A DNA stretch of 64,000 nt from contig BCIV01000006.1 of NCBI GenBank assembly GCA_001600055.1, positions 620,001-684,000 of the forward strand, written 5' to 3'. Position numbers and translations under genes: made by a program. Under the pieces are notes generated by a model. The model was not told the origin of the DNA. It did not search any database and saw nothing but the letters and a program-made list of their open reading frames with translations. Numbering within the stretch: the stretch's first letter is position 1; each line of letters begins with the position of its first letter. The DNA comes from Filobasidium wieringae (lineage: Eukaryota; Basidiomycota; Tremellomycetes; Filobasidiales; Filobasidiaceae). Of the stretch, positions 1-64,000 are shown one piece after another.

Positions 1-3000
1 CGAAGGGTCGCTCGTATACGGTACGACCAATTTCAAGGGTTCGACCAACTTCCTGAGGAACTCGCGGGTCGTCCTCCAAGTACGGACGAAGACAGTGTAA
101 GCGAGGACCAGACGGACGTGAAGGGCAACAGTAAAGCTAAGGGCAAGAAGAGAGAAGTGAAGAAGGCCAGATCTAGGCCTGTTAGCGATGAAGAATTTCA
201 TCTCTCGGAAGGCATTGACGAGGAGGTTGAAGAGGAAGAAGAGGAAGAACTACGACGATACGATTCTGTAGGTATTGAGAGTCAAGAGGACGAAGATATG
301 GAGGAGGACGAGGAGGGCGATGAAAGAATCAGAAAGCCAGCTAGGAACAGGAGGAAAGATCTAGTATCACAAACGGATAATACACCGAAAGACGAAGCGG
401 ATTTACCTGATGACAAGGCGATAGTCGACTATAACTTCATAAATGATGTACCAGCCGTCATCGGACATCGCTACAACTTCGCAAAAGCTCTCGACAGGAA
501 CAAGAGCCCTAAACTCGGCTCGTTGTCAAACCACCCTATCGGCTTGACTACTTTAAAGGAGAAGCCTCATTTCGGCAAACTTAGTCAAGTCGAAGTCAAT
601 AAGGGAGATGGTTGGGATTCCCAGAGACGGTTCAAACACTCTACTGAGATAATGGTTAGTAGTCCTTTGGAGATTCCGTGGGATTTATGGACTGGTGAAG
701 CCTGGTGGAATGAGTGTTGGACGTACGATAAGAAAGGGAAAGCCAGCTGGATTTCCAGATTCGATGTCGATGTCGGACTGAGTACAGTCGGAAGAGTCCC
801 GAAGAAGGAGCTTCGCGTCCTTTCAGAAGAGTGAGTTTCCCGATATCGTTTATACATGATGCAGCCGTTGAAACGACCACACAGAGAGTCGAGAGCCTAC
901 ATTCCTTCTCGAACTGGGAAGAGCGAGTTGACCTTGCATCTCGGTTTGGATAACCAGCAACCAGGCGTGAAAGCAGAAGTGATTCGATCGAGGGTATTCG
1001 ACAGTCGATGTTTAGGTACACTCAGCTCACAGTTTATCGTCTAGCATTTGCTGACGGAGTCATTCTTCGTCGCAGGTGGTCCTACCCAAAAGCAGTCGCA
1101 GCTGTTCGATGCGGGCGCGTATGTCTCAGGGCTCGAATGGTGCCCCATGTCCGAGGCAGAATCTAGCAGTAGGTCGAATCTACTCGCCAAAGGTCTGTAA
1201 TCCTCGTGCTAATGACTTGTTGTCAATAGAACGGAACTTTGCGATGTATCTCGCAGTGTCAACGCTCGATCCGGCCCAACAGCCGAACCAGACAGGAGGA
1301 TTGTTACCCGATCTGAAGGGTAGCCTGCAGCTCTGGTCTGTTTCACCAGATGGATCCAATACATCTATGGGTGGTCCAGATGATCTTTCAGACCCAGCAC
1401 ATAGTGTGACCATGCGGTGCGAAGTGGTTCTGTGTTTTGACGGAGGACCGGTCATCGAGTTTAAGTGGATGCCATTGGGTTGCTTTGACAAGGTCAGTGG
1501 CGGTCCTTCCGCTATCTTATTATTTTGCTGCGTGTTCTGACTCAAATCTCTGGTGCATAGAAGTCGAAAGCTGGCGTGATTTCAAAAATTGGAATCATCT
1601 CAGCGGTATTGACCGACGGATCCATCAGACTTTTCGCTATCCCCGATCCTACAGTACTCGAGACAGCCGAGAGAAAATACAGTGAGCAGTCCGGGCAAGC
1701 TCTTGGAGACTTCTGATTCGAACGAAGTACCGTAGTACAGGTCGAACCGCTGTTGACACTTGGCGTAGAAGATGCTGCTGCGACGACATTGGACTGGGGT
1801 GCAGCAGGACGGTTAGCTGTCGGTTTCAATAATGGTGAGAACGATATCTACGCTTGTGCCTAATTCGTTGGTCAAATTTCGTTGCGTTCCAGGATCCCTC
1901 GCATATTGGGACAACATGGTCGAGCTTCTTCGAGGCGAAGAGAAAGACTGCGAGTAGTGATACGGCTTGCGACTTAACATTCGATCCGAGCTGATTCCAA
2001 GCCTAATAGTATCGCCTACGGACTACTTTCCAATACATAGTTCTGCCATCAAAACAGTAGTCTGGGCTAGAATGCCTGCAGCTGATGCAGATAGTCGCAC
2101 TCGGTTGGACCTGCCTGCACCCTATCTCATAAGTGCGGGTTGGGATGGAAACTTCACCTTGATTGACTTGCGTGACACAACCTTGCTCTGTGATGTGGAA
2201 GGCCAATCTCGATGTGAGCCAAGTTGTCAGTGGTGTTCCTCATTTTCTAATGACGCTTCTGCGTTGTAGTCGCTACTGTTGCAGCTTGGAATCGGTTCCT
2301 TGATTTAGGTCTCTGGACCGACCAGGAATATCATGCAGTGGGAGTGCGCCTTCGAAGACTCGGTCGATATATGACTTCAAGGTTAGACTTGAGTGAAGGC
2401 CCAATATTGGTGAGTTGTACTGAGGTTATACTCCGGACTGAACTTACGGGGAGGTTCCCGCAGAGCATGGGTACTTCCGACTATCACCCGATGCTTGTCA
2501 TAGGAGGCGCGGATGGATCAGTACGGTGGACAAATTCGATGCGGGGTGCGCTCCGTCTAAGAAGCCAGGTCCGTATATCACTTTTAGAACACGTTCGTGT
2601 ATTTATGGTCTCGATTAGTAGTTGCTCATGGGAGGGATTATCTATCAACTTGACCACAACCGAAATGACGACGAATATCGAATGGTAGACAAAATCAAAC
2701 CAACGGCAAGTCCACCTGGTTCTGACACAAATAGCTTAGCTAAACTGAGTCACTCTAGCCACATAATTTTTCCACAAAGCTCGCTCTATCTACTGGTGGT
2801 CAGCGAGTGATTTCTGCCGGTTGGTCGCCTTCCATCGGTATAACGAGAATCGCTTGGAATAGCGAAAACGGAATTGGACGAGCAGGAATCTTGGCGTCTG
2901 GCAGTGGCAGTGGCCTTTGTCGAATAGACTTCCTAAAGGGACATGAATTCGAAAAGAAAAGAGCGCAAATCAGAAACAAGCTGTATGGGTCTACCCTTCC

Positions 3001-3058
3001 AAAGGAACTTGAGGGAGAGGAGATCGACCTAGACGAAGATGATAGTGATGATGTGTAG
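1..3058 (+). CDS. TFIIIC WD-repeat subunit (Tfc6/Sfc6/GTF3C2-like), 5' truncated
   Basis: The reading frame is open from base 1 with no start codon, so the N-terminus lies outside the window. The first exon (to about 829) encodes a long acidic and basic low-complexity region, then a folded stretch containing PWDLWTGEAWW. Later exons give WD-like segments: an AGAYVSGLEWCP stretch near 1100, LQLWSVSPDG near 1330, FKWMPLGCFDK near 1470, and SAGWDGNFTLIDLRD near 2130. The AG-x-VxGLEWCP signature and the WD layout resemble the beta-propeller subunit of TFIIIC (GTF3C2 in animals, Sfc6 in fission yeast), which binds tRNA-gene B boxes for RNA polymerase III. At least seven short introns are implied, and the gene ends with an acidic tail at 3056-3058. 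The family call is by motif recognition; exon edges were not all resolved. Another WD-repeat nuclear protein is the main alternative. Confidence 0.7.
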
Positions 3059-3326
3059 GGCAATATCGTTCAGCAGTCGATGAATTGATGCATGAGTTGT
3101 ACGAGACGCCGAACCCTACAGTAGGGCGGTGATAGATGTTGGTTCATCTTCTACGCGTTCGGAATGTTTCAGATTCCCATCAAACAATAATCGACAGCTC
3201 GAATTTACAAGAATATCAAGAATGTTACATGTCACAATCATATTTTATTTCTTCTCCGTTCAACGATTCCCTACACTCTCTAGCACTTCTGTATCGTGCA
3301 TCGACATACCAATCCAGGCAATCAGA

Positions 3327-5293
3327 ATGGAATCTCAATACGCTTCAAAGGTCCCATCCGTGAGCCGACCTCACAGCTATTCAAAAACGTTCAAGTTCTC
3401 TCCTTTGGGCAAACTCTCCCTTTCTGGCAAGGTCACGTACAATCTTCGTATCCCGGAAGATTGCCCCGTCACTGAAGATACGATCGTCTTGGACCATATC
3501 GCTGTCATTGCGAATTCAGAACGCAAGATTGATTGCCACCTAGACATGTATGTCGCCGAACAAAGGGCCTCGGGAACGGGGGCATTCAAGCGGCTTCTAC
3601 ATCTGTTAGATTCGGTGAGTATAAGGTCGAGTCTGGCTGTATTATCGAAAAACTAATCAAGTCCGTAGAATCTGAGCACTCTGGATCTCGATTCCATTCA
3701 GCATGACCAAGACGATCAATTTTGCGGACGGACGGACGGTGAGTTTGCAGTTTGGCTTCAATATGATGGCAACTCATGTGATAACATTCGATCTCAGTAT
3801 CTTTACGATTGAACGGAATGGGTTTGGCAAATGGACTAGTACCCCCCTCAACAAAGACCGCTACGCTGGAAGATATCGTGATTCGCATCACTTGTACCCC
3901 TAAATCAGGACGGGGGAAGACGGACCGCTTGGCAACAGAACACGATTCTGGCGAAGAGGGTAGATTTGATCGATCGTCTATGCTACAAGATATAGTAAGA
4001 TTAATAACGATACTAAACCAGGATTTGGAGATCAGGAGGAAGAAGATCTCCTTCAAGATCTGTTAATGAATCGCCTATCACCTGTTTTGGATCAGATTCT
4101 CAACCGATTCTTCAAGCGTTTTCTAGGTGAGGGTTTGACGAAGTAAGCTGCTTCACCATGAAAATCTATAGCCTATCCATCATCTACAAATTCGGATTCT
4201 TAGACAGTTTCCCCTAATCTTCAACGGCAGACTCAAACACGTAAGCTTGACCCCTAATTCAGTTCCATTCGCGATGTAACCGCATTCTGGGTCGTTACCT
4301 TAGTATTGCCGTCGCGAGGCTAGAGGGATCGACTCGATAACTACATCCGTCAGGAGAATGTTTGAACAAAGCAACAACAAAGCTTTCAAGAAGGAGGGTG
4401 GGAAGATATACAAGGTAGGTATATTGGTTTAATCCTTAGTACTCGCTATTCATCGCGTTACTCGGTCACAGAGGTTAGGCCAAGCTGATAACGCCAGGAG
4501 AGAACATCTTAGAGAGTTGATGCCAGATGAAGCAGAGGATCCAGATGATGAAGACGAAGAGGACGAGCAGACCAAGTTCGAACGACTCTTGAGCGAGGGG
4601 ATGATGCGAATGTGCCTGGCCAAACAATCTGGGGTTTCCGTCAAGGTAAACAACCATTGTCTTGACGATAATACGTGTACGATGCTGATCAACCGCTTGT
4701 ATTTCTAGTTCGATATGCCTCCAACAATCGAGATCCCCCCTCCTTGCACACCTATTCAGACGCCATCCACAGACGACTTGATTTCGGAAAGCCTGGAAAG
4801 CTTGCATCCATTGCCTGTGCCGGTGCCCATCGACCTGCCATATATGCCTCCGCTGTTCAAAATCGCAAAGGACTACGAGATCAGCTCGCGCAGGCCTGGA
4901 CACGACTCGACACGTGAAACGTCAAGTTTAATCAGCGAAACATCGGTCGACGTTGTCTCCGATGATTTAGTCAGCGAGGGTTATGATGAGGTGGCATACC
5001 CGGCCAACCTTCCCTCGAAAGGGGAACGATCCGCACAACCTGTATCTTCCGACGGGTGGTCGCTGATGTCTGACGAATTCTCTGATGACCTCATGTCAGA
5101 ACATAGCATGTTCATTGAGCGGGGGCAAAGACAGAGTTCGCTCATGAATCGAGCCCACAGCGATGGTCTCATGTCGGAGACCAATCGCTCCTCCTCGGAT
5201 ATCGGGGCGTCGTGCATCAGCTCACTATACTCTGGCATGTCCTTCCAGATGCGTGAAGATGCGGAAGACGACGAGGGAATTTTGAGCGACTGA
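3327..5293 (+). CDS. Hypothetical protein with repeated LxSE motifs
   Basis: I do not recognise this gene. The ATG at 3327 opens a first exon encoding a beta-rich segment (FKFSPLGKLSLSGKVTYNLRIPED). Several short introns follow between 3614 and 4710, and a long last exon (about 4710-5293) encodes an acidic Ser-rich tail. An intermediate exon near 4500-4640 encodes a very acidic stretch (DPDDEDEEDEQ). The tail repeats a short motif: DDLISE, SLISE, DDLVSE, SLMSD, DDLMSE and DGLMSE, all within about 150 residues. It lies head-to-tail after the TFIIIC gene and convergent with RRP9, which ends 50 bp downstream. Exons between 3700 and 4450 are uncertain because several frames are open. Confidence 0.5.
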
Positions 5294-5343
5294 AGTGGAT
5301 GATGCGTCGTAATGGGTCATACATAAATATACGAGTCTGGTAT

Positions 5344-7660
5344 TCATAAAGTCTGTCTTCCCAAATGTACCACTAAAGTACCATTCTTTACCCCCCTGTC
5401 CTTCAAGACCTCCCATCGACCCAGCCTCGGTTCGCGAGCCAGTGATGCGAACAAGAGTATCTCGGGATCCACCTTTGCAGGAGCTAGCCGTCTTTTGAGT
5501 TTTGCTACAGCTTCATCCTCGCTGTCGCTCATGTCATCATCACTCTCCCCATCCTCCGAATCCTTGTCTTGCCTTCTATTGATCGCAATCCCTTTGTCAT
5601 TGCTCTGCAAGGGACCGTTCACTCCATCCACCTCAACCTCAGCTTCCGATGCATCGTCTGCAGCATTCGCAACCTCCATATCCGCATCGATCCCGCTCGT
5701 AGTGCCATGTCGCTTGACCCTTCTTCGCTCTTTCTTCTCTTGTCTCTTCTTCTCGGTTTGGGCCTTTCTGGTCTTTTCGTCGATCCATTTTTCCGGTTGT
5801 ACGTTGCGTGGTGGGACAGCCAACAGCTGCAAACTATTTACAAACCCATTTGCCTCGATGTCAAAGAGATGAGTGAAAGATTTCAGGTTAGGTGCGATAG
5901 CCCAGATCTTGATCTCGCCCGAGGAGGATCCTAGATTCGGAAACAAGACAATTGGGTGAATGGTAGTTCATCATGGACGGCCAAATCGCATACATACCTG
6001 ATGCAAATAGATCTGTTCCTCTGAGCGCTGCTAGACTTGTGATCCAGCGAGGCTTCGATATCACACCTTCCGTTTCCGATTCGGTCTGAGCAAGACCATG
6101 TGCCAAGGAAGCGGTAAAGATTGGCTTCTTCTTTCCCGTATGCCAGAGACAGAGTGAACTACAACAAACCCTATGTCAGTATGGCATGACACAGGATGGA
6201 AGCTGAATTACTGACCCGCTGTCTCCACCTGACAAGAAGTGAGAGTCGTTCAACATGCAGACCACATCCAAGCTCCCTTCATGGTATTCCTTCTTCGGAT
6301 CTCTACCCTTTCCTTTGGCCTTTGGCTTCTCTTCTGCCTCTTCTTCATCACCGTTCGCAGCAGGAGCGCCTTCCCTATCTATCGTCCGACCTCCTCCTCG
6401 GAATACCAATTGAATTTCCTCTTCTACTTTCCACCAACGAGCTGTTCTATCTCTTGCACCGCTCGTTACAGCATTCGTAGGCTTGAGAGCAGATACACTT
6501 GCGATCGAGTCTTGATGACCGAAAAAGGTATCGATGGTTGATAAGGTAGAGAGGGATTGCAGGCATAGGAGACGGGAAAGCGATGTAGTGAGGAAGTGGA
6601 ACGAAGGGTTGGAAAGCGGTGGAATTGATACGGCCTAAGAGATAAGAAGGGTAGGTTAGTCAACAGTCAAACATTGTACAGACATATCTGTCAACCCACA
6701 GTAACAGCATCCTTATGCCCAGTCAATCCTCGAACCCATTTCACTCCACCCTCTCCAGAGTTCTTTTTCTTTGCCTTTCGCTTTCTTGTGCTACCCTGCG
6801 CTCTCCTTGGTACCGTCTTATCCGAACCTGGTTGAACCTCCCATACTCCGACCAGCTTGTCTTTTCCTCCCGTCACGACGTATTTCCCGTCTTCAGAAGC
6901 AGCGAGACAGTAGATAGTCCCCTTGTGACCTTGCCCGGAGTTTTGCTTCTCTTTACCCTTGGCATCCTCGCTATGACCCGATTGTCCAAAGATGTTGCCC
7001 GACAATCGCATCGTTCGCAGGTTATACCGTACAACAGACCCGCTTTTGTTGGATATATAGAGGTGAGTAGGCGAGGCGTGAGATGCTGTTATAGCATGGT
7101 TATGTAGAGCTGGAAGGAAGTGCTTTTTAATAGTGGTAGAGGGTGATTCGGTTTGTGATAGTTTGGGCTGAAGGAACAGGTGAATCGCTCCAGATTGCTC
7201 GTCCTACAGTTAGAAAGAATTGAGTCTTTGCCATATCAGGGGGGATCCTTCATCCACTTACAACATCCTGCTTGAGCCTTGCTGCAATCAATTCTCGATC
7301 GATATCGGCAGCATCATAAGTCCCATCGTCCACTCTGTTCGCTACCTCGTCTCGAACTTTATTCAGATACCCCTTTGCCAATCGGATTCTCTTCTCTCCG
7401 GCTGTCTCATTCCGGTTCAACTCCTCTTCTTCTCCTGAATCATAACGTGTCGCGTTCAGTCCAACGTCATCCCTGGTGAAATCGATATTGTCCAACTCTG
7501 CTACATCTGCTTCAGATCCTGAAGACAATTCTTCATCCCTTTCTTGTCGTTTTTTGGGAGCGGTCGAACTGGTTGGCTTGCCCTTCTTCTCCTTGTTGAA
7601 ATTAGAACCAGACGATCGCTTTCGCTTTTTGTCAGACACGAAGAAAGAGTCACCGGCCAT
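5344..7660 (-). CDS. RRP9: Rrp9 / U3-55K, WD40 protein of the U3 snoRNP
   Basis: This is a component of the U3 snoRNP, which directs early pre-rRNA cleavage (18S pathway) in the nucleolus. The start ATG is at 7660. The N-terminus is basic then acidic, followed by the diagnostic helix ETAGEKRIRLAKGYLNKVRDE at about residues 85-105, which is conserved in Rrp9/U3-55K. WD repeats follow across several exons (for example GHKGTIYCLAASEDGKYVVTGGKDKLVGVWEV near 6850-6960, and SLDVVCMLNDSHFLSGGDSGS near 6200-6260). The last exon (to the TGA at 5344-5346) contains the final blade and carries a long acidic and Lys-rich insertion (ADMEVANAADD region) before a conserved end. Introns are short. It is convergent with the upstream unknown gene and divergent from nothing close by. 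Family assignment is strong; some exon edges are approximate. Confidence 0.88.
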
Positions 7661-7933
7661 TGCGGATGTGAATATATCTGGTCGATAGATCCGGGACCAC
7701 CCTTAGCTACGTCGGAGCAGTTTAGGTCTGGAATTATAGAGTCGACGTCGATAGAGGCAACCTGGTATCCCATTCGAATTACACAAGACAGCGCCAACAT
7801 TTTGGTTGAATCCGCGAAGTATCACGTGACCTCGCTCGATGATACCGTCGCTGAGCGTAGAAAACAAATGGTATACTAATAGCTCGGTTTCCCATGATTA
7901 CAACTGATACAAGGCATGGACATAACCTAGTGA

Positions 7934-10470
7934 TCAATAGCCTCCTTGTCTGGTCTGCAACAAGCTATCAGGGAGACGTGGCGGTAGCCCATAACTTCCC
8001 CCAGATGAACCGTCGACAACTCCGAGGTTAGAAAGGTATGATCTGCCCGTTACTCGACCAGCAAACCCACTTGTGAGTGAGTTGACTGGGGCAGGTGGCG
8101 AATGCGGTCGAGGGGGAGGAGGAGGTGGAACTTCTAGCCCTCCTTGATAGCTGTTATAGGGCTGATACATTTGTTGGGGCGGTTCTTGTCGTCCATACGG
8201 AGTCGCATCGTATCCTTGTTGAGGTTGCAAGGAGGGTGGCATCGGGGGAGGATACTGGCTGTTATAAGCTCCGATTGGTTGTGAGTGATCCTGAGAACCG
8301 CCAGTATTACCAAAAGCTGGATCTCTCCAATCCGCCTGTGCAGAAGGAGCTTGGCCAAAGCCAGGATCTTGACTGTACCCGCCTGAGGCAGGCAAAGGTA
8401 ATGGTCTCGCTCCTGGAGCATCTCCATACGTAGTTGGAGCAGGCGTAACCGGGGAATAGTGAAACGAGCTGGTCGGTTTCGGGTAATGGCCTCCTAAGGG
8501 CGGAACAGATTGTCCGCCATACGCTTGCCCTTGCCCGCTAAGGGGAGGGGGAGAAAATGGTGCAGCTGGCGGAGGTAATGGCTGACTAGTTGGTCTAGGA
8601 GGAGGCCTGTTGTCGATCAAAGGAGGAGGGATATACCCGCTTGTATTGGTTGATGCGGGTCGATTATACCCGTTCGAAACGAGAGAAGCAGGATGCTGTT
8701 GTCCTTGCCAAGGGGTAGGAGTGGCTCCGTTCCTTCCCGGCCCTGTGTCGTAGTTGATAGGAATAGGTGTCCGAGAGGGGGCGGGTGGTTGAGAGTGATG
8801 TGCCTGCAGATAAGGATTCGCTTGCTGAGCGACATAGTCAGGTCCAGCTGACGAAGGAGGCAAAGGAGGAGGTTGTTCAGGTTGATACAATTGAGGGAAA
8901 GATGTGGAAGGTGGCATGACGTTCGAATATCCTGCAGGGTATCCTTGCTGTTGAACCTCTTGAATCGGCTGACCAGGAGGTGGTGGTAGAGGTGGTAAAG
9001 TTCCATAAGAATCGGACGCACTAGGTTGATACCCTTGACCAGCAGGAGGACCATTCCAACTGGAACTTTGAGGTATCCCTCCGGAAATGGAATACCTTTG
9101 CCCATGAGAATGACTCAGAGGAGGTGGAGGAGCAGGTGTAGGTAGATTGAAACTGGTCGACGAAGGGGTAGGGGTGGCACAGGGAAAGGGGATCGATGCC
9201 GGTCCTGAACCAAGGCCTCCGGTGTATGACGATATCGACATGCTAGAAAGAGATCCTCCGAGCGAATCGACCGAATTTTGCGATTGAGACGCATAGATCG
9301 GGTCGTACCCTGGCATTCCACCGGGATTAACGGAAGATGGTCTTCCATTGAAGGACATTCTATGTCCATGCCCCGCCTGTCCAGGTGAGCCAGAATATCC
9401 AACTCTGCCTCCTAATTCATCCATCCCCCCGACAGGTTTGTACCTATTATCAAGACTCCCGTGATACGCATGACCAGTCACACTGGAGTAAACGGGTTTC
9501 CTCCCTCCCCCGGTGCCTTTGAGCGGGAATCCTGCAGGTCCATCGAAAGTAGCGATAGCAGAGATGGAGGTGATGCTTCCAGTGGATGGTTTGGTAGGGA
9601 TTACGGGTTTGATCACTTTCTTGGGAATTGGCGGGGCGTCCTATAGGTTATCCGAGAATCACACTTTAGCTTGATGAGCTCTTTGTAGAGGGAGATGAGG
9701 GAGATACTCACGTTGATGAAGTAGGTTAATTCTAGTGAGATCTCTCCAGCATATCTGTCCCTGTATTGTAGTTCATACCAATCTGTTTTTCCTGTTCTTC
9801 AGCGGCTTGGTCTTCCTACTTGTACGATATCTACTTTCAACTCACCATCCTGTTCGCAAGTCTTAAACACCTCTGTGAGATCCACCGAACATTCACCAAC
9901 GATCTTGGGCTCCTTTGAGTCGTCCGCCCAAACTTGGATCTGAATGCTTTTGTTTATAGGAACTCTCCGTTTTTCGGCTGGAAGACCGTTAAGTGAGGAA
10001 GAGAGTGAGCCGGAGGAATTGAGTGAAGGAGTGTCCGATGATTTTGAAGGACGAGCTAGGATGTCTTCCGTTTCCTCAAAGATCTTGAATCGGACTTCGT
10101 CGTCGAACTCGGGATGTTGTCCTCCCCTATGGGATAAGGAAGATTGGTTCAGAACGAGCAACGGAAGAGCATTCATGGCAAGGAAGGAAGGAGGAAAGAA
10201 ACGTTTGTTTACTTTTTGATGACCTTTGATTTCCGTTTCTCTTGTTTATACTGAACAATCACATACGGGTTATGTTTACCTATCTTGCTTCTGTCTGGAA
10301 GGTTTTTCTATTGCGATTGATTATCATGAGAGCGGAATACGGATGCAGAGGTAGGATGCAATGAGCGATTGTGACGATTGACTGGCAAATAAGGTGGAGC
10401 TTACAGCTTTGATTATGACTACTGCTAGTTCACCTAATAGCTTTGGCTGTATGGGCTGTGGTCCCGACAT
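7934..10470 (-). CDS. C2-domain proline-rich protein, Inn1/Fic1-like
   Basis: The first exon starts at 10470 (MSGPQPIQPKLLGELAVVIIKA). It splices to an exon encoding KNLPDRSKIGKHNPYVIVQY and then to the exon ending near 9799, giving one N-terminal C2 domain of about 150 residues. The C2 fold is supported by LxVxIIKAKNLPD, the NPYV strand and HPEFDDEVRFKI. The large last exon (9616-7934) encodes over 500 residues rich in Pro, Gln, Ser and Gly with many PPxP stretches, expected ligands for SH3 domains. A single N-terminal C2 domain plus proline-rich tail is the architecture of Inn1 (budding yeast) and Fic1 (fission yeast), which bind F-BAR/SH3 proteins at the division site. The function is inferred from architecture. 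It shares a 353-bp intergenic region with the divergent Dnmt5-type gene. Confidence 0.75.
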
Positions 10471-10823
10471 TTCAAGGTGTAGTCCTCACTTTGAGAATGT
10501 CAGATCAAGCTTCAGTCGAGACCAATCGACTGAAAGCACGAATCAAGGAAGCAGCTGCTGTAGATCCTGAAACATGATCGCCCGCCTAACCGTGCCGTCG
10601 CCTAATGTGATGGAGATCATACCTATTATGATGTCCGAGGCAGATGGCGCCATTTAGTACGCGTCGAAAGCGCGTTATGGTCAAGACGCGTTTGCTTGAT
10701 TTCATTCAGGCAGCGGATCTTACATACCTCTCCAATCTCCAAGATCTCCAACCTCATTCTCTACTCTATTCCCTAACTTTCCTTCTCCCTTCGTCTTGTA
10801 CAAAAGGACAGCCTAAATATAAC
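10471..10823. promoter_or_regulatory. Divergent promoter between C2-domain gene and Dnmt5-type gene
   Basis: This 353-bp stretch separates two divergently transcribed genes and must hold both 5' UTRs and promoters. An ATG at 10644 is in frame with the Dnmt5-type start at 10824 and could add 60 residues, but the extra segment resembles no domain. The 10824 ATG has a good context (aacATGG) and opens directly into the disordered N-terminus, so I prefer it. No chromodomain-encoding exon fits in this interval. Confidence 0.5.
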
Positions 10824-13800
10824 ATGGCCTCATCTGCGAAGCCTTCGCGTGGGGCTGCCAAGGTCCCTCGCAAGAAGATTGTAACAACAGATTCGGAGGA
10901 AGAAGTATCCGATTCTCCTCCCCCACCACGAAGGGCTGCCAGTAAACGAAAAAGATACGTGGACCCCGACGATTCAGAGGAAGAGTCGGTCGTAGCATCA
11001 TCCGAGGCAGAGGTTGAGAGCGTTTCTTTGGTGGAGGAAGAGATCAAAGGACCTACGAAGGGGAAAGCTTACAAGCTTGTTGTGGAAGTACCTCCCCTCT
11101 CTGCACCCGGTTCTCCCGCTTCCTCGAGCAGACCAGTGAAAAGAACGAATAAGAAGAGAGAAGAACCGATCGAAATCAGTCCTTCTCCATCCCCTTCGCC
11201 AGTGAAGAAAAAGCAACTTCCACCATCCAAGACTACATCAAAGCCTTCCACCTCTAAACCAACTTCGAAACCTTCTTCCTTGAAGAAGAAGAAGAAATCA
11301 GAAGATTCGGACTCTGATTTCCAGATTCTCTCCGTTCATGAAGACGAGGACGATTATGTTCTGCCTTCAGAGGAGGAACAGGCGGAGAAGAGCGAGGTCG
11401 ATGAAGGACCTGAGAGTGAGGCAGAGAGCGTTGTCAGCTTGGTAGAGAAGAAGAGTGTGAAGAAAAAGGCTGCGTCCAAGAAGTCCTGTGAGATGCAATA
11501 GAGACTTTAAACGCCTTTCAGGAATGCTGAACTTGTCCGTTTCATTCTTGATTAGCAATGGTCGGAGGTCTAACAGCCGCCGCAAGGAAAAAGGCCGCAA
11601 CGGCTTCCGCAGATGCAGGAAACTTACCACCCATGTCCGACCTCGCCTCGATGTTCAGGGACATGATCACTCGTGTCCCTGGTTCTTCAACGGGTTCGCA
11701 GGATGCTATCGTCGAAGAGGATGAACCCAAACTGAAATCTCCTGAGAAAGGGGGTGCGAAGAAACAGACGACTTTGTTTGGGTTCATGAAGCCTCAGCCG
11801 GCTGCTAATGATTCCTCATCCAAAGATACAAAAGGAAAATCATCATTGTTCGATCAAGACGGGAAAGGATTTGGACTGGCTAAGGGGGTTTATCTTGCCA
11901 AGGCTGTGAAGAAGCTAGGAGGAAGGAAATTGAGGGTCGCTACTATGTGTTCGTGAGTGTCTTATACTGTTATCTGCATGTTGAGAGATTGGACGGCCCC
12001 TAATTTGTTTTGGTTTATAAAGGGGAACGGAAAGTCCATTGCTGGCGTTGGGATTGATCTCGCGAGAGATGAAAGCGGCATATGGGGTACCGTTCGATGT
12101 GGAACACGTGTTCAGTTGCGAGCTGGAACCTTACAAACAGGCTTATATCGAAAGGAATTTTGCCCCGCGTGAGTACCTTCTCTCGTTATATTCTATTCCC
12201 GGAAAGAAATTGACCTGTGATGCAACTGACTAGCCATCCTTTTCCGAGACGTGACCGAGCTTGGGAATGAATTCGCTACCACAGCATACGGAGCTTCGGT
12301 AAAAGTCCCCGGAAACGTTGATCTGCTTGTGGCCGGAACGAGTTGTGTGGATTACTCAAATTTGAACAATTCGAAGAAGGGTTTAGAACAGAAGGGGGAG
12401 AGTGGTAATACGTTCCGAGGAGTGAGTCGCGCTTGGACAAATTGCGCATCGCTTATGACTAATGGATTGGACTGGAATACAGATGTACAATTGGGTGATC
12501 AACCATCGACCGATGATCGTTGTGCTCGAAAATGTGTGCTCTGCCCCTTGGGGAGCAGTAGCTGAGAAATTCGAGGAGATAGGATATTCCGCTATACCTC
12601 ATAAGTGAGCCTAGTGTTTGCACCGCGCTACTCGGTAACAACTCGCTTACAAGACATTTCAGGTTTGATACCAAAGACTTTTATATCCCTCACACTCGAA
12701 CCCGAGGTTATCTCGTTGCTTTCCGACAACCTGAGTGGCCCAATAAAGCCAAAGGCAAACGATCGGCTGTTGACAGTCTTCCAGAGGAATGGGTCGATAT
12801 GGTCAACAGCATGCAGCGACCTGCCTCTTCTCCTTTGGAAGCCTTTTTGCTACCTCCGAACGATCCTCGCTTACATCAAGGTCGATTAGAACTGGCGGCA
12901 GCTAAAGGACTAGGAAAAGCCCGAGCGCCAACCGATTGGGGAAGATGCGCGTCTAGGCACGAAAAGTGTCGATTCGAAGAGGGTTTGGGAACGAAGAGAC
13001 CTTGGACGGATTGGAGAGATGGAGCTATCTGCAACTTCCCCGAAGGATACTGGAACGATTGGGCGAACGCACAGACGGAGAGAGTGCAGGATCTGACCGA
13101 TGTTAGTCACCTGAGGGCGGCAAGGAATGGGTTTGATGCAGCCTTCCGAACTCTGGTTTGGAATTTGTCTCAGAATGTGTGAGTCTCATCATTCTCCTCA
13201 AGGAGACTTTCCCTCACAACTGACATACCCGAACTGAAAAAGTGATCGTGAGATTGGGTCGGCTAAGAGACCAGGTATCGTGCCTTGCATGACTCCTACT
13301 ATGATACCATATGTTACAAATCGAGGAGGTCCCTTGATTGGGATTGAGGCTCTGGCTCTTCAGGGTATCCCTGCCGACGAGTTATTGCTTACCAGAGAGA
13401 CGGAAGATCAGCTTGCAGATCTGGCTGGCAATGCCATGTCATCTACCGTCGTAGGTACATGTATGGTTGCCGCCATTATCCTCTCAACCAAGTATCTCGA
13501 GGCGGATGACGAGAAAATGGAGGTCGACGAACAGGTGGATGTTGTTGATGCTGCCATTGCCGTTATTGGTGACGACATACAGGACCGGATTATCGGCCAG
13601 AATCAGCTTAGCGTTCACGCTCTTGACTTGGCCAAGCTTTCGGACGTACCCGTGGCGGAGATCCTTACCGATGCTGCAAAAAGTGCCCGATACTGTTTGT
13701 GCGAGGGCCCAACTGGAACTTCAACTGAGAGCACTCTTATCTGCAGTTCTTGTCGCCACACCCGGTGCGCAGGATGTAGCAACCGACCGTTGCATGACTA

Positions 13801-16800
13801 TGCTCTGCATCCATATTCGAATCACCGTATTGGAGCCGCTGTGTTCGCGCGCCGACTTAAGAGTGTCCTACCGATGCGCCTAGAGGTCGAAGGGTTCACC
13901 AAGGAAGCTCTTGAGCAGCTTAAAAAGAACAGCAAGGCGGTCTGTGATTCCACAGATTGGGCTCTATGGTCCAAGTTGGTAGTGAAGAACCTACACGACA
14001 CTGAGTTCCACTTCAAGCTACTAGATCGAAAGCATCAGTGGAATGCGGTATACGATGCACCAGGAGCCAGCCTTCGCTTGACACTCAACGAAGAGAAGGC
14101 TGTTTGGTTACTTTTCGTCAAAGCCCCGACCAGCGATAACGCCAATGCTCGTCGGCGACAACTGGCAGCTCACCCCGTTGCTCGACTGATCGTCAAACCG
14201 ACTGCGAAGAATCTTCTTGATGGCGAATGGTCAATACAGCTGCCTACTGCTCGTACCTTCAAGGTCGATATACAAGGTACTGGTGAATTAGTCCCCGCTT
14301 GGGAAGCTCGAGTTGGTCTCCAGCAGCTTCCTGAACAGGACTCGAGGGGTAACTCGATCGACAAAGTCAAATGGCAGGAGAAGAAGCAGTGGACGTCCAT
14401 CGAGGTATCTGTTCCCGAGAAGGAGACTATCGGTTTGGACGTCGATATTACTGGAACTTATCAGTTGCATCACAATTGTGGTACCGCTATGGAGTCTTTG
14501 CATATCAAGGACGGCGATCTTCCGGTCTCGTTCTTCTTAGACCCAGTCCGTGTCGGGTTCGCGCCTGATGATCCATTTGTGTTTGCGCTCGACCACGAGA
14601 GACTGGATTACGAGCAGGAACGAGTTGCGATTGCAAAGCTCGATCCTCTGTGGAGACCCACTGGCACTGATGCAAGGGTTACCGTAAAAGCCAAAGCCCA
14701 CGGATTGTGGACACAGGCCAGCGAAATCTCGATGGCTCCTATCGACGCGGCTGTAGCTGAGGAGGAAAGAGCTACCTATTCTATTCCAGAAAGGACTCTC
14801 GCTTTCGATGTATCTGGGGACGCTTGTACTCACGCAAACGCCTTACTAGTTTGTAAAGTGCCTTTGCCCCACGCGCAAGCCGAACACTTATGGAGAAGTG
14901 TGCAGAACTCTTGGGGTGAGATCGAATTACAGCATAAAGGAAAGCAAGCTTTTGAGGCATTGGCATGGATCACGGAACGGCTTCCTGCGTTGGACAGTTT
15001 GAGTCAATGGTCTTCCGTGCCCCTGGGAAACCTTCACCACGACGAGGAAACGACGTGTTGTAAACGCTGCGCTCCTCCTCCTCCTGATCTCAGTTGGATG
15101 ATGCGGATGAACAGACTGATTCCTGTTGAAGATGTGGTACAAGCGGGAGAATATGAAAGGGCAAGTCGATTGTCACGATACCTAGTTGACTGGATGTGGT
15201 CGCAAGCTGATTGCACTTCGTCGACGCATAGGCTCTCAAACGAAGGCCAGCTCCATTAGTGGCTCAAATGCGGCTGGACGGGTCTATCGGAACCATTCAG
15301 ATCGGTTTGAATATTGCTACTCTGCTTCATCGTGCTCTCTCACGTTTACCTTCTCTTGGCCGTACTCACAAGCCAGAATTATCGTGGCGTCTTCAAACGG
15401 ATTATCAAGCTGTTGAGACCGCCTTCTTCAGACCTCCTAAACTCGCTTTGAAGTCAAATCGAGATGACAAGCAGGCTGAACAACCTCCTAATTTCGGAAC
15501 CAAATCGCGAGACCCAAAATTGCGACCTGAGCAACTGAGATCTTTAACCTGGATGCTTCAGCAAGAAGCGGAGAAGGACCATTCTTTCGTCGAAGAGGAA
15601 GTCGCAGAAGCTACTCTGGGTCCTTTGGGTTGGAGAGCGGAGGGAAGGGCGTCCAGGAAAGTCATGGTTCGCGGTGGAGTATTGGCGGATCAAGTCGGGT
15701 ACGGGAAGACCGCTATATCCCTTGCCCTGATCGATACTTCCAATAATGTCGAGGAACACGCCCTTCCGGACGTCCCGCGTCCTGGACGTATCACCACTAA
15801 GGCGACACTGATTGTGGTCCCTCCTCATTTGACAAAGCAGTGGGAAGGTGAAATCACCAAGTTCTTGCCACGCAAGAATTACAAAGTTGTTAAGCTTCTG
15901 GATTTGACGTCGATCAATGCAGTTAGTATCAGAGACATCAAGAACGCCGATATCGTGATCGTAGCATTGAGTATCTTCAAAAGTCAACTCTATTGGTCCA
16001 ACCTGGCTGGATTCGCTGCTTCAGGCAGTCTACCAAACGGAGATCTTGCTACAAGGCATTTCGTCTCTCGGCTCGATCAAGTTCTAGAAGGCCTTGATGC
16101 GCAGGTCAAGCTTCTCCTAGGGGAAGACGGGCCCGCGCAGGCTTCGAAAAAAATCAAGAAATCGCTCGACAAAATTGGTGCTGAACGCAAGGCAGCGAAA
16201 GACACCCGAGATGAATTTATCATGACTTACGGGAAGAAACGCTTGACTGGTGCAGCTTACTTGGCCATGCAGGAGGGAGAGATGCCGACCAAAGCTGCAC
16301 CGAAAGCTAAGAAGGCGAAGGCAGAGAGAGACGACCGAGAAGCGAACGATCCTTGGAATCTGAATAACAAACACGTTCACGACAATTACGAGAAGATGCG
16401 GTCGCCACCGCTCCATATGTTCCGTTTCAATCGGGTCATCATTGATGAATTCACTTACGTCGATCAACGATGTCTGTCAGCGGTCACTAAGCTAGAATCG
16501 GTCAGTACTTGGGTACTTTCAGGCACCCCGCCAGTCTCCGATTTCACGGCTGTGAAAGGGATAGCAGATTTCTTGCATGTTCATCTTGGTGTAGATGACG
16601 ATACAGAGGGTACTGCCGACACAACGAAGAGACGTCAGAAAGGCCAAACAGCTGCTGAAGCGTTCCATTCATTCAGAGAAGTTCATACCGCTTCTTGGCA
16701 TGCGGCTCGTTATGGAGTCGCTCAGCGTTTCTTGGACACCTTTGTCAGACAAAATGTCGCAGAGATCGGTGAAATCCATTCAGAAGAAAGAGTCGTGGCC

Positions 16801-18426
16801 ATTACTCTGCCCGCTGCGGAACACGCGATCTATCTAGAACTGGACCATCACATTCATTCTTTGCAAGGGATGACCAAGAAGATCATGAAGTCTGCTAAGG
16901 GTGCCAGAGCTGATCGACAGATGCGTCTATCGGACGCACTGGGTAACTCTTCCGATCCCCGTGAAGCTCTTATCAAGAGATGTGCTCACTTCGACATGGA
17001 GAGTGAAGGCAGCGTTCACGATGCGTTCCAGGCATGTGAGCGGATTGTCAAGACCCGAACGAAACAACGCAGATTATGCGAGGAGGACTTGCACTACACC
17101 ATCTCTGAGGCAATACAGCTATACCTGTACATTCGCGATGTAAAGAAAGGGTACAAAGACCCCAAAACCGGTGACCAGGAGCGAAAAACGTCACATTTTG
17201 CAGAGTATCTCAAGACGACCTTCGGCGAGGCCGGAAACGGCGACAAGGATGCTACTGCGTTACATCGCAAAATTGTGACGGAAGAAGGCTGCGAATGGGT
17301 TAAAGGCGACATCAAAATCGACAAAGAGAAACACCAGTCGGTCTTGAAGTCGCGCAAGCCAAGGGAAGATGAAGATGGAAATACTAAGGTCAATACCAAG
17401 TTGAAGGAAGATGAATTGAAGTGGCAGCTGAGGGAGAAGAGTCATGTACTCCGTAGACTTGCCAACGAGCTTGTTGGAAGAACGAGGTCTCTCCGCTACT
17501 TTACCGCTGTAAGGGATGTGCAAAGGAACGGGGATGCCGCTCTTCCTCCTTGTGTCAAGTGTAAAGGCGAATCGGAGGGCGAGCCATGCATCCTTTCTGC
17601 ATGTGGTCATACCGGCTGCTTCGACTGTCTATCTCCGCTAGCAATGCATGGATTCGAGTGTCCCCACGAAGGATGCAGAATTAACCTGGAGACGCATCAA
17701 GTCATTCCTACTAAGACCCTCGGTCGCGAAGAGAAATCTGGTCACTTCGGTGCTAAACTCCTGCAACTGGTAGCCATCATCAAGTTCATCGAAGCAAACG
17801 ATTCTACTGATCGAATCCTGATCTTCGTTCAATTCGACGATCTGCTCAACAAGATCAGATTGGCTCTAAAGGCTGCACGAGTCGGCACGATTGTCATTGA
17901 GGGTTCCGCAACCAAGCAGGCAAACGAATTGGACCGTTTCCAAAATCTCAATGTCGATGATCCCAATTCTGAGAGGGTTCTCATCCTCAACGTTGCTGCA
18001 GCGAGTGCATCTGGGGCCAATTTGACGTTGGCCAATCATGTCATCTTCGTCCATCCAGTACATTATTCCGAAGCAAGTCACGACAGGTTCATAGCGACCG
18101 AAACGCAAGCTATAGGCCGAATTAGGCGATACGGACAGGAGAAGCGTTGTTACATCTGGAGGTTGCTTACTGCAAACGCTGTAGACGAGATCATTATGAC
18201 AGAACGAACCGGATCCAAGCCGGTAGGAACTTGGAACGCCATTGAGGGCAATGATCTCGATACTGCCATAGAGTTGCTTCCTAGTGACGACGATCAAGAC
18301 GACAATGCTTCCGTCGCACCCAAACGCAAGGCACAAGCGAAGGCAAAGGCGGGTGGGAAGCGCAAGAAGGCTGAGGTCAGTGAGGATGAAGCAAGCGCCG
18401 CAGAATCATGGGCAGATTCGGATTGA
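10824..18426 (+). CDS. Dnmt5-class DNA cytosine methyltransferase with RING and SNF2 ATPase
   Basis: Splice model: 10824-11487, 11556-11952, 12023-12168, 12234-12421, 12483-12604, 12663-13178, 13243-15160, 15232-18426; total 7146 nt, an exact 2381 codons plus stop. Residues 1-345 are disordered and charged. The methyltransferase domain follows: motif I MCSGTESP (about 352), motif IV GTSCVDYSNLNN with catalytic Cys near 440, motif VI VVLENV, motif VIII HTRTRGY and target-recognition and C-terminal motifs ending LADLAGNAMSSTVVG. A Cys-rich finger (CLC..CSSC..HTRCAGC) comes next. The ATPase has Walker A VGYGKT (Lys near 1476), a DEFT box (Asp near 1722), a C3HC4 RING (about 2091-2135) and a helicase C lobe with QAIGRIRRYGQ. 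In Cryptococcus this class performs ATP-dependent maintenance methylation of CG sites. Unlike the described enzyme, no chromodomain is visible, and QTTLFGFM at 292-299 resembles a PCNA-binding box. The DnmtX class is an alternative. Confidence 0.9.
15161..15231 (+). other. Non-canonical GC-AG intron in the Dnmt5-type gene
   Basis: The exon ends ...GAA AGG at 15160, followed by a GCAAGT donor. The acceptor is CATAG at 15227-15231, and the next exon opens with GCT CTC AAA in the frame that runs to 18426. No GT donor nearby keeps frame. If the 71-bp intron is retained, translation stops at 15257-15259, before the ATPase half. Confidence 0.75.
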
Positions 18427-18517
18427 CGCATCTGTTCCGTATTCCTACTATATGTTGTATCTTGACGCGAAGAAGCACGTCTATAAACCCTAATCATGTT
18501 ATACAAGTATGCAAGTA

Positions 18518-21500
18518 TCACTGGACTTGGGTGCGATGGAAGACTCTTATACCGCCGCGCCGCTCTGATTCGTCCTGCAGCAGGTCTAGTCCATTAATGT
18601 GACTTCGCCACACCTCTACCCAATTCTCCGCCTTTAGCTTCTCTTTGATACAGCCATTCCTACTTTCAGACTTCTCACTCAGGAGGTCGCCGAACATGAC
18701 CAGATGCGTAGTATCTTGGTCACGCAAGATATCGTCCAGCACATGTGAAGGGTTTTGATAAAACTCCGCAGCTGTGGCTCTGTTCTCTCTGATAAAACGA
18801 TGCAGGATTTAGATGAGCAAATCGTCAGAACAGATTGGCCAATGTCAACTTACCCTATGGGAGGTTCGCATGTGAGAAATTGCCACTTATCTGCTTGCTC
18901 CCGCTCTTTAAGATGGATGTGAGACATCCAGGGTGTAGCGTGGCACGGCATCAGAAAACGCGCCTGAATGCCTAGATTGAATCTTGCCTGATTCCCAAGC
19001 CATTCCGTCACAGCAATTTGTCCCCGTCCATGTCTGAAATTGAGATAGAGCCAGGGTATCATAGGAGTAATGCTCAGAAATAGGCATTTCCGTCTACTAA
19101 TCCTTAAGCCGGAATAGAAAGTCTTGAATTTTGAGCTCTGCAATCCGCCCTCGGGATCGGCTAGATAGTCAGACACAAGGCCATTTGACGCAAAGAGAAG
19201 CAGGATTGGTAGCATCGGATGAAGAAACCTCCATTCCTTGTGTGCTATACCGGAATACACTGCAGTTGTGGTCGTTACGGCAAGTGCGAGGACCTGAAGT
19301 ATTCGATCCTGTGATCGAAGAGCAATTGCCGATTGGCGCGAGTCTGATAGAGTCCTTGGTATGTCTCTATGCGAAAGAGCCGCGAAGAAAGAGCGGAGGA
19401 GGAACGGTAGAGCCGTCGTTGTGAGGATTGGTATACTTTGACTGACATGGTAATGCCATGGAGAGGTGCCATAGTTTTCCGAGATATTATAAAGGATATT
19501 GTAGATAAAAAACGAGATGCCAGGAACATTGAAGCTTCCCGTGAGCAGCCAGTCCAGCGCGGATGAGGCACACATGACGATTGTCCTGCGGTACGACTGG
19601 AACTCAGGTACCTTTCAATTGAAGTGGATAACGTTCCACTCACCCTGTCACGATAGCCAACAGCGCTACTGTAGTAGCTTTGGAAACACTTCTCTGCCCC
19701 ACATGACAGATCAGATCCAAACCCAACACAGCCCAGAAGATGACGTTTGTGGGTCGGAGAACGAAGGCTGTCGCGGACAACGACAAAGACAGAATGAGGT
19801 TACGATACGACACGTGCTTGATACGTCTTCTTTTCCGATCCTGGCTGGCGGCACCCGATTCAAAGGGCCAGTAAAAGAGAGCCATTACCGTAAGACAAGT
19901 TTCGGCAGAAGTAGTCAAAGCTCGAGGAAGCGCGTGAGCGTGAAATAGATTGGTGAGAGACAAAAACAGCTATACTTCGACGAAGGCTCAGTGATCAAGA
20001 AATCTCAGCTGACGTCGTCAGTGACGTACTGCTGCTTCTGCCCGTCCAGGTAGAATCCTGTCAGCTAGCCTGAAAGTATACAGGTCTGTTATCGCGGCAA
20101 GAATTACGGGTGGCAGACGAGGCGCGATGATCTGAAACAAATACACAAGTTTCAGACCGGGCCCATATACTGATCTGGAAGGAGAGTTTCTCACTATCAA
20201 ACTCGTCTCGTCAAGACCGGTAAGCTTCAAACCCTTGTACACCGCCGCAAAGATTCCCGGCCAGAGCCAGCCTCTCAACCTTCCTCCTGCACCAGTACCA
20301 ATCGCCTTTATCATCCAAGCTCGCCAACCACCCTGTTTAAGCAAGCTTTGTATAACGTGTTCTGAAACGGCGGGTAAATCTCTCCATTCCCAAGTCAAAT
20401 GCCCTGTCCCGAAAACCAGCCAATGCGCAGGTTCGTACGCTTGATAAAACTCGTCAGGCTGGAAAAAGGTTTGGGACAGAAGCGAGATCGATCGGAACCC
20501 GAGTGCGATGAGAAACGCTTGACGGACCGTCAGGACAGGAGAAGGAGAGTCTGGATCGGCTCTGTTCCCTCCTTGACGTGCGATCGTGGCAGATCGACAC
20601 CCTGTACCTATAGGTTTCAAGTCGAGTTTCCCAACCTTTGTTGTAGGCTGCCCGTACTCGTCATATTGATCGATAGCTTCTACAAGCGGCTCATCCTTTA
20701 CGTCATCTTCGACAACTTTCACAGGCTTTTGCGTGCCGTTAACAGGGATACCGTTCGTCTTGACAGCTCTTTTGGGACGAGGTTTGCCTTGGACAGTTGA
20801 GATCATCCTACGAGCGATTTTGGAAAACCATAGCCTGTTGAAAGTGAAGTTAGCCCGATATGGTCTCCTATCCCCCGCAATATTTCCTCTCACCAATTCA
20901 AGCTGTTCAAGGCAACATTGCCGGCACCATACTAGTAGTGAACCATTCTCAGTTTCGCACAGTATGCTATGTGTTGTAGAAATAGCAGCTTACGGTACAG
21001 AATAACCAGAGAGGAATCTTCTCTCTCTCAGCAATAATGCTTTGGAAGAAAGTAAAAGACTAGAATGATCCGTCAAGATCTCAGTTCCGCGGAATGGAGC
21101 AAATGAACTCGGAAGACTCACGTTGATCGATCCAAAGACGATTCGAGCGATGAAGAATGCTATGACGAAAGCCAGATCATTGGCCAAGTTGATTTTGGGA
21201 TAGTTTTTCGTCACGCCGAGTTTTTCCTGTGAAGCATAAGCTTGTGAGTTGAGGCTCTAAGTTGTACTGCGTGCGATCGGCACCGGTTGACTCACGAAGA
21301 ACCACCTCAAGTTCAGCATAGGGGTGGATAACTCCCATAGAAGGAAGGTTGGCCCGTATGATTGTAAGAATGGTCTCTAGAGACTCGACACCCGGGTCAG
21401 CTGGTATCATAAAACGATGCGACAAAGCATGACTCACGAAACTGAACGCGAAGATGGCTAGGCAAGCTACACCGTGAACAATAAGACCGGCAGATTGGAA

Positions 21501-22146
21501 GAAGATCGCATCATATACGTCCCAGACAAAACTGTTTCCCTCAAATATCGTTAGGATATTAAGATTCCATCTCCAACCTCGCATGAAATATAGCATGAGA
21601 CTTACTATCTATCGAGCGCAGAACATTTTCGGAAGATAGATAATATGGTTAGTCACCGTTCATCCGCGCGCTTCGGTACAGATTTCGAAGATTGTTGTTG
21701 AAAGGGGAAATGATACTGACCCGTAGCTGAAAGCGAGAATATCACCGACATGAGGGTCGTAGCCGAACACCCTGTTGTTCATGAGAGTAGGATAGTTGTA
21801 TCCTGAGATACAGAGGGGTATGCAGACGATCGCATGAATGAGGGCTGCATGTCGAAAGAAGAGCCGGAGTTAAACATCCCGTTGCGATCTCGAGAGGTAA
21901 TAATAGTTCTGCCATACCGACTGATCTAGACCTCCATTCCCGTTTCTCCTTCTTACTGAACGCTGCGAATTTGGCAGGAAACAGGTGCTTCCCGATGGGT
22001 ACAGAGAGAAAGTCGATGGAGAAGAAGAAGAAGCTAGAGAAGATTACGATATTGAAGTGTTCGCCGAAATGCTTGAACGTGCTTGGGAGGAGTTCTACCG
22101 CGACATCGTTGACGACATGCGGGTAGTCAAAGTGATCCGAGGTCAT
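18518..22146 (-). CDS. TLC-domain protein fused in frame to Gpi10-type GPI mannosyltransferase
   Basis: The 5' exons (22146 to about 20990) encode a TLC-type multi-pass membrane protein: a Phe-rich helix (FSSFFFFSIDFLSVPIG), KEKREWRSRSVALIHAIVCIPLC, FVWDVYDAIFFQSAGLIVHG, RPFLQSYGPTFLLWELSTP and LAFVIAFFIARIVFGS. The last TLC helix is split by an intron and rejoins as LNSLNW + LWFSKIARRM, entering the exon that ends at 20018. That exon continues without a stop through an acidic linker into the GT22 mannosyltransferase signature FFQPDEFYQAYEPAHW and GHLTWEWRD. Later exons supply HKEWRFLHPMLPILLL. The second half matches Gpi10/PIG-B, which adds the third mannose of the GPI anchor in the ER. The only ATG before the mannosyltransferase is at 20806, inside the final TLC helix. 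The 5' end is uncertain: an extra upstream exon (SARYIYNNTPFDLITTP, near 22200-22250) may belong to it. Two overlapping genes are the alternative. Confidence 0.72.
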
Positions 22147-22502
22147 CCTCCTTCGTCGACCAGAGGCGTAAGACAGTGATAGTCGAATGCCTATGATGCT
22201 TACAGGGGTAGTGATCAGGTCGAAAGGAGTGTTGTTGTATATATATCGAGCAGACAAGTTGTACCTATCTGTCCGTGCCCGCTTTATTCATTTACGCGAA
22301 CACCGCGTTCTTCGCGAAAAGGGAGAGAGTTCTACAGTTCAGGTCGGTTTCACAGCCAGAATCATTATCGTTCCACACCTTGCAGATCTAAAGTTCTTAT
22401 CCGTCAGGGTACTGCATTCTCTGGGAGCCGGGAGAGACTCTAGGGAATATACGTGTTAATTCGACCGACAAAACTTGGTTGATTAGGCTAGGGTAGAGCC
22501 GG

Positions 22503-22521
22503 CCGCTGGGTCGCGGTCTAA
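22503..22521 (+). repeat. Left terminal inverted repeat (19 bp)
   Basis: The sequence CCGCTGGGTCGCGGTCTAA is exactly the reverse complement of 30367-30385. Similarity ends at the next base on both sides, so 19 bp is the full perfect match. Confidence 0.9.
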
Positions 22522-22834
22522 TTCTTTGCGCGACACAACTAGCAACTAGACTTCCAATCATTACTGTAATATTATCTACTTCACCACTCTCACTATGTTA
22601 TTACCATTGATAAAACACAAAGACACATGATACATATGACATCATCCCCCTGAAGAGACCCCTTTCCAGCCAGGAGTTCCCGATAAAGGAGTGCACGGGT
22701 GTCACCACCCATCACCACCGAGAGGAAACATACATAACCATTTGCTTTTCCCTTCCTCCATTTCTACTCTATTCCTCTTCTCTACCAAACCAATACTATC
22801 ATATCTACCCACCAGTACCAACAATATTCACAGT

Positions 22835-23319
22835 ATGCCAGAAATTAGAGAAGTCAGGGATATGGTCAGACGGGTAAGTTCCTCACGGTAGCTCTAATTA
22901 TTTAACTATAAATTAAGACTTTCTTTCACTCTCACCAGGCTCAACCCTACCTTCCACTTGAACCTTTGCCTTATCAAGTGCAGTTCTTCCCTGAACATAT
23001 CAGAAAGAATCCATATATCGGGACTACTTTGAAAACTATAGGATTTCAAGATGCTACCGGCTTGTACCTGCACCTTCAACCTCAAATCTTCAATCGGCCC
23101 ATCATTTTTATTAATCAACAATCACTCTACACACATGGCAAGAGCATCTTCATTATCCTAAATCAAATTGGACAATATAAACATTACTTGAGAGCACAAT
23201 TTGCATTACATGGTCATATGCTAGTGGTGGGTGACCGAGAGATGAGGGAAATAGAAGAATACAGAGCAACACTCCTCGGACCTCCCCCTCTTACTGGACA
23301 GATCCACATATCTTCCTAG
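22835..23319 (+). CDS. Unknown element-borne protein 1 (139 aa)
   Basis: I do not recognise this protein. Two exons (22835-22873 and 22939-23319) join in frame at CGG|GCT to give 140 codons including the stop. The product begins MPEIREVRDMVRRAQPYLPLEPLPY and has an even mix of hydrophobic and charged residues, suggesting a folded domain. It shows no signal peptide, membrane helix or catalytic motif I can name. It is the first gene inside the left terminal repeat, 56 bp before the next gene on the same strand. It could be the N-terminal part of that gene separated by a stop, but no donor/acceptor pair joins the two in frame. It may therefore be a separate small gene or the product of a disrupted longer gene. 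Confidence 0.5.
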
Positions 23320-23375
23320 TTCTAAGGTCACCGGTACCAGCATTCTCTTCTATTATTTTCCTGGATCATAATAGG

Positions 23376-24663
23376 ATGTGCACTCTCACCACCGTCACTA
23401 AACAAATGACCTTCTATGACAATTCAATTTTCTACTACCCTACTCAGGCTGGTGGAGGTGAAGGTGCCGATCCTATATTGGAATGGAATGTCTTTCAGAG
23501 GAATATCATGGCATGGAGGACACCAGCTGCAAGTCCCATCTTCCTGTTCATGTCAGGGTGAGTTCAATCACATACTGCCGATGCTGGATTGTGCTAATTT
23601 TCTATTTTTTGATGTAGAAACCAGCAACTCTTCAACGGTCTGGGCATGTGTCTCATCAATGAATCACTGCATTATGCATCCATCCATCCCCTCACATCAG
23701 CAACTGTTGTGTCAGGAAGTCTTGAACTAAGGCTTCGGCTTGTTTCTGGAATCAGAGTGAGTCTATGGTGGTACTGCTCTTGGTGTGATCTTCCGAGGAG
23801 CTAATTACATTCATTAATTGAATCACAGGCAGTCATGGACTTGATAACTAGTCCTGAATATTATACTAAGGTATCGGCTACAACCACTTTACCATCAGCC
23901 TTTGACATCAATCGGAGCATCACTGCCTATATTGTCAGCATCACTAAGGTGTACAGGAAAACCACAGCAAGGGGAGCGAGAGTCAAACCTGAACACTACC
24001 AGTTACTCAGGAGTCTCGGCTTGATCCAGGGTACAGCTACTGCTTCAAAAGCAGGTCGCCTCATCCATGTTGGTAGACAGCTTAGGAGCCGTTCCTTGAA
24101 CAACCCCCCACCACCTCCTGCACAGGAGAGCTATAGAGAGCTACGAGTCAAAATGTTTAGTGAGTTTTTTTTGGGTTTCTGCATGTCGACACCACATATT
24201 GATAGTGCATTCCAATATAGAATATGAAGGCCTTAGTCAACAAAGGACAAAGGCTCACTTCTGTTACACCGTCATTGAAGCACCCCCTCAAACAGCACCA
24301 CCAACAAATACAAATGAACGACTATACTACCATTACATGGAGATTTTTCCGAATGATCCAGAATACTCTAAAAAGGCTCTACATGCGATGTCAAACTCTC
24401 CTGACATTGGGGTCTCAAGCTTCTACTATCTCCTCAGTGCAGCACATGTGGTCGATGAGCTGAACAGCCAAAGGGCTGGGAGACCTTTTAGCAACAGGAC
24501 TGGTGTGGTAGGACGTCCAGGCCATTCTGCCTTACCTGCTCACTGGTCTTTCTCTGAAAAACAGATCTTTGTCAATCAGCATTACACTGGTAATCAGCAA
24601 GCACTTGTGAGACAAGCTCAGGCTTGGACTGAAGGGGAGGAGGAGGAGCACGATGACGATTGA
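23376..24663 (+). CDS. Unknown element-borne protein 2
   Basis: I do not recognise this protein. The ATG at 23376 opens an exon ending near 23557 (TCA GG|GTGAGT). The next exon starts AAACCAGCAAC, another begins GCAGTCATGGAC after the intron ending near 23828, and the final join is TTT A|..|TG CAT TCC near 24159/24209. The frame stays open across all four exons to the TGA at 24661-24663, about 370 residues, ending in an acidic run (EGEEEEHDDD). Visible features are a conserved-looking core (ILEWNVFQRNIMAWRTP), a Pro-rich hinge (NNPPPPPAQ) and a C-terminal region SPDIGVSSFYYLLSAAHVVDEL. No nuclease, polymerase or DNA-binding motif stands out. Its intact splicing and position inside the terminal repeats suggest a role for the element, perhaps as an integrase partner; that is a guess. 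Confidence 0.55.
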
Positions 24664-24839
24664 AAACACTGATAATTTTTAAGTTTCTATTGTACTTACA
24701 TGTCTATTCCTGTTGTATGTACTTATATGACACCCCATTCCACCCCTTAACATGAGGAGCAATGCATGATGATGGATATCGATGTTAAAATTTTTGGATT
24801 TTTTGAAGTATCGATTGTCATTTGTGCCTGTACACCAGG

Positions 24840-24955
24840 ACTTCTAGGGTTTTACGAAGAGCCAATATGCGATGAAAATACAAACCGATTTCTGGACCTT
24901 GTTAAGAAGACCAAATTGTATTTAGGATAAGAAGGGATTAATTTTAGGACTTGCC
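24840..24955 (+). repeat. Direct repeat copy 1 (about 116 bp)
   Basis: It begins ACTTCTAGGGTTT and ends GAAGGGATTAATTTT..GACTTGCC. It aligns nearly end to end with 25030-25146, with scattered substitutions and small gaps. The blocks CTTCTAGGGTTT, AGAGCCAAT and AAGAAGGGATTAATTTT are shared. Confidence 0.8.
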
Positions 24956-24964
24956 ATTAGCTGC

Positions 24965-25013
24965 GTTTCAGAGATGAAACTTGTGGTTCAAAGGAGAGTG
25001 CCGAAGCTCCTTT
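24965..25013 (+). other. Two adjacent perfect hairpins between the direct repeats
   Basis: Hairpin 1 (24965-24980) is GTTTCA-gaga-TGAAAC, with a GNRA-type four-base loop. Hairpin 2 (24990-25013) is AAAGGAG, a ten-base loop, then CTCCTTT. Both stems are perfect. Function is unknown. Confidence 0.6.
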
Positions 25014-25029
25014 GTCCCTTCATTACCCA

Positions 25030-25146
25030 ACTTCTAGGGTTTAACAAAGAGCCAATTTGCAACAAAAATTCAAACCTATTTCAGGATCATGTTAACAGGA
25101 TCAAACACTACCTAGCATAAGAAGGGATTAATTTTTGTAGACTTCC
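25030..25146 (+). repeat. Direct repeat copy 2 (about 117 bp)
   Basis: This is the second copy of the repeat at 24840-24955, with start points 190 bp apart. The two are clearly related but not identical, so the duplication is not very recent. Confidence 0.8.
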
Positions 25147-26704
25147 TTGATGACTTATAAACCACACAATCTGGAGACGATCCATAACAGTATGTGTTTT
25201 ATCGGTTGACTATCACATGCATATAGACATCAATGTATAAGTTCCAACTATTTTACAAAACAAAGAACACAAATATATGGAAGTGACAGATCATAACTGC
25301 TGTTTATAGGACATAAATATGGAGGATTTCTATGACCGTAATACTGAAAGAATCAATCAGTATCCAACTAGAGGTACACAGCAACTGTCTACGCTGATGA
25401 TGCAGTCATCCTGATTGATTTTTTTCTCTAGTTGATACTTCAGTTCTAGAGCCTATCCTTTGCAAGCTGGTGGATGAAGAGAATGTAATCAACAGAGAGA
25501 CATTGTTGAAGAGGCTATGTAGCAAGGGAATTGTTATAGGGTGAGATTTATTTATATGACAAGCCACGTTGTTAGGATGTTGATCTCACCTGCAATAGTC
25601 GAACTTCACTGAACAAATACATGAAGCAGTTCAACATAGGAGGTCCCAAAAAGTCTGGTTTTACTATGGAACAATCAGAGAGTGTTGTAGTAATGCACAT
25701 TGAGCAACACGATCCACAGCATTCTGAATCAGCCAGTCGCATTGGCTTGGCTCTAGGTCAAAAGGGAATTCACATACGCAGGTACACAAACAGCCAACTT
25801 TCCCCCTTCTTATTCAGCTCATCCAGCTCATGCCTTTTTGTCTCACATAGACACATCATCAGGGATATCATGAAAGCTCACTATCCAGAGGGCTTTGAGA
25901 GACGTTCAAGATCTGCATTGAACAGGACATCTCATGCATCTGTTCTCAAATCTTACGGACCAAATGAGCAATTATCAATAGATGGTCACGATAAATTGAC
26001 CAGTATAGGCTTCCCTATATATGGAATGCGAGACAAGTACAGTTGCAAATGGCTGTCCCTGGTAGCAGTCCCCAATAACAGGACAAACATAGTTACTTCA
26101 TACCTCTTCCTCAAGCTGATACGAGACCTAAATGGTATGTTATCAGTTTCTTTTTTGCTTATCATTGCATGCATTACCCTCATTCACTCTCCCTCTTGTA
26201 TATATTATAACCCAATTTAGGTATTCCGTTGCAAGTAACTAGTGATCACGGAAATGAAGTCATGGATATCTTTGCATATCAATCGTCACTACGGTAGTAG
26301 ATACTCTTTCTTTATCAAAGCCATCAGATTAGCTGTAACCACTTGGATTGAATAGGGATACGGCTGCTGTAGAGCCATTGCAAGAACTCTTGGATGATTT
26401 AGACCTCGATGCAGCACCTGAGCCTCATAGGTTCCTACCCTCAACTAGAAACATCACGGTAGAAAGAGGATGGAAACCTCTGGTCAAAAAGTTCAATCAA
26501 AAGTTTGTTGTCAGCACCATGAACGCAATTTCTGGGGGAGACTACGTCAAGGACAACAATTTACATCGGTAAGTAAATTCAGTGAAAAACAACGAGAAAT
26601 AGCTAAAAAAACGCTCGTAATAGGGTGATATATCTCTTTCTAATGTCTCCCATCGTCTGTAAGGAATTGGAACTTTACAAGGATGCTGCCAATTGCCAGA
26701 TCAT

Positions 26705-26708
26705 CCGA
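26705..26708 (+). repeat. Target-site duplication CCGA, left of solo LTR
   Basis: CCGA here matches CCGA at 27332-27335 immediately beyond the LTR. Including the next T, a 5-bp CCGAT also matches, so the exact LTR start is ambiguous by one base. Confidence 0.8.
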
Positions 26709-27331
26709 TGTGGTGAGCTGGACGAACAGGACTACTATCGGATACCCTAGGACCGATCCGCGGTACACCTTTTAGAAATCTTCGCCCCTCCGCTTCGCTA
26801 CCGATCACTTCTTCTCCGTGTTTCATCGGTCTACTGCGATAGCTACGCCTTGAGTATACGTTTGATCAAACTCTTTTCTTTCCTCATCACCTTTTACACA
26901 GCAAGCTCAGTCTTGCGACGGATCGCTTAGTCGCCTCCGGTCTTTTTAGAATTCTCCTTAGTATAGTATAAATACAAGACTGATCCGAAGCGATTAGCGA
27001 AGTTGTACGACTTAGGAGAGAAAAAGCAAGGAAGAGCTCAAAGAGTAACGAGACCTTACTTCACATCACATTCATTTTACCTACGCCTTTATCCTTCATC
27101 TGGACTAGTACCCATAGAGTGGTACCACGTCTTCGACTCAATACTAGAGGGGCGTCACCGGGGAGTCTAAAGAGTAGACTCAGCTCGTACTGATAGCTAG
27201 CCGGACAGTATCCACAGTGGAGATAGTTGTTGATCGATTTAGTTTCTTTGTTTTAGTGTTTCGCCAATAGTCTCTAGTAGAACTAGACATAGCCCACCGT
27301 TAAGCCACCACCACTCCCCACTTGCACCACA
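26709..27331. mobile_element. Solo LTR of a retrotransposon (623 bp)
   Basis: The segment starts TGTGGTG and ends CACCACA, a perfect 7-bp terminal inverted repeat of the TG...CA type, and is flanked by CCGA on both sides. It has no long coding frame. A TATAAATA box at 26967-26974 is suited to a retrotransposon promoter. It is less AT-rich than the host element and interrupts the integrase codon series exactly at a codon boundary. With no internal retrotransposon genes, it is best read as the residue of LTR-LTR recombination. A short non-autonomous DNA element is possible but the termini and TATA box favour an LTR. Confidence 0.85.
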
Positions 27332-27335
27332 CCGA
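27332..27335 (+). repeat. Target-site duplication CCGA, right of solo LTR
   Basis: It is the direct copy of 26705-26708. The integrase frame resumes at 27336 (TCC CAG AAG AAT) and continues to 27620. Confidence 0.8.
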
Positions 27336-27725
27336 TCCCAGAAGAATATAGGCTTACCTTCAGGAATGTCACCAAATACAATTTACGAGACTGAGGGACA
27401 TGACTGCTTGCTACAGTTATCACTTGAAGGCATGGATCAAGTCGATACATGGATATCTGAGATTGAGTCATCGCATCCACGTCTATTGTGTTTCTTGACC
27501 ATTTACGAAGAAAGATGGGCAAATAGGCTGCTTTTGCATGTTTTATCAAGGATGGACGATCCACCATCTGAAATTTCACTGCTGAACATGTGGCAATGTG
27601 GCCTTTGTTCCGTGCAATGACCCAAGAAATGTATCAAGTGCCGTTTGATGAGGAGAATCAATGAGTGATGAGATGAGATGTTTTTCAGCATATTAATATA
27701 CATAAGAGAGAACGAGAGAAGCTGT

Positions 27726-30235
27726 TCAGGCCTGAGAGAGAGAACCAAAAGGCTGTGGCCTGTGCACAACTCTACCGCTACCAGTCACCTGAAGAATAGG
27801 CTCAGGCTGATTGGTGTTGATCCCCTCATCCCTTTCTACAGTCGATGAAGCAGCAGCTGGAAGCCCTAGATAACATGATAACTCAGTTTGATGAAATAAA
27901 AACAGATGATGTGCACACGTACCATCACGAGGCAAGGCAAACTCAATGTTGCTCCTAGTATTTCTGGTAGTCCTTGAGGCTTGCGAGGTGCTTTTTCCTC
28001 GTCCCCTTCTGGCCCTTTTGGGAGGAGGAGGGAGATCATCTTCTTGATTAACCCGTTCATTTGCAGCATTCAACATTGCGGTTGCAAGACTTTCTTGTTG
28101 TTGCAAAGGATCATGACCAATCTCTCGACATATTTTGTTGCATGCATGTGTAGTGGTCCAAGCTTTGATTCCATCTGGTCCTGCATCACCGATACCCAAA
28201 CCACCTTGTATGCTATAGATAGTGTGTTAGCTAGTTTAGTTGTTTAACAATAGCCTACTGATACTGACGAGTGTAACATTGGGTCAAAGAGCATGATGCT
28301 TGAAGCTGTGGTCCAACCTTCTAAGTCCGAGAGTACCATCGTATGCCCACTTGCCTCATAAGCAAGGTGAGAAAATGCTGCAACTGTAAGATCAAAACGA
28401 GACAAGCCTTGTCCCGCTTCTAAGGATCCCAAGAATCTGACGAGCTGGCCCTCCTGAAACTCTTCCAATAGCCAAACTGCTGTACCACTGTCATCTACCA
28501 GTACTTGTACCGAAGCAAAAGACAGTGCTGAATTCTGATTGATTAGCTTGTTTCCTCATCTCCTCGATAAATTACTTACGGATAATCCATCAAGATGCAG
28601 CAGTGTTAGCTACCGCTCGATTCATCTCCTCAATCCAAGCTGCACCCCACATATGGGCTTCAGCCTCATGTTTGAGAAGACCAAGGATTGAAGTGTGCAC
28701 AATGCCCATAGCATCTATAACCGTTGGAAGAATCCTTTTGACTACATATCTTTTCATAGGAGGAGTATCAGATGGTTGCAAATCCTCGGCATAACGAGCC
28801 TATTAGTTTGCCATCAATAGCTGCCAGTCAGTGACCCGTTTGTTTATGAATTGCTCAACAACTTACCTCATAACAAATCTTGTTTGACCTTCACCAAGGA
28901 CATCGTCACTGATCCATAGACAGCTTAATTCCTCGGCTATTTCCCATTCAATCAGATTTTTTGCCGTGTTCCACTTTGCATGGTGATTATAAACAAGGGT
29001 AGGGAGTATTTGCTGGAATTTCCTTTGATGGGGGGCTACAGTGGCGGTGATAGCAGGGGCAGGCAATGAGGAAACATATCTTCGTCTTTGCAGCGGTGGT
29101 GGAGGAAGCAGTTGTTGCTGTTGTGTGACCCTCCCAGGTAAAATAGACCTAGCTTGAGACTTGGTATGACGGGTGGGTAGTGCTGAAAGAGCATCACTTC
29201 TACTGTCATGATCATCATCATCCAGATATTCTACTTGATCCGCCCGTACTTCAATGACAAAACTGATGGTTGAAGCATTTGGCTGGTTATCGGTCCCACT
29301 GAGCAGGTGGTTGGCTCGAGCCCATCGATGGAATGATCCTATGTCTTTCTCATAGCTATCGGCTTCCACAAGAACTGATTTCCCTTTACTTGAGAGGTAT
29401 AGACAGACTACACCTGCCTTTTCAGGGTCGTTCCTAAGCCCAAAATGAGTATCAGTTCTTTCTCCAATTTCTTAGAAAAGGTTGGCTCTCGTACATGTTG
29501 ATGAAAGCAGCAGGCCGATCCATCACAGGTGCATCCCAATAATTCTTTTGTATCTTTTCAACCATGAGTTTTAATACATCCCGCAACAACATATCCCTTA
29601 CGACACTGAGATAATGTCGAGGACCTTTTCTCGGAGGACAGAGGTATCCCTGCCTTTCTGAATAAAGAAAGTGAACCTCCATATTTGGTCCGCTCGTCAA
29701 AGTAGAACCAGCCATTGAAATCTTCTGTCGAGCTGCTTGTGCTGCCCTTATTGTTTGTTGACTGTTTGAGTCAGTCCCGCTACCATTGTGACGAAGTCTA
29801 GTTGCATTTGCTTCATCACGGTAGGCTGAATAATTTGTTGCTAGCATACCTATAAGGGGCAACAGCACCGTCAGCTAATACCAGAATGGGATATCTGCCT
29901 TGCAATACTGACTAGGGTGGGGAGTATCATCCGGTGTTATAGCAGATTTTACACATGCCGCACACATTGATTCTCCTTTTTTCTTCAATCGTCCATCTCG
30001 CATGCATAATTGCAAAGTCTATTCACACTCAGAATAGTATTTAATATCAACAAATCATTGGAATAGTATACACACATACCTTAGACACAGCAATGGTAGC
30101 TGGGGTCTTCCGTTCCAATGCTAAAAAACTGCATCTTCCACATTGCTCAACCGGTCCTGTAAAAGCACCTTCATCACAGCCGTTACAGCTATAAATCTCA
30201 ATGCTATTGCTTTCCATCTTGATATGCTCTTCCAA
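27726..30235 (-). CDS. Alpha-kinase (MHCK/EF2K/TRPM7 type) with Cys-rich N-terminus
   Basis: The start ATG is at 30235 and the TGA at 27726-27728, with about seven introns. The N-terminus has paired cysteines (CNGC, CGRC, later C...CAAC), suggesting a zinc-binding module. The centre (29868-29000) is a Ser/Gln/Pro-rich linker. The C-terminal half is an alpha-kinase catalytic domain: nucleotide loop VLGEGQTRFVMRA, likely ATP Lys in MKRYVVKRI, then FSHLAYEASGHTMVLSDLEGW with the catalytic Asp, LFDPMLHS, and the Gly-rich loop GIGDAGPDGI. The zinc-site ligands are present as the His of MLHS and HACNKIC. A basic tail (PPPPKRARRGRGK) looks like a nuclear signal or AT-hook-like segment. Family knowledge: alpha-kinases phosphorylate Ser/Thr in helical substrates. 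The gene is convergent with the integrase (106 bp between stops) and inside the terminal repeats, so it appears to be element cargo. Kinase identity is firm; the role is unknown. Confidence 0.85.
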
Positions 30236-30366
30236 TAGATATAGAATAGGTCTGTATATGTAGATTGCTTGATAATATGTTGTAAAGCTTGTAGTGTAAT
30301 ATCATTACCCGGGTGAAAGTAGTATTTTGTTGTGATTATTTATTTATTTACATTCATAACTGGCAT

Positions 30367-30385
30367 TTAGACCGCGACCCAGCGG
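30367..30385 (-). repeat. Right terminal inverted repeat (19 bp)
   Basis: It is the exact reverse complement of 22503-22521 and marks the right end of the element. The next gene (Rsc9) starts 156 bp beyond. Confidence 0.9.
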
Positions 30386-30541
30386 ACGACCGTACTAGGG
30401 TCGAAACACGATCCGCGTGAACAAGCGAAAGAACCTACTTCAACATTTCTCAAGACGGATCGCCGTTTGCCAAAAGGATGAACAAGAGCTCTACTTGATC
30501 ATTTCGTATCGCTATTACATTACCAAGCTGTTTCATTCCTC

Positions 30542-33305
30542 ATGAACGGGCAACATTCTAGACGAGAAGGCTCTGCTGGTTCCTCAACCCCCCAACCACA
30601 TCGATATTCCAGTGAGCCAAATGGCCATCAAGCTCGACCTCAGACCCCTTCCGCGAACTCTCAAACGTATCAACGGTATCCAAGTCAGAGCTCTGCCATT
30701 CCCGCGTCTTCAAATTCGCTCGCTCAGCCAGTAAGGACGAATGCGGGACGGTTGGATAGACACGCTTCCATAGAATCGAGGAATCTCCAGCAGAAGAATC
30801 AGATGGAGAAGAGAGCCAAGCAAGACTCGATGGCTCAGCAAGGTAGGTGATGTCTGTCGCTGATACCAGTATCATCGTAGAAAGTTGACAGACCTTGTTC
30901 ATCCAGGTTACAGTCTTCGTCCTGCAGCCAACAATCGTCTCTTCCTCTCGATCCGTAGTGGCATTCCCTCCGAAATCTCTTATGGTCTAGACCACCTCCT
31001 CAAACTGAGCTACAAGGGAGAGCTCTCGTTCGCTCTCTTCCCTGGCTCAATCGAATCTCTGTTAGATTTAGTCGAGATATGGGTCCGGGACATCGAACGG
31101 GAACACGTAAGGTGGAAGGAAGGTGGTTCTGATGTGATAGATTCTGGCGAAGAAGCAGAGGAGAGGGAGACGAGGGGGATAGAAGCTTTGTTGATCTTAA
31201 GGAACGCCATTTACTCTGGAGATTCGAGCCAGAACAAGCAGGTCATCATCGGCGTAAAGACAAGACCCACTTTGGAACAGATCTCATCAAACAACGGGCA
31301 AGCACTTCCTCCTCGTTTGCTCTCGTTGATTGGAAGATTGTTCGGTGGACTGGATGGAGTTGACGTGACAGCCGAGATGGGCGAGGAGATTCAGGTTGAC
31401 GGCTTGCTGCGGGTAACGACGAAACATCCCGAACCATTGATCTACATGCTCGATATACTGCTGGGAATATTCCCTGTATTGGCTGAGCTTTTGGAAGGAC
31501 CTGAGGCGCCTGCACTGGACGAACCGAACGAGACGGCTGAGCTCGAGGTGACGACGGCTATGCTGACCACTCGGCTACTCCGTTCAACCGTTTTGAAAGC
31601 ACTCCCTCCGCTGTTTTTAACCACAGGCGACGTGGGTTGCATCATCCCTCTCACTCAGCTGTTCACTCTTATCCCTCCATCTCTTTTGCCATCATCGAAA
31701 CTCATCCACAAATTGGTCTCCTTCCTATTACTTACACCAGGCGTAGGATCGGGCACAATCGATCGACACACGGGGAAAACTATCACTCAACCATCCCCAT
31801 ACCCTCCAGAACTCCTCACGAATTCGCTCAATTTGCTGTACCACTTGACACGGGAGACGACAATAAGCACATCAATCCTAAAATCATCGGATATATCGGA
31901 ATATCTTCGAGTTCTCACTCGTCTCCTCAAATGGAATGCGAGGGAAGTGACTTTGGCTTTACCACCTGCCGAGCCTGCAGGAAGTTATCATGCGATTCCA
32001 GAACCAGGGGCGCAGGTGGTCCCTGAAGTACATGTTGATGGGAAGATCAAGCCGAACCAAACGAAAGTAGCGTTGAAACAGGACGATGGGAAGGAAGGAA
32101 CGGGTGAAAGTGTTGGGTTGGGACCCGCTATACCGATGAGCGAGGAAAAGAAGAAGAGGATCAGAGCCATGAAGGAACCAGAACGGTCTTATGCTTGGTA
32201 AGTCTGATCGACTGCCGAACTGACCTTGAACTTACTTATACCCCGGTCTCCAAAGGATAAATGAGACGTTCATAGCACAACCTGATTCGTCTGTTGCACA
32301 AGTGGTCTTCTGGAGAGCTTATAGCGAGTTTGTGGCACCTTCAGCATCAGGACCGACGATTCCTCAGGGCGGCACGGCTGGAGACGTAATCAAGAATGCT
32401 ACTGCTGTCTTTCCTGGTGCAAATGCAATGGTCATCAACAAGGATGAGCAAGGTCGACCTTTGCCTCAGAACGTCTTTGTTATTGCAGGCATACGATTCA
32501 AGAGAAGTGTTGGTAAGTGTGGAAGAATCATAGGAATTTATTCAAGGAAGAATGAGCTCATTTTCGTTATAAAGGTCGTGCACGAACGTACCTCTGCCGA
32601 TGGGAGGGTTGCGAAATTCCTTCAGGCCATCTAAGTCCAGAGGCTTTATATCAACACTTGAAGGAGAAACACGTGCAGCCAAATAACTCGACGGCAGATG
32701 AACCAATACCTTGTCGATGGTCAGCCTGTCGTTTCAAGCACGCAACCTTTAGTCACATGGCAACACATATCCCTCCTCCACTCGATCCTACGAAAGAGCC
32801 AACGATCCGACGTCTGATCACTCATCCAGCTAGCTCAGCAGATAGCATCAATTCGCCATTCGTAACATATAGGCAACCACCGACCCTCCCACCAGACCAT
32901 AGATTACGGTACTCTGGTTTGATATCACCACTAGATAGCCATGGACAGCCTGCTTCGGATGCTTTCTACGCCGCTCTGGTGCTGCGTAACCTTGCTAAGT
33001 CGCTTCGTGAAGACATAGAAAGGAACGAGGACAGTCAAGGAGACTTGGAAAATGGACGTCAAGCGAGAAAACGAAGAAAGATGGAACAAGAAGGAGCGTT
33101 TGGTCTGCCTGCTCCTCCCGGATTGTTGGATGGAAACGGTACTACCAATGTATTACCGGGCCTACCGCAGACCAATGCTCTTAGCCATGTGGAGAGGAAT
33201 CAGGCTAGGAATGCATTCAGAGGCATAGTGGAAGGAACAGTACTGGACGTTCTGGGGATGGGAGGCGCAATAGCCGGCAAATTGATCGATTGCGTAGGAA
33301 TTTAA
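30542..33305 (+). CDS. RSC9: RSC chromatin-remodelling subunit Rsc9 (ARID2-related)
   Basis: The ATG at 30542 opens a Ser/Gln-rich N-terminus (residues 1-100). After a short intron comes a long helical armadillo-like region (YGLDHLLKLSYKGELSFALFPGSIESLLDLVEIWVRDIE...) over about 430 residues. The exon after 32250 encodes an RFX-type winged-helix-like segment (INETFIAQPDSSVAQVVFWRAYSEFV). A C2H2-like finger pair is split by an intron: CRWEGC..HLSPEALYQHLKEKH, then CRWSACRF..HMATH. This order matches Rsc9 of fungi and ARID2 of animals, although no ARID domain is visible here. The product would act in the nuclear RSC/PBAF-class remodeller. The mobile element ends only 156 bp upstream of the start, so the promoter may include element-derived DNA. 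The gene is convergent with the Rad5-like gene. Confidence 0.82.
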
Positions 33306-33498
33306 GAAGACAAGCGAAACGCTACCTGGCCTCATTAGATGGGTCAGATCTCACCAAGCGAACACAGACAGAGACGTCATTGACATTTGTATTCATCATA
33401 ATGTGAAAATACGTATCTCATTCGATTTCGTGATAGTTCGTGACTGTGGTACGGAAGTCAGGGTGGGTATATATGGCCTTACGACATTCCCTGTTTGA

Positions 33499-36400
33499 CT
33501 ATTTCTTGAAGATCTCTCTCAAATCGTTAATCTTCCTTTCGTGGAGTTCTTTCTTGCTCAGCGTCTGGCTTAGCGACATGTTGGCGAGCTCTCGTTTTCG
33601 TTCCTGGATCTTCAACATTGCCTCTTCTATACTGTCCTTGATCATGTATCGCGTAGCCACCACACTACGCTTCTGCCCCATACGATGCTGAATAAAGCGG
33701 GAAATTATTCAGCAAGATGTTACTGTACTTCCAAAGGATTCTTCTTACCACTCGATCAATCGCCTGGGCCTCTACCGCAGGGTTCCTACAAGGTGTCAAT
33801 CAGCACCTGCTTGAGCCGCAGGATACCCAGCTGGACTCACCAATACGGGTCGACTAGATAGCACCTGGAAGCGGCCACCAGGTTCAGCCCGACACCTCCC
33901 GCTCTGAGGGAGACGAGTAGAACCTCGCATTTTCGGTCGTTCTTCAATCGGTCCATGGCTTCAGTACGATCCTCACGGCTCATGGTTCCGTCTAGACGAG
34001 CACATCCGATTTGACTCTTCTCCAACATCCCTTCGAGTCTATAAAACAAAATGAAGATAAAAATCAGAATGCGACCATGTGTTCCTAGCTCCCGTATACT
34101 TACAAGTCGAGCATCGATGTCCATTGCGAACTGCGAGAGACAAGTTAGCAGATGGAAAAGGCGAGGAACCCTTGTAAACTTACAATACAACTGATTTTGT
34201 GACAACAGGTTGACCGCTTTCATCCATCTCCGCTACGTCTGCCGATAACGGGTCATAATTGTCAGAGTCCGGATTGGCTAACGAGTTGCCCATCAAATCG
34301 TTCAGCAAGGCTATCATTTTAGCTGAGTAAACGAAGTCATCCGTGACCTTTCGTCGACGTTTAGCTCGAGCTCTACCCTCAGCTGCTTCCGCCAGAACCG
34401 TAGAGCCAGGAGATACTTCTATGACGTCACGACCCAAGCGGATACCGCGATTGCAGGAACCACAAGTGCGGCCGACGTTTAAAGCTCCCTTAGGCCAGTC
34501 TGGGAAGATGTGTTCCTTGAAGCAGCTCTGACCTAAAGGCAGATTGGTGTTCAGTAGCGAGCAATGTGAAGTTGTACCCGGGGCTTACAGTAAAGATGGC
34601 AACATCGAAGAAGGATTGGATAGTTGACCTTGTTCTTGGCCTTTTTACCTTTCCCTTTTGCAGGTATTTCATCCGCTTCTGGATCTTCCTTTACGATATC
34701 AGCAATGTTGAATACTTGTTGACAGGATGCACAGCAAGCGCCTTCTTCAGCCTTGATGCTGCCAACATATGCAAGCGCTCGACGAAGATTGAGACCATCC
34801 CGCTCTATTGAGGCCTTTGCGGTATCGACGTCCATGAAGCCATCTGCCATGATCTCTTCTTCAAGGTCTTCTGCCGAACTAGATTCAAGTAGAGTAGGAT
34901 GATCACAGATCTGCCGCAACCGCAGGATATGCTGCAATATATTAACCACGTCCACCTTCCCGGCGTCGTCACTCTCCCGGAATGATCGTTGACCTTGCTG
35001 GAAATGGTGATCGTAGACCTTTCTCTCTTCTTCTCCCAGTTCCAAGGTCACGATGACTTCTTTTCGAGGTGGCAAATCAAGGATCTTGCTGCCATCGTCG
35101 TTCGTTGTATCTTTCGTACGTCGTAATGTACAATGCTTCAAAATCGTTTGAAGACGCACAACACCTAGAGAATTACCAGCTTTGGCATAATCAAGGACAT
35201 GTTTAGTCCACGTTTCCCGTTGATCAAATGGAGCCAATCGCAAGAACTTGAACAGCGCCCAGATATCGTCCAGTTTGTTCTGAATAGGAGTACCCGACAA
35301 ACAGATCCTTCGCTCTGCTTCAAGGTAACAAGCCGCCCGAGAGACCACCGTGGTTGGATCCTTGATGAAGCTATTATAACGTTCACATAAGGTGTTGGTT
35401 GACCCACGGATAAAGGAAACAACAGTTAATCAACTTACTGTGCTTCGTCCAAGACGACCCGGAACCATTCTACAGCTTGCAAAGGACTGACAACCTCTTT
35501 AGTAGTCTTAGGCCCAAATGTATCTGCGTCTCCACCTCTATGTTTCTTCTTCCCATCTGCCTGGATAGCCAGTCGTTCGGCTCTTACTTCGGGCTTCTCC
35601 TTGCCTCCGTCTACCTCCATGGCATCATCGTCCTCCATACTCGCATCTGAAGCACCCGGCGTCGCGACTTGCGCTGGTGCTGCGGCCTTCTTCGAGGGTT
35701 TTCCTTTGAGTGTTGTGCCTGCCAGGTATGCCTGTTCGCCTACCGCAGTCTTGCATTGTTTCGAATACTCGGTCTGCAGCACAGAGAACGTCGTGATTAC
35801 GACATCGAAATCCGCCAAAAACTCGAGGTCGTTCTTCCTAGAGTTTCCGTGATAGACGTAGACTTTAAGATCTCCCTTCTCCGGCAACGCATTTTTATCT
35901 ACTTTCTTGCCTTCCTTCACAGAGGAACTGCCTCCTCCGACAACATGCACTTTGCCTTTCCAGTGATCTCGAATTTGCTCTTCCCAATTCGATACAGTAG
36001 ATAAGGGGCAAATGAGTAGTGTCGCTCTGGACCTCACTTGCAAGCGGTCTTGACGATACTTGCGCTCCAGCTTGGCAATCTTGTTCGGCCCGACTTTATA
36101 ACCTTCCGCTCGCTTCCTTTTTTTGCCGCCAGAGAGGTCAGCCGTAGCAGCCATGCCATAGACAGCGCTGCTGAAATGATCGGCATCAAGATCGTCATCG
36201 TCGCTCCCAGAGCTAGAATCGTTCGAATCACCGCTCTTGACAGATGCATGCGCGAACTTGCGTGCAGATGGCAAAGTAGAAGCAATCAGACTGACGATCG
36301 AAAGAGTCTTTCCGAGACCCATCTGTTTCGGTATGAAGGGTTAGCCTACAACTTCCAACTCGTTTCCATCTCCGCATGCGCACCTCATCTGCCAGGATGG

Positions 36401-38263
36401 CGCCTCTAGCCTCTATAGGTTTCTCTTTCGCTCTGACCGTCTCTTCGGTAACCATATGCCTCCACCCCTTGATCTTCTTGCCGTCAAATTCAGGTTCCCA
36501 TAGACTATTGACTCCTCTCTTCTTGGCATCCTTCTCCGCTTTCCTCTTCAACTTTTTGATCTGCTTCTTTTTTTCTTCCTCGTCCAACTCGGCGTCCACG
36601 TCGACAACCTCGACCTCTTCTTTCTTGGCGAGAGCGGCTTTGACCGCTGAAGATTCTTGCTCTCGCTGTTGCAAGAATGTGATCGCTTTCAACTGATGCA
36701 CGAACAGCTTGGTCTTGATCATCTCCCCTGGCGATGTCTCGGGTAACTCATCATGACTGGGCAAAGCCATGAAGACTTGGTCGACCTGCTGCCGCTGTAC
36801 ATCGATTGTCTTCTGCTGTTGAATCGCTCCCCTACCCATCATCATGTCCGTCCTGTTCCTTCGCGCAGCCCGGAACCCTTCTGGAGGTGGGTTATGGGGA
36901 TTGTAATAAGCTGGATGGTCGAAGTGACTTTGTGCCTGGTAGGATGGTACGGGATGGTCCAGGAATTGAGCGGAGTTCGCCATGAAGTCGGCAATATAGC
37001 CCACGTTCGAGGGCAGCGTGAAGAGAACGATGTTGAGACTTGCGGTAAACATCTACCAAGGAACGTCAAGCACGATTTGTAAGCATTCATCGCCAAGGAT
37101 TTTCCCCTATTTTCGAAAACTCACGTTCTCCAGCCTGCCTCGTTTGATGTAACCCTCAAGACGAACTAATCCCTTGGCCATCAAGGGAGCGAACATTGCA
37201 TGCATCTGTGCGTTAACAACACCGATGACGACCGATTGTCTCGCTGAGGGAAAATATTCGACACACCAATCAATACTTCATCTTTCCTGACGACGCAAGC
37301 TGCAAATCGCAAGTCAGACTCACCATTCATGATATTGATCACCGTATCTGCCATCGGTCCATTTCTCCCATCAGGCCCAACTTCCTGAGTCCCTTGTATT
37401 CCGATCCCTTTTCCTTTCCTGAACTTCAGCTTCACTTTCAGCCACTCCTCCCCTCCAAGATCCACTCTAAGCTCTCCACCTTCGATCATCTCATCCCTTA
37501 AAGCTCCTTTTTGCATAATTGCGATCGGATACAGGATAAGAGCCTGGGTATCGATCGAACCGATACAGACCGGACGTCGATCCCTCAAGTCCAGAGAATC
37601 GATGGAATCGGGCTGCCCCATAGTTGGAGGTGGAGCTGCCGCGGGAAGAGCATATCGATTGGCAAACTCGTCATTTGTGAGATCTATTGCTCCTGCAGAA
37701 GGTGCTTGAAAACCCTCGGGAGGGTATACTGGGTTTGTTGGGTGATAAGGTACTCCAGCCAGTTGGGTGGGATGATACGAAGGTCCAGCGGTAGGGAAGA
37801 CGAACGGTTTACTCTCTCCTACGATCTCAACGTCAGGAGAATCTGCTTGACCATTTTGTCCCGAATAGCCATTGATTTGGGTTGTTTGAGCGGAGTTCAT
37901 ACGTGGTTTTTCGTCAGAGACCATTCCGGCTTGATATCCCATGATACCTGAGAAGACTGGAGGGGTGTGTGGTTGGCCGTCTCCGTTTGTGAACACGATT
38001 TCCTCAGCCTTGTCGTCCCTGGGCAGGGTACGGGGCACGTCGAATGTTCCTGTTGTTGCAGGAATGGTTTTCTCATTAGAATCCTCCAACTCATCGATAT
38101 CTTCTGCCTTCACGCCTTGCCCATTCGAGTGATGTTCAGATGTAAGGGCATCGTCGAACGATGAAGGCAAAGCTGACTCCTTGTTGAGTATGGAGGCGGT
38201 AGAATCGTTATTTTCCATCTTTGACTCAAAGACCTCTTCAATCTTCGGCTTCTCATCGAGCAT
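33499..38263 (-). CDS. SNF2 ATPase with RING finger, Rad5/HLTF-like
   Basis: The start ATG is at 38263 (MLDEKPKIEEVFESKMEN) and the TAG at 33499-33501. The first 200 residues are disordered. They are followed by a beta-rich domain (RRPVCIGSIDTQALILYPIAIMQKG...) in the position of the HIRAN domain of Rad5/HLTF. SNF2 motifs follow: motif I MGLGKT near 36320, motif II as VVLDEAQ near 35440, and LSGTPIQNKLDDIWALFKFL. The C3HC4 RING sits between the two helicase lobes, as in Rad5: CCASCQQ, then CCHLYCK and a third pair, with a basic Lys-rich insertion between the first two pairs. The C lobe has LLVSLRAGGVGLNLVAAS and RVHRMGQKRSV. Rad5/HLTF proteins remodel stalled forks and poly-ubiquitinate PCNA. 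Whether this is the Rad5 orthologue or another SNF2-RING member (Uls1/Rad16) is not settled. Confidence 0.8.
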
Positions 38264-39194
38264 TCTGTGCGAGCTTGTCCGTGACAACGAGGATCCGCGC
38301 AGGTTTGTTTGAACCTGACAATTCTACAGTCACCTCTGCCTCTTGCTTGTATTGTCAAACTCGAGATAGGAAGGGATGAACTTGTCCCTTCACAGTCGCG
38401 AAGTTTATGAAACGTCTATCTTAGTAATCCGAGCCGAGAAGCGAGCAAATTCAATCGCGAGTTGAGCGCGTATGAAAGCTAATTTTATTTTCTAGTTCTA
38501 GCTTGCAGCAAGCTATATGTCCGCCTTGCATGTGAGAAAGGAGAGGGGAATGATGACGAGGTCGATCTGATCCTTTACACTGATCGAGCGTCTGTCATTC
38601 GATTCTTCGAGCCTGATCTTTATTCGGCCTCTTCTCCCTGCCAGCGGAACGGGCGCCGCCGAAGAAGCGGCGGACATCTGTAGGGGAACATTACAGTATG
38701 TCCGTTGATCGGATGCATTACGTTGGTTCCGATCGGTGGGAATTGAGCGTAATCAAGCCTCGTCTTACTCATTCTTCACACTCGACAACAGCTTTGAACT
38801 GGCCGAACTGGATGAGAGCGATAATCGTATATAACATCTCACCCATAGCTATCTTGTACTAGAACTCACTATATTCACTATCTCCTATAAGTCATCATTC
38901 TCACATCTCACATCTCGTGTCGCACCAGGAAAATCTTTCGCCCCTGTTCACGATCTATATAATCACGTCGTCAAGAGGCTGAACTCTCGGCCCTCCACCA
39001 AAATTACTTCACCCAAGCAACCAAACAACTTGGCCTCAGCAGTGCCAACCACAAACTCACTTGAACATCCATCCAAGTTCACACTAAAGAACTTCCTTAT
39101 ACTCGTACTGCCCCTCATCCTGGCCTCATACCTTGCGCGTCAAACGCTTCGCAATCTTAAGCCCTTTTCTCAACCAATTATCCACTCAGCAAAG
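38264..39194. promoter_or_regulatory. Divergent intergenic region, Rad5-like / pirin
   Basis: These 931 bp hold the 5' regions of two divergent genes. Bases 38833-39194 form an open frame continuous with the pirin start and encode a hydrophobic stretch, but contain no in-frame ATG. A small GC stem (CCGCC...GGCGG, 38656-38673) is present. No RNA gene is recognised. Confidence 0.5.
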
Positions 39195-40315
39195 ATGTCG
39201 ACGGAACAAGTCGCCTCTCCCCTGAAGTTCACCCTTCGTAAATCAGAAGACAGAGGTGGAGCGAACCACGGATGGCTTAAGACGTTCCATACCTTCAGCT
39301 TCGCTAATTACCAATCGGAGCAGTTTGATCAGTATGGCTCTTTGAGGGTTATCAATGAGGGTGAGTGTATACCTGAGACATCGTTTTGGTACCTTGGTGA
39401 TGAGATTTGCGCTTAGACCGAGTGATCCCAACTCAAGGGTTTGGTACCCATGCTCATAGGGAATTCGAAATTTTCTCATACAGTATGTCTTGCTCCCGAC
39501 CCCTTTCGACATGTTAAAGCTAATTATCTGTGTCCTTGTTTGATCAATAGTCGTCAACGGTCAACTTACCCACCGGGACTCGTTACATAACACCGAGATC
39601 CTTCGAAGAGGTGATTTGCAGATGACTTCAACCGGCACCGGTATCAGGCATAGCGAGTATAACGATAACAAGACGCAAGATGTTCATTTCCTGCAGGTGA
39701 GTGCTGCTCAGAGATTACATAGCAACGCGAAATGTTGATCGCTTCCGCGTTTCATACTAGATTTGGGCCCTTCCTCACACAAGAGGACTCAAACCGGGTT
39801 ATTACACTAGACACTTCACCGACGAGCAGAAGACGGACAAGCTTGTCAAGATCGTAGCGCCTGTGAACTTGGATGGCGTCAAGGATGAGAGGGAAGCTGA
39901 GGGTCCCGCGCCTGTGAGTGTTCGGTCATACCATGCGGCGAACAGGGCAGAAACTGATAACGAATGGAATCTCGCTCGAAAGGTTCATTCTTACCTTTCC
40001 ATGGATGCATCGATCCTTACTCCTTCGTCCACCGTTACCCATACCATTTCAAAGCCATTCTCCCCTAAAGCTTCGACCTTTACCAAGAAGGTCTATCTGC
40101 ATCTCATCCAAACTTCAGGGTACAATACTCGAGCGGCGTTCACTCATGCGGACGCTGCCAAGCTTAAGGTGACTTCTGGCAAGACGGGTGCAGAAGGCGT
40201 TACCCTTGGTGAAGGGGATGGAGTCTTCATTGACGGAGGCAAGGAGGGAGATGAGGTCAAGATAGAAAGTGTTGGAGGTGAAAAGGCCGAGTTTGTCTTG
40301 TTTGAGATGGACTAG
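39195..40315 (+). CDS. Pirin family cupin protein
   Basis: I chose the ATG at 39195 (MSTEQVASPLKFTLRKSEDRGG) because it is the first in frame. Four exons join cleanly, for example GAG G|AC CGA near 39360/39418. Pirin signatures are visible: GWLKTFHTFSFANYQ, FGTHAHREFEIFSYI with the metal-binding HxH..E set, and LQMTSTGTGIRHSEYN. A second cupin (FTKKVYLHLIQTS...VTLGEGDGVFIDGG) forms the C-terminal half. Length (about 300 residues) is normal for pirins, which are iron-binding bicupins variously described as nuclear cofactors or quercetinase-like enzymes; substrate cannot be inferred. The frame upstream of the ATG encodes a membrane-helix-like segment (FLILVLPLILASYLARQ), which could give an anchored form if translation starts earlier. 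Confidence 0.88.
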
Positions 40316-40923
40316 AAACGACCACTTGTAGCAGACCAGTATCAATCTCGTGCAAGTATATACCTGATACCTAAGGACCAGTGTTCCCCGCCTGGTCCCC
40401 CAACCACATGCTCGAACCGTATACTCCCGCCTTCCTCCCGTTTGCCGCCTCGCGCTAACCGACGCGTTTCTCTGAGGGAAAGAGCGAGCGATCAGTGACC
40501 GAGGTTATCATTTATTCGACATTTCCGTCTGATTTCATTCCCCACTCACTAAGCCAGAGTCAACTCTTTCATCGCCAAAAGCGTTGATTGCTTCTTGACC
40601 TAGAGCTCTTCTGTAACCCTATCAGTTATCTCTGAGAAAATACTACTACATCCGCCTACTTTCACTTGGCGAGCCGAATCGCAACGGTCAGCGATCTCGT
40701 CTATTGTCTCGACACGCGGTATAAGGATATATACCTTTCGACCTCCTTTGCGGATGTCTTCGATCTAGACTGTCTCCAAGACTTCGCCCGTCCCGAAGAT
40801 ATTTGGGAAAGGAGGAGAGACGGCTAGAATTCTGGCCAATACAAGAGAATCGGGGTCGGGATCCTCACACGGCTTTCATAATCATCTCGACATCCCTCAT
40901 ATCCACCTTTATAGTACCTGATC
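40316..40923. promoter_or_regulatory. Intergenic region upstream of the formin gene
   Basis: These 608 bp separate the tandem pirin and formin genes. They are pyrimidine-rich, with no convincing coding frame or RNA gene seen. It probably carries the pirin 3' UTR and the formin promoter and 5' UTR. Confidence 0.5.
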
Positions 40924-43900
40924 ATGAACAACCTATTTCGATCTTCTAAATCGTCCATCATATCTTCCAAGAGCCGAAACTCTGCTGAACCATCTTCTGG
41001 CGAACTGGGAATCACATCAATTCCGTATGAGAAGATATCTTCGAATGGGTCTGGGCCGAGAACGGTTGGTGCCCGAAAGCACGTTTCCTCTGCGAGCTTT
41101 GATAGGGATAGTACGATATCTAAGAGAGATATAGGACCCCCCATCGATAACCCTGGACTATCGAGAAGTTCTGGAATGTCAATAGGGACAGCCAATGATG
41201 CCACCATCCACGATTACTTTGCGAGGACAGCTGGAGATAGAGCTCAAGCGGTAGGCCGCTTTTCTAGAAGCCCAGATGTGGAGGAGGATTTTGGTACTAT
41301 ACACAGAAACCCATCAGCCTCAAGTAGTGTCTCCAAACTGTCGGCATCGAGGCAATTATCTACTGGATCGAGACTGGCGGTTTTAAGGGAAGGAGCTGTC
41401 TCCCCTTCACCTACTATCGCAAGTCCACCAATAAGTCATCGAAGGATAGACTCGAACTCCGTCAACAGCGTCGATCTTGCTCCCGATTTGACCAGATATC
41501 CCAAAGACAACGGAAGCATCGGATCACGATCGATGAACAGCACGTCAACTCTGAATGCAGGGATGTACAACAATCTGGGCCATGCTACCTCTTCTGTCAG
41601 TCTCCTGAGCAGTGGTCAGGACGATTTCGATATGGAACGGCCTTCAGATCCGAACAAGATCGAAGCTATGTTCACGGAGCTTCTTGCCACGATGGATTTC
41701 CCGGCAGACAACCCATCCCCTAATTTCTGGCCATCTGTCAAATCATCTTCTGCTAAAGAGAAACCATCTATGAACGTCTCAGAACATTACAACATCCGAA
41801 ATATGGACACCGACAAGAAATGGGCCATGATCGTTAATAATAGAAAGGCGCTGGCGGAATCCAAAAAGAGACAGCAACTTACCCCTCCTGAGTGGTATAT
41901 GCAGAGACTGATGAACGGTTCGTTGAATATCAAAGACCTGACTGGTCTCGAGGTCATGTTACGCACATCTAAAGCGGAGTAAGTTGTGAACGTGAAACAC
42001 CAATTGACAAGTACAGTTCGCTGAGCAACGTTGTTTGATCGTTAGCTTGATCGCGCAGTGGGTGCAAGACTTTCTATGGGGATGGCAAGGTGTATCGATG
42101 CTATCGAACGCGCTGGCGACAAGAAATAAAAACTTGCCTACGTGAGCCCTTAGTATCTTATTGTAGAGTCTAGTCAGTCCGCTCGACTCTTTTGCATCAA
42201 ACTTTAGGGCGCGAGATCCGCTTGCTCTGCAAGAAGAGTATCTTCATTTGAGATGTTTGACACACCTCGCTCGCGTACCCGGTGTCGTAAGTACATAGTA
42301 AATTCTCTCTGCCAGGCAATACGGCTGACATGCCAGTATTTTGGACGGCACAGATTCCTCACATTGTTGAGAAACCATCAGTCCTCCACGCTTTGCAGTC
42401 GTCCCTGCTATCCACGAATATCCAGTCCCGCAAACTCGCAGCTGACATGCTTATCTCGAGTGTCTATTCCAAACCGCCGATCGGATACGATAGTGTCCTC
42501 AAGGCGTTCGGAACATACGAGCAGCTGTTGCAAAAACACGAAAAAGGTGTTAATCGCTTCGCAAGCTGGTTGAAAGCATTCGAGATTACGATCGGCAACC
42601 GAGGTGTCATGGGTAGCATGGTGGGAGCAGGGAGTGAGCTGAGGAGGAGCAACACCAATTCGGAGCCAATTAACGACACTAATCTGATTGAATATGCTGT
42701 AAGCGATCTACAGGTTCCTCTTTGACATCCTGTACTAAAGTGGAACTCTCATGTTATAGTTGAGTAATATGTTGCTGATCAACGGTATTTTGAACGTTCG
42801 TCATGGTCAAAATTCAGGTTCCAGTACAGGATTGAATCGACGACTACACATAAGAATCGAAATGATCCATGCTGGATTGGACTCTATCATCCCGAAGCTC
42901 AAAAAGTTCCATGATGACAAATTAGAGAGGGAGATCAAGACCTATCAGGAGGTTTATGACGAGGACGTCAAGGAACAACAATATCGCTTGCAAAACGACG
43001 CTCTGAAAAGCCTTGGAGATATCCCGGAGATATTCAGTTCTTTGACATCTCAGATGAAGGGCACGGCAGCGGAACCGCACTTCATGTCCATATTGCAGCA
43101 TTTCACTTTGATCGAAGGACAGCCGGAACAGCGGGCCAAACATTACAAACTGATCAACCAACTCGTGACAGCTATCACGATGGATGGACAGATGGGCACG
43201 GACAAGGACTTTTCCGCGCAGACGGGAGTTACCGTGCGAACGATGTTCTCGCGCTTCGAGACCGAAGCTAGTCTTGACACTGCTCTTAGCGAAATTGATG
43301 AACTGGAGAAAAAGCTCGCTCGTTCTGAGAGGCACAGAGAGGAGCTAAAATCAGAACTCGCTCAGGCAGATGGAGGCTTAGTCGGGGAACTCAAGGCACA
43401 ATTAAAGCAAACTGAAGAACGCCTTCGCGTGTCCCGAAATAATGCCACCAGCTTGGAAGAGGACCATGAAACTATGCGACAAGAGGCTATTGCTTCAGCC
43501 GATGATTTGCGCCTTGATGTGTACGAATTGATCGAGATGCTGATCGAGACCGATAAGCTCAATGATGTCATAGGCAAGATTGGGCGGTACCGGAAGGACA
43601 GGAGAATTTTGTTAAAGAAATACGAGGAACAGCAGGAGCGAGCGGAGACTATCCAGCTCCTCGAGGGGAAGTCTCGTTCCAAAAGAACTAGCAGCATTCA
43701 GCTACAAAACTTTGACGATATAGGAGATGATGATGATTTCTCAGACGGTGGTCAGGAAGTTGTTGTGCGCAAGGCGGACAAAGTCAAAGTTGGTTCTGCA
43801 AGGAGAAAGACGACATTCGGGTTGCCATCTCCTCCGATCAGAACTGGATCTGAACGCCTTTCTGGTTCGCAGTTCGTTGATGCGGACGACGACAACGTGA

Positions 43901-46900
43901 AGGCGCATATCGAGGCTAGATTGATGAGCGAGGATCCAGTGAGTAGAGCTTTTGAGTCATTCGGTTTCCAGGATTGAATATTGAACACACATTGTTCAGT
44001 CTCCCGTCCGCGCGAAAGGCAGCCTTCCAAGGAGTGCGCGGAGCCGCAACGTCAATTTGGATACCTTGGTTTCACCTAGGGCTGGCAGCAATCTCCTTAC
44101 TCCTCCTCCTATAGGTCGCAAATCGAGAGATCGGTACAACGGCAATCTGGCCAAACATCCTGGATTTTCCAACGTGCTGGACGAGATGCGGACTCGATCG
44201 ATCGTTCGCAGTGCATCTGCTCCGGCTAACATGGAAGTTGACGACGATGATACCGAAACCATTATTTCTCAACGGGAAAGCGGATTTTCGCAGGTGACTG
44301 CGCATATTGCCATGACATCTATAAGCTCTATGCACTCTCGCTCTGGTTCAGGTACGGGAAAATCCTTGGCTGAACAGCTTTCCCAAAAGGCTAAAGGCCT
44401 TGGATTATCCCACGAAGATACCGTCAAGGAAGACACGACCTTGTCAACAGTACCGGAAGATGAGATAGAGCAGGTCGACGAGGACCATCCTCCTCCCCCG
44501 ACCCCGCCTCCCTTACCTGTGCACTTGGGTGGCAAAGTCACAGTCGAGGACAACGACGAGTCAGGCTCTCCCCCGCCACCGCCGCCGCCACCTCCGCCTC
44601 CAATGCCGGGTCGGCCAGCCTTCGGAGGACCCGGTATACCGAGCGGACTTCTGGCCGGTATCGCTTCTGGGATCAAGCTACGAAAGGTGGATAGCGACGC
44701 GGATAGTGCAGGACCGCCTGGTGGCCCTCCGCCTCCGCCACCCCCTCCAGCGCCTGCTCCACCTTTATTCCGCCGTCAAAGCAAGCTCGTTTCTGGAGGT
44801 CAATTCGCGGGCATGAATGACCGCAGGAAAGATGTGCCTCTCACTGCAACTCGCAAGATGAAACAATTGCAGTGGGAGAAGGTCAACAAGAGTAATCTCG
44901 ACAAGACTGTATGGGGACAAACTGGGCAGCTACCTCAGGAAGAATGGGCGATGCAACTCAAACGAGTAGATGTCTGGTCAGAGATGGAAGACGAGTTCAA
45001 AGCCAGAGAGGTTGCGTATGATGCAGTCGGTACGTCCTATATGAACAACAGCTCTGCGAGCGAATTCTGAATTGCGATTACTTGACCACAGCGAAAAGGA
45101 AGAAAGAGGAGTTGAAGAGTGTCTTAGAACCGTCGGTCAGGAAACATGTCGGTGCGTCTGCAGGTTGTGGACGTGCTATTCCAGGATACTCATTCTTTCC
45201 TTGACGAGCAGAGATCCTGATGAACAGGACCAAACGTCTTGAACCTGAACAGTTATGCGAGCGGATCTTGGCGTTCGACAAGGAGTTATGTAACAATAAT
45301 TTCTTGTCCGAGCTCAACAACTTGCTTCCGACTCCAGAGCAGGTAGGTCTGATGCGTCCAGAGCCGTCTAGCTGCTCCTGAGATTGATCCAATCCTCTTT
45401 GTCTGTCCCGAAAAAAACAGGTTTCCTTGCTCAAGCAGCATAGTGCTGAAACCCCTGAGGAATTAGCACTTTTGCACCCAGCTGATAGACTCATGTTACG
45501 TCTCATCAAAATCCCTCATTTATCGGATCGGGTTACAGGTATGCTGTACCAAGTTAGCTTTGAAGAGACCATCACCTTATTAGAGAAGGTACGTTGGTGT
45601 CTTGCTGTGTTTGGTGCTTTATCAAGGTCACTAAATCTTGCCGTCTGTGTCCAGGGAGTCATCCTACTGCAAGTCGCTTGTCACGATCTGAGGGATGCAG
45701 TACAATTCAAAGCTCTGCTCAACGTGATCCTGATGATGGGTAATTATATGAACGGCTCTAATTACGGTGGGGGAGCCTATGGGTTCAAGATCGCCAGTAT
45801 CAATAGGGTATGTGACCTAGGAGTTACCACTAGTATGAGGCTGACTTCTGGTTGTTCTTTTCAAAACAGCTGGTAGATACGAAAAGCTCAAATGGGCAGA
45901 ATCTGTTGCATTTCCTTGAGAAGACAATCTCCACTCAGTTCCCTGAGATGCTAGAATTCCGTAAAGAACTAGAGAAACCAGCAGAAGCTTACCGAGGTCC
46001 GTATCGTTCGTCGACTTTCGCCACTTCCAACTAAAGAGGTATGGATTTCCTTCTACAGTCAGTCTTGAAGAAGTCTCTACTGGTGCTCGTGATCTTCACA
46101 ATGGGCTTCAAAAGATCCGAAGAGACCTTGAAGGCCGCTTCTTGGACGCCAATGATGGATATGCAAAGAGGATGTTCCCCTTCAGCGCAACTGCGGAAGG
46201 TCGTGTCGACGCTCTCAGAGATCAGGTACAAGCCGGCATCAGATCGTTCAACGAGGTCAAGATGTATTACGGTGAGGGAGATGATAAGTACAACGCTGCA
46301 TCGAACCCGTTGGCTTTGGGTCGTCCGACATCGCTAGAATTTTTCGGTGTCTTCAAAACTTTTCTCGTTTCATATGACGTAAGTTCAAAAGGAATTGATA
46401 GGGAGACTGAGACCTGACGCATAATCACGTTCGTTCAGCTTTGCCGCTCTCAGAACAAAGCTCGCGACGATGCTAGAGCGGCATTGGAGCGCCGTAGACA
46501 AGCTGAAAGGAATAGAGCTGCTATGTTGACACCACAGACCACGGGAGCCAGCTTAGCGGACTCGCTCGGAGCAATTGACGATCTTCACGCTCGTCTCCGT
46601 TCGCAAGGTACACCACGTGCCAAACGTTCAGATCGCCGTCGCGCTCGAGACATGCCCTCAACGCCTTCTTTGGATAGCTTTGATGGTGCCACCTTCGCCA
46701 TAGAGGACTTTGATAGTGGCGACGCGACAGGGCTAAGCCTAGCAGATATGGCTGCAAAGATGCTGAATGATCTCGAAATTGAATCGCCTACCCCTAGTCG
46801 ACGGCCTTTGGCCACTCCAAGTGCTATACAAGAAGACAGCGAGGGCGAATCAAATGCAACTCTGCAGGAAGATGAGTCTTTGAACGATCTCGAAGATCAA

Positions 46901-47071
46901 CTGGTTTTACCCGCAACGCCGAACGAGAGGTTACCCACATCTGCATTCTTCATCCGCTCCCACGAGGTGAACCCAGTCACCCCTCCATCGAATCTAAATA
47001 CCCCTGATATCACCATTACTCCGACGCATCATCACTCCCGAGACAACAGCTTAGCAGGGAGCGATATTTAG
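40924..47071 (+). CDS. Formin (GBD/FH3-FH1-FH2), Bni1/Cdc12/SepA class
   Basis: The ATG is at 40924 and the stop at 47069-47071, in about a dozen exons. The N-terminal 230 residues are Ser-rich. The Rho-GTPase-binding and FH3 region follows (MFTELLATMDFPADN, WYMQRLMNGSLNIKDLTGLEVMLRTSKAE, WLKAFEITIGNRGVMGSMVGAGS). A coiled coil (about 43270-43480) and a regulatory Ser-rich segment precede FH1, which has two poly-proline tracts (near 44560-44600 and 44725-44765). FH2 begins at TRKMKQLQWEKVNKSNLDKTVWG and includes LNVILMMGNYMNGSNYGGGAYGFKIASI. The tail has LADMAAKMLNDLE, resembling an autoregulatory DAD helix. Formins nucleate and elongate actin filaments for cytokinesis and polar growth downstream of Rho GTPases. 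Family is unambiguous; the exact class among fungal formins is not resolved. Confidence 0.93.
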
Positions 47072-47248
47072 ACTTCCCTTTTCGATTTAGTGAAAGACTT
47101 TTGGCTTTCATTCCTCATCTGCCTCTAATCAGCAAATTGTGACGATATTACGAGACTTTACGAACAAATTCTTAATGAATTGGATCCTTGTAGCTTGATT
47201 TGTCATAGTTTAGTACTTTGTACTGTTTCTGGATTGTACTGGAATAAT

Positions 47249-48600
47249 CTATCTATAATCTCGCCTTCTCTCGCCTCGGTCGCCTCTAAGATAATCGCTC
47301 CGAACATCCATTTCGTGTCTTCCGCTAGCACCGTTTTCGCGAGATTCGTATCTCTCGTCTAAGGCCCGCATAACCCGCTGTGACTCTCGTTCGTTTCGGC
47401 CCCTGCTGCTCTGAGCGTGTTCTGAATAGTCCCGATCGTCCCGTTGATATGTATCCTGCCTAGCGGATCGCCAATCGACTTGCGGTTCCTCCTTCACCAC
47501 GGTTCGGGATGGGGAACGGCGAAAACCTTCTGCTCTTCTCGATGGGCGATCTTCCCGCGCCGGGGAATAACGATCTCGATACCGGTCTTCCCGATGTCTG
47601 CGAGCATCGAGGTCACGGTGCTCGGATTCCCTCTTAATGTCTCGCCTTGGTATCGCACTGCGATCCTCATTGGGTTCCAACTTGGCCTCAACTCTAGACT
47701 CTTCCCTTTCTTTTCGTTGCTTCTTTTCTTTCTTCCTGGCCACCTTTTCTTCCTTCGTTTCGCCTTCTCGCTTGCGCTTCTTCTTCCCGTCCTTATCCTC
47801 TGATTTTTCCTTTTTAGCTTTCTTCTTCTCTCGCTTTTGTTCACGGATGTAGGCAGCCATAGGATCCTCCTCATCTCCGCGATCGGCATCCGAAGAACCG
47901 TCTGAATCATCTGAGAAGAAACGTATGCATGATAAACAATCGATCAGGCTTTTGAATCGACAATAAGGCTTACCATCTCCACCGATAGTGGGCGGCATCG
48001 CATTATATGTCGGCTCCTCCGCCTCCACCCTTTCTCCTTCAGCATTGGTTTGATCCGGGTGTCTATAACTTCGAACATGGTCCACCCTAAGAGTCCTTCC
48101 AGCAACTTTGGAGCCATTCAGGTTGTCGACAGCTAATACGGTCGATCGTTGATCTTCATACATCAGAAACGAGAAACCCTTCGGTTGATGTGTTTCCCTG
48201 TCCCGTGGCATGTTGATATCAATCACCTCACCGAATCTTTATATGAGAGAGGATCCGATCAATAAAGGATCCAAGTGGGGAGAAGAGTATCGTACCCACT
48301 GCGAAAAAATCTGGATGACATCTCCTTCTGTTGCTTTATATGGGAGACCGCCAACAAAGATGTATGCGGAGTCTAAGCAGCAACATTGTGGTATCTCAGT
48401 AAAGACATCATCACCCGAATCTTCCATATGCTGGCTCACCTTTGTAGTCGTCGTGCCAACTGGCAGAAACTCCATCTCCACCAAGATCTAGCTCTCTCTC
48501 ATTGATCCGGCCAATCTCACGAATAACGCTGAGATAGAAAAAAAAGCTCACTTAAATTACTGGTAGGACTAGAATACAGACGTACAATAACTCACTTCAT
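47249..48600 (-). CDS. IST3: Ist3/Snu17-RBMX2-like spliceosomal RRM protein with RS/RD tail
   Basis: The start is a five-base coding exon, ATGAA at 48600-48596, spliced to C GTT ATT CGT to give MNVIREIGRINEREL, the conserved N-terminus of the family. SWHDDYK follows, then one RRM: RNP2 as AYIFVGGLP and RNP1 as KGFSFLMY. The RRM exon joins at TTT TCG CA|A TTC GGT (FSQFGEVIDINMPRD). The helix RSTVLAVDNLNGSKVAGRTLRVDHV is strongly conserved in Ist3/RBMX2. The C-terminus (about 250 residues) is rich in Arg, Asp, Glu, Lys and Ser, longer than in yeast Ist3 and closer to RBMX2. Ist3 belongs to the RES/SF3b-associated complex that stabilises the activated spliceosome. Stop is at 47249-47251. Confidence 0.87.
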
Positions 48601-49052
48601 TTTTAAGGTTCAAGACACCTATACATCAGCTGCACTGATGCAGTCCTGATGACTTTGAACCAGGAATCTACCTCATACATCCGTACAGCTTACAGGCCTA
48701 TAGTAGGAAAATGGGGTCTCCATCTTTACTCATTTTGAATATGCGTTTTAGTAGCGTTTCAGAATCCGGTAGCTGAAACTTGGATTTTCGCCAATCACCC
48801 TTTGATGCAGTAGAGGCACAAAGGTCACTTCGACCCTTATTCACGTACTACTTTCGTCGTTTCCCTGTCTTTCAAGCCGTTCCAACTGGGTACTGGTTCC
48901 CCTTTAATCTTTCGATTCTTCCTTTGTGTAGACCTTTGATCCTTTGTCTTCAGGAATAAACGCATAGTAGAACGATGTGATGAAGCAAAGTTGTTGAGAA
49001 TCGTTTTTAAGTGCATCAGACTCTACCTTCAGACTTCACAATTTTTAGCATC
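48601..49052. other. Intergenic region, no gene recognised
   Basis: This 452-bp divergent interval lies between the Ist3-like gene and the PA28-like gene. I looked for box C/D or tRNA-like signals and saw none I can support. Both promoters must lie here. Confidence 0.5.
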
Positions 49053-50158
49053 ATGCCATCTTTCGCCAAGCCTCCTTCATTCGCCAATGATGTCGTGTCT
49101 ATGAAAGATGTTTTCGCAGAAGGTGACGCAAGCGATACTTTAAAGGTAAGGAGAGTCTGCGTCTGTGTGGATCATATGGATTTTTTGAGGCGGAGTATCC
49201 CAACCCCCCTGTATCGATTGTAGGAACTGTTGCGGACGGCAAGGCTTCGTGCGCAAGAAGTCTTGAGGAAGGACCTACCTGCACACATCTTGGACATTCA
49301 GTCCTTACTGAACACGGCACAGGACGAATCCTCGCCTTTATGGAAAGGCCATATCAAGCAAGGCTTATTTCTGGCAGAAAACCTCGCCCTAAAGTTTCCA
49401 ACCTGCTCAGAGGAGATGGCGTCACGCACAGACCAGCAAGACGATCTCCGGACGAAGCTGCTCAAGGTATCGCTACAGGACGAATTTGACGATTCGTTAT
49501 TGTCATTCAAAGGAGAGCTGGCAAGCAATACGATTTTGATCCGGATCCTCGATATACTGAACACGTACGTGTCTCCATTAATTGTTGCGGTAACATGAAC
49601 AGTGACGCCCCCGTTCAGTGAAGCCGCGAAAGCGATGTCCTTATTTTGCGATCTTTCATACTGGCTTAGGCTAGAAGAACCTCGAATCGAAGATGGTCAG
49701 TTACGAGATCAGATTCTGTATAGCTTATTTCCTGGCCTGAGTTTGCACTTTCTTCCGCTCGAATTACAGGGAACACTTTCGGTGTGGAAATCCAGGAACA
49801 CCTTCGGGAGAGGATCAAGGCAGGACGCCAACAGTGTATCAAAGCATTCGGGGTGGGCCGGGAACACTATACCGATAGGTTGAGTTTTGGTAGATTCTGG
49901 AACAGGTATCCTAATATACACGACCATGCAGTACGTTATGCATGATCCTATAACCACAACAGCGAGAAGCTAAACAGAAATGGTATCATACAGCAAGCTA
50001 TTGCCAATTCTGACCGTTTTGATTACACCTTGGCCATGGCATCTTTAAAGGATCTCAAGGAGAGGGAAACCGAGGTCCTGCTGAGTATGAAGCTCAACTG
50101 GACCAAGATACACGATCCTAAGAACAACAACGGAGGTGCCGGTGCGATGATGTCGTAG
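49053..50158 (+). CDS. PA28-type proteasome activator (REG/PSME3-like)
   Basis: The ATG is at 49053 (MPSFAKPPSFANDVV) and the TAG at 50156-50158, with four or five introns. The N-terminal helix (ELLRTARLRAQEVLRKDLPAHILDIQSLL) matches the first PA28 helix. The diagnostic segment near 49670-49690 joins across an intron as YWLRLEEPRIEDG + NTFGVEIQEHLRERI. This corresponds to the conserved PRIEDGNNFGVxVQE activation-loop region of the PA28 family. The C-terminus (RFDYTLAMASLKDLKERETEVLLSMKLNWTKIHD) resembles the last helix. PA28/11S rings cap the 20S proteasome and open its gate without ATP. The closest animal type is probably the nuclear gamma form, as expected for a single-gene ancestor. Some exon junctions around 49885-50000 are approximate. 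Confidence 0.8.
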
Positions 50159-50269
50159 GCAGCTACATTGGGTTGTGTCTTGAATATGAATGTGATTACA
50201 GACGCGCCTAAGCAACGCCAACGCCCTTCGAAGGATACAACCAAAATTAGACTTTTCAACTCGCATAGA

Positions 50270-53200
50270 TTATGGCGCAGGCTGTGTGGTGGACACTCCT
50301 TCTCCCATCCTTGTCTGATTGCAAAATACCCAAGTTAGCTTTTGACTGTCATCGTCTTGACCGAATTCGACTCACGAAGACCCTTGCGCTCTGAAGCATT
50401 GCTTTCATGTCCAGATGAGCTATCCGATCTGGACCGAGTTGACCGGGCGATAATGCTCCGTTGTACACAGTTGCTGGGTCATTGACGAGGGCCGAGTGAA
50501 TGGTTTGAGATAGCCAGTAGAAAGGCAACGCTTCTATAATCGAGGGTTCCAGCGCAGATTCCAGATGCGATTCAGTCTTTGGCTCACCTTCATAAAACAT
50601 CAATCTACCTGGAGTTGGGGGCGCTGAGCTTTCGTTAGTCGGGGTCCGTAAGCTCTGAGAGCAAGGTGTATCCTCGAATTCCCCCTTGCTGTTTGAGCGG
50701 GATTGAGTGAATGAAGGTGTCGAGCTTTGATTGGATCCAGAAGTAGTGGAGGAAGGGGACGGAGCGGATGCGAAACACAGGGAGTCAAAGTCCCAGCCTT
50801 GACGCCACTAACAGTTGCATAAGAATCAGCGACAGAACTCCTTCGAAAGCCATGAAGATTACTACTCACTTTGTACAACGCGTTTCCGTATGCTTTCACC
50901 AACGCAACCATCAATTTCCCACTTGCGAACCGCGACGGAACGAAACCCCAATGTTCTGCGATATCGATCGCTTCTGAATTACTTCTCGCGAGTAACAACA
51001 AACCTCTCAATAGACTGATGGCCATGACCAGCCGTCCAAACATGCCAAAGTCACTTCGTAGCAGTATGGAAGACATGCTTGAAGGCGTGACGAACCCGGG
51101 CGTTGCGTATGCCGTCGATTGGGTAGTGAAGTGTTCTCGCATAGCAGCATCCAGTGTAATTGGCGAGTAGGCCATAAGCGCTTGCTGCCATGCCTCGGCA
51201 GTGGCCGCTTGCCATATACAATCGGGAGCGGGAAGAGGCATAAAGGCCATATCTTTAGGCGAAAGGACCGGAACACTGCCCGTCTCAATCACGCTCAAAG
51301 TGTCAAACAGATACAGCATCCAAGCGATTCGGCGTTGAGTCTCAAGTTTGATCCACTCTTTCCAAACGGTATTGAGGCTGACGTTGGGGTCCGGCAGGAT
51401 CAAGCTGGCATACAGTGCAGAATGGGGCCGTTTGAAATCAAACAAGCCAGCTTTTCTTGCTCCAGGTATGGCCAGCTGGATCTCGACGTATCCTATGAGG
51501 CGCTGGTGACCGGAAGTGCTAAACAGGAAAGGACTGGCAAAGATGATTAGGGCCTAGAGACGCGAGCATTGATCAGCATTGCCGTTCCGCAGAGGCCGCA
51601 TGGGTACCTACCTGGATGGTGCCTGTAAGCATTCCCCCAGAATCTTGCTCCACGCTAATTTTGTCGAACATCTGTAAATTAATCGAGACACCATGAGTAT
51701 CTGGAGATCGTTCTAATCGTGAAGGAAGCTACTTACTCGCCGCAGCATTACGCGCTTTGCATCAGCGATGATCTATCAGAAGACCCCCTCCGTCAGATAC
51801 TCGATGTTTAGAGCTTGTCATCATAACTTACAGGTTTCGTATCTTCAAACCGCTTTTCTTCTTCATTGGGCTCGTCCTCCAAAAGCTCAATCTGCGGAGC
51901 GGCGCCATCGGGAGCAAGGATACTATGACCTTGAGCCCAGTACTGTCTATCGAGGTTTCGCAGGGTGGAAGCCATTTCTTTGCTCAGGTGCCGCCTCGTC
52001 CCGTCTCCGGCGATAGAGGAATGCCGTGGGCTTCCGACTACCGCCATAGCGAAAGTCAAACCAGGCGCGCCGTGTCGAAAATTAAAGGTAGGAAGATGCA
52101 CGATTGGAACATGCGCAAGTAGGGTGTAAGCACATTGCTGTGCAATCTTTCCTAGCGTTTTGACGGAAGGCAGACCCCAGTGAGTCACCTCGTAGCAGCC
52201 TTTGAACCGATCTAGAGGTACACTGCGAGAAGGAATTCATCCACGTCAGTGATTCTATGCGTGGTCATTGAGCGAAAAACCAACTGACTAGAAAGGGTCC
52301 GTCGGATCGGCTTCTTTCCCTCCTCGCCTCATTTTTTCCATCCCCTGAACTCGTAATAATGGCAATTCCGCCCAAGGTGTCGAATGCGAAACAGCACATG
52401 CGGGGAAGTGGGACCATCCTTCTGGTTCTTCGAAAGTTTGACCCCATTCTGGAGCCTCGATCGCAGGGAAATAGGCAGAGATATCGAATGGGGAGTCATC
52501 CGCCCGAGGGGAGAGAAATGGTTCCTATGTGATCATACCGGATCGATTTAATGATGATTCGACGATGATCAAAGATACGAGCTTACCCAGTTCTCGACAC
52601 CTGATGAGTTGAACCCGGTCGGCGTGTGAGCCAGTATCAGACTATTCCCCGAATTCAGGTCCGTCGATCTCAATTTCGATCTTCCAGCGGATCCGTTTAT
52701 ATGGTTGTGCGTGGGATACGTATGGCCCACCTGCCCGTCCCCACCAAAAGGTATCGGTGGCCAAATCACATTCCCATTCACATCTTCCCTTTTGAGCGCA
52801 AAGTCGCTAGGTCCTGCTTCCACGGGAGTCGGGACTCGCTCTTTATGCATAGCGTATGCCATAGACAAAAGAGCAGCGGCATGTTCAATACTCTGAGGCA
52901 CTGGCTGCACTGGGTCGCTTGCTCCATTTCCGTTCATGTCCCCGTTACCAGTTTGATGAACGTGATGATCCTGCTGCATCAAGGATGAATCGGCTAAGGG
53001 CATTCCAGTAGATGAGAACATGTTCCATGGTAAATGCCCTCCTAAATCGGGATGCAGAGTGGATAGGTCTCGGGGAAGGACTTGATCAGGATTGATCAGA
53101 TTGAGATGAGGGAGCACTCCATCCTGTTCGTTCGCATTTCTGCACTTGAGCGAGGGGTCGATCTGGCTGGATATCCCGTCCGACTGCGGGTACACTCCCC

Positions 53201-53876
53201 CAGCCGCGGCTGCAGCAGCGAACAGGCTCGTGTCGAAACCGTCTCGTAGCGACGGATCCACCATTAGATTCGCGTTATCGAAAGAATCCTTCCTAGGTCT
53301 TTGAGCTGGTGGTAAATCTGTATCCTCATCGCCTGAATCTGAGTACCGTTCCGAACGTTTTCCAGTCCGGCGAGTTGCAGTTGCACTAGATTCTCTTCGA
53401 CTGTGTGAAGCGGAGATGAGAGCGTTAGCTGCTGCAGTTGCGTCCGATTCTTGAAATTCGTCGGAGTGACATCTCCTCTTGTGCCGTAGAAGAACATCGC
53501 TGAAAGATGGAACAAAAATTCCATTCGATCCATTAATACTGAGATCTTTGGTGGCAGGGAGGAGCGTACGAACCTTCTTGCAAACGACTTGGTACACAAA
53601 TTGCAACCAAAAGGTTTCTCGGATGTATCTGCGCACACAAACAATACATCGTCAACTAAGCAGCTTGAGGCTGTGAAATGTGAAGCTGTGTGAGCTGAAC
53701 TCACGTTTTCGCTCATGTCTTCTCAAATACTGCGAGACGATGTGTAGATCTCAGTGATGACTCAAAATGCGCCTTGGGCCATGCAATATACTGACCTCGA
53801 GCCTGCTGTATCGCTTCGAGCAGACTGAACAAGGATGTGTCTCCTTCGGTAAACCATCTGATCCTAATCCTCTCAT
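50270..53876 (-). CDS. C2H2 zinc-finger transcription factor with fungal-specific TF domain
   Basis: The start ATG is at 53876. Short exons join to give two tandem C2H2 fingers: CSVCSKRYSRLEYLRRHERKH, then the linker TSEKPF, then CNLCTKSFARSDVLLRHKRRCH. A disordered region of about 350 residues with a poly-Ala run follows (53640-52570). The C-terminal half (52190-50350) is the helical domain found in fungal transcription factors: AHVPIVHLPTF, then KLETQRRIAWMLYLFDTLSVIE and LPLPAPDCIWQAATAEAW. The last exon is short: GTC TTC|ACA AGG ATG, ending at the TAA at 50270-50272. Proteins with two N-terminal C2H2 fingers and this domain include Klf1/Rsv-like regulators of stress or stationary-phase genes; target genes cannot be inferred. 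It is convergent with the PA28-like gene. Confidence 0.85.
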
Positions 53877-54165
53877 GATCTGTTTGATTCCAGCGTACAG
53901 TGCGAGGTACTCGAGAGAGAGTATCACAAGTGCGTGTGTCTATTCTTTGTGAAAGCCAAGGTGGCTAGCTGTAAGCCAGTGCGAGGCCGAGCGAGCGTAT
54001 GCGCTGTGGTAGGGGCAGAGCAAGGGAACGAGCAAGAAAGGTGGAGGCCAGGTAGAAGATGGGAAGTCATCAGGAGATAACAACCGAGCTGGGGTGGAGG
54101 CAAGGGCATGATGCGCATAGAAATACGCGTGGGAAAGCATACGATCAACACGTTAATTAGCATGA

Positions 54166-57100
54166 TCATGGTCGCCGAGGCGATCGGTCTTCCATCCGAT
54201 GGGGTCGTTGCTTAGACCTCGAACGGTAACGTCTCCGTGAGTCTCGATCATAGCGAGAGTCGTAGGAATCGTAAGTAGACAAAGAGTTGTACGACGAGTA
54301 GGACCTAGATCTTGTCCTTCGGTGGGGTGATAGCTGCCTGGAATCGCCTCGGTCAGCGAATCTTGCATGTGACGACGCGTAAGGACCGCGGTCTGGATAC
54401 GGTGGGCTGCCATATGTATCTCTTGACTGGGGAGCGGCTCGAGCTTCGTTTCGCGATGGGGACCGGCTCCTATCTCTTCTCCCATATGTATCTCTGTCCG
54501 GCGTCCTTTCGTTCCAATATCGCCGTCCATAATCGCGCGTTCGAGACCTGCTCCTGCTCCTCATCCTTCCCGTCCTTTCTCTTTCTCTCACAGTCTGTCT
54601 ATCTCTGCTATCATATCCAACCCTCGAAGTTCCATAGTCCCTCCTCTGATACGGAGACCTGCTTCTCCCACGTTCGTACCCATACCCATCCCGTCGTGGA
54701 GAGTAATAAGAGCTCCCCGCTTCAGCCCCAGTTCCGACTCTCCCTTCTCCCTGTGTAACTTCATTTTCCCTTGGCCTCGGATCTGGACTTCTTGAACGAT
54801 ATGTCTCCCTGTCTCTACAATTTCTGTGATTTTGATTAGGTTCCGGGTAAGGGTTAGAAACAGTTCGATCCCGGTTGTTCTCGTATCTAACCTCGGAGCG
54901 CGTACGGGTCGTAGCATTGATTTGGGATCGTGTCTGAGATTTTGTTTGTGGCTGAGATTGTTCTGAGGTTCGGGGGGAACGGCGCCATGGGTTGTCTTTT
55001 GCGGGTTCCTTCAGATGCTCTCGGCTTCTGGATGGTGATCGAGAATACCGCGTATGGCTAGGTCCAGCTTCTGTCGAGGCTGGCAATCGTCCCTGCTTCA
55101 GATCTCTGCCCGTACCTCGATCCGGCGTACGAGGGGTTCCTTCTCGTTGGGGCCGGTCCGAATTTATAGGAGAAGAACCCCGCTCGCGAGCAGCTCCTTC
55201 TTCAGCTAGACCTGTCTGCAGCCCATGATCGATTGCTACTCCTCTCTCATCTAACGCTAGCATTCCTCGTCTGATCCAGTACAAGACATGGAGAGGGCTG
55301 TTGAACCAGTGTTCGTAGTCGGGGTGAGAAGGTGGTAATGAAGGAGCGCTATGGGACGAGGCGTCTAGGTTGGGCAGATCTGATGCATTGTTGAGCAGGT
55401 TTCGTTGCCATAGGCTAGCAATCTCCCAATCTCGCTTGCCATCTGCTTTCTTGCTCAAAGCAGGAAGAGAAAGGTCTCGACCAACGATATGCTCCCAGCC
55501 TTTCTCCGCATCTGCCTTGGTAAAAGAAGCAGAGACGTCGGGCATGAGACCTCCCGAAGCGATCCAGGCGGGTACGTGTAGGACATCCGATAACTCGGAA
55601 AGGATCCCTACGATTGCCAAGAGGGATGCGTCGATGCTAGTCTTCATTGGCCGGCCGTCTTGTATGGCTTCATAATATCCAACAGCACTCGAGCCGAAGC
55701 TAGCTGATAGAATGGCAACGCGTTCCTTGAAGGCGGCCTGCATATCTTCTTTCGTGTCATCAAACGTCCTTTCATCCCCCTTCAAGCTGATTTCGTGCGC
55801 ATGCGCTGCTTTGCTCACAAAGGCAATATCTCGCTCTTTGTGTTCAATCTCGTAGGCAGGTAAGGGTACATGATTCCAAGGCTGAGAACCAGACTTGGCA
55901 GTCTCCCCGACAGAGTCGTCCAAGAGTAGTGTGTTGAAAATTTGAGGTGAAAAGTAAGGGTCCGGGTCTCGAATCTTGTGAACGCCATTAGGGTTATCGT
56001 GAGTATCTTCGAATGCGGTAAGGATTTTGGTAAGATCTTTCGATGTTCGAGATTTCTTGCCTGATTTGGAAAGAATCAGTCTATATCTCAAGGACAATCG
56101 TGGCTCTTATGTATCTTACCGAAATCTATTGCGGACAGTCCCAAGCTGGTCCTGTCCCAGATCCCCAACAACCGACCTGGCCGGTCACCTGGACGAGTCT
56201 TTGTCCACTGCACTTCTGAGCGACTTTTGACTGACTTGACTGGCGAAAACGTATCCGAGTGCGTCCCGAAAGCTGTCGCCACCATGCCCCATACATTCTC
56301 AGGCTGGGCACTACTCCATACGAAAGCTTCGTATGGTCGCATCCGTTCCAAACCTTGTTCGTCATCCCCGTTAGGTTCTCTACCGGTCTTCGTGAGTTTT
56401 CCGGTAGCATCATACGTGACACGAGACTGTTTACCAGGAGCCATGAGATAATCCAAAAACGAAGGCAAAAATGGCCGTTTGTGACTGGTACAGACGAGTG
56501 TTAGTCCATACGGCATGTCCTAATCGCCTTCCTTGATACATACGTCGACCTGTTCCTCCCCTTTCCATGTTTGCTCCTGACTACCAGGCATCCATTCAAA
56601 TCTAATACCAAAAGCTTTCTCTGTTCGGGTGGGACGTCGGTGAATTCTGACATCCGACTGGTATACTCGCAAGCCGCCATGGAAGCGATCTCAAAGTACT
56701 CCTCATTCGGTACCGTGTGAGTATTGAGTTTGGCTCGGACAGCATCACTGATGTCAAAAGCTGTACCGTCTTCGTATAATCGGAAAGGATGCTTCAAGGA
56801 ATGAGGTACGTAAATCGATTCTCCTATGGGTTGGAACCGACGTTCCAAAGGGATAGGCTGATTCCCAGGAGGGATTTCCGAAGGCGGATCGCCCTCCCTG
56901 TCACTTTCTGATCCAGGCTGATCGTCCTCTTGGGGAAGGGCCTGCCTTCGAGTGCCATCCGCCGTAGCATTGGTAGATTGAGTGGTCGACGCTCCCTTCC
57001 TCTTCTTCCTCTTCTCGGTCGATTTCTTCCCCGATGACTCTCCTTCCGTGCCCTTCTTTCCCTTCCGCTTACTATTCGATAGTTCCGTTATGATCCCATC

Positions 57101-58675
57101 CCTATTCGTATCTTCCTTCTCTTTCTCAAAGCCCGCTTGAATCGACCTCTCCACCTTGACGTGTACCTGCACGGTAGAGGACGGCCCGACTTCCATCCTC
57201 ATTTCTTCCTCCTCGACCCTCCTTTTCTCCTTCTTCTGGCTCATAAGCTTCTCCCTCAACTCCCGCATCCGATCTTCAGAAGTATCTATGGCCATTTCCT
57301 TTCGTCTTTCCGCCTCTTGAACAACGAGAGTTGAGCTGGCAATAGGGGTTGCAGGAGGAAAGAGCGCGTCTTCCACTTGCATTTCCTCTTCCGTGAAATT
57401 CCTGCTCCTTCCACTTTCAATAGGGACCGACTTGGGCTGTTCTTGGGCTTGTTCCCGTTCCAATTCGAATTCTCGCTTTACGATCTGAGGAGGTGAGCTG
57501 GTATGGATTCCCCTTACTTGCCCGACCGAGTGCATTCTCCCCGTACTAGTGCCCACACTATCGGTCGAGTTTGATTTTCCCTTCTTGATCGGTACGTTCG
57601 ATTCAATAGGGGTCAAACGGGGCAGCGAAGGGATAGAGACCATTTGGTCAAGCGATTGCAGCTCAGACTGGGGTTGGGTCGGTAATAGGGGTTCCTGTCG
57701 CACAATCTCCTCCCTGACTGGCGATAGAGGTGGAGGAGTATCCGGTTCGTAATCGTCCATCGAACGGTCAAGTATAGGAGAAGCAATCCGAACCTCTTGC
57801 TCTGATTCTTCCTGTACCCCCGAAGTCTCCCGAACCTCGCAGTCGGGACTGTCCGACTGAGTACCACTAGTCTCATTCAACCCATCTGACCTCCCTGCTG
57901 TCCCTTCCACATCGTTCCGAAGCAAAAGCTCTTCTACCCCTATTCGCCTAGCCAGCCCCACTCCCCCAATTCCCCTTTCCTCCTCCACCTTGCCATCCCC
58001 AGACCCTCCGGCTGTTTGAGGTACCAAGCGAGATGTACTCCTCATCTTTGCCTTGGCGACGAAAGCCGCTAGGGCGATGGTAGGGGACACCAAGGGTTGA
58101 GTTTCGGCCGTATCGATTCGAGCTAGAAGGGATTGGACGCTAGGCAGGGAGACATATTGGGTTTCAGATCCATCCATTTGATCCTCTTCACTGGACTGGT
58201 TGGCTAATTCTTGTTCTCCGTTAGATTCCGATCCCAGAGGAGAACCAGTCATGTTGATTTCTTGACCGAACATCTCGATTTCCTCACGGACCCATCCAGA
58301 CGAGTCCCGAGCAGCATCGCCCGATTCAGAGAGATAGACCTCGAAAGTCGCACTGACACCGGAACCGGGTTGGATTTCCTCATTCTCTTCTTCACCTTCG
58401 TAGAAACCGGTAGTAGCGGACTGATCCGACCGAATGGAAGAAGAATGGATAGGAGGGATCACGAGTCCCAACCGGGAAGCTAATTTCGATCTCCTTTCAC
58501 CCTCTTGAGATTGCGAATCCGGCTGAGAAGAACGGGTCTGGGAAGATTGAGCGGGTTTAGAAAGCGAAGAGGTGAGGTTGATCAAGGGGGAAGAAGAGTT
58601 TCGGTTTCGGTACCCTAGGATAGGAATCTGACCTTGTTTTGTTGTTTTTGGAAGATGGATGGTAGAACTGCTCAT
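54166..58675 (-). CDS. FCP1/NIF-like phosphatase-domain protein with RS-rich tail
   Basis: The start ATG is at 58675 and the TGA at 54166-54168. The first 640 residues are disordered, acidic and Ser-rich. The FCP1-homology (HAD) domain begins LLVLDLNGCLVVRSKHGKG and continues over a clean splice (TCG AC|T CAC AAA CGG) to LPSFLDYLM, YEAFVWSSAQPENVWGM, LLGIWDRTSLGL and KKSRTSKDL. It ends NTLLLDDSVGETAKSGSQPWNHVPLPAYE. In active FCP/SCP phosphatases the nucleophile motif is DxDx(T/V). Here it reads D-L-N-G-C: the first Asp remains, the second is Asn and the Thr is Cys. The last 300 residues are rich in Arg-Ser and Arg-Asp repeats, as in splicing-associated proteins. CTD or splicing-factor binding is a reasonable inference, but catalysis is doubtful. 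Confidence 0.82.
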
Positions 58676-58737
58676 ATCAGCAAGTACTGCGATCAGGGAA
58701 CAGGCTTATTCTATAAATTGTGACTGATGGAATTCGC

Positions 58738-59004
58738 TCACCCGTTCTTGCCCAATTTGTTCAGCTGCGCGGTAACATTCCCTACCAACCCTTCCGACCT
58801 CTTAGCATCTCGCAAAGACTGTCTGTCTTGATTCAGATCCTCATACATCCTTCTTTCGGACCATGCTCTTTCTCTATTCTCCTGATCATTGTAGGAGGAA
58901 GGGACGGACATAGTTCTACGAATATGAACAAGGTTCGGTTTTGTCCGTAATGAATGCCCCAGTCGACCAAATTGAGCAGGTCTAACCCTAGAGGAGAGGT
59001 TCAT
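58738..59004 (-). CDS. Small hypothetical protein, possibly mitochondrial (88 aa)
   Basis: I do not recognise this gene. A single exon from the ATG at 59004 to the TGA at 58738-58740 encodes 88 residues. The first 30 are rich in Arg, Ser and hydrophobics with no acidic residue (MNLSSRVRPAQFGRLGHSLRTK), typical of a mitochondrial presequence. The rest is charged and helical (NRERAWSERRMYEDLNQDRQSLRDAKR). It lies 62 bp upstream of the FCP1-like gene on the same strand. It differs from the ATPase inhibitor IF1, which I considered. It could also be a chance frame, though its composition argues for coding. Confidence 0.5.
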   Translation of the reverse strand: MNLSSRVRPAQFGRLGHSLRTKPNLVHIRRTMSVPSSYNDQENRERAWSERRMYEDLNQDRQSLRDAKRSEGLVGNVTAQLNKLGKNG

Positions 59005-59652
59005 TCACCGATCAGTAGATATAGCCTCCGTTATGCTATGACCATCAGCGTTCCATGCTGATTTAGCGAGGGCGAGGCAGTTCAGTACGAACAATGAAAT
59101 GAGAAATTAGAAATAATGAAGCTGTTGAGGGAAATGCAGATAACGCGGAATGCCGTATGCGTTGTTCTGATGGGAGAATGCATGGAAAACTGGTCATCCT
59201 GTAGTCCAAGCTCTATCTAATGTTTCACGTGACGGCGCGATTTCCCTACAAAGAACGAGAAAATCAATCGTCTTTCCTCTTCTTCAGTTTCTGGTGTAAA
59301 TCTCCCGAACCTAACTCCAGCAATCCGCCAACTGCTAGCTTCACATTGTGAGTATCCAACCTCTCTTCGTGACTCCATCCACCTCCTCGTCGTCTGGCAA
59401 CCTCTCAAGTGGAAACACACGTATCATGATGAACACATAGATGACGAGACTTACGCCCCACGTGCCCTCATTTTGAGTGGATCGAGGGGCCTGCAGATAC
59501 TCTTGAATTAGTTTGGCGATTAATATATTCTGAATATACGTGCTGCTCTTGCGGTTGCTTGATGACGACGAGGAGCTGAGGATCGAAAGTGTTGAAGACG
59601 ATCGGGTTACTTACCTCGTTTTCTTTGACCTTGCAGATTCACACCTTTCAAG
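59005..59652. other. Intergenic region between small protein and PDCD2-like gene
   Basis: This divergent 648-bp interval has no gene I can support. A 67-codon minus-strand frame at 59217-59420 has no homologous features. The 3' part probably holds the promoter and 5' UTR of the downstream PDCD2-like gene. Confidence 0.5.
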
Positions 59653-61488
59653 ATGTCCGAGACTCCGCCTTCCCCTTCTTCTTCCACCTCTTCTTTTCTC
59701 CCTACCACTACCCTTCTAGCAATCCCCGATGGTCCTATCCCCTCCTCATCCAAAGATGCTCGAACACATACTATCAGTATCCTCGGGGGTTACCCGACAT
59801 TCCCCTCGCTCCCGGCCTCATCCAGTAGCAAGATTCCGGAATCGATAACCTGCAAGATTTGTCTCAACTCTATCCCCCTTCTGACCCAGGTATACTGCCC
59901 ACCAGAGGGCGGGGAGAATGATCGTAATGTCTACGTGTTTGGATGTCCTCGTGGTAGTTGTCAGAAAAGGGAAGGAAGGTGCGTCCTTCTTTCCTTTGAT
60001 TCGTTTCCTCCCTCTTCCTATCCCTTTTCAAGCTTGTACTTTAGCCCGAGTTGTAGCTTTTGTATACCGCTCGAGTTATATATACGCATGCTTATTCGAT
60101 TTCCTCGTTCATTTTTCCTTTCGTGCTGCTTCTGTACTTCCGGTCATTCTCGCTTCAATTTCACTTTCTTGGTTGTTTAGCGTACGAGCTTTCCGGGCAT
60201 CTGTACTGAACGAAGTCTACGCTGCGGATGCGGCTGAGCAAAAGGCGAAGAGGGAAAAGGAAGAGAAGGAGAGGAAGGAGAGAGAGAAGATCAATCCGTT
60301 CTCCGTACGTCCTGCGTTTGCACGTCCCGCTTTGACAAGGTCGGGAGGTTTAGCGCAGTGTGACTGATCAGTTTCTATATCGGATGATGATCATCAGGCT
60401 GCAAACGGGGTGAAACTCGGTTCAGGAGGATTGGGTGGAGCTCTTTTCGGGGGACCAAACACGGGGTCGGAACCCTCGTTTAACCCGTTCTCCACCACCG
60501 TCGCTCCTCCTACCAACGCCTTCTCCTCCCTCTCCCTCTCCACCCCCACCCCCAGTCCTTCCGCTATGACCAAGCCCTCCGAGCCTTCCCACCAAGGACC
60601 CTCGACCCCTTCCAAAACCTACACTTCCCCCTTCCCTGCCTACCTCCCCGCGCAGTATTTGACAACGTTCGAGGAATTCTTACCGGCCGATCCTAATGCT
60701 CTCGCCGGCGATACCGCCTCACGTGTCAAAGTGGTTTCCAACGATTCCGTACAGGGTCAGGGAGGGAAGGATTCTTCTGCGTCGGGACAGACGGGAGCGA
60801 CGGAGCAGTGGGAGAGGGTGCTTCCTAAAGGTGTGGACGAGGTGTTTGAGAGGTTCTTGGAGAGGTTGAGTAGGGCGGAGGATGGGGAGGGACAGGTTTT
60901 GAGGTACGTCGTTTGTCCGCGGGTGGATTTTTTGTGGGAGGAGGTAGGCTGATTATAAAGGGTGCGGTGGCGGATAGATACGATATGGGAGCGGTCCCTC
61001 TTCCTTACACATCGCATTCGGACCTGTATAAACGGTTGTTCAAGAACAGCAAGCAGTTGGGGGAGGAAGATGATGATGATGATGAAGGCGTGGACGCTGC
61101 TTTCCGAAAGGCCTATAACCCCAAGGAGGTCGTCCCTCCTTGTGAGCGGTGCGGGTCGGAGAGGACGTTCGAGATGCAACTCGTCCCCGGTCTGATCGCC
61201 GAGTTGAAGACGGAGATGCTATCCCTTAGCGGGGAGAAGAAGGTAAAGAAGAACAGGAAACAGACCGAGGAGGAGAGGAAACGAGAGTTGGCCGTCTTGT
61301 TGGGGAAAGCGAGCGCCAAGGATCTTGTCAAGCCTGGCGAAGGGAACGCGGAGGGGGAGACGGAGGAAGATCGATTGAAGTCTGAGACGGGTATGGAGTG
61401 GGGGACCGTGATGGTGTTTGGTTGTGAGAACGACTGCGTAGGGTTCGGGGAAGAATGGGTCGGGGTCGAGTGGGAAGAGATTCAGTGA
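59653..61488 (+). CDS. TSR4: PDCD2/Tsr4 family ribosome-assembly protein
   Basis: The ATG is at 59653 (MSETPPSPSSSTSSF). The N-terminal half has GGYPTFPS and a zinc ribbon (CKICLNSIPLLTQVYCP...VFGCPRGSCQKREG), interrupted by a large intron (about 59980-60180). The next exons encode VRAFRASVLNE and a charged helix, then a Ser/Pro-rich linker. The PDCD2_C domain follows: FPAYLPAQYLTTFEEF, a join near 60903/60977 giving VLRY + DMGAVPLPYTS, CERCGSERTFEMQLVPGLIAEL, and MEWGTVMVFGCENDC near the end. Tsr4/PDCD2 is the dedicated chaperone of ribosomal protein Rps2 (uS5) and is needed for 40S maturation. Family length and motif order are as expected. Confidence 0.9.
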
Positions 61489-61670
61489 ACGGGGAAGGTT
61501 TGTTTACTTTGTGTGTGATCGGTCCTTTGTTCGTTTTGTTTCTATGGTGATCGACATGATCAACCTGATCAACCTTGTTCCATCCAATCCGCTCAATCGT
61601 ATCATAATCTGACTTGACCATGCAGCATAACCGTAACACTCGCTGAGACCCCTGCAACCATGACAACATA

Positions 61671-63422
61671 ATGTTCCGTCGACTAGCAATACCTTATACC
61701 ACTCGCTCACCTATCTCCATCTCGACAAACTTGCACCGAAACTTCGTCACCTCCTGCATCAGCTTGCAAAAGCGAGCCGAATCAAAATACAAGACTGTTA
61801 TACCTATCACAGGATTCGACCAAAACTTGTACTACTTTGCGAGACGATTCCGACTGACGGTCTTCTCTGAGAGACCCTTGTCCAAGAAGATTATCGATCT
61901 GAGGTTACCGTTGTTCACCCCTAGCGAACCCAACATGTGAGTCAGCAGATTGGCTGGTACGGAAGGAGAATGGCTCAGGTAAACGATGTGATCCTCTTTA
62001 CAGGCCGAAAGCTGCCTACTATGCCGTCAAGGAGGGTGTAAAGCCTGGAATATACGGTACTTGGTAAGCTTGCGCGACTTAACTCGCAAAGAACCATATC
62101 CTCAACGTCTAAACCTCGGACAGGGCAGAATGTGAGGCTCAAGTCAAAGGATTCAAGGGGTGGGACCGATCGCCTAGACATTCCGGGATGTCTACTGACT
62201 CTTCCTTGTGACAGAGCGGCATACAAAAAGTTCGTTACTCAGCAAGAAGCACTTGCTTTCATCGGCAATGGTTCCCCTTCAACATCCAAACCATACTCTT
62301 CCCCAATCACCTCCGCCTCCAGTTCAGAGACAGGAAAAGTCAGCAAGCCCAAAACGACCACCCTATTTGCCGCACATGAGACGAACCATCCAGCTCGTCC
62401 TCGGGAATTACAGCTGGCGGAGGCGATGGCGATAAATGAAGGGTTCAACGTGACCCCCTCTGGAATGCTCGTCGCTTATTGTGATGGGAGTGCAAGGGGA
62501 AACGGACAGAAGGGTTCTAAAGCTGGACTAGGGGTTTATTGGGGTAGCGATGGCGAGGCGGAGAAACGGTCAGTCTCAGTCTTTCTGTGAGGGTTTCTGG
62601 AAGACTGAATGAGAAGATGGGTCGTAGGAATTTGGCAGAACCTGTACCGGGGATCATGCAAACCAACAACAGAGGGGAATTACTGGTAAGCCTAGTGCCG
62701 TAGTTTCCGACTCATTGGTATGCTGAAAAGAAATCAACAGGCAATCGTGCGAGCCATTGAGGATCATCCTCACCCCTCACTCCCACTCGAAATCCGTACA
62801 GATTCGCAATACTCGATCTCATGCAAGTCGCAGATTTCGCCCCCCTCGAGCCTATCTAACCTTTGCTTGACGTATAGGTTTGACACAATACCTTCCGAAA
62901 TGGCTGCGAAACGGTTTCAAAACGGCCACCGGCACACCGGTCAAGAACTGTGATCTCCTCGTCCACCTGATGGCGCTGATGAACCGAATGGGACCTCAAC
63001 GAATCAGATTCGTTCACGTCAAGGGCCATTCTGGACATTGGGGTAATGAGGAGGCCGATGTATGTGCCTCGCCAATCCGCTTCACTATGTAGCAGAAATT
63101 GATCTCGTCACTTTACACTTGAAATAGCGTTTGGCTAATCTGGGCGCGACCATACCTACGCCACCGGATAGGACCAATTGGTTCAATATGCAGGACGCCA
63201 ACGAGTTTGCTAGAGTAGTGATAGAGGAGAAGAAACAGGAGAACAAGAACGCGACTCCGGATCTGGCGGAAGTATCGATCGAAGTCGATGTAAGTCTCAG
63301 ATCATACTTTCGAGGTAAGAAAATTGACGGAATATTTGTTCATATAGATCGACCCGGATTGGATGTTGAGTGTGGAAGAATTGAAGGAACTGGGCAAGAC
63401 TCAGCAATTCGATCTTGCTTGA
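61671..63422 (+). CDS. Ribonuclease H1 with hybrid-binding domain
   Basis: The first exon is 61671-61936, the second begins 62005, and the stop is at 63420-63422. The catalytic domain has all four acidic residues: YCDGSARGNG, TNNRGELLAIVRA, IRTDSQYSI and KGHSGHWGNEEAD. The N-terminal hybrid-binding domain reads YYAVKEGVKPGIYGTWAECEAQ plus KGFKGAAYKKF. Exon 1 encodes 88 residues with a presequence-like start (MFRRLAIPYTTRSPIS) and then a segment I do not recognise. The Met immediately before the hybrid-binding domain is formed across the first splice junction (AT|G CCG AAA). RNase H1 removes RNA from RNA-DNA hybrids in nucleus and mitochondria, so the two potential starts suit dual localisation. 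The C-terminus ends VEELKELGKTQQFDLA. Domain calls are firm; use of each start is inferred. Confidence 0.9.
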
Positions 63423-63882
63423 ACAACCTCTTGGATCAGTGCGGTCTTACGGCGCGTATGACGACGATTCATCAGCTGAGGTCTCCGAGAAAGCGTCCTT
63501 ACCTTGCTATGTCGAAGAGCATAACAGAATAACCACATCTTCTTCTGGCTCCTGCTAGTAGACGTTATTGATCATTCGCAGTGTCCGCCATGTAGCTATA
63601 GATACCGAAGGCTTGCTATACAAACCGCCTGTCTCTAGAACACGATATATGTACATTATGGCAATTCGAGCGCAAGGAAACGCACGTCCGCGATATACAA
63701 GGACTACAAGGGCAATCGTAAGAACAATGGACCAAATATCTCAGCCACTCGTTCCACGGCGGAGCTACTCCTATCCTCCGTCTTGTCTTCGATCTTGATC
63801 GCTGATCTTGGAGAAGCGGGCAAAAATCAGGAGCTGGAGAAGAAGTAGGAACAGTAAAGGCGGTTTGGGACGGGCAGTCACT
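63423..63882. other. Intergenic region at the right edge
   Basis: No gene is supported in these 460 bp. A short plus-strand frame at 63568-63798 has no recognisable features and begins inside the 3' region of RNase H1. Confidence 0.45.
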
Positions 63883-64000
63883 CTAGTTCATCTTCTTACC
63901 AACTTTGAAGTGGACGGATCTGGGCTTGACCGATGCATTGTCTCTACGCGCTTGCAGACCCTTTCCATTGATTCACATTCCCGGAATTGTAGCGTACAGA
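63883..64000 (-). CDS. Possible 3' end of a minus-strand gene (partial)
   Basis: On the minus strand a frame ends with TAG at 63883-63885 and reads LQARRDNASVKPRSVHFKVGKKMN at its C-terminus. The end is basic, as in many nucleolar or ribosomal proteins. A splice acceptor may lie near 63961. The rest of the gene would be beyond the window, so I cannot name it. Confidence 0.35.

Follow-up and report, generated by a model that had tools for sequence, protein, structure and literature searches.

The element and its ends

Within the window, meaning the whole analysed stretch of 64,000 nucleotides, an IS3EU-like transposon was found. It comprised the following features, given by position and strand:

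22488..22493, unstranded: left target-site duplication (TSD) CTAGGG, identical to the 6-mer at 30395-30400
22494..30394, unstranded: whole IS3EU-like element, 7901 bp including a solo LTR; ends set by those common to a copy on contig C5 and by the TSD
22494..22521, plus: left terminal inverted repeat (TIR) TAGAGCCG..., 24 of 28 bases equal to the right end
22835..24660, plus: gene 1, candidate Fpg/Nei-like DNA glycosylase; begins with MPE, and exon 23618-23756 has an H2TH-like motif
24807..25135, unstranded: pair of 139-nt direct repeats alike at 75%, lying between gene 1 and transposase
25319..27620, plus: transposase (DDE, rva_4), from PF24764 match, exon model and codon comparison
25319-25373, 25432-25540, 25599-25781, 25851-26134, 26221-26293, 26356-26568 and 26624-26708, plus: transposase exons before the LTR
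26709..27331, plus: solo LTR (TG...CA), 623 bp, in the transposase, from related genomic copies and its edges
past the LTR up to 27620, plus: 3' part of the transposase
27726..30217, minus: alpha-kinase gene, N terminus rich in Cys and tail basic (PF02816, 4.2e-25)
between about 28800 and 27923, minus: catalytic exons of the alpha-kinase
30367..30394, minus: right TIR, TACGGTCG... in inward reading
30395..30400, unstranded: right TSD CTAGGG, paired with 22488-22493

A TIR-bounded element at 22503..30385 had been proposed from perfect 19-bp inverted repeats, which were present at 22503-22521 and 30367-30385. With up to three mismatches allowed, the window held two matches to the 19-bp repeat, whereas 100 shuffles averaged 0.03. 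It was the inner portion of a longer, imperfect terminal repeat. Because of the alignment with the C5 copy, the ends were reset to 22494 and 30394; the element itself was retained, but its proposed edges each fell 9 bp short. The C5 copy spanned 6.7 kb and showed the same ends and the same pair of transposase and alpha-kinase. Left and right TIR matched in 24 of 28 bases in either copy, and each matching end shared 25 of 28 bases between the copies. A repeat search of the TIRs gave 29 nt at 86% for the window copy and 40 nt at 78% for the C5 copy. All four ends started with 5'-TA, resulting in TA..TA termini, and per copy one end read TACGG and the other TAGAG. Comparison of the copies, suggested in the sequence-only reading as a way to define target duplications, returned CTAGGG for the window and CCCGTC for C5, each of 6 bp and each offset from the repeat core by (11,11).

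Genome-wide, 11 repeat-like places with up to three mismatches were detected, of which about five were expected from a reversed-pattern control. The exact 13-mer core of the repeat occurred at six places, its control at none. Isolated repeat-like ends, three on C1 and one on C4, lay more than 6 kb from any transposase or kinase match. Only two PF02816 places were found in the genome, both inside such elements. Alpha-kinases lacking repeats or integrase, named beforehand as evidence against a transposon, were thus not encountered, and the repeats were not confined to the window since they recurred on the C5 copy. Host genes enclosed by chance inverted repeats would agree with the small number of copies and with the share of repeat-like places expected from the control. 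However, the same ends, TSD offset and gene pair at two unrelated loci, together with the frequency of the 13-mer core, contradict this explanation; it was refuted by the second copy and its probability is negligible.

Transposase and affiliation of the element

The predicted spliced DDE integrase was confirmed, with its domain matching PF24764 (rva_4) at E 1.5e-10, over the cut-off. The catalytic residues were D160, D219 and E271, placing the first D 100-300 residues into the protein, and judged by eye there was no HHCC zinc finger. The transposase was 68% identical to P0001 of Filobasidium floriforme, a homologue whose model showed a helical N terminus and weak matches to retroviral integrases, TnsB and IstA. 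The window copy is damaged, as the 623-bp solo LTR splits its transposase. This LTR was flanked by the 4-bp TSD CCGA (26705-26708 and 27332-27335), and nine related near-full-length LTR places, 86-97% identical, were present elsewhere in the genome. The stretch after 27332 was rejected as a gene of its own, being the transposase 3' end severed by the solo LTR, and the genes upstream of the integrase may be one spliced Fpg/Nei-like gene.

In a tree of 11 of the 13 transposase homologues, leaving out the short P0008 and P0013 with its very long branch, the window transposase grouped with the Filobasidium floriforme protein (98/100) and C5 stood apart. A second tree with 12 of the 13 homologues showed the same grouping (98/99). 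Since the window transposase groups with Filobasidium floriforme and not with C5, both lineages seem to predate that split. Further rva_4 integrases, 30-33% identical, lie on C13, C19 and C3 and are a separate lineage; the genome-wide PF02816 search gave no place at these loci. A search of viral contigs with the transposase profile returned ten pattern matches, none of which was confirmed.

The element is an IS3EU-like transposon when set against printed descriptions of IS3EU, an assignment made because of its ends, duplication length and transposase type. Two other groups were rejected. None of the other genes typical of a Polinton was recognised in the element. Polintons also have 6-bp TSDs, and Ginger elements, with TSDs of 4-5 bp (PMC10045372), were rejected against the 6 bp found here. 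GingerRoot/IS3EU elements have TA..TA termini and usually 6-bp TSDs (PMC10045372). Both traits were shared by our element, as was a first D at 100-300 residues from the N terminus, whereas the kinase present here is never mentioned in that description.

The sequence-only reading knew of no described family that combines an integrase with an alpha-kinase. On this point it was mistaken, as the pair is in print, in opposite orientation, for all TET-carrying IS3EU families (Kojima 2025, PMC12730594); the TIR transposon with DDE integrase and alpha-kinase stands, but the lack of a precedent does not. These families are reported there from rust fungi and a truffle, Tuber indicum. They are like our element in 6-bp TSDs, TA..TA termini, DDE transposase and opposed alpha-kinase. 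The rust elements end in TAYGG..CCRTA with TIRs over 30 bp (PMC12730594), in contrast to the TAGAG at one end here. They also belong to a different fungal group, and the string 'Tremell' is absent from the main text of that paper. KDZ and other TET-carrying fungal transposons described in the same source likewise carry DNA-demethylation genes but have other transposases, and both mentions of 'alpha-kinase' in it concern IS3EU. No report was found in the literature of the transposase-kinase pair in a tremellomycete-like genome.

Gene 1, the TET/JBP-like gene and CpG depletion

The region upstream of the transposase may hold one spliced Fpg/Nei-like gene, judging from its sequence, and possibly forms two reading units with a junction somewhere in 23213-23340. 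The N terminus of gene 1, MPE, has Pro2 and Glu3 as in Fpg/Nei, which are catalytic positions of these enzymes. The predicted likeness to Fpg/Nei DNA glycosylases is weak but consistent. The best Pfam match of the H2TH region remained under the cut-off (E 0.063), Met replaced Asn of the Fpg GxGN motif, and global alignment to the Fpg profile failed. An N-terminal Fpg match with E 0.24 was gone in the joined models, and the second part of the gene (364 aa) gave 4494 candidates but no homologue among 5.8 billion proteins. These results would suit an unrelated protein in which an H2TH-like stretch arose by chance. Such a protein would not be expected to begin with MPE, to have an Fpg/Nei type as top match in each of three libraries, to lead all 363 sequences scored with a home-made Fpg profile (15.1 bits, where the highest of 362 decoys had 1.7) and to reach an hhalign score of 38.4, compared with at most 24.0 in 162 decoys. 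A chance likeness is therefore considered unlikely, and gene 1 is treated as a glycosylase-like candidate. Its tblastn search against plasmids gave no match. Other mobile elements carry a uracil-DNA glycosylase, which is of another enzyme family than Fpg/Nei. A casposon (PMC4046053) and pipolins (PMC9710591) likewise have a DNA glycosylase gene but, unlike our element, are prokaryotic; for the casposon enzyme a role in end repair and not in demethylation was proposed (PMC4046053). No report of an Fpg/Nei-like gene in a transposon of this kind was found in literature judged largely by title and start of the abstract.

In the C5 copy a TET/JBP-like gene was detected, flanking the transposase on the side where the window copy has gene 1. 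It matched PF12851 with E 1.5e-8 and 34.5 bits, against a cut-off of 34.9 and with X at an in-frame stop, and HRD and the later H of HxD...H were present. Six PF12851 places were found in the genome, none of them within the window copy. TET-carrying IS3EU elements also have a TET/JBP gene, but it is described as sitting between transposase and kinase (PMC12730594), whereas the C5 gene lies beyond the transposase and the window copy has the glycosylase-like gene in place of TET. A TET/JBP-like gene on this side of the transposase was not found reported in the literature.

CpG observed/expected was 0.45 and 0.61 in the two copies, compared with 0.94 outside them and 1.03 in the solo LTR, which was inserted later. 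One cytosine methyltransferase place was present in the genome. The CpG depletion of both copies shows a methylation-type decay but not which agent brings it about. The probable role of the third gene, glycosylase-like in the window and TET/JBP-like in C5, is to act against cytosine methylation. A tentative extension would be that IS3EU here has a constant core of transposase and alpha-kinase and one exchangeable slot for methylation-erasing genes, filled by a TET/JBP-like dioxygenase or an Fpg/Nei-like glycosylase depending on the lineage. If so, the element would itself supply a base-excision step directed at DNA methylation by the host, the kinase would be an ancient, general part of an anti-silencing kit, and published fungal alpha-kinase 'expansions' would largely be transposon genes. 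The two genes in CpG-depleted elements offer a testable picture of transposons opposing DNA methylation.

The alpha-kinase and its possible role

As read from the sequence earlier, the element holds a spliced alpha-kinase (PF02816, E 4.2e-25), and it faced the transposase from the opposite strand in both copies. PF02816 scores were 89.4 and 84.4 bits, from models that skip an in-frame TGA, against a cut-off of 21.3; single-exon matches were likewise over the cut-off. Both kinases kept the Lys, Glu, Asp and His-x-Cys-x3-Cys positions, of which Lys and Asp are catalytic residues and H-x-C-x3-C is the zinc site. The D-[LI]-Q-G motif was absent, as both read DLEG, with Glu for the Gln of DIQG in eEF2K. 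The TGA was at the same place in both copies and an intron common to both is likely there, though no convincing donor was seen. The window model has one junction that relies on a weak splice donor; a further in-frame stop was present in the C5 kinase. A protein search with residues 330-600 yielded 3719 candidates, none at E 1e-3.

Between window and C5, pN/pS was 0.32 for the transposase (bootstrap 0.27-0.36, 427 codons) and 0.47 for the kinase (0.43-0.52, 607 codons), with stops excluded, junctions picked to keep the frame and nearly saturated silent sites (pS about 0.86). Replacement differences were far fewer than silent ones in both genes, which were therefore kept by selection. The irregular or partly damaged kinase frames would be expected from passive cargo, a host alpha-kinase captured once that rides along without helping. 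The excess of silent changes over 607 codons argues against it, as does the kinase in both lineages here and in the described rust and truffle IS3EU (PMC12730594), making cargo quite improbable. That the pair occurs in two old lineages outside the rusts and the truffle rather suggests a kinase that is part of the elements' way of life.

The whole is very probably best explained by an IS3EU-type DNA transposon in which the kinase is a working part, not a passenger, and the third gene probably works against cytosine methylation, which has left its mutational scar on both copies. The helical N terminus of the transposase would bind the element ends, and the enzyme would cut and join them with a 6-bp stagger, moving the whole unit. 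With its Cys-rich N terminus and, in the window copy, a basic tail, the kinase is probably active in the nucleus, with silencing or chromatin proteins or the transposition complex as its most likely targets; our best guess is a nuclear regulator of silencing or transposition. More narrowly, its substrate could be the transposase, alone or in complex with DNA, and phosphorylation would set when the element moves. The opposed orientation in both copies, as printed for TET-carrying IS3EU (PMC12730594), the selection on both genes and the constancy expected of a regulator agree with such direct control, but constancy suits a host-directed role equally, and direct control is regarded as rather doubtful.

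It is odd for a DNA transposon to keep a kinase as a standing part, and the link is hardly studied: a single paper connecting the kinase with IS3EU was found, and it mentions the kinase twice, in passing. For the rusts Melampsora larici-populina and Puccinia graminis, 79 and 39 alpha-kinases are listed, and for three Microbotryomycetes none (PMC4469406, Table 3). The rust kinases belong to the same Pfam family but are presented there as a gene-family expansion. Much of this expansion could be IS3EU cargo, and fungal alpha-kinase family expansions merit a recheck for transposon ends.

Ends and target duplications of two IS3EU-like elements

The perfect 19-bp inverted repeats noticed in the sequence-only reading were real and beyond chance in a repeat search of the window. 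The window corresponds to C6:620001-684000. Throughout the genome (19.76 Mb, 33 contigs), the repeat with up to three mismatches occurred at 11 places versus five for the reversed pattern, so the weakest matches were at chance level. The exact 13-mer of the repeat core was present at six places versus none for the control. Two of the 11 places, at 433275 and 439974 on contig C5 of the same genome, faced one another with 6.7 kb between them. The features were as follows:

22503-22521 and 30367-30385: perfect 19-bp inverted repeats of the window element
22835-24660, + strand: gene 1, Fpg/Nei-like candidate
25319-27620, + strand: transposase (PF24764, Pfam E 1.5e-10)
30217-27726, - strand: alpha-kinase (PF02816, Pfam E 4.2e-25)
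C5:433266-440001: second element, genes inverted relative to its ends

Alignment of the four ends of both copies extended the conservation further out than the 19-bp perfect repeat, with TAGAGCCG followed by GCC or TGA and GCTGGG at one end and TACGGTCGT followed by CC or GA and GCTGGG at the opposite end. Direct repeats of 6 bp (CTAGGG for the window element, CCCGTC for the C5 one) immediately flanked both elements at an identical offset from the repeat core (0.17 matches expected by chance among 676 offset pairs); CTAGGG was also found shifted by one base. Based on this alignment and the flanking repeats, the window element spans 22494-30394, with TA...TA ends and 6-bp target duplications. 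The limits first proposed, 22503-30385, thus held for the inverted repeats and fell short of the true ends. TA..TA ends, target site duplications of usually 6 bp and a grouping with GingerRoot are described for IS3EU in the available passages of PMC10045372. Transposition would proceed by integrase-type strand transfer with a 6-bp stagger.

At C1:360677-360734 (locus L037), two IS3EU-like ends lay directly back to back, their inward direction pointing away from the point of contact, and 6 kb on either side yielded no match to transposase or kinase. The arrangement may be a remnant of a joined-ends product.

The transposase and alpha-kinase pair

The catalytic set of the window transposase comprised D160, D219 and E271. 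Its best homologue was P0001 of Filobasidium floriforme (Tremellomycetes), with 68% identity over 99%. The counterparts in P0001, D163, D222 and E273, showed no or almost no variation when 12 of the 13 homologues were aligned. The AlphaFold model of P0001 (mean pLDDT 79.9) resembled TnsB, IstA and retroviral integrases with a best E of 3e-4 and low TM-scores for the top matches listed. The window transposase was interrupted because a 623-bp solo LTR with a 4-bp duplication sits within it; relatives of this LTR occurred at nine near-full-length places elsewhere in the genome with 86-97% identity.

A genome search with the transposase gave 15 matches: seven window pieces, four pieces of the C5 copy (60-67% identical), one host-like gene (C5:307406) and three places of a distant integrase lineage. 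The last three, C13:741257, C19:408142 and C3:605275, held a second rva_4-like integrase family, 30-33% identical to the window transposase, with masked bases in the C13 and C19 copies. The gene at L043:4140-5512 (C5:307.1-308.5 kb) held long Gln/His-rich stretches. One region of it matched the transposase N terminus (39% identity, 64 aa, E 7e-11), no DDE-core match was among the transposase matches there, and it is perhaps a transposase DNA-binding domain adopted by the host.

At least two genomic places matched PF02816, and both of those found lay inside the two elements. With stops left out and exon junctions picked to keep frame, window and C5 transposases were 61% identical over 427 aligned codons (pN 0.27, pS 0.87) and the alpha-kinases 41% over 607 codons (pN 0.40, pS 0.86). 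Silent sites were close to saturation in both comparisons, which indicates long purifying selection on both genes. In a tree built from both copies and 11 of the 13 homologues, with long branches in some rows, the window transposase paired with P0001 (98/100), leaving the C5 copy outside.

The kinase N terminus held seven Cys within the first 75 residues in the window copy and eight in C5. Together with the basic stretch KRARRGRGK of the window copy, this suggests a nuclear role; no such basic cluster was present in the C5 kinase. Silencing or chromatin proteins have about an even chance of being its putative targets. Direct control of the transposase by the kinase is a weaker possibility, and passive cargo is improbable. 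Points against this picture are the motif DLEG, which is DIQG in eEF2K, and the irregular reading frames of both copies. An in-frame TGA after ...AAS was common to both diverged kinases (window near 28590, L034 near 2990) and preceded the best GTAAGT donor.

The sequence-only reading knew of no described family with an alpha-kinase beside an integrase. This pairing is already in print for IS3EU, in the available passages of PMC12730594, and no further publication on it was found in a literature search judged mostly by title and abstract start. 'Tremell' is absent from the main text of that paper. Compared with its TET-carrying IS3EU, as far as those passages describe it, neither copy here had a TET between transposase and kinase; the C5 copy carried a TET-like gene beyond the transposase and the window copy a glycosylase-like gene. 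The rust alpha-kinase expansions of 79 and 39 genes, given in part of PMC4469406, may be the same phenomenon as the element-borne kinases.

Gene 1, TET/JBP-like genes and CpG depletion

The gene 1 product started with MPEIREVRDMVRR, resembling MPELPEVE of Fpg. If read as one spliced gene, eight splice choices preserve the frame. Separate Pfam scans gave PF01149 for the first part (E 0.24) and PF06831 H2TH for the second (E 0.068), and joined models of 339 and 346 aa, built without the last exon, left H2TH alone (E 0.063 and 0.065). All four NCBIfam matches were Fpg (best E 0.0066). The top two PDB matches, an AP-lyase chain and Nei-like glycosylase 2, covered the same stretch (E 0.4 and 0.52); ranks three to five were antibody chains, and the sixth and last match was a further Fpg. 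Each of these matches alone was non-significant. Against a profile of eight plasmid-borne Fpg proteins and the host's own Fpg, gene 1 in one splice choice scored 15.1 bits, and the best of 362 decoys, made up of 62 ORFs and 300 shuffles, reached 1.7. With hhalign it scored 38.4 (probability 59%), and none of 162 decoys, drawn from 62 ORFs and 100 of the 300 shuffles, exceeded 24.0; in global mode the alignment failed. Gene 1 is quite probably a divergent Fpg/Nei-like protein. An ordinary H2TH/Fpg was present at one place elsewhere in the genome.

DNA glycosylases on mobile elements have precedent, since a casposon (PMC4046053) and pipolins (PMC9710591) carry uracil-DNA glycosylase genes according to the passages available. 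For an Fpg/Nei gene on a fungal transposon, no published case was found in a literature search judged by title and abstract start. The first part of gene 1 had related fragments at C7:844863-845136 (L039), with a stop inside, and C15:99992-100044 (L040); the rest of the element was not recognised at either.

CpG observed/expected was 0.45 in the window element without the LTR and 0.61 in the C5 copy, versus 0.94 in the window outside the element and 1.03 in the LTR. The lowest value of 109 overlapping 3-kb windows, drawn from the window and 14 loci rather than a random genome sample, some spanning the C5 copy, fell in the window element. TpG and CpA were raised alongside, and this is the signature left by methylation and then deamination. 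Anti-methylation genes are therefore plausible helpers of the element. A cytosine methyltransferase was present at one place in the genome.

The TET/JBP-like gene of the C5 copy, which also carries the alpha-kinase, reached 34.5 bits versus a cut-off of 34.9 and had a stop inside. Five further TET/JBP-like places, three above the Pfam cut-off and two weak, were C10:329861, C24:37497, C8:665074, C5:443851 and C10:118952 (loci L049, L050, L051, L053 and L054). Two 162-nt direct repeats, 91% alike, lay in non-coding sequence of the C5 copy (L034:7405-7735).
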